A stretch of 64,000 bases of DNA, taken from the NCBI GenBank assembly GCA_903825645.1, contig CAIKBL010000040.1, positions 1 to 64,000 on the forward strand. The letters run 5' to 3'. The DNA comes from an uncultured Pseudomonadota bacterium. GTDB lineage: Bacteria > Pseudomonadota > Gammaproteobacteria > Ga0077536. A model generated the notes under the pieces. It had not been told where the DNA came from. It did no database searches and was given only the letters and a program-made list of their open reading frames with translations. The translations under genes and the position numbers were made by a program. Below, piece by piece: positions 1-64,000 of this stretch. Every line of letters begins with the position of its first letter. Position 1 is the stretch's first letter.

Positions 1-168
1 CGCTGTCTTGCCCGCAGACGCCAGATTCAGGCCTTCTGTCACGCGCGCGCGGAGCGTGTAGTCCTGATACGCCGGAATCGCGACCGCCGCCAGAATGCCG
101 ATAATCGCCACCACGATCATCAGCTCGATGAGCGTAAAACCTTTTTGTATTTTCTTCGTCATCATCAT
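1..168 (-). CDS. pilA: Type IV pilin, N-terminal part (cut by window edge)
   Basis: This is the first 56 residues of a type IVa major pilin, the subunit that polymerises into the pilus fibre. The leader [10 protein letters not shown] ends in Gly before FTLIE, which is the PilD cleavage and methylation site; the mature protein would carry Glu5. A hydrophobic helix and the usual [16 protein letters not shown] follow. The start lies in a run of three ATG codons at 168-160, and GAGGAAATGAG just upstream can serve as ribosome binding site. The rest of the gene lies outside the window. It sits downstream of a second, closely similar pilin in the same orientation. The family call is firm. Whether it is the main pilin of the cell cannot be decided here. 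Confidence 0.93.
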
Positions 169-300
169 TTTCTCATTTCCTCATTTCCAAAGACGTAAGT
201 ATCGCTGTCTATGACATCAGACTCGTCACGCTCGCTCAATGTTAAATCGCGCTAGTGGCAACGCCGGGTCCGCGAGGACCGCTTAGTCTGTTGAGTGTTA

Positions 301-316
301 AGCATAATTGGTGCCA
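301..316 (-). promoter_or_regulatory. Sigma-54 type promoter for the first pilin gene
   Basis: Read on the minus strand the sequence is TGGCACCAATTATGCT. It has the invariant GG of the -24 element and GC of the -12 element separated by exactly 10 bases, and TGGCAC is a full match to the -24 consensus. Transcription would start near 290, giving a leader of about 120 nt before the ATG at 168. PilR, encoded upstream, is a sigma-54 activator, which fits. Confidence 0.65.
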
Positions 317-527
317 ATTTGATCAAGGTGCACGCGGCCTGAATAAGAACAGCGGCAGGAGATCCATAAACTTGAACGCGTGGACGCCATTCGCGGCCGG
401 ATGCCTTCTGGAAATACAGAGGGGACGCGAGAGCGGCTCTATATGTCAGGCCGGACTTGCGGTGAAGCGAGCGGGCATTTTGTGACACCCTGCTCGCAAC
501 TCTATAAGATTCCGCGACACGCAACCA
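317..527. other. Intergenic region between the two pilin genes
   Basis: There is no credible gene here. A 90-codon open frame on the minus strand at 252-524 has no family resemblance and covers the promoter. The region holds two oppositely oriented TGACA/TGTCA motifs, at 444-448 and 483-487, about 130 and 170 bases upstream of the -24 element. That is a plausible distance for PilR activator sites. I found no convincing terminator hairpin after the second pilin gene. Confidence 0.4.
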
Positions 528-977
528 TTAGGCCCGACAAGTCGACGGGCGATACCTGTTAATGACAATGGCTATCGTTGTATTCGTCGAGTTCCACTTA
601 ACGCCGCCGGATAGCGTCGTTGGTGCCAGTAACAGCGTTCCACCCGCAAGGGGGCTACCCGAAGCAGCACTGTAGGTGACGGTGATGGCCCCACCAACGC
701 CTACTGCGACAGACTTAACGGCATTACCGACTCTCGAGGTCGAAGTGGCCATTCCCGCTGAAGCGTTGGTCTTTGGAAGCACCCCGTTCGTTACGAAAGA
801 CTCGGACACCGCCGCCTCGCCCGCAGACGCCAGGTTCCGACCTTCCGTCACGCGCGCACGGAGAGTGTGGTCCTGATACGCCGGAATCGCGACCGCAGCC
901 AAGATGCCGATAATCGCCACCACGATCATCAACTCAATCAGTGTAAAGCCCTGCTGCTTTTTGGTGACTGCCCTCAT
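528..977 (-). CDS. pilA: Type IV major pilin, complete
   Basis: A 149-residue type IVa pilin, the subunit of the pilus used for adhesion, twitching and DNA uptake. The leader [10 protein letters not shown] is followed by [17 protein letters not shown], so PilD would cut after Gly10 and Glu5 of the mature form is present. The variable globular part is rich in Gly, Ser and Thr. The C-terminus ends RYRPSTCRA, matching the usual pilin end, with Cys147. The partner cysteine normally found two residues after the conserved Trp (Trp128) is Ser130 here, so the standard D-loop disulfide cannot form. The start is supported by GGATGAGG about 7 nt upstream. It lies between pilR and the second pilin gene and has its own sigma-54 type promoter. 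Confidence 0.95.
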
Positions 978-1013
978 CGCAAAACCTCATCCAGGATAGT
1001 CAATTCGGCATAA

Positions 1014-1029
1014 TGCTGTCATCCGGCCA
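1014..1029 (-). promoter_or_regulatory. Sigma-54 type promoter for the complete pilin gene
   Basis: The minus strand reads TGGCCGGATGACAGCA. GG and GC are separated by exactly 10 bases, as sigma-54 requires, although the -12 box is AGCA rather than TTGCA. Transcription would start near 1003, leaving a leader of about 26 nt with a good ribosome binding site before the ATG at 977. TGAC motifs upstream (1143-1147, 1164-1167, 1179-1183) are possible PilR sites. The match is weaker than that of the other pilin gene. Confidence 0.5.
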
Positions 1030-1180
1030 ATGAATGCGACGTTAAACATTGTTGGGACTTCCGCGGGCGGTGGTGAGCGCGGGCGAAAACGCCATGAGCC
1101 GTAAGACCGTCCTTGGGGTTTGGGCCAGATAGTGCCCTAGAATGTCACATTGCGACGTGGAAAGTCACGTCAGGAAGGTG

Positions 1181-2509
1181 TCAGTCGATGCCGAGTTTCT
1201 CCAATCGATAACGCAAAGCCCGGAAGCTGATGCCGAGAAGCTTGGCCGCTTGCGTCCGGTTCCAGCGCGTTTTCTCCAGCGCATCCATAATGCGCCTGCG
1301 CTCCACGTCGTCGAGATAAACCTGCAGATCCGTCGTCTCCGCGAGCCCGCCCAGATCCTCCGCTGTCGGCGCCCCAAGGTCATCGGGTAGACAAAGGTCT
1401 ATCGGGCTGATGATCTCTCCGGAACACAGCGTCACCGCACGCTCCAGAATGTTCTCGAGCTCCCGGACATTACCCGGGAAGGGGTATCGAGAAAGTGCCT
1501 CTTGGGCTTCCGGTGATAACTCAAAATTACGCCCGTCCAGCGCCCGCTGTGCCAAATGATGCGCCGCAATCATCAGGATGTCCCCATCGCGTTCACGTAG
1601 AGGGGGGACTTTGATTTCAATGACATTAATGCGGTAGTAGAGATCTTGGCGGAAGGTACCCGCATCCACCATGGCCACGAGCGGTTGGTGCGCTGCCGAC
1701 AGGATTCTACAATCCGTCGCTTCTTCATGTTGTGCGCCAACGCTGCGAACCCGTTTTTCCTGGATAGCGCGCAGTAACTTCACCTGCATTTGCAGCGGAA
1801 GATCGGCGACTTCGTCCAGAAAAAGGGTCCCGCCTCGGGCGGCCTGAAACAAGCCGGGCTTATCCGTCATAGCACCGGTGAAACTGCCTTTCAGGTGACC
1901 AAACAGTTCACTTTCGATAAGTCCGTGCGGAATCGCACCGCAGTTCACCGCGACAAAAGGCTGCGCGGCACGAGGGCCCTGTCCATGGATAAGACGGGCG
2001 ACGAGCTCCTTACCAGTCCCCGATTCTCCGCTGATATAGGCGGGAGCCTGACTGCGGGCAACTTTCGCAATGGTCGCATGCAATCGTCGAATCGGCTCCG
2101 AACGACCGATCAACTGGCGAGAGGGTGCGCTCGCCGGGACAGGGGCACTCAATTTGAGCGCCTGGGCAACCAACTGGCGCAGATCGTTGAGTTCAACCGG
2201 CTTGTTCACGAAATCGAAAGCCCCTGCCTTAAGGGCGTGAATCGCCGACTCCATATTCCCATGGGCGGTGATCATGGCGACCGGGATCTGTGGGTGATGC
2301 TGCTGAATGTAGGTGATCAGGTCGAGCCCGTTACCATCCGGCAAACGCATGTCAGTCAAACACAAATCAAATCGCTCCGTCGCTAACGCCTCCCTGGCCG
2401 CGCGGAGACTAGCAGCCGGAACACAATCAATGGCCATTCTCCCCAGCGTGATGGCGATCAACTCGCGGATCGCGGGCTCGTCATCCACGATAAGTGCCTG
2501 ATAAGTCAT
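1181..2509 (-). CDS. pilR: Sigma-54 dependent response regulator PilR
   Basis: A 442-residue response regulator that activates pilin transcription with sigma-54 RNA polymerase. It has an N-terminal receiver domain with phospho-acceptor Asp53 (LTDMRLPDG). A central AAA+ domain follows, with Walker A GESGTGKE, the sigma-54 contact loop GSFTGA and a Walker B region GGTLFLDEVADLP. GSFTGA in place of GAFTGA is, to my recollection, typical of PilR. The C-terminus has a Fis-type helix-turn-helix (NRTQAAKLLGISFRALRYRL). Its start lies 7 nt after the pilS stop, so the two are probably cotranscribed. The pilin genes with sigma-54 type promoters lie immediately downstream, which supports PilR over NtrC-like alternatives. 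Confidence 0.95.
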   Translation of the reverse strand: MTYQALIVDDEPAIRELIAITLGRMAIDCVPAASLRAAREALATERFDLCLTDMRLPDGNGLDLITYIQQHHPQIPVAMITAHGNMESAIHALKAGAFDFVNKPVELNDLRQLVAQALKLSAPVPASAPSRQLIGRSEPIRRLHATIAKVARSQAPAYISGESGTGKELVARLIHGQGPRAAQPFVAVNCGAIPHGLIESELFGHLKGSFTGAMTDKPGLFQAARGGTLFLDEVADLPLQMQVKLLRAIQEKRVRSVGAQHEEATDCRILSAAHQPLVAMVDAGTFRQDLYYRINVIEIKVPPLRERDGDILMIAAHHLAQRALDGRNFELSPEAQEALSRYPFPGNVRELENILERAVTLCSGEIISPIDLCLPDDLGAPTAEDLGGLAETTDLQVYLDDVERRRIMDALEKTRWNRTQAAKLLGISFRALRYRLEKLGID

Positions 2510-2516
2510 GCGGGCT

Positions 2517-4169
2517 TCATGCGCTCAATTGCTGTCGGTGCGGGTGGGCAAACAGGATTCTGAAGCGACATCCTGTGTCATCGTGACTATGCAATGTTAG
2601 CGCGGCTTGATTGCCCTCGCAGAGCTCCCGCGCGATATACAGACCGAGACCGGTACCGGTCGGTTCAGCTGTAAAAAAAGGCTCGAAAATCTGTGCCGCC
2701 ACATCGTCGGTCATGCCCGGCCCAGTATCAATAATGTCGATAAAAGCCCTCCCTGTGGGCCGCTGGACACCGAACACGAATCTTAGTCGGGGCGCCTTGA
2801 CGCTATAACGAAGTCCGTTCTCACACAGATTCCATAACACTTGATGAAGCTGACTTTGATCCATACGCACCACGAGGTCCAACGCCAGCCATTCGCAGAG
2901 AATTGAACTCGGTTGGAGATCATGGCGCTCGCAGAGCTCTGCCTGGAACTTATCGAACCACTCGCGGAGGGCAAACGACTCACTCACCGCGATTTCCCGA
3001 CGTCCGATCATCATGACATTCTTCACAATTTCATTCACGCGCCGGGCGTGTTCCACGACGATTTGTGCCAACCGCGCATCGCCCTGGCCAAGCGCTGAAG
3101 ATTCGGCAAGAAGCTGTGCCGCATGGCTGATGGCGCTCAGGGGATTACGAATTTCATGCGCAATGCTGGCAGTCAAGCGACCCAGTGAGGCTAACTTTAT
3201 CTGCTGCGCACGCTGTTGCGTTTCGGCTGAATCTTCAACAAAGGCAAGCGTATCACCCGCGGCGCCGTGCCCAAGTTGGGTAAAAGACACCAGCACTTCC
3301 TGACTATCTTTCAACCTGAGCGGGGTCTTACGGTTCTCACCAAGACGCCGCCAGTCGTCGTAAGCGTGACGAAGGGGTTGATCAAGGAGCGCGAGGGTCT
3401 CGCCGGTTACGCCGAGAAGGCGACGTGCAGATTCGTTCAGCATGACGACCGAGAGGTCTGCATCAAGCACCACGATCCCCGAACGCATCCTCTGCACGAT
3501 ATGCTCGTTCAGACGCGAGAGCTGTTCGAGCTCCGCCGCCTGTTCCAGGGCGAGCGCCTCGCTTCGTCTGATTTTCTCTGACAAGGTGGACGCGAGAATC
3601 GCCGTGGCAAAAATTGCCGCCCCCAACAGTCCGGCAGAGGTATAACTAACCGTCGCATAGCCGGAATAAAGGCTGCCTAGCAAGGTCTCAACAAGCACGG
3701 CGAGGGTCGCGAGCGCCGCGAAGGCCACCGCCGAGCGCCAAGAGGCCACCAGGCACGCGCCCGCAATCGCAACCAGCAGCAAAATGCCGAAGCCACCGGC
3801 TGCGCCTCCACTCGCGTGCATAAACAAAACAAGCGCAGCGATATCGATAAGAACCTGCACATTCCGCATCGTGTACAGGGATAAAGTCCGCTGCTCAATC
3901 AATATTTGCAACGATATTGCAATAAAAAAGTACGCGCCCGCCGACCACGTTAAAAGGTGCTGATCCACTTGGACAAAGACTTGAGGTAACCGGCTTGTTA
4001 CGCTCAGCACCGCAAACAGTCCGGCGATGACAAGTCGGTACATGCTGAATAACCGAAGCGCCGTCCAAACGATATCCGGCGACACTACCGGCGTATCTGT
4101 CCGCAAGGAGGACGGCGTGGACTCTGCCACTTCAGCGATGCTGGTGGTGAGCACAGACGGGCGCGTCAT
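2517..4169 (-). CDS. pilS: Sensor histidine kinase PilS
   Basis: A membrane sensor kinase of about 550 residues, the partner of PilR. The N-terminal half is a multi-helix membrane sensor. A PAS-like segment follows, then the HisKA phospho-acceptor box around SIAHEIRNPLSAISHAA. The ATP-binding domain shows an N box (LWNLCENGLRYS), a G1 box (DTGPGMT) and a G2 box (GTGLGLYIARELC). I chose ATG 4169 because GGCGAG lies about 6 nt upstream. The upstream ATG at 4187 has AGG directly against the codon. Either start overlaps the 3-prime end of the small gene before it. The pilS-pilR-pilA order matches Pseudomonas. Confidence 0.93.
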   Translation of the reverse strand: MTRPSVLTTSIAEVAESTPSSLRTDTPVVSPDIVWTALRLFSMYRLVIAGLFAVLSVTSRLPQVFVQVDQHLLTWSAGAYFFIAISLQILIEQRTLSLYTMRNVQVLIDIAALVLFMHASGGAAGGFGILLLVAIAGACLVASWRSAVAFAALATLAVLVETLLGSLYSGYATVSYTSAGLLGAAIFATAILASTLSEKIRRSEALALEQAAELEQLSRLNEHIVQRMRSGIVVLDADLSVVMLNESARRLLGVTGETLALLDQPLRHAYDDWRRLGENRKTPLRLKDSQEVLVSFTQLGHGAAGDTLAFVEDSAETQQRAQQIKLASLGRLTASIAHEIRNPLSAISHAAQLLAESSALGQGDARLAQIVVEHARRVNEIVKNVMMIGRREIAVSESFALREWFDKFQAELCERHDLQPSSILCEWLALDLVVRMDQSQLHQVLWNLCENGLRYSVKAPRLRFVFGVQRPTGRAFIDIIDTGPGMTDDVAAQIFEPFFTAEPTGTGLGLYIARELCEGNQAALTLHSHDDTGCRFRILFAHPHRQQLSA

Positions 4170-4338
4170 CAGAATCTCGCCGAGCATCCTTTAACGGGAG
4201 ATGAACCCCACAGCTGGCACACCGAACCAGACGGTCCTGCACGCCGGCGCGTGGCACACGCGTCCGCCGGACCCCGCGGTAAAGGCGGAATGCAAACCAC
4301 ACAATTGCAACGATGGCCAACAGCCGGACAATCCCCAT
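4132..4338 (-). CDS. Small membrane protein with zinc ribbon, PP0621 family
   Basis: A 68-residue protein with one N-terminal transmembrane helix (MGIVRLLAIVAIVWFAFRLY), a basic stretch, and a half zinc-ribbon CASCGVHLP followed by CAHHQH near the end. This is the pattern of the PP0621 family, whose genes often sit just before pilS. The function is unknown. AGGA lies about 9 nt before the ATG. Its 3-prime end overlaps the start of pilS, which suggests translational coupling. The family is recalled from the motif and the neighbourhood, and the call is fairly secure despite the small size. Confidence 0.8.
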   Translation of the reverse strand: MGIVRLLAIVAIVWFAFRLYRGVRRTRVPRAGVQDRLVRCASCGVHLPLKDARRDSDDAPVCAHHQHR

Positions 4339-4376
4339 CTTGGTGGTTCCTGTGCTCTGCGATGATCAAGCTGACG

Positions 4377-4405
4377 TTCAATCCCGACGAGCTATCCGAT
4401 ATAGT
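4377..4405 (+). promoter_or_regulatory. Possible sigma-70 promoter for sucCD
   Basis: TTCAAT, 17 bases, then TATAGT. The -10 matches 5 of 6 consensus positions and the -35 only 3 of 6. It is the best candidate I see in the 243-base gap before sucC, and it would give a leader of about 170 nt. Open frames in this gap look like chance. Confidence 0.35.
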
Positions 4406-4581
4406 GCCCGCCGGTCCTCCGTGCCGCGACGCCGTGCCTACCAGGTTTTACGGCCACCGTCCGACGAGACCCTATATTCGCCACTCTTCGACGCCTGGAC
4501 AAGTCATGGGCAGGATGTCGAGCGCCAACCGGCGGTGGCCTTTGCGGGCATTTATGATGATTTTGCCGAGGGAGTGTTCTG

Positions 4582-5748
4582 ATGAATCTGCATGAATATC
4601 AGGCGAAACGCCTGTTCGCGGACTATGGACTGCCCGTGTTACCGGGGAAGCCCGCCACCACAGTCGATGAAGCGGTCACTAACGCAACTGCGTTGGGTGG
4701 CACAGCATGGCTGGTCAAGGCGCAAGTGCATGCGGGCGGCCGCGGTAAGGCCGGGGGGGTCAAGTTCGTCAAAAGCCTAGATGAAGTCAGAGCCGCTGCC
4801 AAAGCGCTGCTCGGGACACAGCTGGTGACCCACCAATCAGGCCCGGGCGGACAGCCGGTACACTGTGTGCTCATCGATACGGCCGCACAAATCGCCCATG
4901 AGCTCTATTTGAGCGCAGTCGTCGATCGCGCATCCAAGCGCATCACCTTCATGGCCTCTCGCGCCGGCGGCATGGATATAGAGGAAGTCGCTGCCACCAC
5001 GCCTGAGAAGATTTTTACCGTTCAGGTGGAACCTGTCTTGGGCCTACAGGATTACCAGACCCGGCGGCTTGGGTTTGCGCTAGAGCTCGATGAAGCTCAG
5101 CGCAAACAGTTGACCGTCATCCTGAAGGGCTTGTATCGGCTATTCATCGACAAAGATCTGAGTCTCGTCGAAATCAATCCCCTGGCAATCCTGACCGATG
5201 GCAGCTTGGCGGCGCTTGATGGGAAAATAAATTTGGATGACAACGCGCTCTACCGTCAGTCGATAGCAGACTGGCGTGATCCGACCCAAGAAGATGAAAA
5301 AGAACGGCGTGCCAAAGAATTCGATCTTAATTACGTCACGCTGGACGGCAATATCGCCTGTATGGTCAACGGTGCGGGGCTTGCCATGGCCACCATGGAT
5401 ATCGTGAAGCTGTCCGGTGGAGAGCCCGCGAATTTCCTCGACGTTGGCGGTGGTACAACGGCCGCGCGTGTTGCCGAGGCGTTCAAGATTATCTGCTCCG
5501 ATCCCAACGTAAAAGCGATCCTTGTCAATATCTTTGGTGGGATCGTGCGCTGTGATCTGATCGCCACCGGCATCATCACTGCGGTCAAGGAAGTGGGCGT
5601 CAGCGTCCCTATCGTGGTGCGCCTGGAAGGAACCAATGTCGACGAAGGCAAGCAAATGTTGGCCGAGAGCGGGCTTGCGATAACCAGCGCCGAAGACCTC
5701 GGGGACGCCGCCCTAAAAGTCGTGCGCGCAGCGGGAGGAGCAAAGTAA
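4582..5748 (+). CDS. sucC: Succinyl-CoA synthetase beta subunit
   Basis: The ADP-forming beta subunit of succinyl-CoA synthetase, which makes ATP (or GTP) from succinyl-CoA in the citric acid cycle. At 388 residues it is the normal length. It opens with [19 protein letters not shown], the start of the ATP-grasp domain, with [15 protein letters not shown] in the nucleotide-binding region. The CoA-ligase-like C-terminal domain contains [11 protein letters not shown] and [20 protein letters not shown] precedes the ATG. The stop codon shares one base with the sucD start (TAATG), so the two subunits are coupled. Confidence 0.98.
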
Positions 5749-6623
5749 TGTCGATTCTTGTCAACAAAAATACCCGAGTTCTTGTGCAAGGCTTCACGGG
5801 TAAGCAGGGCACTTTCCACGCCGAACAAGCCATCGCATATGGCACCCAGCTGGTAGGCGGCGTTACGCCGGGGCGCGGCGGGAGCAAACATCTCGATCGT
5901 CCTGTATTTGACACCGTCCACGCGGCGGTCAGGGCAACGGGCGCCAATGCCAGCATGATTTTCGTGCCACCGCCCTTTGCGGCAGACGCGATCGCCGAAG
6001 CTGTCGACGGCGGAGTTGAGATCATCGCTTGCATCACCGAGGGGATCCCGGTGCTCGACATGCTGCGCGTGAAGGCAATGCTCGCCAATTACCCCGACAT
6101 CTATCTGATCGGCCCGAATTGTCCGGGGCTCATTACGCCAGGAGAGTGCAAGATGGGGATCATGCCCGCGGCCATCCATACGCCCGGGAAAATTGGTATC
6201 GTGTCACGCTCCGGCACGCTGACCTATGAAGCCGTCCATCAAACTTCGCGGGCGGGATTGGGACAAAGTACCTGCGTCGGAATCGGTGGCGATCCCATCC
6301 AAGGGATGAATTTCATCGATTGCCTGCGCTTGTTTGAGCAGGATCCTCAGACCGAAGGCATCATCATGGTCGGAGAAATCGGCGGCTCTGCAGAAGAGGA
6401 AGCGGCCGAGTTCATCGCGAAATATGTCAGCAAGCCGGTTGTCGGCTATATCGCCGGAGTCACCGCCCCGCCTGGCAAACGGATGGGGCATGCGGGCGCT
6501 ATCATTGCGGGTGGCAAGGGCACGGCTGATGATAAGTATGCCGCACTGGAGAAAGCCGGTGTCCATACCGTGCGGTCACCGGCGGAGCTCGGCATCACCA
6601 TGCAACGCGTCATGGGGCGTTAA
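5748..6623 (+). CDS. sucD: Succinyl-CoA synthetase alpha subunit
   Basis: The alpha subunit, which binds CoA and carries the phosphohistidine intermediate. At 291 residues it is standard. The N-terminus [24 protein letters not shown] gives the CoA-binding Rossmann fold. [17 protein letters not shown] near residue 245 contains the active-site histidine. It is coupled to sucC by the TAATG overlap. The 2-oxoglutarate dehydrogenase genes often found next to sucCD are not in this window. Confidence 0.98.
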
Positions 6624-6660
6624 GGCGCCCTTCTCCTTCATCGTATCCGGACGCTGAATA

Positions 6661-8301
6661 ATGCCAGAAGCGCCGCTGCGGATAGTCCTTGCGCAGCTCA
6701 ATTTCTGCGTTGGGGACATCGCGGGAAATACCGCCAAAATCATCGCCGCGTCGGTAAAGGCACGCGATGAATTCGCAGCAGATCTCGTGGCATTTCCGGA
6801 ACTGTGCGTCACTGGCTACCCACCGGAGGATTTATTGTTCAGGCCAGGCCTGCATCGTCGAGTAGCGCAGGCACTTGATGAAATTCGGGCCGCCAGCCAC
6901 CGCATACACATTGTCGTCGGCCATCCCGAGCCCTCCCCCGCCGGTCTCTACAACAGCGTGAGCGTATTTGCCGACGGTGCGCTCCTCACGACGTATCGAA
7001 AGCAACGCCTGCCCAATTACGCCGTTTTCGATGAGAAGCGTTATTTCATACCCGGAGACACCCCGCGGATCCTCGCGCTGAAGGGTTTCAAGATAGGACT
7101 GAGTATCTGTGAGGATATCTGGGATCCGGTGACGGCTCTGGCGTGTCGTACGGCCCAAGCCGATTTCATCCTCAACTTGAATGCGTCCCCTTACAGCCTA
7201 CATAAACGCCAGGATCGCTTGTGCGCCCTTGAAGCCGCGCAACGGGCGAGTGGGCTACCCATTGTCTATCTCAATCTCGTCGGTGGACAGGATGAGCTCG
7301 TATTCGATGGCGGCTCTCTCGTGTTTGACGCCAAGGGCGTGGCCACGCTCGTAGGACCAGAGTTTGCAGAGCAGATGATCCCCGTCGAAGTGACGCGCAA
7401 GGCCGATGAGCTGGTCCTTAAGGTGCAATCCATCACGCCGAGCGATCTGGAGGACAATATTTATCGGGCGCTCGTCATGGGCGTCCGCGATTACGTTCAC
7501 AAAAATCGGTTCAAGGGCGCTGTGCTCGGCCTCTCAGGGGGAATAGACTCGGCACTCACGCTCGCTATCGCGGTAGATGCGCTGGGCGCAGGCAATGTTG
7601 CAGCCGTTTCAATGCCTTCCCAATATACGGCTGACATGAGCATTGATGACGCGCTGGCGCAGGCGCGGCGCATGGGATGTCAATGCGATGTTGTGCCGAT
7701 TGAGGGCCCCTTTGCTGCTTTCAATGAAGCGCTGGAGCCGATATTCCGCCAGCATGTCGCAGATGTTACCGAAGAAAATCTGCAGGCCCGCTGCCGTGGC
7801 GTGATCCTGATGGCTATTTCCAACAAAACTGGCCGCATCGTCCTCACAACCGGCAACAAAAGCGAGATGGCGGTCGGCTATGCCACCTTGTATGGGGATA
7901 TGGCCGGTGGCTTCGCCCCACTCAAGGACTGCCCCAAGATGATGGTCTACCGTTTGGCGGAATGGCGTAACCGAGCGGAAGAAGTCATCCCGCGACGGGT
8001 AATTGAGCGCGCGCCGAGTGCCGAACTACGACCCGATCAAAAAGACTCGGACAGCCTCCCGCCCTACGACGTTCTCGATCCCATTCTTGAGCTGTACATC
8101 GAGCAAGATAAGACTCCGCAGGAAATCACCGCCCGCGGCTTTGATGAAGCCTCGGTTAGGCGCGTGGTTGGCCTAGTTGACCGTAACGAATATAAACGTC
8201 GTCAGGCAGCACCGGGGGTCAGAATTAGCCAGCGCGCCTTCGGTCGCGATCGGCGTTTTCCGATCACCTCCCGCTACTCCGAGCAGGACGGTCTACCCTG
8301 A
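6661..8301 (+). CDS. nadE: Glutamine-dependent NAD+ synthetase
   Basis: Makes NAD+ from deamido-NAD+ using glutamine as the ammonia donor. At 546 residues it has the two-domain form. An N-terminal nitrilase-type glutaminase carries the Glu-Lys-Cys triad in FPELCVTGYPPEDLL, TYRKQRLPNY and LSICEDIWDP. A C-terminal NAD synthase domain has the PP-loop GLSGGIDSALTLA near residue 290 and TTGNKSEMAVGY. The start is 37 nt after sucD with no strong ribosome binding site, so it may be the last gene of a sucCD-nadE transcript. Confidence 0.97.
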   Translation: MPEAPLRIVLAQLNFCVGDIAGNTAKIIAASVKARDEFAADLVAFPELCVTGYPPEDLLFRPGLHRRVAQALDEIRAASHRIHIVVGHPEPSPAGLYNSVSVFADGALLTTYRKQRLPNYAVFDEKRYFIPGDTPRILALKGFKIGLSICEDIWDPVTALACRTAQADFILNLNASPYSLHKRQDRLCALEAAQRASGLPIVYLNLVGGQDELVFDGGSLVFDAKGVATLVGPEFAEQMIPVEVTRKADELVLKVQSITPSDLEDNIYRALVMGVRDYVHKNRFKGAVLGLSGGIDSALTLAIAVDALGAGNVAAVSMPSQYTADMSIDDALAQARRMGCQCDVVPIEGPFAAFNEALEPIFRQHVADVTEENLQARCRGVILMAISNKTGRIVLTTGNKSEMAVGYATLYGDMAGGFAPLKDCPKMMVYRLAEWRNRAEEVIPRRVIERAPSAELRPDQKDSDSLPPYDVLDPILELYIEQDKTPQEITARGFDEASVRRVVGLVDRNEYKRRQAAPGVRISQRAFGRDRRFPITSRYSEQDGLP

Positions 8302-8340
8302 GGAGAAAGGGGACGCTCGGCCCCGCTCAGGCGTTTATTT
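8297..8340. terminator. Hairpin between convergent nadE and bamD
   Basis: CCTGAG at 8297-8302 pairs with CTCAGG at 8326-8331. An inner GGGG/CCCC stem (8309-8312 with 8321-8324) lies inside, and TTTATTT follows. This fits an intrinsic terminator for nadE, and the hairpin could also serve bamD, which ends at 8335. The internal loop is asymmetric, so the confidence is moderate. Confidence 0.45.
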
Positions 8341-9132
8341 GACGCGCGTGCGTTCGATTTCGATGATGCCCGGGTTGTCCGGATAGTTAGTCCGCAGGAC
8401 ACGTAGCGTACTGTCTGACAAGTCATTCAACTCCAACACGCGGTAGGCTTTGGCGAGGATCACGAGCGCTTGGGGGATGGCCTGTGTCTGTTGGAAGTTT
8501 TCGATGACATAGCGTGCGCGATTAGCGGCGGCCACAAATGCGCCGCGCCGCATATAAAAATTTGCCACGTTAATTTCGTGCTGCGCCAGTGTATTGCGCA
8601 AATAAATCATTCGTTGCCGAGCGTCGGGCGCGTAGAGGCTCTCGGGGAAACGCTTGACGAGCTCGGAAAAATCATTGAACGACTGCAGCTCCGCGCCGGG
8701 ATCACGTTGTGCGGCATCACGCGGCAGGAAGCGCGCCGTCATTCCCTTATCAGGATTGAAATTCACCAACCCACGCAGATAAAACGCGTAATCGGTACGC
8801 AGGTGGGCCGGATTTAGTTTCAGAAAGCGGTCGATGGTCGCCAAAGCTTCTTCGGTTTTGTCCGACTTGAACTGACAATATGCCATTTCAAGCTGCGCCT
8901 GCGGGGCGTAGGTACCGAAAGGATAGCGGGCCTGCAGTTTCTGGTAATAATCGATTGCCGCATCACAAGTTCTGTTTACGAGGCGTTTTTTGGCTGCCAG
9001 ATAGAGTTTTTCCTCAGGCCAGTTCTCTGCCAGTTCGCTCGCATCCTTCTTGTGGCCAAAAAAGCTGCACGCTGAAAGACTCAGGCACAGCAGGAGGGGA
9101 AACCAGGTTCGACGGAGACACACAGCGTACAT
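8335..9132 (-). CDS. bamD: Outer membrane assembly lipoprotein BamD
   Basis: The essential lipoprotein of the BAM complex that inserts beta-barrel proteins into the outer membrane. From the chosen ATG it has 265 residues. The signal peptide is MYAVCLRRTWFPLLLCLSLSAC, with lipobox LSAC and lipidation on that Cys. TPR-type repeats follow (YQKLQARYPFGTYAPQAQLEMAY and later copies). An upstream GTG at 9195 would add 21 residues that do not look like a signal peptide, so I prefer 9132, though its ribosome binding site is poor. It is divergent from rluD, as in many gammaproteobacteria. Confidence 0.94.
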   Translation of the reverse strand: MYAVCLRRTWFPLLLCLSLSACSFFGHKKDASELAENWPEEKLYLAAKKRLVNRTCDAAIDYYQKLQARYPFGTYAPQAQLEMAYCQFKSDKTEEALATIDRFLKLNPAHLRTDYAFYLRGLVNFNPDKGMTARFLPRDAAQRDPGAELQSFNDFSELVKRFPESLYAPDARQRMIYLRNTLAQHEINVANFYMRRGAFVAAANRARYVIENFQQTQAIPQALVILAKAYRVLELNDLSDSTLRVLRTNYPDNPGIIEIERTRVK

Positions 9133-9314
9133 GGGGGCAAAATATCGCCTATATTTTGGAAAGGGGCGCCGGTAGCCGCCTAGCAGGTACCTCACCGCGC
9201 ACTATTCTAGCGTTTTACGCCGCTCACCACAGCGAATTGACGAAAATAAAGGCCGCGCACACGGATATATCGGCAACTCCCTGCAATCGTTCCATGTGTT
9301 GATAGAATGGGAAC

Positions 9315-10292
9315 ATGCTTATTACCGCCACCCAGCACCAATACATCGTTCCTGAACAACTGTCCGGCCGCCGTTTGGACGCGGCGCTTGCCGCATTGTG
9401 CACCGATTATTCCCGTACCGTCATCAAGACCTGGATTGAGTCGGGCGAAGTCAGTGTCAATGAGGTGGAAAACCGCAAACCGCGCACGCTGGTCTATGGG
9501 AGCGACCGCATCTCCTTGCGGGCGCGTGTAGAAGATACGCAGGAAATCGAACCGCAGGATTTACCTTTCGCACTGGCCTACGAGGATGAATTCGTTCTGG
9601 TAATCGACAAGCCCCCGGGCTTGGTCGTGCATCCGGGCGCCGGCAATCCTGACCGCACGCTCGTCAACGGTTTATTGTTCCGGTTTCCGTCACTGCTGGG
9701 TCTACCGCGGGCCGGCATTATCCACCGACTAGACAAGGATACCTCCGGCCTGCTGCTCGTCGCCCGCACCGCGGCCGCCTATCAGTCGCTCACGCGCCAG
9801 ATGGCGCGGCGCGAGGTCCGCCGGGTCTATGCAGCGCTCGTGCATGGCGTTCCCGTAGGTAGTGGAACCGTCAATGCCGCCATGGGAAGAGACCGCGTCC
9901 AGCGCACGCGAATGCGCGTTTCGGCCAGTGGGCGGGAAGCCATCACGCATTATCGAATTTTGAAGCGATTCCGCGCACACGCCTACTTGGAATTGGCGCT
10001 TGAAACCGGTCGGACCCATCAAATTCGCGTCCATATGCAGCACTTGGGTCACCCCCTTATCGGCGATCCGACGTACGCAAAAGGACGCATCGCGCCTAGT
10101 CGTTCAAGTTCAACGCTCAACACGGCACTTAAAAGTCTGTGTCGTCAAGCGCTGCACGCCAAAGAACTCGAATTCACACACCCGGAAAGCGGCGAGCTGG
10201 TTGCTGTCAAAAGCGCGCTCCCTGGTGATTTCCGGCGCGCCCTGCGCGCACTGGGCCTCGATCTCAAAACCATATCTGTGGCGAGTGACTGA
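9315..10292 (+). CDS. rluD: 23S rRNA pseudouridine synthase RluD
   Basis: Isomerises uridines in helix 69 of 23S rRNA (1911, 1915 and 1917 in E. coli). It has 325 residues. The N-terminal S4 RNA-binding domain (GRRLDAALAALCTDYSRT) is followed by the RluA-type catalytic domain, with the active-site Asp in GIIHRLDKDTSGLLLVAR and a later ETGRTHQIRVHMQHLGHPLIGD. It is divergent from bamD and overlaps the downstream pgeF by 8 bases. Confidence 0.96.
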   Translation: MLITATQHQYIVPEQLSGRRLDAALAALCTDYSRTVIKTWIESGEVSVNEVENRKPRTLVYGSDRISLRARVEDTQEIEPQDLPFALAYEDEFVLVIDKPPGLVVHPGAGNPDRTLVNGLLFRFPSLLGLPRAGIIHRLDKDTSGLLLVARTAAAYQSLTRQMARREVRRVYAALVHGVPVGSGTVNAAMGRDRVQRTRMRVSASGREAITHYRILKRFRAHAYLELALETGRTHQIRVHMQHLGHPLIGDPTYAKGRIAPSRSSSTLNTALKSLCRQALHAKELEFTHPESGELVAVKSALPGDFRRALRALGLDLKTISVASD

Positions 10293-11028
10293 GCGCCCTG
10301 CGATTGAAGTGATTCGCCCTCAATGGGCCGCGCCGGCACACGTCCAGGCGCTATCCACAACCCGCGCAGGCGGCGTCAGCCGCGGCCACTATGCAAGTCT
10401 GAACCTGGCGACCCATGTCGGCGATGAGCCGGACGCCATTGCCCGCAATCGCGCACATCTGAAGAACGCGCTGAACCTGCCAGGAGAGCCCTGCTGGTTA
10501 ACACAAACACACGGCACGGTCTTAATCGAAGCTCGTCGCTATCCAACGCCTCCGGAAGCCGATGCCTGTTTCTGTGTCCGCCCCGGTCAGGTGTGCGCTA
10601 TTTTGACCGCAGATTGTCTCCCTATCCTACTGTGTGATCGCCGGGGAGAAACGCTGCTCGCGGTGCATGCCGGTTGGCGAGGCCTCCTGGAGAACATCAT
10701 TACCAAAGCCCTTGACGCATTACCGATCGCGCGTCGCGACTGGTTAGCCTGGATAGGACCCGGGATTGGCGTCGAGGCTTACACTGTCGGCACCGAGTTA
10801 GTCGCGCGCTTCTGCGCCCAGGACGCCGGTAACAGCGCCTGCTTTGTCCACGGGAATGATTCGATCAAGGCGAACCTCCCCGCGCTGGCCGAACGACAAC
10901 TGCAGCGTGCTGGGGTCACTGCGGTTTCCCGCTACGAGGGATGCACCGCGGCGGAGTCCGCACGCTTCTTTTCCTATCGCAGGCAAGGGATCACCGGCCG
11001 CATGGCCACACTTATCTGGCGGCAATGA
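10285..11028 (+). CDS. pgeF: Multi-copper oxidase/purine nucleoside phosphorylase family protein PgeF
   Basis: A 247-residue YfiH/PgeF protein. The family is linked to peptidoglycan editing and purine nucleoside phosphorylase activity and was once called laccase-like. The metal-site residues appear in TQTHGT, ILTADCLPILLCD and AVHAGWRGL. I chose GTG 10285, inside the end of rluD, because the family start lines up with VIRPQWAAPAHVQALSTTR. A longer reading from 10000 runs through rluD in another frame and is not credible. The 8-base overlap indicates coupling with rluD. Confidence 0.93.
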   Translation: MTERPAIEVIRPQWAAPAHVQALSTTRAGGVSRGHYASLNLATHVGDEPDAIARNRAHLKNALNLPGEPCWLTQTHGTVLIEARRYPTPPEADACFCVRPGQVCAILTADCLPILLCDRRGETLLAVHAGWRGLLENIITKALDALPIARRDWLAWIGPGIGVEAYTVGTELVARFCAQDAGNSACFVHGNDSIKANLPALAERQLQRAGVTAVSRYEGCTAAESARFFSYRRQGITGRMATLIWRQ

Positions 11029-11065
11029 ACTTCAGGCGGTCCCGTGATCGCCACACGCTCGAGGC

Positions 11066-11094
11066 CTTGATAAAGCCACCCCCCCCCCCCATCT
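11066..11094 (+). promoter_or_regulatory. Sigma-32 (heat-shock) type promoter for clpB with poly-C tract
   Basis: CTTGATA at 11066-11072, 14 bases, then CCCCATCT at 11087-11094. This matches the RpoH consensus CTTGAAA, 11-16 bases, CCCCATNT, with one mismatch. A run of 12 C (11079-11090) supplies both the end of the spacer and the C residues of the -10 box. The start would be near 11101, about 30 nt before the clpB ATG. clpB is a classic RpoH-controlled gene. Confidence 0.65.
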
Positions 11095-11133
11095 AGTACT
11101 CAAGCCAATATTCCAATCGGAGCACTTCACGAC

Positions 11134-13704
11134 ATGCGTGCCGAAAAAATGACGACAAAATTCCAGCAGGCGCTGGGCGACGCACAGAGCAGCGCGCTCG
11201 GGCTCGACAACCAATTTATCGAGCCCATGCATCTCATGGGTGCCTTGCTCGAACAGGAAGGAAGTACGGTAAAACCGCTCCTGACCAAAGCGGGCGTGGA
11301 GGTTCCCACCTTACGTGCTCAACTGGGAGAGGCACTGACGCGCCTACCAAAAGTAGAAGGCGCAGGCGGCGATGTCCACCCGTCGAATGATCTGGTGAGA
11401 TTACTGAACCTCTCGGACAAACTTGCCCAGAAACGGGGTGACACGTTCATCTCATCAGAGTTATTCGTCCTGGCGGCTCTGCAGGACGGTGGCGAGATGG
11501 GTCGAATCTTGAAACGGACCGGAGCACAGGAAAAAGCGATCCTTCAAGCCGTGGATGAATTGCGGGGCGGAGACAAAGTGGCCGACCCTAACGCCGAAGA
11601 AAACCGTCAGGCGCTCGAAAAATACACTATCGATTTGACTGCGCTTGCGGCCCAAGGAAAACTCGACCCGGTGATTGGTCGGGATGAAGAAATCAGGCGA
11701 ACCATCCAGGTTTTGCAGCGCCGAACCAAAAATAATCCCGTGCTCATAGGGGAGCCTGGCGTTGGCAAGACCGCGATTGTAGAAGGGCTCGCCCAACGCA
11801 TCATCAACCATGAGGTACCCGAGGGACTGAAAAACAAACGTGTCCTTTCACTCGATCTTGGTGCCTTGATTGCCGGAGCCAAATTCCGCGGAGAATTTGA
11901 AGAACGCCTCAAAGCGGTCCTCAATGATTTGTCCAAGCAAGAAGGACAGGTCGTACTCTTCATCGACGAGCTGCATACGATGGTTGGCGCAGGCAAAGCA
12001 GAGGGCGCGATGGATGCGGGAAATATGTTGAAACCTGCGCTCGCGCGTGGCGAGCTCCACTGCATCGGTGCGACAACCCTTGATGAATATCGAAAATACG
12101 TCGAGAAAGATGCCGCTCTGGAACGTCGTTTTCAGAAGGTTTTGGTGGAAGAGCCTTCTCTCGAAGATACCATCGCCATCCTTCGTGGCCTAAAGGAGCG
12201 ATACGCTGTCCACCATGGGGTCGAGATCACAGATCCCGCCATCGTCGCCGCGGCCCAGCTATCACATCGCTACATCACGGATCGGCAACTGCCGGATAAA
12301 GCCATTGATCTGATCGACGAGGCGGCGAGTCGAATCAGCATCGAAATCGATTCCAAACCGGAAGAAATGGATCGACTTGACCGCAAGATCATCCAGTTAA
12401 AAATAGAACGTGAGGCCTTGCGCAAAGAAACGGATGCCGCTTCCAAGCGCCGCCTTGCCGATTTGGAAAGCCAACTTGCAGAACAAGAACGCGATTACTC
12501 GGATCTCGAGGAAATTTGGAAGGCTGAAAAAGCCTCCTTGAGCGGCGCTCACCAGATCAAGGCTGAGCTGGAAAAAGCGAGAGGCGACTTCGAAGCCGCA
12601 AAGCGTACCGGCGATCTGACCCGGATGTCTGAGCTGCAATACGGCGTGATCCCTGCGTTGGAAAAGCGTAACGCGAGCCAAGGCGAAACCGAGCAACAGA
12701 TGAAACTGCTCCGAAATAAGGTGACAGAGGAAGAGATTGCCGAGGTCGTCTCTAAATGGACGGGCATCCCGGTGTCGAAAATGCTCGAAGGAGAGCGGGC
12801 AAAACTCCTTCGCATGGAGGATGCGCTCCACGCGAGGGTGGTCGGCCAAGACGCCGCCGTCACCGCGGTGTCTAATGCCATTCGCCGCTCTCGCGCCGGC
12901 CTGTCCGACCCGCGGCGTCCGAACGGTTCTTTTCTCTTTCTTGGACCTACCGGCGTGGGCAAAACCGAGTTATGCAAGGCGCTGGCGGCTTTCCTGTTCG
13001 ATACTGAAGAGGCGCTGGTACGTATCGATATGTCCGAGTATATGGAGAAGCATGCCGTTGCACGCCTGATCGGCGCGCCGCCTGGCTACGTGGGGTATGA
13101 AGAGGGCGGATATCTGACGGAAACGATTCGGCGAAAGCCCTATTCGGTGCTTTTGCTGGACGAGATCGAGAAAGCGCATCCGGACGTATTCAATATCCTG
13201 CTGCAGGTTCTAGATGATGGTCGGTTAACGGACGGACACGGACGTACCGTTGATTTCCGCAACACCGTCATCGTCATGACATCCAACCTGGGTTCAGAGC
13301 AGATTCAGGCACAGGGCGAGGACGCGAGCTATGAGACTATGCGCGAGATGGTACTAGGGGTCGTCCGCGATAGCTTTAGGCCGGAATTCGTGAACCGCAT
13401 CGACGAAGTAGTGGTGTTTCATGCGCTGCGACGACGAGAAATCAAGGCGATCGCCGTGACGCAGATCGGGTTGCTCCGCAAGCGCCTTGCCGATCTCCAG
13501 ATTGGACTGGAGATCGAGGCGCCTGCGGTCGATAAACTGGGAGAGATGGGGTTCGATCCCGTCTATGGTGCACGGCCGCTGAAGCGGGTGATTCAAAATG
13601 AACTCGAAACGCCGTTGGCGCAAGCCTTGCTCGAAGGCCGCTTTGGACGCGGAGAGACCATTCGGATACGCCTCGAAGGCGGCAAGTTCAAGTTCACCCA
13701 ATGA
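11134..13704 (+). CDS. clpB: Disaggregase chaperone ClpB
   Basis: An ATP-driven ring that pulls proteins out of aggregates with the help of DnaK, acting in the cytoplasm under heat stress. It has 856 residues. The N-terminal Clp domain ([15 protein letters not shown]) is followed by a first AAA+ module with Walker A GEPGVGKT. The middle coiled coil, about residues 400-530, is rich in Glu, Lys and Arg and distinguishes ClpB from ClpA. The second AAA+ module has GPTGVGKT. There is no IGF/L loop for ClpP binding. The ATG is preceded by GGAG about 12 nt upstream. An internal start, common for ClpB, was not assessed. Confidence 0.97.
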
Positions 13705-13737
13705 AGGGGAAAGCTTCAGCGGGGCGTTAATCGGAAT

Positions 13738-13771
13738 GCTACTGGACCGAAAAAACTTTCGGTCCAGTAGC
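13738..13771. terminator. Perfect 15-bp inverted repeat after clpB
   Basis: Bases 13738-13752 are the exact reverse complement of 13757-13771, with a 4-base loop AAAC. It lies 34 bases after the clpB stop and 80 bases before pilB. It would fold very stably, but no T-run follows on either strand, so it is not a textbook intrinsic terminator. It could stop transcription weakly, protect the clpB mRNA end, or act as a protein site. Confidence 0.5.
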
Positions 13772-13795
13772 TATTTACGAGCGCTTCATCTACCA

Positions 13796-13811
13796 TTTTA
13801 TCAAGATAAAA
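13796..13811. promoter_or_regulatory. AT-rich palindrome upstream of pilB
   Basis: TTTTATC-AA-GATAAAA is a perfect 16-base palindrome ending 40 bases before the pilB start codon. Its position suits an operator, or a -10 region on either strand. I cannot assign a regulator. Confidence 0.35.
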
Positions 13812-13850
13812 GCACGTCGCTCGACGGAATGAAGAAACGAGGCCAAGACG

Positions 13851-15572
13851 GTGGCAGTCACCAGTAATCGGATCCCTTTAGGTGGGCTTGCGCGGAAATT
13901 GGTCGCGGATGGCCTACTCGACGAGCAAACAGCGTTGCGCGCGTTCCAAACCGCGCTGAGCTCCCGCACCCCGTTTGTTAAGTACCTGATCGAAAATAAA
14001 CTAGCCGACAGCACAACGGTCGCGCACGCGGCATCGGAGGAATTTGGCGTGCCGCTGGTCGACATTGAAGCGGTGTCCATCGATCCGGAAATCGTGAAAC
14101 TTGTCAGTGAGGAGTTGATCCGGCGCCACCATGCACTCCCTGTATTCAAAAGGGGCAGCCGGGTTTTCATTGCGGTCTCGGACCCCACCAACCTACAGGC
14201 ACTCGACGAAATAAAATTCCATGTGGGGGGTCATACTGACGCCGTCCTTGTGGAAGAGCACAAGCTTGCCAAAGCCATCGATAATTCGCTGGAAGCCGCT
14301 GACACTGGGCTGACTGGCGTTGATGATTCGGATTTTGACAACCTCGATGATCTCGAAATCGGGGCGCAGCAGGAAGCGCAGCCCGATACGTCGGCAGAAG
14401 TGGACGATGCTCCGGTCGTACGTTTCGTCAACCGGGTATTGCTGGATGCCATAAAAAGAGGCGCGTCGGACCTGCATTTTGAGCCCTATGAGCGGTTCTA
14501 CCGGGTGCGTTTCCGCGTCGATGGCATGCTGGCAGAAATCGCTAAGCCACCACTGGCACTCGCTTTCAAGATCGCGGCGCGCATCAAGGTGATGTCGCGG
14601 TTGGATGTCTCGGAGCGTCGGGTTCCCCAGGACGGCCGCGTCAAATTGAAACTGTCCAAAACCAAATCGATCGATTTCCGCGTCAGCACGTGTCCAACGT
14701 TATATGGCGAAAAAATCGTCATGCGAATTCTGGACTCGGACGCTTCCAAGTTGAATATCGACCAACTCGGTTACGAAGACTTCCAAAAAGAGCTCTTCCT
14801 GCGCAACCTGCACAAACCGTATGGAATGTTCCTAGTCACCGGTCCGACCGGTAGTGGTAAGACGGTGTCGCTTTACACCGGGATCAATATCCTCAATAAG
14901 GACGAGATCAATATCTCGACCGCAGAGGATCCGGTAGAAATCAACCTAGCTGGCGTCAATCAGTTGCAGGTCGACGAGCGTACCGGACTGACCTTCACCA
15001 AAGCGCTGAAGGCGTTTCTACGCCAGGATCCCGACGTCATCCTGGTTGGCGAAATCCGTGACATCGAAACCGGCTCGATTGCGGTCAAAGCCGCACAAAC
15101 CGGTCACATGGTGATGTCGACTTTGCACACCAACGATGGCCCCTCTACCGTCACCCGCCTTCAGGATATGGGGATCCCCCCATTTGCGGTCGCCACTTCG
15201 ATTAACTTAATCACCGCACAGCGCCTGGCGCGACGCCTCCATCCTGATTTTCGCCAACCCCTCAATCTCCCACCGGAAGGTCTGCTGGCCGAAGGATTTA
15301 CGCGACAGGAAATCGATGGCGGGATCACGTTATTTGGTCCGGGAAATGGCGGGGCGGAGTGTCCGAGCGGCTATAAGGGACGGGTTGGCATTTACCAGGT
15401 CATGCCCATCACTGAGACCATGAAACGCCTGATAATGGAGGGCAAGAATGCCGTGCAGCTCGCCGATCAGGCTGCCGCTGAAGGCATCTGGGATATTCGC
15501 AAGTCAGGCCTAAGCAAGGCGCGTCAGGGTATGACCAGCATGGCCGAAATCAACCGCGTGACAATGGAGTAA
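13851..15572 (+). CDS. pilB: Type IV pilus extension ATPase PilB
   Basis: The cytoplasmic hexameric ATPase that drives pilus extension. It has 573 residues. An N-terminal MshEN-like domain is followed by the catalytic core, with Walker A GPTGSGKT at about 331-338, the Asp box TAEDPVE, Walker B DVILVGEIRD and the His box GHMVMSTLHTND. The zinc-binding C-x2-C pairs usual in PilB/GspE are largely lost. The aligned positions read His464, Phe467, Gly501 and Cys504. GYKGRVGIYQVMPIT after it is intact. The start is GTG with GAGG about 9 nt upstream. It heads pilB-pilC-pilD. Confidence 0.96.
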   Translation: MAVTSNRIPLGGLARKLVADGLLDEQTALRAFQTALSSRTPFVKYLIENKLADSTTVAHAASEEFGVPLVDIEAVSIDPEIVKLVSEELIRRHHALPVFKRGSRVFIAVSDPTNLQALDEIKFHVGGHTDAVLVEEHKLAKAIDNSLEAADTGLTGVDDSDFDNLDDLEIGAQQEAQPDTSAEVDDAPVVRFVNRVLLDAIKRGASDLHFEPYERFYRVRFRVDGMLAEIAKPPLALAFKIAARIKVMSRLDVSERRVPQDGRVKLKLSKTKSIDFRVSTCPTLYGEKIVMRILDSDASKLNIDQLGYEDFQKELFLRNLHKPYGMFLVTGPTGSGKTVSLYTGINILNKDEINISTAEDPVEINLAGVNQLQVDERTGLTFTKALKAFLRQDPDVILVGEIRDIETGSIAVKAAQTGHMVMSTLHTNDGPSTVTRLQDMGIPPFAVATSINLITAQRLARRLHPDFRQPLNLPPEGLLAEGFTRQEIDGGITLFGPGNGGAECPSGYKGRVGIYQVMPITETMKRLIMEGKNAVQLADQAAAEGIWDIRKSGLSKARQGMTSMAEINRVTME

Positions 15573-15575
15573 CGC

Positions 15576-16799
15576 ATGGCACAGACGGCCACCAACCAAA
15601 CGGACATGTTCAGCTGGGAGGGAATCGACAGAACGGGCAAGCGTGTACGGGGCGAGATGTCCGGCGTGAGCGAGGCGGTGATCAAATCCGCCTTACGCCG
15701 ACAAGGAGTCAATCCACTCAAGGTCAAGAAAAAGCTCAACTCACTTTTCGGTGGGAAGATGTCCAGCATCTCCACGAAAGACATTACGGTATTTAGTCGC
15801 CAGTTGGCGACCATGATGTCTGCGGGCGTTCCTCTCGTCCAGTCATTCGAAATTGTCGGGCGTGGGCACGCAAACAAGGCGATGCAGGCGCTTCTCATGT
15901 CGATGAAAAACGATTTGGAATCAGGCACCGCTCTGGCCGAAGCTTTGAGCAAACATCCGCTGCAATTCAACGAGCTGTACGTCAATCTCGTGACTGCGGG
16001 CGAGCATGCTGGGATCCTTGAAGATGTTCTGCATAAACTCGCCGCCCATATGGAGAAATCCGAAGCGCTCAAATCTCGGGTGAAAAGCGCTCTTTTCTAT
16101 CCGACTGCCGTGGTGGTAGTGGCCTTCATCATCACGGCCATCCTCATGATTTTCGTGGTTCCCCAATTTGAAGATCTGTTCAAGGGGTTTGGCGCCGCAC
16201 TACCTGCCCCGACGCAAATCGTGATCAATATGTCCAATTGGTTCCAGTCATATTGGTACATCCTGATCGCCCTCGTGGCCGCTGTCGTGATCGGGATCAT
16301 CCAAGGCAAGAAGCGCTCGCCCAAATTCGCTCACTTCCTGGACCGTACATCACTGCAGATCCCCGTGATTGGCGACATTCTCACCAAATCAGCCATCGCC
16401 CGTTTTGCGCGAACTCTGTCGACGATGTTCGCCGCCGGAACCCCGCTTGTCGAGGCTATGAGTTCTGTCGCCGGCGCCTGCGGCAATATCGTGTACTACG
16501 ATGCGGTCATGAAAATGCGCGATGAAATCGCGACGGGAACGCAGCTCCAGTCCAGCATGCGCGACGTCGGCGTCTTCCCAAATATGGTCGTGCAGATGGT
16601 AGCCATCGGAGAGGAGTCGGGTGCCCTTGACACCATGCTAGGAAAAATTGCCGACTGGTATGAGCAGGAAGTCAACGATGCCGTGGATGCCCTGACCAGT
16701 CTGCTCGAGCCCATCATCATGGCCGTGCTTGGCGTCATCGTAGGCGGCCTCGTCATCGCGATGTATCTCCCTATTTTCAAGATGGGCCAGGTCATCTGA
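15576..16799 (+). CDS. pilC: Type IV pilus inner membrane platform protein PilC
   Basis: The inner membrane platform that couples PilB to pilin addition. It has 407 residues and two T2SF domains. The first contains FSRQLATMMSAGVPLVQSFE and the second FARTLSTMFAAGTPLVEAM. Three hydrophobic segments are visible, near residues 170-195, 225-245 and 375-400. It starts 3 nt after the pilB stop. Confidence 0.97.
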   Translation: MAQTATNQTDMFSWEGIDRTGKRVRGEMSGVSEAVIKSALRRQGVNPLKVKKKLNSLFGGKMSSISTKDITVFSRQLATMMSAGVPLVQSFEIVGRGHANKAMQALLMSMKNDLESGTALAEALSKHPLQFNELYVNLVTAGEHAGILEDVLHKLAAHMEKSEALKSRVKSALFYPTAVVVVAFIITAILMIFVVPQFEDLFKGFGAALPAPTQIVINMSNWFQSYWYILIALVAAVVIGIIQGKKRSPKFAHFLDRTSLQIPVIGDILTKSAIARFARTLSTMFAAGTPLVEAMSSVAGACGNIVYYDAVMKMRDEIATGTQLQSSMRDVGVFPNMVVQMVAIGEESGALDTMLGKIADWYEQEVNDAVDALTSLLEPIIMAVLGVIVGGLVIAMYLPIFKMGQVI

Positions 16800-16858
16800 G
16801 CATGGTCCGGCGCGGACACCAGCGTTCGGCCTCCTCTCGCCCTGCCTGAGCGTCTGCG

Positions 16859-17752
16859 GTGCAAGATTTCTGGCTGATGCTGCCTGTGGGTCCCTGGGGA
16901 TTTCCCGTACTGGTAGGGATCTTGGGGCTTATCGTCGGGAGCTTCCTAAACGTCGTCGTCTGCCGACTGCCACGGATGCTGGAGCGTCAATGGCAGGATG
17001 ATTGCGCTGTGTTTTCGGCCCAGTCAGAAGCGACGCCTGCGGTCGTCGGACCGGTGTTCAATTTGATGGTGCCGCGTTCGCGTTGTCCCCACTGTGAAGC
17101 ACCCATTCAGGCTCGCGATAATGTGCCAATTATCAGCTTTCTCTGGCTACGGGGTCGCTGTCGGCACTGTGCCAAAGCGATCTCAATGCGCTATCCCCTC
17201 ATCGAAAGCTTCAGCGGGCTGGCCGGCGCTGCCGTAGCCGTGCATTTCGGGCCAGGCTGGACGGCGGTGTTCGCTGCACTCCTGAGCTGGTCGCTCATCG
17301 CGCTGGCCGTCATCGACTTCGACACCTATACGCTGCCCGACGCCATCACCCTGCCCTTTCTCTGGCTCGGGATATTGGTTAATACTACCGGCGCCTTCGT
17401 ATCCCTCAAGACAAGTGTTTTCGGCGCCATGGCGGGCTATTTGTCATTGTGGAGTGTCTATTGGATATTTAAGTGGGTAACCGGTAAAGAGGGGATGGGG
17501 TATGGTGACTTCAAGCTCCTCGCCATGTTAGGTGCCTGGTTGGGCTGGCAGGTCCTACCGACGCTACTCATCAGCGCCTCACTGGTCGGTGCTATCACGG
17601 GCATCGGACTGATGGTTTTTGCCGGGCATGCCCGAGATAAGCCGATCCCCTTTGGCCCCCATCTCGCCTGTGCTGGTTGGTTGATGTTGTTCTGGGGTGA
17701 TCGACTCTCTGCGCTCTGGTCGAGCGGGGCAATAACCGGCGGAAGCCTGTGA
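16859..17752 (+). CDS. pilD: Prepilin peptidase and N-methyltransferase PilD
   Basis: An inner membrane aspartyl protease that removes the prepilin leader and methylates the new N-terminus. It has 297 residues. An N-terminal cytoplasmic zinc motif, CPHC...CRHC, is present at about residues 79-103. The two catalytic aspartates lie in VIDFDTYTLPD and GYGDFKLLAMLGAW. Several transmembrane helices are clear. The start is GTG 16859, giving VQDFWLMLPVGPWGF. The stop overlaps the coaE start by 4 bases. Both pilins in this window are substrates. Confidence 0.96.
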   Translation: MQDFWLMLPVGPWGFPVLVGILGLIVGSFLNVVVCRLPRMLERQWQDDCAVFSAQSEATPAVVGPVFNLMVPRSRCPHCEAPIQARDNVPIISFLWLRGRCRHCAKAISMRYPLIESFSGLAGAAVAVHFGPGWTAVFAALLSWSLIALAVIDFDTYTLPDAITLPFLWLGILVNTTGAFVSLKTSVFGAMAGYLSLWSVYWIFKWVTGKEGMGYGDFKLLAMLGAWLGWQVLPTLLISASLVGAITGIGLMVFAGHARDKPIPFGPHLACAGWLMLFWGDRLSALWSSGAITGGSL

Positions 17753-18360
17753 AAAAACCACTGGTCATTGGTGTCACCGGTGGTATTGGCTCCGGAAAAT
17801 CCACCGTGTGCAACGCCTTCGTCAGTCTGGGGATCCCCGTCATCGATACCGATCAGGTGGCCCGTGACGTGGTCGTGCCGGGTAGCGCCGGACTGGCCGC
17901 CGTCGCGACCGCGTTCGGCGCCGACGTGCTGTCCGCGGAGGGGACCCTCGACCGTGTAGCCCTGCGCCGGATCGTATTCTCAGATCCGCAACGTCGACGC
18001 GAACTCGAGAGTATTCTGCATCCGAGGATCCGCGCTCGCGTCGCCGAATTGCTGCAGGAAATCACTGCGCCCTACTGTCTGCTCGGAATTCCGCTGTTAG
18101 TAGAAGGAGGGAAGAAAAACCAGCAGGTAGAACGTGTCCTCGTTGTCGATTGCCCAGAAGAAATCCAAATCGCACGGGTAATGGCCCGTGACAAATTGAC
18201 AGAACAAGAAGTAGCGGCAATCATGCAAACGCAAGCGACTAGAGAGGAGCGGCTCAGCGTGGCAGATGATGTGGTGACAAACAGCTCTGATCTGGCAATC
18301 GTTCAACATCAGGTAAACGCGCTGCATGCGCGTTATCTCGCGCTTGCCGAGCATCGCTAA
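17749..18360 (+). CDS. coaE: Dephospho-CoA kinase
   Basis: Catalyses the last step of coenzyme A synthesis by phosphorylating dephospho-CoA on the ribose 3-prime hydroxyl. It has 203 residues and opens with VIGVTGGIGSGKST, containing the P-loop. DTDQVARDVV and LLVEGG are further family motifs. The start is GTG 17749, overlapping the pilD stop. The order pilD-coaE is common in gammaproteobacteria. The small zinc protein gene yacG that often follows is not present here. Confidence 0.96.
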   Translation: MKKPLVIGVTGGIGSGKSTVCNAFVSLGIPVIDTDQVARDVVVPGSAGLAAVATAFGADVLSAEGTLDRVALRRIVFSDPQRRRELESILHPRIRARVAELLQEITAPYCLLGIPLLVEGGKKNQQVERVLVVDCPEEIQIARVMARDKLTEQEVAAIMQTQATREERLSVADDVVTNSSDLAIVQHQVNALHARYLALAEHR

Positions 18361-18384
18361 GCACCCGACCGTACCCCCGCTGCC

Positions 18385-19200
18385 ATGAGCAAAATTCAGC
18401 AAGGCCTTCAGACCAAGCTTTTCGCGAGCGCCAATAAATGCGCGGTCTACGAGCAGCCACTGAACGAGCGCATGCGGAACCTGCTCCGGCTGGAATCCGT
18501 TTTTGAATCTATCCGAGAAAGTCTGAGCCGAGATCAGGCGTGGGACGCGCGTAACGCGCTGGTCAGCATGATCGAGTTGTGCGATCAACTTGCGAGAGTC
18601 GATATCAAAGGGGAGTTGATCAAGGAGATTGACCGCCATTCCGCGACGCTGAACGCGCTGCGTCTAAACCCAGAGGTTAATCAAAAAACGCTCGAGAGCA
18701 CCATGGGTCGGCTAGAACCGCTACTGTCCCTGCTCAAATCGAACGCCTGTCAGCCAGGCGCGCGCCTGCGGCAAAGTGAACTCGTGACCCAATTCAAGCA
18801 GCGCCTCGCGATCCCCGGCGCGACCTGTAGCTTTGATATTCCAGGACTGCACTACTGGCTACATCGGGAGCCCGCCCGACGTGACGAGCAGCTGCAGGAA
18901 TGGATGCAAGATATCCGCATCATCGAAGATGCCATTCAGACCGTGCTGCGACTTACGCGCGAAAGTTCGCTCCCGCGCCAGGTAGTTGCCGAAAACGGCT
19001 TTTACCAGCAGCAGCTCGACGCAGGCGCATCATGTCAGCTGATCCGGGTGACGATGTCCGAGGAAGATGAGCTGTATCCCGAGATCAGCGGTGGTAAACA
19101 TCGCTTTTCGATCCGCTTCTTTCGGCATCGCGATCCGAATGCAAGACCACAAATCGCGCAGGACACCGTCTGGTTCGAGCTTAACTGCTGTACCTTGTGA
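18385..19200 (+). CDS. zapD: Cell division protein ZapD
   Basis: A cytoplasmic protein that cross-links FtsZ filaments and stabilises the Z ring. It has 271 residues, slightly more than the E. coli protein. The family signature YEQPLNERMRNLLRLESVF starts at about residue 22, after a longer N-terminal extension. LHYWLHREPARRDEQLQEWM lies in the middle. There is no clear ribosome binding site before ATG 18385, so the true start may be slightly downstream. It is probably cotranscribed with coaE. Confidence 0.93.
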   Translation: MSKIQQGLQTKLFASANKCAVYEQPLNERMRNLLRLESVFESIRESLSRDQAWDARNALVSMIELCDQLARVDIKGELIKEIDRHSATLNALRLNPEVNQKTLESTMGRLEPLLSLLKSNACQPGARLRQSELVTQFKQRLAIPGATCSFDIPGLHYWLHREPARRDEQLQEWMQDIRIIEDAIQTVLRLTRESSLPRQVVAENGFYQQQLDAGASCQLIRVTMSEEDELYPEISGGKHRFSIRFFRHRDPNARPQIAQDTVWFELNCCTL

Positions 19201-19219
19201 CGGCCGACGGATAGCCGGT

Positions 19220-20215
19220 CTACGACACAAACTCTCGCAGTCGTGGCCCAGGCAACGCTTGTGTGATCCCCCACAAACCGGAAATTGCGGCGATGCCCTG
19301 ACAACCGACCTCAATGGCCGGCGAGACGGTCTCCGGCGTCTGGCCGCCCAGCGCGTATACCGGAAAGTTTACCGTCTCGATCAGCGCCCGGGTGCGGGCC
19401 CATCCAAGCGAGCGGGCCCCCGGGTGAGAATCCGTAGGTAGCACCGGGCCGAGAAGACCGAAATCGACGCCCAGTCGTGTCGCCTGGCGGAAATCTTCGG
19501 GGGTATGGCAGGCCGCGCTCAACAGCTGCTGTGGACCAATGGGCCGCTTCGGTGTCGCCTGCAGTTGGGCACTGTTTAAATGTAGCCCATCCGCGCCGAT
19601 TGCCTCCATAAGGGCAAGGGAGCCGTTCACCAGCAGCGTTGCGTTGAACGTGCGACACAGCCTCAGAACCGCTTGAGCGAGCGGCAGCAAGGCCTCAAAA
19701 GAAAGGGACTTGGCGCGCAGCTGCACCAGCCTTACGCCGGCGATCAGACTTTGTTCGAGCAACACAAGGAAGGCCTCGTGCGCCTGCGGCTCAGGCGTCA
19801 CCAGACAGAGCCGTGGCAGGCACGTCGCGGTAACAATAGGCAGATTCGCTGCCGGGTAACAGCGCGCCGTCAGCATTTTCGGTTGAACCCATTCGATGCG
19901 CTGACCTTCGCATCCCCGGGGATCACCTCGCCACTTGAAGATCTCCATGACCTCAAGGCTGATGGTCTTATCCGGATAAGCATGCGTGACGTTGATGAGC
20001 GGTAACGCGGCCGATGGCTCGATCAAGATCCCGAGCTCCTCTTGCATTTCCCGAACAAGTGCTGCGGTCGCGGACTCCCCGGGCGCGACCTTGCCACCTG
20101 GGAATTCCCACAGTCCGCCTTGATGCTGCTCAGGACGTCGAAGACTCAACAGGACTCGATCTTGCGGATCGCGGATAACCGCCGCCACGACACGTAGCAA
20201 TCCGTCCGGCAACAT
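19220..20215 (-). CDS. mutT: Nudix hydrolase fused to a ThiE/TenI-like domain
   Basis: A 331-residue fusion. Residues 1-135 are a MutT-type Nudix hydrolase with the full Nudix box GGKVAPGESATAALVREMQEELGI split as GGKV...REMQEELGI, expected to clean 8-oxo-dGTP. Residues 145-325 resemble thiamine-phosphate synthase (RLVQLRAK, GADGLHL, LLGPVLPT, YALGGQT). The usual catalytic Asn-Asp pair reads VNGS, so thiamine synthesis by this half is doubtful. The fusion is known in many gammaproteobacteria, and the role of the second domain is not established to my knowledge. It follows argJ by 31 nt and is convergent with zapD. Confidence 0.9.
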   Translation of the reverse strand: MLPDGLLRVVAAVIRDPQDRVLLSLRRPEQHQGGLWEFPGGKVAPGESATAALVREMQEELGILIEPSAALPLINVTHAYPDKTISLEVMEIFKWRGDPRGCEGQRIEWVQPKMLTARCYPAANLPIVTATCLPRLCLVTPEPQAHEAFLVLLEQSLIAGVRLVQLRAKSLSFEALLPLAQAVLRLCRTFNATLLVNGSLALMEAIGADGLHLNSAQLQATPKRPIGPQQLLSAACHTPEDFRQATRLGVDFGLLGPVLPTDSHPGARSLGWARTRALIETVNFPVYALGGQTPETVSPAIEVGCQGIAAISGLWGITQALPGPRLREFVS

Positions 20216-20246
20216 AGCTTCCGTCGCTTAGCCGCTGCCGTTTATT

Positions 20247-21461
20247 TCAGCTGCGATATTCAGCATTGATACGGACATAGTCGAAGGAAAAATCACAGGT
20301 CAATACTTCCACGCATGTCGGACGCTCCCCGATTGAGATGCGAATATCGAATTCCGAACCCGCCATAATGCGGGCTGACACGGCTTCGTCGTAGGACGAG
20401 ACGGGCTCGCCACCCGCGATGATCGGATAGTCATTAAGCGCGATCCCGATACTTTCCATGCGAAGCTCGGCGACACCGGAGCGCCCGACTGCCGCCAAAA
20501 TCCTGCCCCAATTGGGATCACTCGCAAAAAGTGCCGTCTTGACCAACGGTGACTCCGCTACCGCATAGGCGGCCTTCAAGCATTCCGATTCGGAAATACC
20601 ACCGGAGACTCGAACCGTCACAAGCTTTGTCGCGCCTTCGCCATCCCGTACGATGGCGCGTGCAAGCTCTCTGCCTACATGCTCGATCAGCGCTGCCAGG
20701 GTATGCCAGTCGGGAGTTCCCGGTTGCACCGTGGCACTGCGCAAATCTCCGGTAGAAATCAGGATGCAGCTATCGTTGGTCGAGGTATCTCCGTCAATGG
20801 TGATCCGATTGAAGGTCCGATCGACCACTGCCTGCAATAGTCCTTGCAGATCCGACTGCCTGATGGCCGCATCGGTCGCGACAAAGGCGAGCATAGTCGC
20901 CATGTTGGGTTTGATCATACCCGCCCCCTTGGCAATGCCGGTGACCGTCACTAAGCGACCTGCCACTGTGGCCTGGGCACTGACGCACTTCGGAACCGTG
21001 TCGGTCGTCATGATGGCCCGCGACGCCTCATCCCACTGAGTCTCCGACAACGCCGCGAGTATCGCCGGCAAGACGTTCACGATCTTGGCGCTATCGAGTT
21101 GCTGGCCTATGACACCCGTCGAAAAGGGCAGTACTTCCGCCATGCCACAAGGCAGGAGACTGGCTGCGCTGGCGCAGACTTTTCGCGCATCGAGGAAACC
21201 CTGCTGACCATTCCCCGCGTTCGCATTACCCGAATTAATCACCAACAAACGAGGGCTATGCGTGTTGAGGTGCTCACGTGCGATGATAACGGGCGCCGCA
21301 CAAAAGACGTTGCGCGTGAACACCCCCGCGGTGCGCGCACCCGGGACTATTTCGATGACGCAAAGATCCACCTTGCCCACCTTACGGATCCCTGCCGCAG
21401 CAGTGGCCAGACGAACCCCTGCGACCGGCGCGGGGCTCTCGAGTGTACGGATGTCGGACAT
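20247..21461 (-). CDS. argJ: Bifunctional ornithine acetyltransferase/N-acetylglutamate synthase
   Basis: Recycles the acetyl group in arginine synthesis by moving it from N-acetylornithine to glutamate. It has 404 residues. The self-cleavage site lies in MIKPNMATMLAF, where the Thr of ATML becomes the nucleophile at the new N-terminus of the beta chain. Other motifs are SGNANAGNG and DPNWGRILAAVG. The start is 30 nt after the secA stop, so secA-argJ-mutT may form one transcript. Whether it also makes N-acetylglutamate de novo cannot be read from sequence. Confidence 0.97.
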   Translation of the reverse strand: MSDIRTLESPAPVAGVRLATAAAGIRKVGKVDLCVIEIVPGARTAGVFTRNVFCAAPVIIAREHLNTHSPRLLVINSGNANAGNGQQGFLDARKVCASAASLLPCGMAEVLPFSTGVIGQQLDSAKIVNVLPAILAALSETQWDEASRAIMTTDTVPKCVSAQATVAGRLVTVTGIAKGAGMIKPNMATMLAFVATDAAIRQSDLQGLLQAVVDRTFNRITIDGDTSTNDSCILISTGDLRSATVQPGTPDWHTLAALIEHVGRELARAIVRDGEGATKLVTVRVSGGISESECLKAAYAVAESPLVKTALFASDPNWGRILAAVGRSGVAELRMESIGIALNDYPIIAGGEPVSSYDEAVSARIMAGSEFDIRISIGERPTCVEVLTCDFSFDYVRINAEYRS

Positions 21462-21491
21462 GGCTTGAACTCGCGGGGTTAAATTAGGGGA

Positions 21492-24224
21492 TTAGGACAA
21501 ACGACCGTGACACTGCTTGTATTTCTTGGCCGAGCCACAGGGACACGGATCATTTCGGCCTACCTTCGGTCCCTGACGAACAACCGGCTCCTGGTTCGGA
21601 GGGGACTGATGATTGATTTCATCGTCGAGCAGCGAACCCGCACCCTCGTGGATCTCGATTTGTCGCTGTCCAACTTCCTGGCGGCGCTGTTCTTCCAGCG
21701 CGTCCACCTCTTCGCGCGATTGCACTTCTACTTTAGACAGGATGCCAATTACTTCCCGCATCAGTGACTGGAGCATCTTCGCAAACATGTCGAACGCTTC
21801 GCGTTTGTACTCCTGCTTGGGATCCTTCTGGGCATAACCACGCAGATGAATACCTTGTCGCAAATGGTCCATCGCGGAAAGATGTTCCTTCCAGTGGCTA
21901 TCAAGCACCTGCAACATCACAGCACGTTCAAATTGCCGCATCACGTCCGCCCCGACCTGAAGCTCCTTTTGCTCATAAAGGTTTTCAACCTCATCCAGCA
22001 CGCGCTGGCGGATCTCATCTTCGGTCAGATTTTCATTGTCCCGAACCCAATCCGAAACAAGGATGGCATGTCCAAATTCCGCGTGCAGCGTCTGGGAGAG
22101 CGCGTCAATCTTCCAGTTCTCGTGGTAGCTTTGGGGTGGGATGTAGCTGTCGATGATTTCGTTGACGATATCATGACGGATGCCACGAATATTTTCTGAG
22201 ACATCCTCGGCCTCCATCAATTCTCGGCGCTGCTCATAGACATGCTTGCGCTGGTCATTCGACACATTATCGAACTCCAAGAGCTGCTTGCGGATATCGA
22301 AATTTCGGCCTTCGACCTTTCGCTGCGCATTTTCGATGGCCTTGCTAACCCACGGATGTTCAATCGCCTCGCCCTCCTGCATACCGAGTTTCTGCATCAG
22401 ACCAGCGACTCGTTCTGATGCAAATATCCGCATCAGACTATCTTCTAGCGACAAATAAAAACGACTGGAACCCGGATCGCCCTGCCGACCCGCCCGACCT
22501 CTCAGCTGGTTATCAATCCGGCGGGATTCATGTCGCTCAGTGCCGATGATGTGAAGGCCACCGGTAGCAATGACCTCATCGTGGCGCACCTGCCAGGCCG
22601 CCCGCAGACGTTCCCGCTCCGTGTCACCCGTGCCCTCCGGCAACGCATTAAATTCAGCGTCGAGACTCCCCCCCAAAACAATGTCAGTACCCCGGCCAGC
22701 CATGTTAGTGGCGACGGTCACCGATCCTGGTCGCCCTGCCTGCGCGATGATTTGCGCTTCTTTTTCGTGAAACTTCGCATTCAAGACCTCATGCGGAATA
22801 TGTTCGCGTACCAGCAGACTAGCGAGATATTCAGATGTTTCTATTGAGGTGGTGCCGACCAATACCGGCTGCTTACGGGACATGCACTCTTTGATGTCGT
22901 CAACGATCGCTTTATATTTTTCTTTAACCGTGAGGAAAACTACATCGCCGTGATCGATCCTAACCATCGGTCGATGAGTAGGGATCACGACGACTTCCAG
23001 GCCGTAGATTTGCTCGAATTCGTAAGCCTCGGTATCGGCCGTGCCGGTCATGCCGGACAACTTCTGAAACAGTCGAAAGTAGTTTTGATAGGTGATCGAT
23101 GCAAGCGTTTGGTTTTCGAGCTGGATCGGCATTCGTTCCTTGGCCTCTACTGCCTGATGCAGGCCTTCTGACCAACGACGTCCCGGCATCGTGCGGCCGG
23201 TAAACTCATCGACGATCACAACTTGCCCATCTTTGACGACGTAATCGACATCCTTCGCAAACAGCGCATGGGCACGCAGCGCCGCGTTAATATGATGCAT
23301 GAGCGCGATATTCGTGACCGAATAAAGACTATCGCCCGGCTGCAGCAGCGCACTGGAGATCAGAAGCTGTTCGACATGTTCGTGACCCGCTTCGGTAAGA
23401 TGGACTTGGCGAGCCTTCTCATCGACCCAATAATCGCCTTCACCCTCTTCGATTTTCTGACGAACAAGTCCCGGAATGAGCGCATCAACCTTGATATAGA
23501 GTTCGCTCCGATCGTCCGTGGGTCCGGAAATGATGAGGGGGGTCCTGGCCTCGTCGATCAGAATCGAATCGACTTCGTCGACAATCGAATAGTGGAGTTC
23601 GCGCTGTACACGGTGTTCCTTTGCGAAAACCATATTGTCGCGTAGGTAGTCAAAGCCGAATTCGTTGTTCGTGCCGTAAGTGATATCTGCGGCATAGGCG
23701 GTCTGACGCTCTTCCTGCGACAATCCGGATAGCACCACGCCCACGGTAAGGCCTAAAAATCGATATATTTTACCGATCCACTCCGCGTCTCGCTTGGCGA
23801 GATAATCATTGACGGTAATGACGTGAACGCCGTGTCCGGTCAGCGCATTCAAGTAGGCCGGCAAAGTGGCCACCAGCGTCTTGCCTTCGCCCGTGCGCAT
23901 CTCCGCTATGCGCCCTTCATGCAGGACCATACCGCCAATGAGCTGAACATCGAAATGCCGCATATTGAGGACCCGTTTGCCGGCCTCGCGAACGACGGCG
24001 AAAGCCTCTGGCAAAAGCGTGTCGAGGCTCGAACCTCCGGCCAACTTGCCCTTAAACTCAGCGGTCTTGGCTGCCAGCTCTGCGTCTGAAAGCGCCGCAA
24101 TCTCGGTTTCGAACGCATTGACGAGTTCGACGGTCTTGCGCATGCGTTTGACCAAGCGATCGTTACGACTGCCGAACACAAAGTGAAGCAGACGTCGACT
24201 GAGAGATGATGAGCTAGCGATCAT
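21492..24224 (-). CDS. secA: Preprotein translocase ATPase SecA
   Basis: The motor that pushes unfolded preproteins through SecYEG. It has 910 residues from ATG 24224, which has AGAGGA a few bases upstream. The open frame extends 33 codons further up without family similarity. Walker A is [16 protein letters not shown], and the DEAD-type region is [20 protein letters not shown]. The C-terminal zinc finger [14 protein letters not shown] binds SecB and lipids. It is divergent from dciA and not linked to secM. Confidence 0.98.
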
Positions 24225-24313
24225 GGAGTCCTCTGAAAATTGGCGGCCAGGTGGCGGAGCTTCGCAGTCACATTGAGCGGAGTCGGTTGCAAAGTTGCTC
24301 CGGCGCGCTTCAT

Positions 24314-24322
24314 AGTGTAACA
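24314..24322 (-). promoter_or_regulatory. Possible extended -10 promoter for secA
   Basis: The minus strand reads TGTTACACT, an extended -10 element (TG, one base, TACACT) about 90 bases before the secA ATG. The -35 region is not recognisable. It is a candidate only. Confidence 0.3.
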
Positions 24323-24401
24323 AACCCTTTCGCGCTTCTGGCGACGAAAAGAAGTAACAACGTTAGGGCTCCTTCGCTGGGGCCCTTTGGTAGGAGGCGA
24401 T

Positions 24402-24713
24402 GTGAAAACCCCGAGACAGCTGTCGGACATCATGACGGGGGATGCCACACTCAGCATGCTGTTGCGGCAGGTGCAGACGCTGCAGGTGCTGGAGGCCTTA
24501 CTGAACGCCCGTACCGGCGACAGCTTCGCGCAACATTGCAAGGTTGCGGCGCTGAAGGAGGATGGTGTTTTGGTATTGGTGGCACGTACGCCTGTATGGG
24601 CGACACGCTTACGCTACCTGGCGCCGGATCTGGTGGAATGGGCGAAGGGAGTGCCCGAGTTAAGTACCGTGAAATCCATTCAGGTTCAGGTCGCCAGACA
24701 GACGGGACCCTGA
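24402..24713 (+). CDS. dciA: DciA-type helicase loader (DUF721)
   Basis: A 103-residue protein of the DciA/DUF721 family, which loads the replicative helicase DnaB in bacteria without DnaC. SFAQHCKVAALKEDGVLVLV and the signature PVWATRLRYLAPDLVEW identify it. I chose GTG 24402, with GGAGG 5 nt upstream. The upstream TTG at 24387 would place the ribosome binding site inside the gene. It lies alone on the plus strand between secA and lpxC, a common place for it. Only 10 bases separate its stop from the lpxC stop. Confidence 0.88.
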   Translation: MKTPRQLSDIMTGDATLSMLLRQVQTLQVLEALLNARTGDSFAQHCKVAALKEDGVLVLVARTPVWATRLRYLAPDLVEWAKGVPELSTVKSIQVQVARQTGP

Positions 24714-24723
24714 AACCGCTGGA

Positions 24724-25635
24724 TTACCCGACCGGGATAGGCTGCATGTAGCTGATCGGCACTTCGTCGTCGGCGGAGAAGGTCACTAACTCCCAACTCC
24801 CCTGCGTCGCCAACAGTTTACGCAGTAACTGATTGTTCAGATCGTGACCGGATTTGTAGCCGTTGAAGGCGCCGATCAAGCTGTGCCCCAGCAAATACAG
24901 ATCGCCAATGGCGTCTAGTATTTTGTGCTTGACGAACTCGTCTTCATAGCGAAGCCCATCCTCATTCAGGATGCGATAGTCGTCGACGACTACCGCATTA
25001 TCGAGACTGCCGCCGAGGGCGAGGTTACGCCCACGAAGCCATTCCACGTCCCGCATGAAGCCGAAGGTTCTTGCGCGGCTGATTTCTTTCACAAAGGACG
25101 TTGTCGAAAAATCGATTTCCGCGCGTTTGCGTGCGAGTTGAAAGAATGGGTGGTCAAACTCGATCTCGAAGGTAACCTTGAAACCATTAAATGGCTCAAA
25201 ACGAGCCCATTTATCGCCGTCACGGACCTCAATCGCTTTCTTTATCCGGATGAAGCGTTTAGGCGCCGCTTGCTCCTGAAATCCTGCTGATTGAATCAGG
25301 AATACAAAAGGGCCAGCACTGCCGTCCATAATCGGCACTTCAGGCGCACTCAACTCGACGACTGCGTTATCGATGCCAAGGCCTGCAAACGCCGACAAGA
25401 GGTGTTCGACGGTAGAAACCCGTGTCCCCTCGACGATCAAGCTGGTCGAGAGACTGGTATCGCCCACGAATTCTGCCCGGGCCGGGATTTCGACGGGTGG
25501 CGTCAGGTCCACTCGCCGAAAGGTGATCCCGGTATCCGGTGCCGAGGGTCGGAGGGTCACGAAGACCTTACGACCTGTATGCAGCCCGACCCCGGTCGCC
25601 CGGATAACATTTTTCAGCGTTCTTTGTCTAAGCAT
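24724..25635 (-). CDS. lpxC: UDP-3-O-acyl-N-acetylglucosamine deacetylase
   Basis: The zinc deacetylase that commits UDP-acyl-GlcNAc to lipid A synthesis. It has 303 residues from ATG 25635 ([21 protein letters not shown]), with GGGGACGGA just upstream. The open frame extends 16 codons further without family similarity. The zinc ligands are His78 in STVEHLLSA and the His and Asp of [11 protein letters not shown]. It ends the dcw cluster, as in E. coli. Presence of lpxC confirms a lipopolysaccharide-bearing outer membrane. Confidence 0.97.
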
Positions 25636-25678
25636 TCCGTCCCCGCTCTTGCACCAAAGCAAGACTCTGGCGTTTGGC

Positions 25679-25687
25679 ATCATATCA
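25679..25687 (-). promoter_or_regulatory. Likely extended -10 promoter for lpxC
   Basis: The minus strand reads TGATATGAT, an extended -10 (TG, one base, TATGAT). It would start transcription near 25672, about 37 nt before the lpxC ATG. It lies in the 159-base ftsZ-lpxC gap, where E. coli lpxC also has its own promoter. Confidence 0.45.
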
Positions 25688-25794
25688 CACGGCCTTTTAA
25701 CCGCATAATCTAATTACTTCAATGCGTTACCAGCTCTATCCAGAGTCCATTAGGGCACGGGCAGGATTAACGTAAACTTAACTGCACCGCGCGG

Positions 25795-26973
25795 TCAGTC
25801 GGCCTGCCGACGCAGGAACGCAGGGATATCAAGATAATCCACCGCCTTCGCCCCCGTATGGCTGGTCGGATCAACGTGCTCTACCCGATTCCGAATGATA
25901 GTCGGTCGTTCAAGAGACTTGTAGTCCATGTCCGACTCCGTTTTCGGAATGACGGCAAGATTTTCGCGCGCCAACCCCACATCTCGACCCGGATCTTTCT
26001 CTTTCGCGCGCAGCTCCACAGCCCCGATCCCGGTCGCGACCACCGTCACCCTGACTTCTCCGTCCATATTCTCGTCGATGACTGTCCCGACAACCACCGT
26101 CGCATTGTCCGAGGCGAACGCCTTGACGGTATTACCGACCTCCTCGAATTCACCCATGGTCATATCCGCGCCGGAGGTGATATTGATAAGGATCCCCCGC
26201 GCGCCGGCCAAGTCGATGTCTTCCAGCAATGGACTTGATACGGCAGCCTCTGCCGCATCACGGGCGCGCGTCGGCCCCTTGCCGCGACCGGTGCCCATCA
26301 TCGCCATCCCCATTTCGGACATCACAGTCCGCACATCCGCAAAATCAACGTTGATCAAGCCCGGACAGGTAATGAGCTCGGCGATCCCCTGGACCGCCCC
26401 CAACAACACGTCATTTGCTGCCTTGAATGCGTTCAGAAGACTGATGTCCCGTCCAAGCACCGTGAGCAGTTTTTCGTTAGGAATGGTAATCAGAGAGTCC
26501 ACGTACTGGCTTAGCTCCCGGATCCCTTGCTCCGCGATTTCCATACGCTTGCGCCCTTCGAACGGAAAGGGCCGGGTTACGACCGCCACCGTCAGCACAC
26601 CCATTTCCTTCGCAATTTGCGCCACGATGGGCGCCGCGCCGGTGCCCGTCCCGCCGCCCATTCCTGCGGTAATGAAGACCATATCCGCACCTTCCAGCAC
26701 ATCGCTGATGCGTGCCCGGTCTTCCATGGCCGCTTGGCGGCCGATTTCAGGATTAGCGCCCGCGCCCAGCCCCTTGGTGATATCGCCTCCGAGTTGGAGG
26801 ACCGTCTTCACCGTTGAGCTGCGAAGCGCCTGCGAATCCGTATTGGCGCAAACAAACTCGACACCCTCGATTTGCGCTCCCAGCATGTGCTGAACGGCGT
26901 TTCCTCCACCGCCGCCCACACCAATTACTTTGATGACCGCACTCTGCCCATATGCATCCATCAATTCGAACAT
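25795..26973 (-). CDS. ftsZ: Cell division GTPase FtsZ
   Basis: The tubulin-like GTPase that forms the division ring. It has 392 residues. The GTP-binding signature [10 protein letters not shown] lies near residue 107, and [15 protein letters not shown] is at the N-terminus. The T7 loop region includes [11 protein letters not shown]. The conserved C-terminal peptide [13 protein letters not shown], which binds FtsA, ZipA and other partners, is intact. GGAGGAC precedes the start. Confidence 0.98.
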
Positions 26974-27006
26974 CAGATTAGTCCTCCGATCCGTGTTGCA
27001 ACTATC

Positions 27007-27021
27007 GATCCTTCAAGGATC
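27007..27021. other. Palindrome in the ftsA-ftsZ gap
   Basis: GATCCTT-C-AAGGATC is a perfect 7-bp inverted repeat with a 1-base centre, 34 bases before the ftsZ start. Upstream of it, around 27055-27075, is an AT-rich stretch that could hold an ftsZ promoter. The repeat is short and may be chance. If real, it would be an operator or a leader hairpin. Confidence 0.3.
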
Positions 27022-27128
27022 CACCGCCGCGACGTTTCATGTTGAGATGTAATAACCAGCATTAAATTTATAATCCAAACCCTTGTAACCCACACACTCT
27101 GTCGGCGTGCTTCGGTCAGTTCCCGGTC

Positions 27129-28361
27129 TCAAAAATTACCGTGAAACCAGTTCTTCATGCGTTCCCATAAGTTCGAGGTCGATTCAATCCGGCTGCGGTG
27201 CGTGGCGTTGCGGGCAGACTCGCTGCCGAACAACAGCAAGCCCACCCCGGTCGCGTAAATCGGGTTCCGCACGACATCCACCAGCCCAGATACGTATTGC
27301 GGCGAGCCTAGACGCACCGGCATATTGAAAACTTCTTCCGCCAATTCGATGGCGCCGTCCATTTTGGCGCCACCTCCCGTCAATACGATGCCGGCGGCAA
27401 TCATGTTTTCAAACCCGCTACGCTTCAGCTCCGCCAGCACCAGATTAAAAAGCTCCTCGTAGCGTGGCTCAACCACTTCGGCCAGTGTTTGACGCACGAG
27501 CCGACGCGGCGGCCTATCGCCGACACTGGGTACTTCTATCGTTTCTTCAGGATTCGCGAGCTGGGTGAGCGCGCAGGCGTATTTTATTTTTAAATCTTCC
27601 GCGTGATGCGTAGGTGTGCGCAAAGCCACCGCGATATCGTTGGTCACCTGGTCTCCCGCAATCGGAATGACTGCGGAATGATGGATGGCCCCATGCGCAA
27701 ACACTGCAATGTCTGTGGTACCGCCCCCGATATCACACAGACACACGCCGAGATCTTTTTCATCTTCGGTCAAGACGGCGTAGGAAGACGCCAGTTGTTG
27801 AAGGATAACATCGTCTACTTCAAGACCACAGCGCCGGACGCATTTTACGATGTTTTGGGCCGCGCTGACTGCTCCGGTAACCATATGTACCCGAGCTTCC
27901 AGCCGTACCCCCGACATCCCGACCGGTTCACGGATCCCTTCCTGTCCGTCAATGATGAACTCCTGCGGCAAAATATGCAGGATTTTCTGATCAGCTGGGA
28001 TGGCAACCGCCCGCGCCGCATCGATGACCCGCTCAACATCGGTGTGATTAACTTCGTTTTCGCGGATAGCGACTATCCCATTGGAGTTCAGGCTACGAAT
28101 GTGGCCGCCCGCGATTCCGGCATAAACGGATCGAATTTCACACCCGGCCATGAGTTCAGCCTCTTCAATGGCACGCTGGATGGATTGAACGGTCGATTCA
28201 ATATTGACCACGACCCCTTTCTTAAGGCCCCTTGACGGATGAGAGCCGATGCCGATGACCTCGATGCCACCTTCGGGCGAAACTTCGCCCACAATGGCAA
28301 CGACCTTGGAGGTCCCGATATCGAGCCCAACCAGCAGATTTTTTTCCTGTTTCCTTACCAT
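27129..28361 (-). CDS. ftsA: Cell division actin-like protein FtsA
   Basis: An actin-fold ATPase that tethers FtsZ to the inner membrane and recruits later division proteins. It has 410 residues. LVGLDIGTSKVVAIVG (phosphate 1), LCDIGGGTTDIAVF (phosphate 2) and GIVLTGGGAKMDG (adenosine motif) are clear. The C-terminal amphipathic helix LWERMKNWFHGNF is the membrane anchor. It begins 49 nt after ftsQ. Confidence 0.98.
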   Translation of the reverse strand: MVRKQEKNLLVGLDIGTSKVVAIVGEVSPEGGIEVIGIGSHPSRGLKKGVVVNIESTVQSIQRAIEEAELMAGCEIRSVYAGIAGGHIRSLNSNGIVAIRENEVNHTDVERVIDAARAVAIPADQKILHILPQEFIIDGQEGIREPVGMSGVRLEARVHMVTGAVSAAQNIVKCVRRCGLEVDDVILQQLASSYAVLTEDEKDLGVCLCDIGGGTTDIAVFAHGAIHHSAVIPIAGDQVTNDIAVALRTPTHHAEDLKIKYACALTQLANPEETIEVPSVGDRPPRRLVRQTLAEVVEPRYEELFNLVLAELKRSGFENMIAAGIVLTGGGAKMDGAIELAEEVFNMPVRLGSPQYVSGLVDVVRNPIYATGVGLLLFGSESARNATHRSRIESTSNLWERMKNWFHGNF

Positions 28362-28410
28362 GCGATACCGTTCCGCCCGCGGGAATCACCAAGAATTATG
28401 CTAACCATCT

Positions 28411-29190
28411 CTATCCACCTCGTTTTTCCTGTGCACGCCCGGTTTCCGCGAGCTTGTGCTCGCGGATGGCAAAGCCATTCGTATATCGCAAATCAATAGA
28501 TTTGACCTTCGGCCAAGCTTCTTTCAACGCCAACTCGAATGCCGTATTGAAACGGCGTAGGCGCTCTTCAAGTCGATGTCGCCCTAAAATCAATTGGATA
28601 CCACCATTCAGCCCGACCGTCCATGCGCCGCGCTCGGAAAGATCGACCCACGCCACCGTCAGTCCCAGCGGCCGTACCTGTGAGGAGACGGTCCGGAAAG
28701 TGTTAAGCACCTCTTGCTCGCTGCCAACCGGCCCGTTCAACCGAGGCAAGTCGCGTGGAAATGTGCCAGAACGCGGCGCGAAGACATCCGCTGCCGTATT
28801 GATGAGGGCGTGCTCTCCCCAGCGCGCGGCGGGTTGTTGCTCATTGATGGCAACCCGGATCACATCTGGCCAACGCCGCTCGATAGTTGCTTCCATTACC
28901 CAGGGCTCCTCGAGTAGCGCTTTGCGGATCTCCTGCACATTCACCTGAAAGAATCCGCCATGGAGAGAACGAGACACGAGCGACTGGATATACCCCGGCG
29001 TGAGATACCGGAAATCGCCTTCGACCATGACTTTGTTAATGGGAAAGTTGGTTGCACGACGGAACGACTGCGCGGCGTACCCGGCAGCCACCAGCAAGGC
29101 CAGCGAGATCCCCATGCCAAGCAACAGACGGGCACTCACCACGGGCATTGCGGGGACGTTGTCGACTTCCTTGCGGGCGGCCTGACTCAT
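28411..29190 (-). CDS. ftsQ: Cell division protein FtsQ
   Basis: A bitopic divisome protein that bridges early and late division proteins through FtsL-FtsB. It has 259 residues, with a short cytoplasmic tail, one transmembrane helix (about 22-44), a POTRA domain starting near NKVMVEGDFRYL, and a beta domain. The ATG overlaps the ddlB stop (ATGA). The C-terminal tail EHKLAETGRAQEKRGG is basic and variable, as usual. Confidence 0.95.
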   Translation of the reverse strand: MSQAARKEVDNVPAMPVVSARLLLGMGISLALLVAAGYAAQSFRRATNFPINKVMVEGDFRYLTPGYIQSLVSRSLHGGFFQVNVQEIRKALLEEPWVMEATIERRWPDVIRVAINEQQPAARWGEHALINTAADVFAPRSGTFPRDLPRLNGPVGSEQEVLNTFRTVSSQVRPLGLTVAWVDLSERGAWTVGLNGGIQLILGRHRLEERLRRFNTAFELALKEAWPKVKSIDLRYTNGFAIREHKLAETGRAQEKRGG

Positions 29191-30152
29191 ACTCTAACTT
29201 CCAGACTGGCGTAGAGGATCCGTCCAACCAACTCCTCGAAAGTCCATCCTGCCTGCCGTGCCGCCATCGGGACCAACGAGTGGTCCGTCATACCCGGTAC
29301 CGCATTCAACTCAATAAGCCAGGGCTGCCCGGTGCTGTCGAGCATGAAGTCCACTCGTCCCCAACCCCGCGCATCCAGCGCCCGAAAAGCATTTAGGCCA
29401 AGGGTCGCTAGACGACTTTCTTCCGTCGGTGCCAGGCCTGCCGGACAGAGATAACGTGTCGTCGTCGCCTGATACTTCGCCTCGTAGTCGTAGAATTTGT
29501 GTGGTGTTTCCAGTTTAATCAGTGGCAGCACCATGGAATCCACAATGGACAGGGTATATTCAGCACCCTTCACGTAAGCCTCGATCAACACCACCGGATC
29601 ATGACGGCGCGCCAGCGCGAGCGCCGCCGGCAAGTCAGTCGGGTGCTCCACCAAGCTGATCCCGATACTCGATCCCTCGCGGGCGGGCTTCACCATCAAG
29701 GGCAGGCCTAAACGCGTAATGGCCGCGTCGAGATCCGACAACTCGTCGGCGACCACGAAATCAGGCGTTGGCAGACCGACGCTCTGCCAAAGCCGTTTAG
29801 CGCGGACCTTGTCCATGGACAGGGCGCAACCTAAGACGCCGCTGCCTGTGTAGGGAATTCCGGCGAGCTCGAGCGCGCCCTGCAAACAGCCGTCTTCCCC
29901 GCCACGGCCATGCAAAGCAATGAAAACATGGGATGGCCGCATCGCGATCAATGTCGCGAGTTTGTCATTTTGCCAATCCATCCCCGAAACCTCGCAGCCC
30001 AGTGTTTGCAGCGCGCGCAGGACCGCTGCGCCACTGCGCAAAGAGACTTCGCGTTCGGCCGAATGCCCTCCCATCAGGACCACGACGTGACCTGCGCGCT
30101 GCACGAGATCGCCCGGCGGAACGACGGAACATAGGCGCAACGCCTGTTTCAT
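29187..30152 (-). CDS. ddlB: D-alanine--D-alanine ligase
   Basis: An ATP-grasp ligase that makes D-Ala-D-Ala for the peptidoglycan precursor. It has 321 residues. VVLMGGHSAEREVSLRSG is the N-terminal signature, LHGRGGEDGCLQG the substrate region, and ELNAVPGMTDHSLVPMAA the C-terminal motif. The N-terminus is about 20 residues longer than typical, and a later start is possible. It is coupled to murB before it and ftsQ after it. Confidence 0.96.
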   Translation of the reverse strand: MKQALRLCSVVPPGDLVQRAGHVVVLMGGHSAEREVSLRSGAAVLRALQTLGCEVSGMDWQNDKLATLIAMRPSHVFIALHGRGGEDGCLQGALELAGIPYTGSGVLGCALSMDKVRAKRLWQSVGLPTPDFVVADELSDLDAAITRLGLPLMVKPAREGSSIGISLVEHPTDLPAALALARRHDPVVLIEAYVKGAEYTLSIVDSMVLPLIKLETPHKFYDYEAKYQATTTRYLCPAGLAPTEESRLATLGLNAFRALDARGWGRVDFMLDSTGQPWLIELNAVPGMTDHSLVPMAARQAGWTFEELVGRILYASLEVRV

Positions 30153-31060
30153 CAGTGCGCCCCTTCAGACGGGTGCTCACCCAGAAGCCGAACCTCAGGG
30201 TCCAAGCGGATACCGAAGCGCTGCTGGATCGCCGCTCGTAAAGTTTCTATCAGCGATTCAATGTCGCTGGCTGACGCATTGGCATCGTTGATGATGAAAT
30301 TTGCGTGTTTGTCGGATACGTGGCACCCGCCGACGCGATACCCCTTAAAACCGGCCGCCTCGATCAATCGGCCGGCATAGTCGCCCGGCGGATTTCGAAA
30401 GACTGAGCCACAACTCGGGGCCCCGGTCGGCTGCGTGGTGCTGCGTTGGGCGAGCAACGCCCGACTACGCGCTACCGGATCATGTGTACTTTCCTGAAAA
30501 ACCAGATTGCCGCCCAAAAACCATTCCGCCGCAGGTCCTTCGACGGTGCGATAGCCGATCTGGTACTCCGCGGGCAAGCGGGTCCTGCAGGTGCCGGTTC
30601 GATCGATAGTCTCGACTGAACTGACGAACGACCAGATTTCGCTACCGAAGGCACCGGCGTTCATCGCAAGCGCGCCGCCGACAGTGCCTGGGATCCCGGC
30701 CAGGAACTCGGCACCGGCATAGCCTGCCAAGGCGACCTGACGCGCTAGCTTCGCGCAAGGCACGCCCGCGGCGGCCTTGAAACACGCCCCGTCAGTCGAA
30801 ATCGTGCCGAGCGCGCGACAAGTCGAAATGACAATGCCTTTGAAGCCAGCATCCCGGATCAGCAAGTTGCTTCCAAGCCCGAGCCAGCAAATGTCGATGG
30901 CCGAGGGTACCCCGCGGATAAACGTCAGAAGCTCTGCACTATCCGCCGGCTCGAAAAATACGGCGGCGGCCCCGCCCACTCGCCAACTGCAATGACGGGA
31001 CATCGGCTCATTGAAACGCAACCGAGACTGATACGGCAGGGCAGAAAACCATTCGCTCAT
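30152..31060 (-). CDS. murB: UDP-N-acetylenolpyruvoylglucosamine reductase
   Basis: A flavoprotein that reduces enolpyruvyl-UDP-GlcNAc to UDP-MurNAc with NADPH. It has 302 residues from ATG 31060 (MSEWFSALPYQSRLRFNEPM). The open frame extends 106 codons up through murC in the wrong frame. SWRVGGAAAVFFEP and FLAGIPGTVGGALAMNAGAFG bind FAD. The catalytic Ser lies in PSCGSVFRNP and the Glu in the late DPEVRLLGEH. It is of the shorter MurB type. The gap from murC is 34 nt. Confidence 0.96.
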   Translation of the reverse strand: MSEWFSALPYQSRLRFNEPMSRHCSWRVGGAAAVFFEPADSAELLTFIRGVPSAIDICWLGLGSNLLIRDAGFKGIVISTCRALGTISTDGACFKAAAGVPCAKLARQVALAGYAGAEFLAGIPGTVGGALAMNAGAFGSEIWSFVSSVETIDRTGTCRTRLPAEYQIGYRTVEGPAAEWFLGGNLVFQESTHDPVARSRALLAQRSTTQPTGAPSCGSVFRNPPGDYAGRLIEAAGFKGYRVGGCHVSDKHANFIINDANASASDIESLIETLRAAIQQRFGIRLDPEVRLLGEHPSEGAH

Positions 31061-31094
31061 GGCGTTATCGTCTTTGCATAAGGACGCTGCCTGA

Positions 31095-32513
31095 CTACAC
31101 ACACGCGGCCTCCGGCAGGTAATCAAGCGATTCGGCCACCCGCCCAATGCTCCCAGCGCCGAGCAACATGAGCAAATCGCCCTCCCTGACCAGCGTGGCA
31201 AGCGTGTCCCGTACGGCCGCCGGCTCCGCAACCAAGATGGGATCAACGGTTCCCCGCGCACGAATCGCCCGGCACAGCGCGCGCGCATCGGCACCCGGGA
31301 TAGGTTTTTCCCCCGCAGGATAGACCTCCAGCAGCAGCAATACATCGCATTGGGCAAGCACCGCCACGAAGTCGTCAAACAAGTCGCGCGTCCGTGAGTA
31401 GCGGTGCGGCTGGAAAGCGACGACTAGCCGCCGATCCGGCCACCCCTCACGCGCCGTGCGCAGCATGGCTGCAAGCTCGCTCGGATGGTGTCCATAATCA
31501 TCGATAACAAGCACTCGACTCGCTCCGAAGCGCGCGAATCCCTTGATCTGGCTACGTCGCCTGACTCCCTCGAATTGGTTGAGCGCACGCAAGAGCGCTT
31601 CATCAGCAACGCCGAGCTCCCCAGCAACCGCGATTGCGGCCAGCGCGTTGAGCGCATTGTGTCGCCCCGGCATATTTAGCGAAACGGCGAGATCAGGGCC
31701 ACGCGCACCCCGGGAAACACGGAAGCGCGAAGACCCACCTGTGACCTGAATGTCGTAGCCCTGGATATCCGCTTCGGGCCGCGTGCCATACGTTAACACG
31801 CGCGTGTGCAGATCTTCGGCGAGCGACATGGCGGCCGCATCATCCGTGCACAGGACGGCGACACCATAGAAAGGTAGGCGTTTGAAGAATTCGCGAAAAC
31901 TCCCGCGCAGCTTTTCGAAATCCTGATCGTAAGTTTGCATATGATCGGCATCGATGTTGGTCAACACGGCGACCAGCGGATTCAGCAGCAGAAAGGAGGC
32001 ATCGCTTTCATCTGCTTCAGCTACCAGGAAATGGCCCTCACCAAGGCGTGCGTGAGACCCCGCGCTGTGCAGAAGCCCACCAATGACGAAAGTCGGATCA
32101 AGTCCGCCTTCGCCCAGAACACTCGCGATAAGGCTGGTGGTGGTCGTTTTCCCATGTGTCCCCGCTACAGCGATGCCTCGCCTGAACCGCATTAATTCAG
32201 CGAGCATTTCAGCACGCGGCACAATCGGAATACGGTGTGCTCGCGCGATCTGAATTTCGGGATTGTCCGTCGGTACCGCACTTGAATAGACCACGACATC
32301 GGCGTCGGCGGCATTCTCCGCCCGATGTCCAATTTGGATCCGAACGCCCATCGTCGACAGATGTTCGGTCATCTGATTACGGGCAAGATCTGAGCCCGAT
32401 ACCGCGTAGCCTAGATTGTGAAAAACCTCAGCGATACCGCTCATGCCTGCGCCACCGATGCCGACGAAATGGATCCGACGGACGTTGTGCATCGGGAGTT
32501 GGTCAGGTCTCAT
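31095..32513 (-). CDS. murC: UDP-N-acetylmuramate--L-alanine ligase
   Basis: Adds L-alanine to UDP-MurNAc, the first step of the peptide stem. It has 472 residues. RRIHFVGIGGAGMSGIAEV binds the UDP part and VAGTHGKTTTTSLIASV is the ATP site. ATG 32513 has GGAG 7 nt upstream and overlaps the murG end by 11 bases. A second ATG at 32492, directly before HNVRRIHF, would remove the overlap, but its ribosome binding site is weaker. Confidence 0.97.
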   Translation of the reverse strand: MRPDQLPMHNVRRIHFVGIGGAGMSGIAEVFHNLGYAVSGSDLARNQMTEHLSTMGVRIQIGHRAENAADADVVVYSSAVPTDNPEIQIARAHRIPIVPRAEMLAELMRFRRGIAVAGTHGKTTTTSLIASVLGEGGLDPTFVIGGLLHSAGSHARLGEGHFLVAEADESDASFLLLNPLVAVLTNIDADHMQTYDQDFEKLRGSFREFFKRLPFYGVAVLCTDDAAAMSLAEDLHTRVLTYGTRPEADIQGYDIQVTGGSSRFRVSRGARGPDLAVSLNMPGRHNALNALAAIAVAGELGVADEALLRALNQFEGVRRRSQIKGFARFGASRVLVIDDYGHHPSELAAMLRTAREGWPDRRLVVAFQPHRYSRTRDLFDDFVAVLAQCDVLLLLEVYPAGEKPIPGADARALCRAIRARGTVDPILVAEPAAVRDTLATLVREGDLLMLLGAGSIGRVAESLDYLPEAACV

Positions 32514-33585
32514 GAATCAACTCCAGACAATGTCGCGCGACCTCTGCGGTCGCAATCGGATAGGCGGCGGCGCGCGCGCGCGCCGCCATTGCTGCCATGG
32601 TCACCCGATCGTCGGAAATGGCGTGAAGTGCCGCACACAGGGTGTCGACAGATAATGCGGCATCCGGAATGAGGATTGCTGCTCCTCGATCACACAGATA
32701 GGCGGCATTAACCGTTTGGTGATCATCAACGGCAAACGGAAACGGCACCAGAATAGCGGGGATACCCACCATCGATATTTCTGCAATTGTCAGCGCGCCG
32801 GCCCGACAGATGATCAGATCGGTCCAAGCATACGCCGCAGCCATGTCTGCGATGAAAGCCTGCGTCGTCACCGCGTGGGGACAATTTCCGTAGGCGGCTT
32901 GCGTCACCTCGAGTTCCTGCGCACCGGTCTGATGCCTGATCTCTAATCGGGTCGCGGTTTGAAACGCACCGAGCGCGACAGGAACCATCCGATTAAGCGA
33001 TCGTGCTCCGAGACTACCCCCAAGCACCAAGATACGGAGTGTCGCCGGATCACACGCCCGCTGGTGAGACGACGCAACGCCGCTAATTTCGGCGCGCACA
33101 GGATTACCTGTAATAATTGCCTTCGCGTCCACCGGAAAGGCACCTGGATATGCCGCGAGCACCCGGGTCGCAAAATACCGCAGTAGCCGGTTGGTCAGAC
33201 CCGGGATCGAATTCTGCTCATGGATAACCAAGGGGCGGCGGCACAGGATGGCCGCCAAACCGCCAGGACCGCTAACAAAGCCCCCCATGCCTAACACCAC
33301 GCCCGGTTTTATTCGAAGGATGACGCGCGCGGCTTCCCAAGTCCCCCGCAGGATAACGAGCGGTGCGAGTAGCCAACGCCAGAGCCCCTTGCCGCGCAAA
33401 CCGACCATCCTGATTTTGAACAGTTCGATCTGATGGCGCGGCACGATAGTCCCTTCCATCCCGTGCGCCGAACCTAGCCAAAAGGGCGTCACCTGCTGCG
33501 CTCGGAGACAGTCGGCCACCGCCAGCGCCGGAAAAATATGGCCTCCTGTGCCGCCCGCCAAGATGAGGATGCGCTTGGTGGTCAC
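32503..33585 (-). CDS. murG: Lipid II-forming GlcNAc transferase MurG
   Basis: A membrane-associated GT28 transferase that converts lipid I to lipid II. It has 360 residues. ILILAGGTGGHIFPALAVA is the first G loop, VLGMGGFVSGPGGLAA the second, and HEQNSIPGLTNRLL and GGSLGARSLN are further family motifs. It is coupled to ftsW by a 4-base overlap. Confidence 0.97.
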   Translation of the reverse strand: MTTKRILILAGGTGGHIFPALAVADCLRAQQVTPFWLGSAHGMEGTIVPRHQIELFKIRMVGLRGKGLWRWLLAPLVILRGTWEAARVILRIKPGVVLGMGGFVSGPGGLAAILCRRPLVIHEQNSIPGLTNRLLRYFATRVLAAYPGAFPVDAKAIITGNPVRAEISGVASSHQRACDPATLRILVLGGSLGARSLNRMVPVALGAFQTATRLEIRHQTGAQELEVTQAAYGNCPHAVTTQAFIADMAAAYAWTDLIICRAGALTIAEISMVGIPAILVPFPFAVDDHQTVNAAYLCDRGAAILIPDAALSVDTLCAALHAISDDRVTMAAMAARARAAAYPIATAEVARHCLELIHET

Positions 33586-34775
33586 GTTTGTGCGACCGTT
33601 GGCGCAGGCCGTCGAGGTCCTGATGGGGCGCTCTGCACCTCATAGGACACTCGCAGAACGAGTGCAACCGCAATACATAAGATGACCATGCTGTTACTGC
33701 CATAGCTGATCATCGGTAAGGTCAAGCCTTTGGTCGGCAGGATGCCGAGATTCACCCCGATGTTCACAAAAGCTTCGATGGCAATCAGTAAACCGATGCC
33801 GTAGGCCAAGTAGGCTGCAAACAACTGACCTCGATCCTCGGCGCGGCCACCAATATGCAGGACCCTCAGTAGGAGTGCGAAAAATAACCCGATCACGAGA
33901 CAAGCTCCGGTCAATCCGAGCTCTTCACCAATCACGGCGTAAATAAAATCGGTATGGACTTCGGGCAAGTAAAAGAGTTTCTGCACGCTATTGCCTAGCC
34001 CCACGCCAAACCACTCCCCGCGACCAAAGGCAATCAAGGCCTGCGTCAGCTGGAACCCCTTGTGGAAGGGATCAGCCCACGGGTCCCGAAATGCCATGAG
34101 ACGTTGCATCCGGTAAGGGGCAGCCTGTGCGACCCATCCGGCCAGCATAATGGCAGCTGCACCCCCGACGGAAAACCGAGCAAAGGGGATCCCCCCAAGA
34201 AAGAGCATGCCAAGCACTGTCGACAGGATTACGACAGCCGCACCAAAATCAGGCTCGAGCAACAATAATCCCGCCACGAATGCAACCACGATGATCGGTT
34301 TAATGAACCCCCTCAATTCGGTCCTCACCTGCTTTTGATGCCGCACCAAAAAACCCGCGATATAGATGATCACGGCAAGTTTGACCGGCTCCGAAGCCTG
34401 TAACGTTAGCGGTCCGAGTTTTAGCCAACGCATGCTGCCATTAACTTCCCGCCCGATGCCCGGCACCAGCACCGCGACGACGAGGCCAAGTCCCACCAGC
34501 AACACGGAAGCACTCCAAGTCTGAATAGTCTCGAGTGGGGTGCGTAAAACCACGGCTGCGCAGACGACGCCAAGCGCCAGCGCGCCTAACTGTCGCCATA
34601 GAAAATAATATTCGCTGCCACCGTCACGGGCGGCAATTGCAATCGAGGAGGAGGCCACCATAATCAACCCTAGGCCGAGGATGAGGCCCACGATCACGAT
34701 AAGCCAGGGATCGTAGAGATAAGAAGGCTCGGCTGAATCGGCATCTGTGGAAAGATTAGAAACGGCTTGTGTCAT
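33582..34775 (-). CDS. ftsW: Septal peptidoglycan glycosyltransferase FtsW
   Basis: A SEDS-family polymerase that makes septal glycan strands with FtsI. It has 397 residues and about ten transmembrane helices. GLGNSVQKLFYLPEVHTDFIYAVIGEELG is seen as GLGNSVQKLFYLPEVHTDFI followed by the conserved EELG. KGLTLPMISYGSNSMV is the second signature, where most relatives have GGSS. It overlaps murD by 4 bases. Confidence 0.97.
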   Translation of the reverse strand: MTQAVSNLSTDADSAEPSYLYDPWLIVIVGLILGLGLIMVASSSIAIAARDGGSEYYFLWRQLGALALGVVCAAVVLRTPLETIQTWSASVLLVGLGLVVAVLVPGIGREVNGSMRWLKLGPLTLQASEPVKLAVIIYIAGFLVRHQKQVRTELRGFIKPIIVVAFVAGLLLLEPDFGAAVVILSTVLGMLFLGGIPFARFSVGGAAAIMLAGWVAQAAPYRMQRLMAFRDPWADPFHKGFQLTQALIAFGRGEWFGVGLGNSVQKLFYLPEVHTDFIYAVIGEELGLTGACLVIGLFFALLLRVLHIGGRAEDRGQLFAAYLAYGIGLLIAIEAFVNIGVNLGILPTKGLTLPMISYGSNSMVILCIAVALVLRVSYEVQSAPSGPRRPAPTVAQT

Positions 34776-36154
34776 ATCAGATACATCCCACGCACTGCGG
34801 CCTCAAAAGCCCGACCACGCGCTTCATAATTCTCGAACATGTCGAAACTTGCACAGGCTGGAGACAACAGAACCGATTCACCTGGGTTGGCGAGTGCTCG
34901 CGCGATTTCTACAGCTTCCTGCATGCCCGAAGCGTGTCGAACCTTGGTCAAATCGCCCAGCGCCGCATCCAACAGCGGGGCGTCCTCGCCAATCAGAACC
35001 ACGGTATGGACCCGTCCGAGCACCGCGGCCCGAAGTGTCCTAAAATCCGCGCCCTTGCCCTGCCCACCCGCGATCAGCACACCACGATGTCCGTCAAACA
35101 ATCCTTCAATGGCTGCCGCGGAAGCGCCGACATTGGTCCCCTTGGAATCATTGAACCAGCGGATACCGTCGTATTCGCCTACCAACCGGCAACGATGCTC
35201 AAGTCCGGAGAAATGCTCGAGAACCTGCGTCTGCACCGCGGGGGAGATACCGAGGCAGTCGGTAATCGCCAGCGCAGCGAGCGCGTTGAGTTCGTTATGC
35301 GCGCCCTTTATTCTTAATTTGGCACTGGGGAAGCGCACGTCCTCGCCGTGGACAAGGAAACGCTGCCCGTCACGGGTCAAAATGGAATAATAGTCCGGCC
35401 CGGTGGTCCGCAGAGAAAACCAGCGGACACGGCTATCGGCAATCCCGAGCTTCGCAGTACGGGGATCATCTGCATTTAGGACGAGACATTGCGCATGGGT
35501 GAGGATACGCGCCTTGGCCTCGGCATAAGCTGCTAGGGTCCCGTGACGATCCAAGTGATCCGGCGTGATATTCAGAATACAGCCGACCCGTGCCGCAAGA
35601 TGTTCGGTCAGTTCGAGCTGAAAACTCGAGAGCTCAAGCACGAAAAAATCCGGCGTAGGGCCTGCCAACAGGTCGAGAGCAGGTGTACCCAAATTGGCGC
35701 CCGCGCCTACCGCAATCCCAGCCGCGGCCAGCATCTCAGCGACGAGCGTAGTGACGGTACTTTTACCATTGGAGCCGGTAATCGCCACGTAGGGCGTCTG
35801 CGTGGTGCGCGCGAAAATTTCAATATCGCCGAGGATGGGTAGGCCTCGCTTCCGGGCAGTCTCGATCAGCGGATGGTCAAGAGGAACCCCAGGACTGACC
35901 GCCAAAGCATCGACTTGCGTGAGCAGATTTTCATCAAGCGGACCACAGTAAGCGTGCGCCATCGGCAATTCGTGCCGCACGCGTTCGAGCATCGGCGGCA
36001 CATCCCGAGTATCGATAATCGTCACGGCGTATCCTTGACCGGTGAGGAATCGGGCACAGGAAAGGCCCGTGTTGCCCATACCAAAAACCAACCATCGCGC
36101 CGCCCCGGGAGGTAGGGACAAGACGGGTTCGATATGACGGGTAGAGACGGACAT
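34772..36154 (-). CDS. murD: UDP-N-acetylmuramoylalanine--D-glutamate ligase
   Basis: Adds D-glutamate to UDP-MurNAc-L-Ala. It has 460 residues. WLVFGMGNTGLSCARFL is the N-terminal nucleotide-binding motif, VAITGSNGKSTVTTLVAEM the ATP P-loop, and NDSKGTNVGAS the C-terminal substrate region. It starts 6 nt after mraY. Confidence 0.97.
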   Translation of the reverse strand: MSVSTRHIEPVLSLPPGAARWLVFGMGNTGLSCARFLTGQGYAVTIIDTRDVPPMLERVRHELPMAHAYCGPLDENLLTQVDALAVSPGVPLDHPLIETARKRGLPILGDIEIFARTTQTPYVAITGSNGKSTVTTLVAEMLAAAGIAVGAGANLGTPALDLLAGPTPDFFVLELSSFQLELTEHLAARVGCILNITPDHLDRHGTLAAYAEAKARILTHAQCLVLNADDPRTAKLGIADSRVRWFSLRTTGPDYYSILTRDGQRFLVHGEDVRFPSAKLRIKGAHNELNALAALAITDCLGISPAVQTQVLEHFSGLEHRCRLVGEYDGIRWFNDSKGTNVGASAAAIEGLFDGHRGVLIAGGQGKGADFRTLRAAVLGRVHTVVLIGEDAPLLDAALGDLTKVRHASGMQEAVEIARALANPGESVLLSPACASFDMFENYEARGRAFEAAVRGMYLI

Positions 36155-36160
36155 CTATCG

Positions 36161-37243
36161 TCAGCGGATCTTGAGGGTCGCGAGACCCACGAGTACGAGG
36201 ATGACTGAAATGATCCAGAAACGAACGATGACCCTCGGTTCCGGCCAACCCTTCAACTCGAAATGATGATGGATCGGCGCCATCATGAAGATACGTCGAC
36301 CGGTCAGCTTGAATGATCCAACCTGCAAGATCACAGAGACCGTCTCAAGCACAAACACGCCACCCATGATGAATAAGACGAGCTCCTGACGGACCATAAC
36401 CGACACCACACCAAGTGCAGCTCCTAGCGCGAGCGCTCCGATATCGCCCATGAACACCTGTGCCGGATACGTATTGAACCAAAGAAAACCGAGTCCCGCG
36501 CCCACGATAGCGGCGCAAAAAACACAGAGCTCGCCAACACCAGGAATATAAGGCAGTCCCAGGTAATTCGAAAATTTTATGTTACCCGTCACGTATGCGA
36601 AAACAATGAGGGCCGTGGCGATCAATACTGTCGGCATTATCGCGAGTCCGTCGAGACCATCCGTGAGGTTCACCGCGTTGCTCGTGCCAACGACCACGAA
36701 ATACGTCGTCAGCACGTAGACCCATCCCAGTTGGAAAACTAGATGCTTAAAGAAAGGCACGATTAACTGTGTTTCCACGGGTGATCGCGTCGAAGAAAAG
36801 AGCAAGATTGCGGCAACAAGGGCAGCCACAGACTGCCACGTATACTTTGCACGGGCGGTGAGTCCCTTAGAGTTTTTTCGGGAAATTTTCAGGTAATCAT
36901 CTAGCCAGCCGATTACACCGAACGCGAAGGTGGTCATCAACGCCGTCCAGATAAAGCGGTTTCTAAGTTCACTCCATAACAAGGTCGTCACCACGATCAC
37001 GAGAATGATCAGCGCTCCTCCCATCGTCGGCGTTCCCGCTTTCGAAAGATGCGACTGAGGACCATCCTCCCGAATCCGCTGGCCAATCTGGAAATGGCTT
37101 AACTTTCGTATCAGCAAAGGTCCGATGAGGAGAGACAGACACAGCGCAGTCAGGACGCCCAGAATCGTGCGCAGCGTCAAGTAATGGAATACTTTGAATC
37201 CGGAATCAAACGACTGCAGATAGTCCGCAAGCCAAATCAGCAT
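36161..37243 (-). CDS. mraY: Phospho-MurNAc-pentapeptide transferase MraY
   Basis: An inner membrane enzyme that transfers phospho-MurNAc-pentapeptide to undecaprenyl phosphate, forming lipid I. It has 360 residues and ten predicted helices. The catalytic DD pair lies in [21 protein letters not shown] and the late [12 protein letters not shown] are hallmark motifs. Its start overlaps the murF end by 7 bases. Confidence 0.98.
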
Positions 37244-38601
37244 GTCGTTTCGCTCTGGGTAACCAGCGCATCAACCACTTTTTCCAGTTGCATGACCCGC
37301 GAGCCTTTAATGAGGATTGCGATATCTTCCCTCACATCCCGTTGGAGAGCGGCCACCAAGGAAGCGCGATCGGGATAGTGAACGGCATCAGTCCCGAAAC
37401 TGCTAACAGCGTCGTGCGACAGTGTCCCGAGGGTAAACAAGCGCTCTACGCCCTGTTGCCGCGCTAGCAGTCCCGCCGCGAGATGTTCCGCGTGCTCGAC
37501 ACTGCCGAGCTCTGCCATGTCGCCGAGCACCAGCCAGCGCCGTGCCGGATAGCCAGCCAACACCGACAACGCGGCCGCAAGGGAGGCCGGATTAGCGTTG
37601 TAGGTGTCATCGATGATCACGCAACCGCGGAGCCCTGTACGCACGTTTAATCGCCCATTCACCGGGGACGACTGTCCGAGCCCTGCGGCGACCGCCTCTA
37701 GATTACTCCCTGCGTGCAGAGCGGCCGCGGCCGCAGCCAGTGCGTTCCGGATATTGTGACGCCCTTCGAGTGGTAGCCGAATCCGGATCCTGCCCTCGGG
37801 CGCGCATAGATCAAATTCCGAACCCTGCCCCAAATCTCGGAGTCTAATATTTTCGGCGTAATAATCAGCTTTCTCGGTAATCCCGAAGGTCAATACGCGA
37901 CCCGCATCGGTGCGACGGCGCCAATAGTGACAAAATTGATCATCCGCGTTGAGCACAGCGAGTCCAGACGGGCCCAGTTGCTGATAGATAGCCCCTTTTG
38001 CCTCAGCCACTTGTTCGATCGATCCGAAGCCTTGCAAATGAGCCGGGCCGCACATCGTGACAAGGCCTATCGTCGGCTGGGCGATTTCGACCAACTCCGC
38101 GATATCTCGCATGCCGTTTGCACCCATTTCGATAACGGCTGCCCGGTGCTCCAGGGCAAGCCGAAAGAGGGTCAGCGGAACTCCAATATCATTATTGAGA
38201 TTGCCCATGGTCGCGAGGACATCCACGTCCTGGCGCAAAATTGCCGTAATCATTTCTTTTGTCGTGGTCTTGCCACTACTGCCAGTCACGCCGATTACCG
38301 GGAGGTTGTGACACGCACGCCACGCATGTGCAAGCTGGCCCAGCGCTCGCCGCGTATTCCCCACACGCACGGTCGGCAACGTCGTATTCAGGGGACGGTC
38401 GATGACCGCACCAGTCGCACCTGCCGCGTGTGCCAGAGCGATAGCATCATGCCCATCATGTCGTTCGCCCTGGAGTGCAACAAAAAGCTCACCTGTACGC
38501 AGGGTACGACTGTCCGTACTGACACCGGTAAAAATTGCATCCGCACCCGCGAGTTGACCTATCATCGTCCTCGCCGCAGCTGTCAGTGAAAAGGTGATCA
38601 T
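37237..38601 (-). CDS. murF: UDP-MurNAc-tripeptide--D-Ala-D-Ala ligase
   Basis: Adds the D-Ala-D-Ala dipeptide made by Ddl to the UDP-MurNAc-tripeptide. It has 454 residues from ATG 38601, which makes a 4-base ATGA overlap with murE. A start six codons earlier is possible. [18 protein letters not shown] is the ATP site, and [15 protein letters not shown] and LGDMAELG are family motifs. Confidence 0.96.
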
Positions 38602-40103
38602 GCGTGACTGCTGAGCCACTGCTTAACGATCGTCTGATCGCTCTGGGGCAGGCGCATACCGCGCAGTTCCTGGAACGTTTCATGACCCTTTCCGGCAATG
38701 AGGACGATGTCCTCAGCGGCGGCGCCTGACAGGGCTGTGTTGATGGCCGTCACGCGGTCATGAATTATTTCGAATTTGGCTGCCTGAGTGCCTTGCAGAA
38801 TATCGGCCGTAATACGGCTCGGTTTTTCACCGCGCGGATTATCGTCCGTTACGATGGTTCGATCCGCGTATTGCGCGGCAATCTGGCCCATTAAGGGCCG
38901 TTTGCTATGGTCACGCTCGCCGCCGCACCCGAACACGCACCATAAACGCACCGGACGCAGTGCTTTGAGCAGTCTGAGGACGCGCTCGAGACTGTCTGGC
39001 GAATGGGCGTAATCGATAAAGACCAGCGGCAACCCTTCGGTACCACCGAACCGTTCGAGCCGACCCGTAACCGGATGAGCCTTCGCTAGTGCAGCAGCAG
39101 CTACCGGCAACGCAATATCCAAGGACAGCAGAACGCCCAAGGTGGCTAGCAGATTCTGAGCGTTAATGTCGCCGATGAGTGAACTTTCGATATGGACGAC
39201 ACCATCTCCGGTCTCAATATCGAGTCGAGAATGGCGGGCAGTATAGTCCGCATGACTCAACACCAGGTGCCTACCCGAAAATCGGACGCGCTGACGCAGG
39301 CCTAGTGAAAATGTCGTCAAGGCCATCTCGCCATGAATCCGCTGCAGAAGCTCGTCGGCGACTGGATCATCTGCATTGATGACGGCGTGCTCCAGTCCGG
39401 GCAACTGAAAAAGTTTTTGTTTGGCCTCGAAATAGGCACGCCGGGACGCATGGTAATCCAAGTGGTCGTGGCCGAGCCCCGTGAATACCGCGGTCTTTAC
39501 TCGAGATCCGGCTAACCGATCTTGTGCAAGCGCGTGTGACGAAGCCTCCAGCGCGACCGCCTGCTTTCCGGCTGCCAACATATCGGCAAGCGTTGCCTGA
39601 AGACGAAATGGATCGGGCGTGGTCATCCCATGGGTCTGCAGATGGCCAACGGCACCGATCCCGAGGGTCCCGATGTATCCACAGGGCATTTGGAGCACAT
39701 CAAGCGTCTCGGCGCACAGATGCGCCACCGTCGTCTTACCGTTCGTCCCGGTAATCGCCACCAACGCCAGCCGCTCGCTCGGGCTCTCGTAGAAACGGGC
39801 GGCGATGCCGCCTAGATGCGCACGTAGCTGGGGCAAGCGCAGGACAGGCACCGGTAGCGCCGGCAGCACTTCGCTCGTCTCAACGGCTACCGCCACCGCG
39901 CCGTTGCGGAGTGCTTCATCCACAAATGCCGCGCCATTCTTCTGCCCACCGCTTACCCCAAAGAAGCAATCCCCCGGTTGGACCTCACGGCTATCGAGGC
40001 ACAATCCACCGACCGCCAGATCTGGACTCGGGATAGGTGTCACTAGGCCGGCAAAAAGCGTGGACAACGGCTTCGTCTCGGAGAAATTGGTCGCTGCGAT
40101 CAT
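38598..40103 (-). CDS. murE: UDP-MurNAc-dipeptide--meso-diaminopimelate ligase
   Basis: Adds the third residue of the peptide stem. It has 501 residues. AITGTNGKTTVAHLCAETL is the ATP site. The substrate motif DNPRGEKP points to meso-diaminopimelate rather than lysine, as in other Gram-negatives. A carbamylated Lys is expected near the NADDPVADELL to SRRAYFEAKQKLF region. It is coupled by 4-base overlaps to ftsI and murF. Confidence 0.97.
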   Translation of the reverse strand: MIAATNFSETKPLSTLFAGLVTPIPSPDLAVGGLCLDSREVQPGDCFFGVSGGQKNGAAFVDEALRNGAVAVAVETSEVLPALPVPVLRLPQLRAHLGGIAARFYESPSERLALVAITGTNGKTTVAHLCAETLDVLQMPCGYIGTLGIGAVGHLQTHGMTTPDPFRLQATLADMLAAGKQAVALEASSHALAQDRLAGSRVKTAVFTGLGHDHLDYHASRRAYFEAKQKLFQLPGLEHAVINADDPVADELLQRIHGEMALTTFSLGLRQRVRFSGRHLVLSHADYTARHSRLDIETGDGVVHIESSLIGDINAQNLLATLGVLLSLDIALPVAAAALAKAHPVTGRLERFGGTEGLPLVFIDYAHSPDSLERVLRLLKALRPVRLWCVFGCGGERDHSKRPLMGQIAAQYADRTIVTDDNPRGEKPSRITADILQGTQAAKFEIIHDRVTAINTALSGAAAEDIVLIAGKGHETFQELRGMRLPQSDQTIVKQWLSSHA

Positions 40104-41839
40104 TGGAGCCGAGTCGACGGCGGAGGAACGGCGGGCTGCGCGGCCAGGCGGACACCCTTCTGCTCAGGTCCACCGAGCGCATCCGCTGGCAGATTAAGAA
40201 TTCTGGCCGCATCGAGCATGACGGCGCCGAAAACCGGGGCGGCAACTAGGCCTCCAAAATGTTCTTTGCCATGCGGTCCATCAATAACCACGACCGCCGC
40301 AATCCGTGGTGCCGTGAGCGGCATGAAACCCGCAAAAAGTGAACGATACTGGTCCTCTGAATAGCCAGTTTCCGAATTTTTGTAAACTGTGCCGGTTTTA
40401 CCGCCGACGCGGTAGCCATAGACCTGCGCTGCCTTACCGGTCCCAGAGGTCACCACGCGTTCGAGCATCAGGGTGACTGCATTGGCGGTCGGTTCGGACA
40501 TAACGCGTACCCCGGTTGGCGGCGTCGTCCTGCGCATCGTGCTCACCGGATACAGGATGCCACCACTCGCAATCGCGGCATACGCCCGGACTAACTGCAG
40601 CGCGTTGACAGACATGCCGTAGCCATAGGACAGCGTAGCGTGCTCAATCTCCCCCCAATGATGATAGTCCATCAATCGTCCCGCAGGCTCACCGCGTATT
40701 TCGACCTCAGTGAGATGACCAAAACCGACCTGATCGAAAATATTCCAAAGACGCTCCGCATCCATGGAAAGGGCGATTTTCGTGGCCCCAACATTGCTGG
40801 ACTTTTCGATCACCCCGGTGACATCTAAGGTGCCGTAGTTATGAACATCCCGGATGAGATGGTGCGCAATCGTAATATTCCCCGGCGAAGTCTCAATGCG
40901 AGTGGTCGGCGTGTACTGACCGGATTCAAGCGCGGCTGCCACCGTAAAAGGCTTTATAACGGAGCCTGGTTCAAATAAGTCGGTCACCGAGCGATTCCGA
41001 AAATATTCCCCTCGAAGGGCGCCGCGATTGTTAGGGTTGAAGGAGGGTTGATTCACTAACGCCAGAATTTCGCCGGTGTTCACATCTAGAATGACCATCA
41101 GTCCAGCCACCGCCTTATTGATTTGGACTGCCTTCTTAAGCTCCCGATAAGCCACGTATTGCAGTCGCCGATCAATACTGAGGGCGATATCTTGACCTGG
41201 CTGCGCAGCGCGAATCCGTTCGACATGCTCGATCACGCGACCCAACCTGTCCTTGATGACCCGATTCTGGCCCGGGGTCCCTTTCAACGTTGAATCGAAA
41301 GACAGCTCCACCCCCTCCTGGCCCCGATCGTCCACATCGGTGAAGCCGACGAGATGGGCTGCCACTTCAACACCGGGATAGAAACGCCGATATTCTCGAA
41401 CCGGATGGATCCCTGGGATGTCCGCCTTCTTAATCTGTGCGTAAATATCCGGGCTGATCTGTCGCTTCAGGTAGAGGAACGGTCGCTTGAGACGCGGGAC
41501 CAGCAACGTGTCCAACTGGTCCTCCGACATGTCGAGCAATTTGGCCAGTTGTGGCCATCTATCCTGATGCATCATGAGTTCTGACGGTTTCGCCCAGATC
41601 GAATTGACCGGGGTACTAACAGCAAGCGGCTCGTCATGTCTATCTGTAATCATGCCGCGATGCGCTTCAGTGCGAACGATCCGCAAATAACGAGCGTCTC
41701 CGTGATCCTGAAGAAATTGACGATCGGACAACTGCAAATACATCACTCGCCAGACCAGCAGAAGTGCGAGGATGGCAAACGTAACCTTGACAATCAGGCG
41801 CCGAATTTCGACCGGAGAGAGATCCATATTCAGCTTCAT
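40100..41839 (-). CDS. ftsI: Septal transpeptidase FtsI (PBP3)
   Basis: A class B penicillin-binding protein that cross-links septal peptidoglycan with FtsW. It has 579 residues. One N-terminal transmembrane helix (about 17-36) is followed by a pedestal domain with RGMITDRHDEPLAVSTPV. The transpeptidase domain has catalytic SVIK (EPGSVIKPF), SSN and KTGT (VGGKTGTVYK). Translation may start at M1 or at the Met five codons later. It is coupled to ftsL and murE. Confidence 0.97.
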   Translation of the reverse strand: MKLNMDLSPVEIRRLIVKVTFAILALLLVWRVMYLQLSDRQFLQDHGDARYLRIVRTEAHRGMITDRHDEPLAVSTPVNSIWAKPSELMMHQDRWPQLAKLLDMSEDQLDTLLVPRLKRPFLYLKRQISPDIYAQIKKADIPGIHPVREYRRFYPGVEVAAHLVGFTDVDDRGQEGVELSFDSTLKGTPGQNRVIKDRLGRVIEHVERIRAAQPGQDIALSIDRRLQYVAYRELKKAVQINKAVAGLMVILDVNTGEILALVNQPSFNPNNRGALRGEYFRNRSVTDLFEPGSVIKPFTVAAALESGQYTPTTRIETSPGNITIAHHLIRDVHNYGTLDVTGVIEKSSNVGATKIALSMDAERLWNIFDQVGFGHLTEVEIRGEPAGRLMDYHHWGEIEHATLSYGYGMSVNALQLVRAYAAIASGGILYPVSTMRRTTPPTGVRVMSEPTANAVTLMLERVVTSGTGKAAQVYGYRVGGKTGTVYKNSETGYSEDQYRSLFAGFMPLTAPRIAAVVVIDGPHGKEHFGGLVAAPVFGAVMLDAARILNLPADALGGPEQKGVRLAAQPAVPPPSTRLQ

Positions 41840-42102
41840 GATCGGATCCTGCGCAACTGCTTCACGTTGGGGATCGTCATATTCAATTTTGAGCGCGCGA
41901 GATCTTCAATTCGACTGTGCGTGCTCCAAGTCCCTTGCTCAAGAAGCAGTTGACCCCAATCACGTTCGAGTTCGTCCCGCTGAACTTGCAATTCCTGCAA
42001 TCGAATGACGAGCAAACGGGTTTCGTAGCGGGTGGTGAGCAGTTGGAACGCACTCATCATGACTAGGACAGCTAATCCACAAACCAGGACGACGGTTTTC
42101 AT
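41836..42102 (-). CDS. ftsL: Cell division protein FtsL
   Basis: A small bitopic protein that, with FtsB and FtsQ, activates FtsWI. It has 88 residues: a transmembrane helix at about 3-22, then a periplasmic coiled coil (ETRLLVIRLQELQVQRDELE) and the RIEDLARSKLNM segment typical of FtsL. Identity rests on this layout plus its place between rsmH and ftsI. It overlaps both neighbours by 4 bases. Confidence 0.93.
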   Translation of the reverse strand: MKTVVLVCGLAVLVMMSAFQLLTTRYETRLLVIRLQELQVQRDELERDWGQLLLEQGTWSTHSRIEDLARSKLNMTIPNVKQLRRIRS

Positions 42103-43022
42103 GCGATGCGCTCAAGTACACGCAGGCGCGCGCTACGGGCGCGGGGATTCCGCTCAATCTCTGCCTCATCGGGCACGACGGACTTACGAAAAACCAATCG
42201 ATACTTTTTGGCATCTGGCGTGGGCGTCGGGGCCCAGACTTCACGCGCGAGATCTCGGAAATAACGTTTAACGATGCGGTCTTCAAGTGAATGGAACGAG
42301 ATCACCGCAATGCGGCCGGCGATCCCGAGAAAATCCACCAACTTCGCGAGGCCGGTGCGCAGCTCGTCCAGTTCGTTGTTGATCAAGATACGGAGCGCCT
42401 GAAAAGTCCGCGTGGCCGGATCGATCCGACGCTCGCCCCGCACGATTCCAGCCACAATCTCGGCTAGTTGTCTTGTGGTCTCGATCGGCTGCGTCTGTCG
42501 CAGTAGGCAAATACGGGCGGCAATTTGTCTAGATTTTCGCTCGTCACCGTAGTTCCAGAGACAATCCCGAATTTCGGCCTCAGAGGCTGTCATCAGCCAC
42601 TCAGCGGCTGATTGTCCCTGCGAAGGATCCATGCGCATATCCAACGGACCATCCCGCCGGAAACTGAAGCCTCGACTCGGCTCGTCAATTTGCGGTGACG
42701 AAATCCCGAGATCGAGTAACACCCCGTGGACATGTCCGTGGAGTCCGCGCGCCTCGAGCAGATCCGTCGCGGTGGAAAAACGCTGATGAATCAATTCCAA
42801 GCGGGGATCCGCGCAGAGATCTGGTCGGGAGCCGATCGCCTCGGGATCTCGGTCAAAAGCAATCACGCGACCCAGCGTCCCGAGCCGCGCGAGCAAACCG
42901 GCCGTATGTCCTCCACGACCGAAGGTACCATCGACGTAACAGCCGTCAGGCTGAATGGCGAGCACGTCGAGGATTTGCGGCAACATGACCGACTGGTGAA
43001 GTCTGATCTCGGTCCCGGTCAT
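42099..43022 (-). CDS. rsmH: 16S rRNA m4C1402 methyltransferase RsmH
   Basis: Methylates N4 of C1402 in 16S rRNA using S-adenosylmethionine. It has 307 residues. DGTFGRGGHTAGLL is the SAM-binding loop, LLDLGISSPQIDEPSRGFSF the family signature, and ISFHSLEDRIVKRYF lies near the C-terminus. It is formerly mraW. It overlaps mraZ by 4 bases. Confidence 0.97.
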   Translation of the reverse strand: MTGTEIRLHQSVMLPQILDVLAIQPDGCYVDGTFGRGGHTAGLLARLGTLGRVIAFDRDPEAIGSRPDLCADPRLELIHQRFSTATDLLEARGLHGHVHGVLLDLGISSPQIDEPSRGFSFRRDGPLDMRMDPSQGQSAAEWLMTASEAEIRDCLWNYGDERKSRQIAARICLLRQTQPIETTRQLAEIVAGIVRGERRIDPATRTFQALRILINNELDELRTGLAKLVDFLGIAGRIAVISFHSLEDRIVKRYFRDLAREVWAPTPTPDAKKYRLVFRKSVVPDEAEIERNPRARSARLRVLERIA

Positions 43023-43477
43023 AGTGATAGCGCCTGTAAAATCTGCGAGCTGGGCGCTGTTCGATTATCGATTTCCTGCAACCATTCGTCGCGTTGTTTC
43101 TGCCAGACGAGCGCGTCCCAAAGTTCGAGCTTGTTGCCCTGTCCGAGCATCGCGGCGCGGTGTTGAAGCCCCGCGAAGTTTCTCAGATCGGCGGACACCA
43201 GAATTCGACCCTGACTGTCACATTCGCAGTCGGTTGCATACCCGCGAATAACTTGTTTTGCGCGGCGGCTGGCCAAATCGCCATCAGGGAGCGCAAGGAG
43301 CTTGTGGTCTACTACATTCCATTCCGCTAGGGGATAAAACCAGAGGCAACGATCCCAGGGATTGACGGTCAGCACGACGGTCTCGCAGCCACCGTGACGC
43401 AACTGCTCGCGAAAGCGGGTCGGCAACGCGAGGCGCCCTTTGGCATCGATGCTGACTGTGAAGAAGCCTCGAAACAC
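43019..43477 (-). CDS. mraZ: Transcriptional regulator MraZ
   Basis: A DNA-binding protein with two SpoVT/AbrB-like halves that forms ring-shaped oligomers and represses its own dcw operon. It has 152 residues. MFRGFFTVSIDAKGRLALPTRF is the first DNA-binding half, DCEFDSQGRILV-like CECDSQGRILVSADLRNFAGL the second. The start is GTG. Two TGGGN boxes lie just upstream, at 43552-43566, as expected for autoregulation. Confidence 0.96.
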   Translation of the reverse strand: MFRGFFTVSIDAKGRLALPTRFREQLRHGGCETVVLTVNPWDRCLWFYPLAEWNVVDHKLLALPDGDLASRRAKQVIRGYATDCECDSQGRILVSADLRNFAGLQHRAAMLGQGNKLELWDALVWQKQRDEWLQEIDNRTAPSSQILQALSL

Positions 43478-43551
43478 GGTTCGTTAAGCCTTTGAAATAC
43501 ATGGATTCGAGCCCGGGGGCGCACGCACGGGCGTTAGCTGAGAGATTTCGC

Positions 43552-43566
43552 TCCCACTATTCCCCA
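43552..43566 (-). promoter_or_regulatory. MraZ-type operator, TGGGN repeats
   Basis: The minus strand reads TGGGG-AATAG-TGGGA, two TGGGN boxes separated by 5 bases, the known MraZ binding arrangement. A third box 5 bases further upstream would be CGGTG, which is degenerate. The boxes begin about 13 bases downstream of the predicted transcription start. Confidence 0.65.
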
Positions 43567-43585
43567 CTAATCACCACCGGTACGC

Positions 43586-43615
43586 ACTATACGAACGCGA
43601 TTCGAAAACTGTCAA
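43586..43615 (-). promoter_or_regulatory. Main sigma-70 promoter of the dcw cluster
   Basis: The minus strand has TTGACA (43615-43610, perfect -35), 18 bases, and TATAGT (43591-43586, 5 of 6). Transcription would start near 43579, leaving a leader of about 100 nt before mraZ. This is the strongest sigma-70 type promoter I see in the window, and MraZ boxes follow directly. Confidence 0.75.
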
Positions 43616-43736
43616 CCAGCAGACCACCAAAAAGTGAAAAAACCTGCTTAGCCAACAGCCACTTAGACCGAACGGGCATGCTCGGATTGCCGAGTAGGAC
43701 GAGGATTATGAGTAGTATCAAAGAGATAATATGGAA

Positions 43737-43773
43737 CCCTCAGGAGCAAACCGAAGTTGATCGGTCCTGAGGG
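43737..43773 (-). terminator. Hairpin downstream of rnpB
   Basis: CCCTCAGGA at 43737-43745 pairs with TCCTGAGGG at 43765-43773, a 9-bp perfect stem. A smaller ACCGA/TCGGT stem lies inside the loop. It starts about 12 bases after the predicted 3-prime end of RNase P RNA. There is only a weak T-rich stretch after it, so it may work as a terminator or as an end-stabilising structure. It also separates rnpB from the dcw promoter. Confidence 0.5.
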
Positions 43774-43784
43774 GCCACGTGGAG

Positions 43785-44176
43785 AAGGTGAGCGGGCCTG
43801 TAAGCCGGGTTCTGTACTGCCAAGGCAGCGACGATCATTCATCTGCGAGACGTGTCACCACGTCCCTGTAGCGACCTACCCGGAAGCTGGCGCGAGCAGC
43901 GCTTGCTGCAATAGCAGCACACTTCCCTATTTGGTCTTGCTCCGGATGGGGTTTACCCTGCCACCGATGTTGGTCGGCGCGGTGCGCTCTTACCGCACCA
44001 TTTCACCCTTACCGGATGAGGAAACCCTCGCCCGGCGGTATATTTTCTGTGGCACTTTCCGTGGACTCACGTCCCCCAGGCGTTACCTGGCATCCTGCTC
44101 TATGGAGCCCGGACTTTCCTCCAACCCCCATAGACGCGCGCGTCTCCGGAATTCAGCGATCGCCCAGCCCGCTCCC
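43785..44176 (-). ncRNA. rnpB: RNase P RNA (M1 RNA)
   Basis: The catalytic RNA of ribonuclease P, which trims tRNA 5-prime leaders. It is about 392 nt and looks like bacterial type A. The conserved GGAGGAAAGTCCGGGCTCC occurs on the minus strand at 44122-44104, and the 3-prime conserved ACAGAACCCGGCTTA at 43815-43801. AGCGGGCT near the 5-prime end pairs with AGGCCCGCT near the 3-prime end to form helix P1, which sets the ends to within a few bases. It lies between the dcw promoter and rsmI. Confidence 0.96.
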
Positions 44177-44180
44177 CTTG

Positions 44181-44209
44181 AGTGTGACGACTGTCGCCGC
44201 CTCACGCAA
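44181..44209 (-). promoter_or_regulatory. Possible rnpB promoter inside the end of rsmI
   Basis: The minus strand has TTGCGT (44209-44204), 17 bases, CACACT (44186-44181), with the start predicted near 44174. That agrees with the rnpB 5-prime end deduced from helix P1. Both boxes match only 3 of 6 positions. The -35 lies inside the rsmI coding region. Confidence 0.4.
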
Positions 44210-45098
44210 TCGTTGGAACCGATGTCGCCTTCATTTCGAGCGCCAGCGCGTAGATGAGATTGCGGGGATAACCCGTTGCCTCGCTGACCGCCTCCACGGC
44301 ATCCCGTTGGGACAGCCGAGGCAGCAACGTCTTGAGCAACCGGGTCGCCAGTACAGCATCAGGACTCGAGTCCGTGTCGGGGCCGACGACGATCGCGATT
44401 TCACCGCGCGTCGCGTTGATGTCGCCATCCAGTGCGGTGGCGATCTCCCGCAACGAGCCGCGATAAAGTGTTTCGTGCAGTTTGGTCAACTCTCGCACCA
44501 CACAGGCCGCCCTGGCTTCGCCGAAGACCAGACACATATCGCTCACCGTCTCCCGGATGCGATGGGGTGCCTCAAAAAACACGAGCGTGTGAGGGGCGTG
44601 TTCCAGTGCTTCCAGACGTGTGCGGCGCGCGGCCTGGCGATTAGGTAGAAATCCTTCGAAAGCAAAGCGATCGCAGGGCAATCCCGACACTGTGAGTGCA
44701 CCAAGCACAGCACTTGCGCCCGGGATGTAACGGACCGGGATCCCAGCAAGGTGGCAAGCCTGCACTAGCAAGAAACCGGGATCGGAAACGAGAGGAGTAC
44801 CGGCATCGCTGATCAGCGCCATCGCAGAGGGTCCGTCACGCAATCGTTGGGTAAGCGATGCCGTGCGCTGAACTTCGTTTTGCTGATGGAGCGATTCGAG
44901 CGGCCGATGCAACCCAAAGCGATCGAGCAACTTGAGACTGGTGCGTGTGTCCTCCGCCAACACCAGGTCGACTTGTTCGAGGATCCGCAATGCGCGCAAC
45001 GTAATGTCCCCTAGATTACCGATAGGCGTCGCTACGAGGTATAAGCACGGTCGTTCGATTGCTACACTGGCCGCAGGATAATCCGGCAGATTGGTCAT
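44202..45098 (-). CDS. rsmI: 16S rRNA 2-prime-O-methyltransferase RsmI
   Basis: Methylates the ribose of C1402 in 16S rRNA, the same nucleotide that RsmH modifies. It has 298 residues from ATG 45098. LYLVATPIGNLGDITLRAL is the N-terminal signature, AEDTRTSLKLLD and SDAGTPLVSDPG are SAM-site motifs. The start codon overlaps that of the divergent lpoA within CATG. Upstream in-frame starts (for example 45113) exist, but the family begins near LYLVATPIG, so the later start is favoured. AGAGGA lies 11 nt upstream. Confidence 0.95.
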   Translation of the reverse strand: MTNLPDYPAASVAIERPCLYLVATPIGNLGDITLRALRILEQVDLVLAEDTRTSLKLLDRFGLHRPLESLHQQNEVQRTASLTQRLRDGPSAMALISDAGTPLVSDPGFLLVQACHLAGIPVRYIPGASAVLGALTVSGLPCDRFAFEGFLPNRQAARRTRLEALEHAPHTLVFFEAPHRIRETVSDMCLVFGEARAACVVRELTKLHETLYRGSLREIATALDGDINATRGEIAIVVGPDTDSSPDAVLATRLLKTLLPRLSQRDAVEAVSEATGYPRNLIYALALEMKATSVPTIA

Positions 45099-46947
45099 GG
45101 CTTCTAGCATCCTCTGGAGAACATCGCGGTGCATTGCACTGCTAGCAGGGATTATGACTTCAGGATGCCTGGAGCAACAATCCATCACGCCAACCTCCGT
45201 TGCAGCGCCGACACCACTTGCGCAAGCGAGTTATCTGCTCAGCGCGGGCAAATACGTCGAAGCGGCCGACGCCTTGGCCAAGCTCGCAGCCCGACCCAAT
45301 CCCCTCAACGGGACCGATTTGAAGCTGCGGGCGGGCCTTATCTATGCCGATTTAGGCGACCTACCGCGGGCATTCGCCCTGTTTCCGCCGCCGAGCCAAC
45401 ATCCGGCGTCGATGCGCGAGGCGCTCGCCGTCTCGATCGCACAGCACCATGCCGGTAGAAAAGCGGAAGCGATTTCTACGCTCGACGCGGTGGACAGCAC
45501 CTCCTTCGAGCCGTTCGAGAAAGGCCTTTTCTTGCGCACGCTCGGTCGCGTCCAAATCGAAGAAGGCGATCAAGCGGGACTGGTCAATCTCATCAATGCA
45601 GAGATCTTTCCGCTACCCGGGAAACGCCGGACGGGTCTCACCCATCTCATCTGGGACGCTTTGCGGGATAGTCAGGATCCGATGCTGGAAACCAAGCTCA
45701 ACCCACGCAATCCCGCCCTTACCGGGTGGCTCGCCCTGCTTGCTGAGACCCGCGCCACGGGTAACGGCGGGGACGATCTCGCCGCAAGGCTGGCGGGATG
45801 GCGGATCCGCTTTCCCACGCATCCCGCCAACGAGATGCTACTGGACGAAATTATCGAAGCCGCGGATCAACAGGAGACACCGATCGCTCGGGTTGCCTTT
45901 TTGCTGCCACTCGAAGGTGAGCTGGCCAGTTACGCCGAAGCCATCCGCGACGGCTTCATGGCCATGCGCTTCGGCAATAACGATCAGGCTCTGCGCGTTC
46001 GATTTTATTCCGCTCGCGGCCACGCGACGCCGGCAATGTACGCACAGGCTATCAAGGACGGCGCTCAACTGGTCGTGGGTCCCCTCGACAAACCCGGGAT
46101 CGATGCCATCGCGAAGCTGGACACACATCCGGTCCCGCTACTGACGTTGAATAAAACCACACTCGTGCCGAGCGGCAAGACGAACGGTTCATTGCCCGTA
46201 TTCACGCAATTCGCACTATCTCCGGAGGATGAAGGTGAAGATCTTGCGCGGCGCGCGTGGCGGGACGGACACCGCCGAATGGCGGCACTCGTGCCGAAAA
46301 GCGACTTAGGTGGTCGCATCCATCGTGCCTTTGCGGACACCTGGCACCAGTTGGGCGGCACGTTAGTCGAAACTTCCGGTTACGAAAACTCAGTCCCTGC
46401 CTATAAGGACGCGATCCGAAAGATTTTTAGCCTATCGGAAAGTGAAGCGCGTGCGGCCCGCCTGCGCCAATTACTCGCACGCCCACTCGTATTCCTGGCG
46501 ATCCCGAGACCGGATTTGGACGGCGTGATGCTGGTTGCAGATCCGGTGGCCGGTCGCCAGATAATTCCGCAATTCCGCTATCTGGGTGTCGACCAACTCC
46601 CAATCTATGCGACCTCGCTCATCTTCGCAGAAGAACCCAATGCGAGCGCCGATCAGGATTTAAACGACGTCATCTTCGGCACCATGCCGTGGAATTTAGA
46701 CGCCCGGGATCAACCCTTGCGCGCGATGTTGAGCCACCACTGGCCCAAGTTCGATGCCACGCAGCGCCGACTCTTCGCCTTTGGCATCGACGCCTACCGA
46801 CTTGTGAAAGCGCTACCCAAGATGGCCCGCACGCCGACACTGACGATCGAGGGCGCCACCGGCGCGCTCCAGCGAGATTCTGCGGGCCGCATCAAGCGGC
46901 GCTTGAGCTGGGCGATATTCCACGCCGGGTCGCCCCAGCTGCTGTGA
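45097..46947 (+). CDS. lpoA: Penicillin-binding protein activator lipoprotein LpoA
   Basis: An outer membrane lipoprotein that reaches through the periplasm to activate PBP1A. It has 616 residues. The signal peptide ends in the lipobox MTSGC (Cys24). A TPR-like N-terminal half (about 40-250) is followed by a C-terminal domain resembling a periplasmic amino-acid binding protein (ARVAFLLPLEGELASYAEAIRDGF). ATG 45097 is chosen over the TTG at 45091, and both ribosome binding sites are weak. It stands divergent from rsmI and before diaA-dolP, as in E. coli, but the yraN gene usually found in between is absent. Confidence 0.92.
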   Translation: MASSILWRTSRCIALLAGIMTSGCLEQQSITPTSVAAPTPLAQASYLLSAGKYVEAADALAKLAARPNPLNGTDLKLRAGLIYADLGDLPRAFALFPPPSQHPASMREALAVSIAQHHAGRKAEAISTLDAVDSTSFEPFEKGLFLRTLGRVQIEEGDQAGLVNLINAEIFPLPGKRRTGLTHLIWDALRDSQDPMLETKLNPRNPALTGWLALLAETRATGNGGDDLAARLAGWRIRFPTHPANEMLLDEIIEAADQQETPIARVAFLLPLEGELASYAEAIRDGFMAMRFGNNDQALRVRFYSARGHATPAMYAQAIKDGAQLVVGPLDKPGIDAIAKLDTHPVPLLTLNKTTLVPSGKTNGSLPVFTQFALSPEDEGEDLARRAWRDGHRRMAALVPKSDLGGRIHRAFADTWHQLGGTLVETSGYENSVPAYKDAIRKIFSLSESEARAARLRQLLARPLVFLAIPRPDLDGVMLVADPVAGRQIIPQFRYLGVDQLPIYATSLIFAEEPNASADQDLNDVIFGTMPWNLDARDQPLRAMLSHHWPKFDATQRRLFAFGIDAYRLVKALPKMARTPTLTIEGATGALQRDSAGRIKRRLSWAIFHAGSPQLL

Positions 46948-47057
46948 TCAAGCGGACTCCTCTTGCGGCGTCTCCCCGCCGCTCCGTGGACGTCTAAACC
47001 TTCTCGCTGACTCTACGTCACAGGCGGCGCACCGCTGGCGTAAGTACATATTTTCTG

Positions 47058-47063
47058 CATAAT
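47058..47063 (+). promoter_or_regulatory. Possible -10 box before diaA
   Basis: CATAAT lies 36 bases before the diaA start, in an AT-rich stretch of the 152-base lpoA-diaA gap. The -35 is not convincing. The rest of this gap holds no gene. Confidence 0.28.
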
Positions 47064-47099
47064 GCTTTGCACAGAATCCTGCAGGGCTCAGCCTGATCC

Positions 47100-47696
47100 A
47101 TGCCGCATAAGGTCGCCGTCATCACCGAAATCTTCCGCGCGAGTATCGCGCTCAAGTCGGCAAGTGTGACTGTCCTCAGCGAACCCATCGCCGAGGCCGC
47201 AGGTAAGCTGGTTGACTGTCTTCGACAAGGCCACAAGATCCTCTCTTGTGGTAATGGCGGCTCAGCAGCAGATGCACAGCATTTCTCTTCGGAAATGTTG
47301 AATCGCTTCGAGCGAGATCGGGAAGGCTTCGCGGCCATCGCGCTGACGACCGATGCTTCCACCCTGACCTCGATTGCCAACGATTATGATTTCTCGCAGG
47401 TGTTTTCCAAGCAAGTGAAGGCGCTGGGCCATGCGGGCGATATCCTGCTCGTGTTCTCGACCAGTGGCGCCTCACCGAACGTGGTAAAAGCCATCGAAGC
47501 CGCTCACGCACGCCTGATGCACGTCATACTGGTCACGGGGCGGGATGGTGGCCACGCCGCACGGGCCTTACGGGCTGGTGATGTTGAACTGCGGGTCCCG
47601 AGCAATACGACGGCCCGGATACAGGAGGTCCATCTGACCATCATCCACTGTTTGTGCGAATTAATTGACGACGAACTCATAGGGGACAAAACGTGA
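47100..47696 (+). CDS. diaA: DnaA initiator-associating protein DiaA / SIS-domain phosphoheptose isomerase-like
   Basis: A 198-residue SIS-domain protein. DiaA stabilises DnaA at the origin and is a close relative of GmhA sedoheptulose-7-phosphate isomerase. The SIS motifs [19 protein letters not shown] and [16 protein letters not shown] are clear, as is the late [14 protein letters not shown], which in GmhA includes metal ligands. The position between lpoA and dolP favours DiaA, but sequence alone does not exclude GmhA activity. It overlaps dolP by 4 bases. Confidence 0.85.
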
Positions 47697-48304
47697 AAAA
47701 ATCGATGCAGGCATTGGTGATGGTCATGCTGCCATTGGGGATCGGAACATCGTTGTTGAGCGGCTGCGCACCCCTGCTTGCGGGCGGCGCAGTAACGGGT
47801 GCCGTGGTCTCGAATGATCGACGCACCGCCGGAACCGTCATGGAAGATTCGCGGATCGAGTCGAAGGCGAGTGACTTTTTTGGCGCGGATGCCCAATTGG
47901 GATCTGGTCAAAGCCATATTAATACGACCAGCTATAACCAAATGGTGCTCCTGACCGGAGAAGTCGCGACAGACGAGCTGCGCAAACGCGCTGAGGAGTA
48001 TGTCTCCCGAATCGCGAAGATACGCCATGTCTATAACGAGCTCACCGTAGGCCCGAACAGCGCCTCCAGTGCCCGCGCCAATGACTCGCTAATCACGACC
48101 AAGGTGAAAGGCAAACTCATCTCCATTCGGGAAGTTTCGTCGAGTGACGTCAAGGTCGTTACCGAAGCCGGCGTCGTGTACTTGATGGGCTTGTTCGAGA
48201 AATCGACTGGGGACGCTATTGCTGAGGCCGTGGCTTCCGTGGGCGGCATCGTCAAGGTCGTTAAGCTTTTCGAGGCCCAACCGCCGACGGCAACGGGCGG
48301 CTAA
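47693..48304 (+). CDS. dolP: Outer membrane BON-domain lipoprotein DolP
   Basis: A 203-residue lipoprotein, formerly YraP, that supports outer membrane integrity and BAM function. The signal peptide ends in lipobox LLSGC. Two BON domains follow, the first around [26 protein letters not shown], written here as separate stretches [15 protein letters not shown] and RKRAEEYV, the second around [13 protein letters not shown]. The GTG start has AGGGGAC upstream and overlaps diaA. Confidence 0.93.
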
Positions 48305-48331
48305 ACTTCGCTCATTACCCCGCGCGCCTGT

Positions 48332-48748
48332 TTACTTAACGATAGTCAGGCGCGGCGGCTTTTTAGCGGCAGGTTTTTTTTCAGCGTCGGGCTCGGCCTG
48401 TGCGGTCGTGAGCAAAGCCGTGCCCGTGGCCTCTGCCCCCGCCTCGTCCTCAAACGATAAGCCGTGCCCGTTTTCCTTGGCATAGATTGCGCGTACCGAT
48501 CCGAGCGGTACCGTAATTTCATAGGCCACACCACCGAAACGGGCGCCGAACATCACGAATTCGTTCCCCAATTGCAGTGACTTCACGGCTGAAGGCGCGA
48601 GATTCAACACGATCTTCCCATCCTGCACGAATTGGGTAGGCACTACGCAGACGGGATCGGCGGTATCGACCAGCAAATAGGGCGTCAGCGCGTTATCGAC
48701 GATCCAATCGTAGAGCGCGCGGATGAAATAGGGTTTGGTCGATGACAT
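48332..48748 (-). CDS. sspB: ClpXP specificity-enhancing factor SspB
   Basis: An adaptor that delivers ssrA-tagged proteins to ClpXP. It has 138 residues. The N-terminal substrate-binding domain starts SSTKPYFIRALYDWIVDN. An Ala/Lys-rich linker leads to the C-terminal ClpX-binding tail PRLTIVK. It follows sspA by 61 nt and is convergent with dolP. Confidence 0.95.
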   Translation of the reverse strand: MSSTKPYFIRALYDWIVDNALTPYLLVDTADPVCVVPTQFVQDGKIVLNLAPSAVKSLQLGNEFVMFGARFGGVAYEITVPLGSVRAIYAKENGHGLSFEDEAGAEATGTALLTTAQAEPDAEKKPAAKKPPRLTIVK

Positions 48749-48809
48749 GGAAGGGGTGGCCGTATCTGTACTGTAAGGTTTGGCAATTAAATAAGGCTAC
48801 GCACGCGTC

Positions 48810-49436
48810 TCAGTGATGGATGCCTCGTTCGAACGGCGAAAGACTCGATTTGAACGCCGCCCGCCCGAAGAAGGTCTCTGCGTATTTGAGTAAAGGCTTC
48901 GCCTGGACGGGAAGCTTTATGCCGTAATGACCGAGTCGCCAGAGCAGCGGCGCAAGGCAGCAGTCTGTTAGCGTAAACTCATCGGACAGAAAATACGCAT
49001 AACGCGCAAAAGCCGGCGCAATGGCGAGAAGGTTGTCGCGCATCGCATTCCTGCTCGCCGCAGCTGCCGCCGTCCCCAATGCTTCGAAGTTCCCGATTTG
49101 ATGATACAGATCCCGCATGATCCGATAACGAATTTGTCGATTGTTTGCGCGCGACACGGGATCTACCGGCATGAGGGGCGGATGTGGATACCGCTCATCG
49201 AGATATTCCAGCATGATCTGCGGATCGTAGATGACCAGTTCGCGATCGATCAGCGTCAGCAGATTGTGATATGGATTCAGATCGTTCAAATCTTCGGGTT
49301 TAGTCTCGTGGGTGATGAATTTGATATCAACATTGATATCTTTCTCTGCCAGCACAAGCCTGACGACATGACCGACAGGATCGTGCCCCTCAGCATAGAG
49401 CGTCATCAGCGAACGTCGGTTAACGACAGCGGTCAT
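48810..49436 (-). CDS. sspA: Stringent starvation protein A
   Basis: A glutathione-transferase-fold protein that binds RNA polymerase and regulates gene expression under starvation and acid stress. It has 208 residues from ATG 49436. SLMTLYAEGHDPVGHVVRLVLAEK lies at the N-terminus as SLMTLYAEGHDPVGH, and ESRTI-type active residues for glutathione are absent, as expected. The gene starts 1 base after the petC stop, a common linkage of petABC with sspAB. The open frame continues 34 codons upstream through petC and is not used. Confidence 0.94.
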   Translation of the reverse strand: MTAVVNRRSLMTLYAEGHDPVGHVVRLVLAEKDINVDIKFITHETKPEDLNDLNPYHNLLTLIDRELVIYDPQIMLEYLDERYPHPPLMPVDPVSRANNRQIRYRIMRDLYHQIGNFEALGTAAAAASRNAMRDNLLAIAPAFARYAYFLSDEFTLTDCCLAPLLWRLGHYGIKLPVQAKPLLKYAETFFGRAAFKSSLSPFERGIHH

Positions 49437-49437
49437 A

Positions 49438-50190
49438 TCAGTGGACGTCTTTCCAGTATTCGCGTTTGACGAGATAGGCCGCAACCAGCAGAACCGATAG
49501 GAACAGCAGCACCGCGACACCCAACCGGTAACGAACAAGCTTTGCAGGCTCGCCCAAGTAGACCAGGAACGACACCAAATTACGTAAAGATTTTTTGAAT
49601 TCGACCTCGGTCATCTTGCCTGGCTTGTCGGTCTCAAGCCCTTCAAGTACTTGCACAGACTTGCCGGTCGTCTCATCTTTCTCCGTGCCGTAAACAGGCC
49701 GCTGAATGCCCTGCAGCTCCCACAAAACATGCGGCATGGCGACATTGGGCAGATAAGCGTTATTGACCCCGGTAGGCCGGGTCGGATCGGCATAGAAACC
49801 CTGTAGAAAACTGTACAGCCAATCATCACCCCGGGATCGCGCGATGACGGACAAATCGGGCGGACGAATCCCGAACCAAGCTTCCGCATCCGCGCCCTGC
49901 ATGGCGACCGTCATGGTTTCCCCGATTTTCTCGGTGGTAAACATGAGATTCGCCTTCATCTTGCTCTCAGGGATCCCCAAATCGGCTGCGGCGCGGTTAT
50001 ACCGCATCATCGAAGCCGAATGGCAGCTGACGCAATAGTTGAGAAATAACCGAGCACCGTTCTGCAAACCCACCCGATCATTCAGATCGACATTCGCATT
50101 CTGCAGCTTCGGGCCTTCTTCAGATTCAGCGAGCACCCATGACGGGGCCATAAAACCGATCAATATAGCGAGGATAAGGCGGCGCATCAC
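49438..50190 (-). CDS. petC: Cytochrome c1 of the bc1 complex
   Basis: A membrane-anchored c-type cytochrome that passes electrons from the Rieske protein to soluble cytochrome c. It has 250 residues. A signal peptide (MMRRLILAILIGFMAPSWVLA) in two parts, MMRRLILAIL and IGFMAPSWVLA, is followed by the haem site CVSCH, a later methionine region and a C-terminal transmembrane anchor (about 222-242). It overlaps petB by 4 bases. Confidence 0.96.
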   Translation of the reverse strand: MMRRLILAILIGFMAPSWVLAESEEGPKLQNANVDLNDRVGLQNGARLFLNYCVSCHSASMMRYNRAAADLGIPESKMKANLMFTTEKIGETMTVAMQGADAEAWFGIRPPDLSVIARSRGDDWLYSFLQGFYADPTRPTGVNNAYLPNVAMPHVLWELQGIQRPVYGTEKDETTGKSVQVLEGLETDKPGKMTEVEFKKSLRNLVSFLVYLGEPAKLVRYRLGVAVLLFLSVLLVAAYLVKREYWKDVH

Positions 50191-51440
50191 ATTGTCACCC
50201 TGTCAGGTACTGGACTAGTCTTGTCGAGCTTGGTGTAAATCGGCATCAACAAAAAGAACAAGAAGTAGATGACCGTGCACGCCTGTGCGACCATCGTGCG
50301 CGCCGGTGTAGGCGGCTGCACGCCGAGATACCCAAGGATCAGGAACGCCACGACGAAGATGGCGAGTGCCGTCTTGTAAAGTTTTCCCCGATAGCGGATC
50401 GATTTAACCGGACTGCGATCCAGCCACGGCAGCAGAAACAGGATCATCACCCCAAGGCCCATGAACACCACACCCCACAGCTTCGCATCAAGCCACAGAA
50501 AATTAATGGTATTCGCCCGGAGAATTGAGTAGAACGGCGTGAAATACCACACCGGCGCGATATGCAGCGGGGTTTTCATCGGATCTGCTGGAATGAAGTT
50601 ATTCGCCTCTAGGAAGTAGCCCCCCATCTCGGGTGCGAAAAACACCACCATCGAAAATAACATCAGAAATACCACGACGCCCACCGAGTCTTTCACCGTG
50701 TAATAAGGGTGAAAGGGGATCCCATCCAGCGGGTGGCCATCGGGGCCCTTGAGTTTCTTGATTTCAACGCCGTCTGGATTGTTCGATCCGACCTCATGAA
50801 GCGCGATGATGTGTAACACCACAAGGCCGGCAATGGCGAACGGCAAGGCAATCACGTGCAAAGAGAAAAAGCGATTTAACGTGATATCCGAAACCACGAA
50901 GTCTCCGCGGATCATCGTCGAGAGTGCATCACCGATAACCGGGATCGCGCCAAACAACGAAATAATAACCTGTGCCCCCCAGAACGACATTTGACCCCAA
51001 GGCAGCAAATATCCCATGAAGGCCTCAGCCATCAGGCTGAGGTAGAGGAGCATGCCAAGGATCCAGAGCAGTTCACGGGGTTTCTTGAAAGATCCGTAGA
51101 GCAACGCCCGGAACATATGGAGGTAGATCACGATGAAAAATGCCGACGCACCCGTCGAGTGCATATAGCGAATCAACCAGCCCCAATCCACATCCCGCAT
51201 GATGTATTCGACCGAAGCGAAAGCGAAATCAGCATCCGGCTTGTAATTCATAACGAGCCAGATTCCGGTCACGATCTGGATCACGAAGGCCACCAGGGAC
51301 AGGACCCCGAAGTAGTACCAGAAATTGAAATTCTTTGGCGCGTAGTAACGCGCCATGTGATCGTTCCACAACTGCATAAGTGGGAAACGATCGTCCACCC
51401 AGTCTCGCAACCCCGTGAGTTGGCGCACAATCGCGTTCAT
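50187..51440 (-). CDS. petB: Cytochrome b of the bc1 complex
   Basis: The membrane subunit carrying two b haems and both quinone sites. It has 417 residues and eight transmembrane helices. Haem-ligand histidines appear in RYMHSTGASAFFIVIYLHMFR and FSLHVIALPFAIAGLVVLH, each written here only in part: RYMHSTGAS and SLHVIALP. The quinol-site motif PEW-equivalent region is PVWYFTPFYSILRA. It is coupled to petA and petC. Confidence 0.97.
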   Translation of the reverse strand: MNAIVRQLTGLRDWVDDRFPLMQLWNDHMARYYAPKNFNFWYYFGVLSLVAFVIQIVTGIWLVMNYKPDADFAFASVEYIMRDVDWGWLIRYMHSTGASAFFIVIYLHMFRALLYGSFKKPRELLWILGMLLYLSLMAEAFMGYLLPWGQMSFWGAQVIISLFGAIPVIGDALSTMIRGDFVVSDITLNRFFSLHVIALPFAIAGLVVLHIIALHEVGSNNPDGVEIKKLKGPDGHPLDGIPFHPYYTVKDSVGVVVFLMLFSMVVFFAPEMGGYFLEANNFIPADPMKTPLHIAPVWYFTPFYSILRANTINFLWLDAKLWGVVFMGLGVMILFLLPWLDRSPVKSIRYRGKLYKTALAIFVVAFLILGYLGVQPPTPARTMVAQACTVIYFLFFLLMPIYTKLDKTSPVPDRVTM

Positions 51441-52036
51441 GCTGGGTTCTCCTTGTCCACCCCGATCACTAACCGGGTCTCGCTGACAAATTCATAGGGC
51501 GGCACGACGAGGTTCGCCGGTGCCGGCACTCCGATGTATACACGCCCCGCAAGGTCAAACTTGGAGCCGTGACAGGGACAGAAGAAACCACCGTTCCAGG
51601 GGTTTCCCATGCCTGCAGCGCCCATTTCGGGCACAAAGCCAGGCGAGCAACCCAAGTGCGTACAGACGCCCACCAAGACTAGGTACTCCGGCTTCTCGGA
51701 GCGCCACACATTTTTGGCGTAAAGCGGCTGTGCTGAGTTCGTGGAATCGGGATCCCGGAGGACACCGGCCGAAAAAGACTTCAGCCCATCAATCATCGCG
51801 GGCGTGCGACGAACGATCCACACCGGTTTGCCGCGCCATTTCTGGATCATGCGCTGACCGGGTTCAAGCTTACTGATATCCACTTCGACGGGCGCACCAA
51901 TCGCCTTTGCGCGCGCGCTGGGCTGAAATGAAGCGATGAATGGCACGGCTGCAAAGCCCGCGCCGATGCCCCCGATTACAGTCGCCGTACCTGTAAGGAA
52001 CCGGCGCCTGCGGGTATCGACGGTGTTATCTGTCAT
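51437..52036 (-). CDS. petA: Rieske iron-sulfur protein of the bc1 complex
   Basis: The [2Fe-2S] subunit that takes electrons from quinol. It has 199 residues from ATG 52036. It carries a Tat-type N-terminus (RRRRFLTGTATV) and a transmembrane anchor. The cluster ligands lie in CTHLGC and CPCHGSKF. GGGAG lies about 11 nt upstream. The open frame continues 32 codons further up without similarity. It heads petABC-sspAB. Confidence 0.97.
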   Translation of the reverse strand: MTDNTVDTRRRRFLTGTATVIGGIGAGFAAVPFIASFQPSARAKAIGAPVEVDISKLEPGQRMIQKWRGKPVWIVRRTPAMIDGLKSFSAGVLRDPDSTNSAQPLYAKNVWRSEKPEYLVLVGVCTHLGCSPGFVPEMGAAGMGNPWNGGFFCPCHGSKFDLAGRVYIGVPAPANLVVPPYEFVSETRLVIGVDKENPA

Positions 52037-52145
52037 GTCGTCAGGATCTCCCACATATTCCGCAATATCCGCGTGACCTCCGCGGCAGCCCGGGTCATCG
52101 CCCGGAGGCCCGACGCTGGTCACGCTGCCCACATTCGTTCCCAGT

Positions 52146-52160
52146 TCTTGTCGGACAAGA
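52146..52160. promoter_or_regulatory. Palindrome in the petA leader
   Basis: TCTTGTC-G-GACAAGA is a perfect 7-bp inverted repeat with a 1-base centre. It lies about 30-45 bases downstream of the predicted petA transcription start. It looks like a dimeric regulator site, but I cannot name the regulator. Confidence 0.4.
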
Positions 52161-52198
52161 CAATGGGGACATCATGAATGCGCTCTCGCACTGGCGCG

Positions 52199-52207
52199 AG
52201 TATAGCA
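52199..52207 (-). promoter_or_regulatory. Likely extended -10 promoter for petABC
   Basis: The minus strand reads TGCTATACT, an extended -10 (TG, one base, TATACT, 5 of 6). The -35 is weak, as usual for extended -10 promoters. The start near 52192 gives a leader of about 156 nt. The 280-base gap 52037-52316 holds no gene. Confidence 0.45.
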
Positions 52208-52316
52208 TCAAAAAAGCGCTATCGGATTCATGCGCACCCCAGATAGCCACGTCCCTCGAAGTCTCTGCCTCTGTTCTTTTCGAACGGCCCAGAGCTTGCT
52301 TTCCGACTCGCGTCGC

Positions 52317-53621
52317 TCAGTGCTCCTCGAGGCGCATCTCCGCCGAACGCGCATGCGCGGAAAGACCTTCACCGTGCGCGAGGATAGCGGCGACCGGCGC
52401 AAGCACGGCGGCGCTCCGCGCCGTACAACCAATCAGGGACGTTCGTTTCTGGAAATCATAAACGCCCAGAGGCGACGAGAAGCGCGCCGTACCTGCCGTC
52501 GGCAACACGTGATTGGGGCCTGCACAATAATCCCCAAAGGATTCGGGCGTGTGACGCCCCAAAAAAACCGCCCCAGCATGCCGGATATGGCTCAACATGG
52601 CTTCCGGATCAGCCACCGAAAGTTCGAGATGCTCGGGTGCGATCTGATTGGCGAGTATGGCGGCTTCATCGAGGTCACGCACTTTGATCAACGCACCTCG
52701 ACCGGCCAATGCCTGTCCGATAATGGGGTTGCGCGGCATCTCCGGCAGCAACCGCCGAATACTGTCTTCTACCGCCTGCAGGAACGCCTCGTCCGGGCTA
52801 AGCAGGATGGCCTGTGCCTCTTCGTCATGCTCCGCCTGTGAAAAAAGATCCATGGCAATCCAATCCGGATCCGTCAATCCATCACAAATAATCAAGATTT
52901 CGGACGGGCCGGCGATCATGTCTATCCCAACCTTGCCAAAGACAAGCGCTTTAGCGGCTGCCACATAGCTGTTGCCCGGACCGACAATCTTGTCCACTGC
53001 CGGAATCGTCGCGGTGCCATAAGCAAGCGCGGCTACCGCCTGCGCGCCACCCACCGAAAAGAGGCGATCGACCCCGGCAATCGCGGCCGCCGCGAGTACA
53101 ATTGGTTGCACTTCTCCGTGCGGGGCAGGCACCACCATCACCACTTCGCGTACGCCAGCCACTTTCGCCGGCAATACATTCATCAGGACCGACGAAGGAT
53201 AGCTTGCCTTGCCACCGGGCACATACACGCCAGCCCGATCTAGGGCGGACAATTGCTGACCGAGCACCGTGCCGTGCGCATCGGTGTAGCGCCAAGACTC
53301 TTGTTTTTGGCGCCCGTGATAATCAGTGATGCGCACAGCGGCTTCGGATAGCGCGCGCGCAATCTGTGGCTCAATACGATTGGGGTAGTCTGCAAAGTTG
53401 GTAATTTCAAGCTCGGCCGCGCGCGTCACGTTACGCCCGTCGAAACGATTCGTGTATTCAATCAAGGCCACATCACCGCGCACCCGCACATCCGAAACGA
53501 TCTCGTGAACGGCTTGACGTACGCCATTATCGCGCCCGTCGTCGACGGCGAGAAGCGCTGTCATAGCCGCCGCAAAGTCAGCGTGCCGCGAATCCAGCCG
53601 ATGGATCAACCGTAGGGTCAT
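52317..53621 (-). CDS. hisD: Histidinol dehydrogenase
   Basis: Catalyses the last two oxidations of histidine synthesis, histidinol to histidine, with NAD+ and zinc. It has 434 residues. The zinc-site and catalytic motifs are [22 protein letters not shown] and [16 protein letters not shown]. It starts directly after the hisG stop (TAA then ATG). hisC and the rest of the pathway do not follow. Confidence 0.97.
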
Positions 53622-54269
53622 TTAGGCCGGGCCATTCGCCGCGCGTTCAAGCTGCTGAAGTAAGTCAACCGTCACCGCATGCTTGGTCTTCATCGTCGCC
53701 TTGTTGACGATGACCCGTGCCGTAATCGCACAAATCTGCTCAACTTCCAGCAGTCCATTGGCACGTAACGTGTTACCGGTATCGACTAAATCAACGATGC
53801 AATCGGCAAGCCCGACGAGCGGCGCAAGCTCCATCGAACCGTACAGCTTGATGATTTCAGTCTGCAGCCCTTTCTGGGCGAAATGCTTGCGCGTCACGGC
53901 AGCGTACTTGGTCGCGACCCGCAGCCTTGGCAAAGCGGCAAACCCAGGATCCTGGCTCGCCACTGCCAACCGGCACGGCGCGATCCGCAAGTCGAGGGGT
54001 TCGTAGAATCCATCGCCCTCATATTCGAGGAGTGTGTCCTTACCGACAATGCCGAGATCGGCCCCGCCGTACTCGACGTAAGTCGGAACATCGGAGGCGC
54101 GAACAATCACCATCCGAACAAATGCGTTTGAGGTCGGAATAATTAATCGACGGGTACGATCCAGATCTTCGCCCGGGACGATACCCGCTGCCGCGAGGAG
54201 CGGTATCGCTTCCTTGAGGATCCGACCCTTGGCGATCGCCAGTGTCAACTGCCGAGGTTCATTCGTCAT
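53622..54269 (-). CDS. hisG: ATP phosphoribosyltransferase, short form
   Basis: The first enzyme of histidine synthesis, joining ATP and PRPP. It has 215 residues from ATG 54269. A TTG at 54284 could add five residues. [18 protein letters not shown] starts the catalytic domain, and [14 protein letters not shown] is the PRPP site. The length is that of the short form HisG(S), which lacks the C-terminal regulatory domain and in known cases needs HisZ. No hisZ lies in the window. It follows murA by 11 nt. Confidence 0.95.
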
Positions 54270-54280
54270 CAACGCGGGAC

Positions 54281-55811
<1,531 letters not shown>

Positions 55812-55833
55812 GGTATTCGAGTCGCCTTGGGGG

Positions 55834-56451
55834 TTATTTGCCGATTTCCTGATTCTTCGTCGCGAGGGTCGCCAAGAGCTTGTCAACGCCGCCTTGTTTC
55901 AGGACAGGTAAAAAGGACGAACGATACGTTTTAGCAAGGCTGATGCCATCGACCGAGAAGTCGAATACTTTCCACGTGCCGGCGTCGCCATGCAGGCGGT
56001 AGGTCACGGGCATGACGTCACCGCCCGGTTGCTTAATGTTCTGCTTCACAGAAGCCATTTTGGCGCTCGTCGACTGCGCCGCGGGTTGTTCCGGATAGTC
56101 GATCGCCTGATTCGAATACTCGAGCAGGGCCATCGCGTAGGTCCGGACCAGCAACGTACGAAACGATTGCACAAACGCCGCCTGTTGCGCGGGCGTGCAC
56201 GCTTGCCAGCGCTCACCAAGCACAAACTGCGCCATCAGATTGAAGTCGAAATGCGGGAAGATAAGAGCAGCGACCAAGTCGTACATCTTCGCTGGGTTCT
56301 TTTGCAGGGACTCCTTCTCGCCCTTGACCCGGGTCATCACCTCGTCCGTCGTGTTTTTTACCGTCTCAAGAGGCGACTCCAATGCCCATGCGGAGCCCGT
56401 CAGCAACACCACTGCCAGTAAAGCTGCCGTCATTGGGAAAAATCGCTTCAT
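55834..56451 (-). CDS. mlaC: Phospholipid-binding protein MlaC
   Basis: A periplasmic carrier that moves phospholipids between the MlaA complex in the outer membrane and the MlaFEDB transporter. It has 205 residues from ATG 56451, with GAGGAG about 8 nt upstream. The signal peptide MKRFFPMTAALLAVVLLTGS ends near SAWA. The mature part has the Ttg2D/MlaC features ALIFPHFDFNLMAQFVLGE and LVRTYAMALLEYS. mlaF, mlaE, mlaD and mlaB, which usually precede it, are not here. Confidence 0.92.
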   Translation of the reverse strand: MKRFFPMTAALLAVVLLTGSAWALESPLETVKNTTDEVMTRVKGEKESLQKNPAKMYDLVAALIFPHFDFNLMAQFVLGERWQACTPAQQAAFVQSFRTLLVRTYAMALLEYSNQAIDYPEQPAAQSTSAKMASVKQNIKQPGGDVMPVTYRLHGDAGTWKVFDFSVDGISLAKTYRSSFLPVLKQGGVDKLLATLATKNQEIGK

Positions 56452-56545
56452 AGCAAGACTCCTCTTCACCCTTTGGGGAACTTGATCCAAAAATCTGAAA
56501 AAATTGACAGGAAGGCCAATCGCCCGTCCGTGCTGGAGGGGCGAT

Positions 56546-56554
56546 AATCTAGCA
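56546..56554 (-). promoter_or_regulatory. Possible extended -10 promoter for mlaC
   Basis: The minus strand reads TGCTAGATT (TG, one base, TAGATT) about 95 bases before mlaC, in the 161-base gap after gloA. It would drive mlaC-ibaG-murA-hisGD. Confidence 0.35.
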
Positions 56555-56610
56555 CAAAGACCGCTTTTTCGCCGTAAAGCAATCGTCTGGCGCCACGAAA
56601 TCGCCGGCAT

Positions 56611-56628
56611 ACCTAACCTGGGTTAGGT
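56611..56628. other. Palindrome over the gloA stop codon
   Basis: ACCTAACC-TG-GGTTAGGT is a perfect 8-bp inverted repeat that includes the gloA stop at 56613-56615. There is no T-run, so it is a weak terminator candidate at best. Confidence 0.35.
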
Positions 56629-57008
56629 TCATCCTGCAAGATCTCGATCTTGTACCCATCCGGATCTTCCACAAAGGCGAGGACGGTCTTCCCCCCTTTC
56701 ATGGGGCCCGCTTCACGGATGATTTTGCCGCCGCGCGTGCGAATCGCCTCGCAGGTCGCGTAGACGTCTTCTACCCCGAGCGCAATGTGGCCATACGCCG
56801 TGCCCATTTCGTACTGATCGGTATCCCAATTATGCGTGAGCTCCACTACTGTCGAGTCGCGCTCATCGCCATAGCCTATGAACGCGAGCGTAAAGCGCCC
56901 CTCGGCGTAGTCCTTGCGCCGAATCAGCTTCATGCCGAGGACTTCACAATAAAATTGCAATGCCCGGTCCAAATTCGTGACACGCAGCATCGTGTGCATC
57001 AGTCGCAT
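56613..57008 (-). CDS. gloA: Lactoylglutathione lyase (glyoxalase I)
   Basis: Converts the methylglyoxal-glutathione adduct to S-lactoylglutathione. It has 131 residues from ATG 57008 (MRLMHTMLRVTNLDRALQFY). Metal ligands are visible in LMHTMLRV, TVVELTHNW, AYGHIALGV and GYKIEIL. The length and the Ni-type GloA pattern match E. coli. AAGGAAC lies upstream. A run of 9 C on the coding strand (57030-57038) precedes it. Confidence 0.96.
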   Translation of the reverse strand: MRLMHTMLRVTNLDRALQFYCEVLGMKLIRRKDYAEGRFTLAFIGYGDERDSTVVELTHNWDTDQYEMGTAYGHIALGVEDVYATCEAIRTRGGKIIREAGPMKGGKTVLAFVEDPDGYKIEILQDEPNPG

Positions 57009-57064
57009 GGGTATGTTCCTTTTTGAGTTGGGGGGGGGATCCTGCCGACAATACGGCTCACTGT

Positions 57065-58258
57065 TCAAGGCGCGACTTCAATCGTCAGCGCATCGGCTAC
57101 CCGGCGTGCCTTCGCCCGAGCAGCGTCGATCGTTTCCGCACGTGCGAGGGCCACAGCGAGCCGCCGTTTTCCCTCCACCGATGGTTTTCCGAATAGCCGC
57201 AAGCCCGTCTCAGGTTCCGCAAGGGCGGCCGCGGTTCCAGCATATGTAATGGTCTTTCCCTCCCCGCTGGCAAGGACGGCGACCGATGCCGCCGGTCCAT
57301 ATTGCGCGATATCGGGGATGGGTAATCCAAGAACTGCCCGGACGTGTAAGGCGAACTCCGAATGGTTCTGTGAGATCAACGTCACCATGCCAGTATCGTG
57401 CGGCCGCGGTGAGACTTCGCTGAATAACACTTCGTCCCCGCGCACAAACAACTCCACGCCGAATAGTCCATAGCCACCGAGGACCTCGGTCACTTGGCGC
57501 GCTATCGCCTCGCTGCGCGTCTGCGCGAGCGTGCTCATCGGTTGCGGCTGCCAGGACTCGCGGTAATCGCCGTCAATCTGCAAATGTCCGATCGGGGCGC
57601 AGAAGCTTGTGCCTTGGGCATGTCGCACGGTGAGCAGCGTAATCTCATAATCAAACTCGACGAAACCTTCCACGATCACGCGGCCCGAGCCGGCTCGGCC
57701 ACCCGTCATGGCCGCCTGCCACGCCGCTGACGCCGCAGCAGGCTCCCGAATCAGCGTCTGTCCCTTACCGGATGAGCTCATCACAGGCTTGATCACACAC
57801 GGCGTTCCCAGCGCGGCGACGGCCGCAAGACACTCTGTTTCCGTACCGGCAAAACGGTAAGGCGAGGTGGGGATCCCTAACTCCTCTGCGGCCAAGCGGC
57901 GGATCCCCTCCCGATCCATCGTAAGGAGAACGGCTCGCGCCGTCGGCATCACCCGAAACTGTTGGGCCTCAAGGGCCACCAACCGGTCCGTCGCGATCGC
58001 TTCCACCTCTGGCAGGATGAAGTGAGGTTGCTCCTGGCGGATTACAGCCTCGAGTGCATCGCCGTCCAGCATATTGATGACGTGTGCACGATGAGCGACC
58101 TGCATGGCAGGGGCATTGGCGTAGCGGTCAACGGCGATGACCTCAATACCTAGACGCTGTGCTTCGATGGCGACTTCTTTACCGAGTTCCCCCGCGCCAA
58201 GCAGCATCAGGCGGGTCGCGTTGCGGTGTCCGGGAGTTCCGATAATCAATGTTTTCAT
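57065..58258 (-). CDS. purT: Formate-dependent GAR transformylase PurT
   Basis: An ATP-grasp enzyme that formylates phosphoribosyl glycinamide with formate in purine synthesis, an alternative to PurN. It has 397 residues. [20 protein letters not shown] is the N-terminal motif. [15 protein letters not shown] is the ATP loop and [18 protein letters not shown] the metal-site segment. It starts 12 nt after pdxB. Confidence 0.96.
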
Positions 58259-58270
58259 GGCGTCCTTCTA

Positions 58271-59383
58271 TCATGCGACCAAGTTGAATCCCAGTGCTTG
58301 AAGTAACGCACCGCTTCCCGATTGAGGGTCGGCACCCGTTACCGTGTGGGCTGCGAATTCTCGGCGTGTCCCGAACTGTTTACGCAACCGGTCAAAGCAG
58401 GCCCCGATAGACGCTGTCGGGCCGGCCTTCAGGGCTGGGGTCCAACGTCGGGGATCGCAACAAGCAAAAACAAGCTGCTGCCAGAGCTGTTCCTCGTCCG
58501 CCGCGGGGCACGGCAAAGTTACGGCAGACAACGCCGGCGGCGGCGCTGGCGAGACCTTCCCAAGAAAAGCCGCGAGCGCGCCAGCCAGCATTTCAGTCGC
58601 ACGCCAGCGCGCGTCAACGGTGTGTCCGGCAACGTGAGGACTCGCGATCCAAGTCGTCTCGAGAACGGCGGCGTCTATTGCCGGCTCGCCCCGCCAACAA
58701 TCAAGAATTAAGGCCCTCTCACCGGCTTCGCTCAGCCAGGCGTGCTCTGCAAGGACACCGCCGCGTGCTGCGTTGATCAACAAAGCGCGCGGCTTCATCG
58801 TAGCGATCTGCGCGGTGCCGATGAGATCAACGGTCGGCCATTCACCCACGGCGACCAGCGGGACATGGAGCGTCACGATATCGGCACGCAGGACTTCCCC
58901 CAGCGACACGTCGCTAAAGGCGGGCTCATGCCGCGCGCGGGGTGGATCACTCACAAGACACCGCACACCGAGCAGCGCCAACAGCCGCACCACCGCAGAG
59001 CCCGCGTGGCCGCATCCCACCACCCCGACAGTCAGTTCTGATAACGAACGCTGCAAGACCTCCGCATAGGCCAAGCAGCACGCCAAGATATATTCGGCCA
59101 CAGCGCGGGCGTTGCAGCCCGGTGTGGCCGCAAAACATATCCCCCGGGCTGCCAGCACCGACTGGTCGATATGATCGATTCCAGAGGTCGCACTGCCGAC
59201 GAAGCGGATCGGTGTTCCGGCCAGAAGCGCTGCATCGACCCGTGTTACCGAGCGGACCAGCAGCACCTCGGCGGCCAATAGCTGCGCGCGCTGCAGCGTA
59301 CGGCCTTCGACCAGCGTAATGTCACCCAAACCGCCGCACCATTCGAGGATCCCTGGAATGTTTTCATCAGCGACGATTTTCAC
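58271..59383 (-). CDS. pdxB: Erythronate-4-phosphate dehydrogenase
   Basis: The second step of pyridoxal phosphate synthesis. It has 370 residues from GTG 59383 (VKIVADENIPG), which aligns with the family start. A GTG at 59440 would add 19 residues. FVGSATSGIDHID, VGVVGCGHAGSAVVRLLALLG (NAD-binding), LINAARGGV with the catalytic Arg, and SPHVAGHT with the catalytic His are present. PdxB occurs mainly in gammaproteobacteria. It follows secF by 63 nt and precedes purT. Confidence 0.93.
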   Translation of the reverse strand: MKIVADENIPGILEWCGGLGDITLVEGRTLQRAQLLAAEVLLVRSVTRVDAALLAGTPIRFVGSATSGIDHIDQSVLAARGICFAATPGCNARAVAEYILACCLAYAEVLQRSLSELTVGVVGCGHAGSAVVRLLALLGVRCLVSDPPRARHEPAFSDVSLGEVLRADIVTLHVPLVAVGEWPTVDLIGTAQIATMKPRALLINAARGGVLAEHAWLSEAGERALILDCWRGEPAIDAAVLETTWIASPHVAGHTVDARWRATEMLAGALAAFLGKVSPAPPPALSAVTLPCPAADEEQLWQQLVFACCDPRRWTPALKAGPTASIGACFDRLRKQFGTRREFAAHTVTGADPQSGSGALLQALGFNLVA

Positions 59384-59446
59384 GTGCGCATGCGAGCCAT
59401 GAAAGCGCTCCAATCCAATGCCCGCCGCCAGTGGCTGCACCGGGAA

Positions 59447-60382
59447 TCAAGGTCGGTTATCGAGCTCCGCGCCTTCTTTTTGCACGGCCAACAGATCCTG
59501 TCGTGTCGCACCAAGTGCCAGCACCATGGCGCTGGCGACATAAATCGAGGAGTAGGTGCCTACGACTATGCCAATAATGAGGGCGATTGAAAAACCACGA
59601 ATAATTTCTCCGCCGAAAAAGAACAGCGCCAGCACTGTCAGCAAGGTCACAAGGCTTGTATTGATGGTCCGGGAAAGGGTCTGATTAAGCGAGAGATTCA
59701 TGACCTCGAGCGGTGACGCTTTACGCATAGCCCGGAAATTTTCCCGGATACGGTCGAACACGACGATCGTGTCATTCAGCGAATAGCCCATGATCGCAAG
59801 CACCGCCGCCAGCGCAGTGAGGTCGAACTCCATTCGAGTTAGCGAAAAAAAACCCACGATCACCATCACGTCATGCGTGGTCGCCACAATGGCGCCCAGC
59901 GAAAATTTTAGCGTGAATCTCATCATCACGTAGAGCAGGATACCGCCCATGGCAATGAGCGAGGCGATGAGCGCGTCGTCCGCAAGCTCATCCCCGACCT
60001 GAGGTCCCACGAACTCAACACGCCGCACATCGGCGCCGGGCAGCAACTTGCCAATGCGCACGCCGAAATCAGCGCTTGCAGCGTCGCTGCCGGCCACATT
60101 TCCGGTGGGGGGGAGTCGTAGCAGGACCTGCGTCGGACCACCGAAATTTTGAACGATACCGCCCTTAAACTCGGAGGCCTTCAAGGTTTCGCGGATCCGG
60201 TCCAGATCCGGCGGCACGGAATAGGCCAGTTCGACAACGGTACCGCCCGTGAATTCGATGCTGAGGTTCAGACCCTGGTAAAACAATGAACCGATGGCGG
60301 CAAGATTAATCGCCGTGGACAGGACTAGCCCCACTAGGCGCCAGCGCATGAAATTGAAATTAGTGCGGGGTTTCATGGTCAT
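59447..60382 (-). CDS. secF: Protein translocase subunit SecF
   Basis: With SecD it uses the proton gradient to complete protein export on the periplasmic side. It has 311 residues and six transmembrane helices. IEFTGGTVVELAY marks the periplasmic domain, and GYSLNDTIVVFDRIREN the D4-type motif in helix 4-5. It starts 38 nt after secD. Confidence 0.97.
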   Translation of the reverse strand: MTMKPRTNFNFMRWRLVGLVLSTAINLAAIGSLFYQGLNLSIEFTGGTVVELAYSVPPDLDRIRETLKASEFKGGIVQNFGGPTQVLLRLPPTGNVAGSDAASADFGVRIGKLLPGADVRRVEFVGPQVGDELADDALIASLIAMGGILLYVMMRFTLKFSLGAIVATTHDVMVIVGFFSLTRMEFDLTALAAVLAIMGYSLNDTIVVFDRIRENFRAMRKASPLEVMNLSLNQTLSRTINTSLVTLLTVLALFFFGGEIIRGFSIALIIGIVVGTYSSIYVASAMVLALGATRQDLLAVQKEGAELDNRP

Positions 60383-60420
60383 GATATGGGCCCTTCAATA
60401 GTCCTGAGGTGATACATCGC

Positions 60421-62244
60421 TCAGACCCACAGGGTCTGCACGCGACGCTTGCCGAACACTAGGTTGACCACCGCCCGGGTTCCCATGATTGCCGTGAACA
60501 TTGACGTCCCAATGCCGAGTGTCAGCGACACCGCGAAGCCCTTGACCGGCCCGGTACCAAAGGCAAACAGTACGAGCGACGCAATCAGCGTTGTGACGTT
60601 GGAATCGAGGATGGTGCCGAGCGCGCGTTCATAGCCCGCATAAATAGCGGCCTGTGGGGACTTTCCGAGTCGTAATTCCTCGCGAATACGTTCGTTGATC
60701 AAGACGTTAGCATCGACCGCCATCCCGACAGTCAGCAGAATGCCGGCGATACCCGGCAAGGTCAGAGTCGCCTGCAACATGGAGAGCAACGCAATGAGTA
60801 ACACGACGTTCGCGGCCAAGGCGAGATTGGCAATGAGACCGAAGGCTTTGTAGTAGAGCAACATGAAAATGACAACCGCGAAGTAACCCACTACGCAGGA
60901 GCGTAATCCGCGATCGATGTTGTCCTGACCGAGACTCGGACCGACCGTGCGTTCTTCGATAATCTCCATGGGGGCGGCCAACGCCCCTGCCCGTAACAGG
61001 AGCGCGAGTGTCCTCGCCTCGTCCGGCGAATCCAATCCCGTGATCTGGAACCGTTTGGAAAGCTCATCACGAATGGTGGCGACGTTGATGACCTCCTCCA
61101 CTGGCTTGCCTTGCTGTTGTTCGACAAACACCACCGCCATCGGTTTGCCGATTTCCTGGCGCGTAACGCGACTGAACCGACGTGCGCCCTTGCCGTCGAG
61201 CGTGATGAACACTGCGGCGCTACCGGACTGTTGCTCGACGCCGGAAGCCGCATCGATTATCGAGTCGCCCGTCAACAAGACGCGCTTCTCCAGCAAGATC
61301 GGCCCCCCATTTCGACGTTGATAGAGTTTCGCCCCGGCAGGCACATGGCCCGCTTTGGCGGCTTGCACATCGCCCTCTCGGTCGACCATGCGGAATTCGA
61401 GTGTCGCCGTCGCACCCAGCAGTTTCTTAGCCTCTGCCGTATCCTCAACACCGGGCAACTGAACGACAATGCGGGAATCGCCCTGTTGTTGAATGATCGG
61501 CTCTGCCACCCCGAATTCATTGATACGGTTGCGCAGTGTGGTGAGATTCTGGCGGATCGCCGTCTTGCGCGTTTCTGACACAAACTGGGGCTTGGGCTGC
61601 ATCAATAAGGCGAAATCTTCCGTTGCCCCCGTATCGCTCGCCACTAAGTCGGTGAAATCCCGGCTGATCACATCCCTTCCCTGCGTCTTCGCCTCCGCGT
61701 TCAGGAACGTGACTTGCACACCACCCTGCGGCCCACGAGAGACCGTTCGGGCTCGGATCTTGTCATCTCGCAACGCCGAACGGAGTTCCGAAATGAAACG
61801 ATCCTCGAGTTGCTTCTGAACAGCGCTGGTATCAACCTGCATGAGAAAGTGAACGCCACCGCGCAAATCGAGCCCCATATACATCGGTTTGCCGCCCAGT
61901 TGGCGCAGCCACGCGGGCGTAGCGGGTGCCAAGTTCAGCGCGACAAGATAGTCCTTAGCGCCCAGCGCCGCGGTCACCACGGGCAAGCCTGCGGACCGTG
62001 CCGCTTCGTTTGGAAAGCGGATGAGGATCCGATTTTCTGTATGCTCACTCGCCTTAACGGCGATGTGGGCCTTGCTCAGCGCCTCAGTAACCGATTGCTC
62101 CACGGCATCGTTGACGGGCGCTGAGCGTCGGGGCGAGACTTGCAAAGCCGGATCCTGACCGTAGAGGTTGGGTAACGCGTACAGCGCGCCGATCAGCAGG
62201 ACCATCAGGACCAACAGATAACGCCACAGGGGGTATTGATTCAT
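60421..62244 (-). CDS. secD: Protein translocase subunit SecD
   Basis: The larger partner of SecF. It has 607 residues from ATG 62244 (MNQYPLWRYLLVLMVLL), with GGAAA about 9 nt upstream. A start five codons earlier is possible. Motifs are MGLDLRGGVHFLMQVD, RNRINEFGVAEP and GMAVDANVLINERIREEL. It has one N-terminal and five C-terminal helices around a large periplasmic domain. Confidence 0.97.
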   Translation of the reverse strand: MNQYPLWRYLLVLMVLLIGALYALPNLYGQDPALQVSPRRSAPVNDAVEQSVTEALSKAHIAVKASEHTENRILIRFPNEAARSAGLPVVTAALGAKDYLVALNLAPATPAWLRQLGGKPMYMGLDLRGGVHFLMQVDTSAVQKQLEDRFISELRSALRDDKIRARTVSRGPQGGVQVTFLNAEAKTQGRDVISRDFTDLVASDTGATEDFALLMQPKPQFVSETRKTAIRQNLTTLRNRINEFGVAEPIIQQQGDSRIVVQLPGVEDTAEAKKLLGATATLEFRMVDREGDVQAAKAGHVPAGAKLYQRRNGGPILLEKRVLLTGDSIIDAASGVEQQSGSAAVFITLDGKGARRFSRVTRQEIGKPMAVVFVEQQQGKPVEEVINVATIRDELSKRFQITGLDSPDEARTLALLLRAGALAAPMEIIEERTVGPSLGQDNIDRGLRSCVVGYFAVVIFMLLYYKAFGLIANLALAANVVLLIALLSMLQATLTLPGIAGILLTVGMAVDANVLINERIREELRLGKSPQAAIYAGYERALGTILDSNVTTLIASLVLFAFGTGPVKGFAVSLTLGIGTSMFTAIMGTRAVVNLVFGKRRVQTLWV

Positions 62245-62279
62245 CGCAAGGGTTTCCAACTGACCGGTTAACGTGCCGG

Positions 62280-62609
62280 CTAGATTTCTTTGAGGGTGCC
62301 CTTGGGCAGAATGGTCGAGACGGCAGCACGCTGAATTTTAACTTCAACGCCCTTGGCAACTTCTATTTTGACATAACTGTCCGCGACCTCGTTGATCCGA
62401 CCAAGCAAGCCCCCACTGGTCACCACCTCGTCGCCTTTCTGCAAGTCTTCGACTAATTTCTGGTGTTCCTTCTGGCGCCGAGTCTGCGGCCGGATGAGGA
62501 AGAAATAAAAGGCGATAAACAGAATGACCAGTGGCAAAAAGCTCATCAGACCTCCCTGCGGAGAGCCGCCCGTGGTTTGGGCCATAACATCAGTGCTGAA
62601 AAAGTTCAT
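62280..62609 (-). CDS. yajC: Preprotein translocase subunit YajC
   Basis: A small protein of the SecDF-YajC complex. It has 109 residues. One transmembrane helix (PLVILFIAFYFFLIRPQ) is followed by RRQKEHQKLVEDLQKGDEVV, given in two parts as RRQKEHQKLV and EDLQKGDEVV, and GGLLGRINEV. It is placed between tgt and secD as in E. coli. Confidence 0.96.
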   Translation of the reverse strand: MNFFSTDVMAQTTGGSPQGGLMSFLPLVILFIAFYFFLIRPQTRRQKEHQKLVEDLQKGDEVVTSGGLLGRINEVADSYVKIEVAKGVEVKIQRAAVSTILPKGTLKEI

Positions 62610-62661
62610 AACTACCCCTAGCCAAAATGGCCCGCATTATTGCACAGGCGTGCGTACCCGC

Positions 62662-64000
<1,339 letters not shown>

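What the first reader, a model, noticed from the sequence alone, without database searches (positions are those of the whole stretch)
11066..11094. Poly-C run forms part of a heat-shock promoter in front of clpB
The sequence shows CTTGATA, 14 bases, CCCCATCT, a near-perfect RpoH promoter. A 12-C run makes up the end of the spacer and the CCCC of the -10 box. Slippage of this run during replication would change the spacer while keeping the -10 box, so ClpB level could vary between cells. That last step is inference. A run of C this long is also a common assembly error.
Basis: partly seen in the sequence, partly recalled or inferred. Interest (0 to 1): 0.5.

Follow-up and report, generated by a model that had tools for sequence, protein, structure and literature searches.

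The report
Heat-shock promoter with overgrown C run
In front of the gene for the protein-rescue machine ClpB lies an ordinary bacterial heat-shock switch in which a normal stretch of four to five C letters has grown to twelve in this genome; the switch is very probably real, but nothing found shows that the run is used to vary ClpB between cells.

Summary
It is very probably a sigma-32 (RpoH) promoter. Such a box precedes clpB in 26 of 30 genomes read, this one included, against 0.08 expected in shuffles. The genome carries rpoH, and like boxes precede dnaK, grpE and an hsp20 gene. Gene order matches E. coli K-12. The long run is private: the other 25 boxes have 5 C or fewer, and no other genome of 36 in the family or 369 sampled in the class has 8 or more C there. 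Spacing is the family's usual one, so the run fills the spacer without stretching it. A parallel exists: lon promoters of another proteobacterial group have 5, 7, 9 and 10 C at spacing 19-20. This fits drift and slippage from the built-in CCCC seed under selection on spacing better than a maintained phase-variation switch. Reads and same-species strains could not be examined, so variation between cells stays untested.

The parts
11066..11072 (+). -35 element CTTGATA (sigma-32 type; 6 of 7 to CTTGAAA)
   Evidence: sequence; CTTGA at this place before clpB in relatives
11073..11086 (+). 14-base spacer, its last 8 bases all C
   Evidence: sequence; CTTGA-to-AT distance 20, as in 15 of 26 boxes, this one included
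11079..11090 (+). run of 12 C spanning the end of the spacer and the CCCC of the -10 box
   Evidence: sequence; not found at such boxes in other family or sampled class genomes
11087..11094 (+). -10 element CCCCATCT (matches CCCCATNT)
   Evidence: sequence; consensus quoted in PMC6687850 (passages)
11100..11104 (+). expected zone of transcription start, 6-10 bases after the -10 box (inferred, not mapped)
   Evidence: inference from the position of the -10 box
11119..11122 (+). GGAG, likely ribosome binding site of clpB (inferred)
   Evidence: sequence
11134..13704 (+). clpB, ATP-dependent chaperone ClpB, 856 aa
   Evidence: TIGR03346 and NF008118 above cut-off
10285..11028 (+). pgeF/yfiH, gene upstream; start at GTG 10285 inferred
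   Evidence: on 10300-11028: TIGR00726 above cut-off (173.5 of 141.15), NF007998 below its cut-off
9315..10292 (+). rluD, 23S rRNA pseudouridine synthase
   Evidence: NF008385 354.3, cut-off 351

Best explanation
This is the sigma-32 (RpoH) promoter of clpB. RpoH-RNA polymerase reads CTTGATA and CCCCATCT at a normal spacing and starts transcription near 11100-11104, giving a leader of 30-34 bases (position inferred). The 12-C run is a lineage-specific overgrowth of the 4-5 C that most such boxes carry. It grew by point changes and slippage into the spacer, which sigma-32 contacts only weakly, while selection held the distance between the boxes at 19-20 (inferred). One C lost or gained would give a distance of 19, which relatives use, or 21, which is uncommon. 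So run-length changes are expected to give mostly mild, incidental variation in ClpB and not a programmed switch (inferred).
For: Box and run read directly. A box lies 59-84 bases before clpB in 26 of 30 genomes, own included (25 of 29 others); 19 have strict CTTGA-N14-17-CCCCAT; shuffles give 0.08 (relaxed) and 0.01 (strict) per 30. E. coli K-12 clpB has CTTGA...CCTCATTT at the same place, spacing 19, and the same bamD-rluD-yfiH-clpB order. rpoH present, 394.7 bits, cut-off 323.1. Seven CTTGA-N13-18-CCCCATNT sites in the genome against 0 for the reversed pattern; four lie before clpB, grpE, dnaK and an hsp20 gene. Eight or more C at such a box: 1 of 36 family genomes and 1 of 369 sampled class genomes, both the own genome. 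Of the 126 sites listed (spacing fixed by the pattern at 19-20), 87 have 4 C, 37 have 5, 1 has 6, 1 has 12. Spacing is 19 or 20 in all 26 clpB boxes although 18-21 were allowed, and in 133 of 150 listed sites of another group, 18-21 allowed. C growth at lon at kept spacing: 5, 7, 10, 9 C at 19, 19, 20, 19. sigma-32 contacts the spacer weakly (PMC10216364 passages).
Against: No transcript or heat-shock data. Four of 30 regions have no box by the relaxed pattern (L020, L021, L027, L029; L027 and L029 keep half-matches). The -35 has T for A at its sixth base, though CTTGAT is common in these clpB boxes. Against 'mild': for an Ehrlichia sigma-32 promoter tested in E. coli, a GC-rich spacer halved activity, and a spacer of 18, 15 or 14 instead of 17 caused a major decline (PMC6687850 passages; that promoter lacks the C-rich -10), and PMC10216364 states that spacer length greatly affects transcription (passage). 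A run of 12 C could be kept for a reason not visible in single genomes.
Confidence: 0.8

Rival explanations
1. Contingency locus: the C run slips during replication, changes the spacer of the sigma-32 promoter and makes cells differ in ClpB level, which selection uses.
For: The run of 12 C lies between the boxes and includes the CCCC. In the opc promoter of Neisseria a parent had 11 C and high-expressing variants 12, and a mutS mutant showed length changes in three of five experiments (PMC3447861 passages). Spacer length mattered for an Ehrlichia sigma-32 promoter (PMC6687850 passages). A second sigma-32 promoter (lon, G401) has 10 C, and its relative of 93.3% DNA identity has 7.
Against: Not found in relatives. 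Spacing stays at 19-20 in the four cases with 7 or more C that I found and could place, as if change were selected against. By the own genome's run statistics about 3-12 sites with 8 or more C would be expected in 369 genomes (2-7 sites each), and one was seen (rough). In the opc study none of 89 colonies of the repair-proficient parent changed.
Confidence: 0.1
2. Assembly error: the run length is wrong or the run is an artefact of assembly.
For: Genome in 90 contigs; contig C3 begins with 17 C, so long C runs may trouble this assembly.
Against: The run is internal to a 225,583-base contig, and the boxes around it sit at the family's spacing with 12 C. Another genome shows a similar run in a different sigma-32 promoter, though that too is a metagenome assembly.
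Confidence: 0.07
3. Not a promoter: chance match to the consensus beside a C run.
For: No transcript data.
Against: A box in 25 of the 29 other clpB upstream regions, rpoH, and boxes at dnaK, grpE and hsp20. No sigma-70-type site was found in 10900-11200 that could take its place.
Confidence: 0.03

Closest known systems
sigma-32 (RpoH) promoters of E. coli heat-shock genes (dnaKp1, clpB)
   Same: CTTGAa -35; -10 CCCCATTT in dnaKp1 and CCTCATTT in clpB; CTTGA-to-AT distance 19 in both, 20 here; place before clpB and gene order.
   Different: 12 C instead of 4; T at the sixth base of the -35.
opc (opcA) promoter poly-C tract of Neisseria meningitidis
   Same: Run of 11-12 C inside a promoter (PMC3447861 passages).
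   Different: There length is reported to dictate expression of a surface protein and to vary within strains; neither is shown here. That its promoter is of another sigma class is my recollection, from no call.
sabA T-tract rheostat of Helicobacter pylori
   Same: Homopolymer next to promoter elements that tunes output (PMC4081817 passages).
   Different: Tract lies beside the -35 and acts through DNA structure and RNA polymerase binding; T not C; length variants tested there.
lon promoter of Pseudomonadota MAG-71 (L108, genome G401)
   Same: sigma-32-like box with 10 C merging into the -10 box, spacing 20, about 69 bases before the lon start.
   Different: Other gene, other group; three relatives have 7, 5 and 9 C.

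Membership tests
sigma-32 (RpoH) promoter | -35 CTTGAAA-like and -10 CCCCATNT | tested here: met
   CTTGATA and CCCCATCT; one mismatch, at the sixth base of the -35
sigma-32 (RpoH) promoter | spacing as in known sigma-32 promoters | tested here: met
   CTTGA-to-AT 20; E. coli clpB 19; dnaKp1 scaffold in PMC10216364 19 by my count
sigma-32 (RpoH) promoter | cognate sigma factor in the genome | tested here: met
   TIGR02392 over its cut-off
sigma-32 (RpoH) promoter | conserved before the same heat-shock gene | tested here: met
   26 of 30, own included
sigma-32 (RpoH) promoter | transcription start just after the -10 and induction by heat | not testable with these tools
   no expression data
phase-variable homopolymer promoter (contingency locus) | long homopolymer between or at promoter elements | tested here: met
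   12 C
phase-variable homopolymer promoter (contingency locus) | tract length varies within the species | not testable with these tools
   one genome per species held; no reads
phase-variable homopolymer promoter (contingency locus) | tract kept across related species (often, not always, true of such loci) | tested here: not met
   own genome only
phase-variable homopolymer promoter (contingency locus) | length changes expression | not testable with these tools
   needs reporter assays

The most novel reading that the evidence does not exclude
Sigma-32 promoters carry a built-in CCCC seed, so they may repeatedly grow into unstable poly-C promoters: hot spots that make heat-shock chaperones and proteases (ClpB here, Lon in another group) vary heritably between sister cells.
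Probability: 0.08. Interest if true: 0.65.

Novelty: new member of a known kind. Interest (0 to 1): 0.27.

Why it matters
If run length does alter ClpB output, the stress tolerance of a cell line would be set by a fast-mutating promoter, a kind of bet-hedging known for surface proteins. I found no report of it for core heat-shock genes in four searches of an open-licence library (two returned nothing, 22 showed 20 of 30 papers and 48 showed 10 of 20, titles and abstract starts only). As the evidence stands, the case is a natural test of how freely the spacer of a sigma-32 promoter can change when its length is held.

Tried and rejected
Plasmid collection, near mode: no match. sigma-70-type promoter in 10900-11200: none. 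One exact-pattern scan of the 84,980-species collection for CTTGA-N6-12-C10-ATNT gave 28 stretches (the window's own genome may be left out). 18 of the 28 overlap an open frame of 60 aa or more. By inspection of frames only L108 lies before a recognisable heat-shock gene, lon; some stretches hold little sequence downstream (L092 116 bases, L112 314), so a few could have been missed, and only L108's protein was checked with a family model.

Chance. In the own genome about 0.8-1.1 per 10,000 C/G runs of at least 4 reach 12 (the lower figure leaves out the contig-end run). With 3-7 boxes per genome and 369 genomes this gives 0.1-0.3 expected cases with 12 or more, one seen; for 8 or more C it gives about 3-12 expected, one seen. 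Both are rough, since other genomes differ in composition. A special cause is not needed, and long runs are if anything scarce at these boxes.

Of the seven sigma-32-like sites of the own genome, C17 (spacing 17) and C81 (spacing 22) have no heat-shock gene recognised behind them and are probably chance; C18 (spacing 19) is unresolved.

Coverage. One search covers 30 of the 56 genomes with a match, namely those for which loci were given; some of the other 26 matched only over ClpA-like parts or fragments. together cover all 126 rows listed (91 and 35). together cover the 150 rows that I copied (106 and 44); that tool says that more matches exist but are not listed. The spacing range of each pattern limits what those counts can show.

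Full report
What is there. CTTGATA occupies 11066-11072, 14 bases follow, and CCCCATCT occupies 11087-11094. The C run is 11079-11090, 12 bases; its first eight are the end of the spacer and its last four the CCCC of the -10 box. clpB starts at ATG 11134 and codes for 856 aa, recognised by two ClpB models above their cut-offs; upstream lie rluD and pgeF. E. coli K-12 has the order bamD-rluD-yfiH-clpB; in the window the bamD-like gene at 8335-9195 (minus strand) was recognised by eye from its sequence and place, not by a model.

Is it a sigma-32 promoter? ClpB was searched in 58 genomes (own and relatives); 56 had a match, some of them only ClpA-like, and 30 loci were fetched, the own one included. 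In the 200 bases before clpB, 19 of 30 carry the strict pattern CTTGA-N14-17-CCCCAT and 26 of 30 a slightly relaxed one, against 0.010 and 0.080 per 30 in dinucleotide shuffles. The boxes begin 59-84 bases before the start codon. Four loci (L020, L021, L027, L029) have none by the relaxed pattern; L027 and L029 keep half-matches. E. coli K-12 shows CTTGA...CCTCATTT at the same place. The own genome carries rpoH. It has seven CTTGA-N13-18-CCCCATNT sites and none for the reversed pattern; four lie before clpB, grpE, dnaK and an hsp20 gene, two have odd spacing and no heat-shock gene recognised, one is unresolved. The E. coli consensus CCCCATWT or CCCCATNT and the C-rich extended -10 are quoted in PMC6687850 (passages); PMC10216364 (passages) reports weak contacts of sigma-32 to the spacer.

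Is the run special? In the own genome C/G runs of 10 or more occur seven times in 4.13 Mb: 17 at the end of contig C3, 12 here, 12 on C81, and four of 10. In 400 kb of the same genome 2,581 C/G runs of at least 4 were counted, and one reached 12, this one. In the 26 clpB boxes the run next to AT is 12 here and at most 5 in the other 25. In the 126 sigma-32-like sites listed for 58 genomes it is 4 in 87, 5 in 37, 6 in 1 and 12 in 1. A pattern with 8 or more C at the box matched only this genome, in 36 of the family and in 369 sampled from the class (the reversed control matched once). By the own genome's run statistics about 3-12 such sites would be expected in 369 genomes, so long runs look scarce at these boxes (rough).

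Spacing. Counted from CTTGA to AT, all 26 clpB boxes have 19 (11) or 20 (15), although 18-21 was allowed; this one has 20. The run therefore replaced spacer bases and did not stretch the promoter. Loss of one C would give the other common spacing.

A parallel case. One scan of 84,980 species for 10 or more C at such a box gave 28 stretches; one, L108 (Pseudomonadota MAG-71), lies about 69 bases before a lon gene and after a frame that looks by eye like clpX (Lon confirmed). Its relatives were searched (37 of 40 genomes with a match, G401 itself included; 30 loci read). Three of the 30 have 7 or more C before lon. The closest relative, with 93.3% DNA identity over 4.3 kb, has 7 C; the next has 5 C with one T just before; one at 82% protein identity has 9 C. 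Spacing is 20 for the 10-C promoter and 19 for these three. In the 150 sites listed for this group (spacing 18-21 allowed) the run is 4 in 96, 5 in 43, 6 in 8, and 7, 9 and 10 once each, these three all at lon; spacing is 19-20 in 133 and 18 or 21 in 17. The difference between 5 and 7 C can be read as one T-to-C change that joins neighbouring C; that between 7 and 10 as three other spacer bases traded for three C, with one base gained elsewhere. Direction and steps are inferred from a few sequences.

Reading. A consensus sigma-32 box carries CCCC, and its spacer is weakly contacted. Point changes beside the seed and slippage can lengthen it, while selection on spacing trims the rest. That explains a private long run at normal spacing, in two groups. 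Whether the run is also unstable enough to matter for ClpB is open. In Neisseria opc a parent with 11 C and high-expressing variants with 12 are reported; none of 89 colonies of the repair-proficient parent changed, while a mutS mutant did change (PMC3447861 passages). For an Ehrlichia dnaK promoter, spacer length and a GC-rich spacer altered activity (PMC6687850 passages), so an effect of run length here is possible. Searches for poly-C or homopolymer tracts in heat-shock or clpB promoters showed no such report among the listings seen (partly capped lists, open-licence library only).

Verdict. Promoter: very probably real. Run: very probably real, its exact count not certain. Phase variation: untested, and made less likely by lack of conservation. 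Interest is modest.

Noticed in passing
G000:C81:49704-49715 (L073:5405-5416), outside the window: The only other 12-C run away from a contig end in this genome; it lies about 45 bases before a start codon of a long open frame that looks (by eye, no model run) like a sulfite reductase flavoprotein.
   Followed up: no
G000:C3:1-17 (L074): The contig begins with 17 C, which suggests that the assembly broke at a poly-C run or ends in an artefact.
   Followed up: no
L117, about 4205-4320, downstream of lon: Matches at steps of 6 bases show a six-base tandem repeat near the end of this locus in G402, shared with L116.
   Followed up: no
G000:C18:41668-41695: A sigma-32-like box with normal spacing and no recognised heat-shock gene directly behind it.
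   Followed up: partly
window 57030-57038: A run of nine G (on the + strand), the only other C/G run of 8 or more in the window.
   Followed up: no
L166 (E. coli K-12), 2654-2796: In E. coli the annotated small RNA RyfD covers the clpB leader and promoter region; whether the window has a counterpart was not examined.
   Followed up: no
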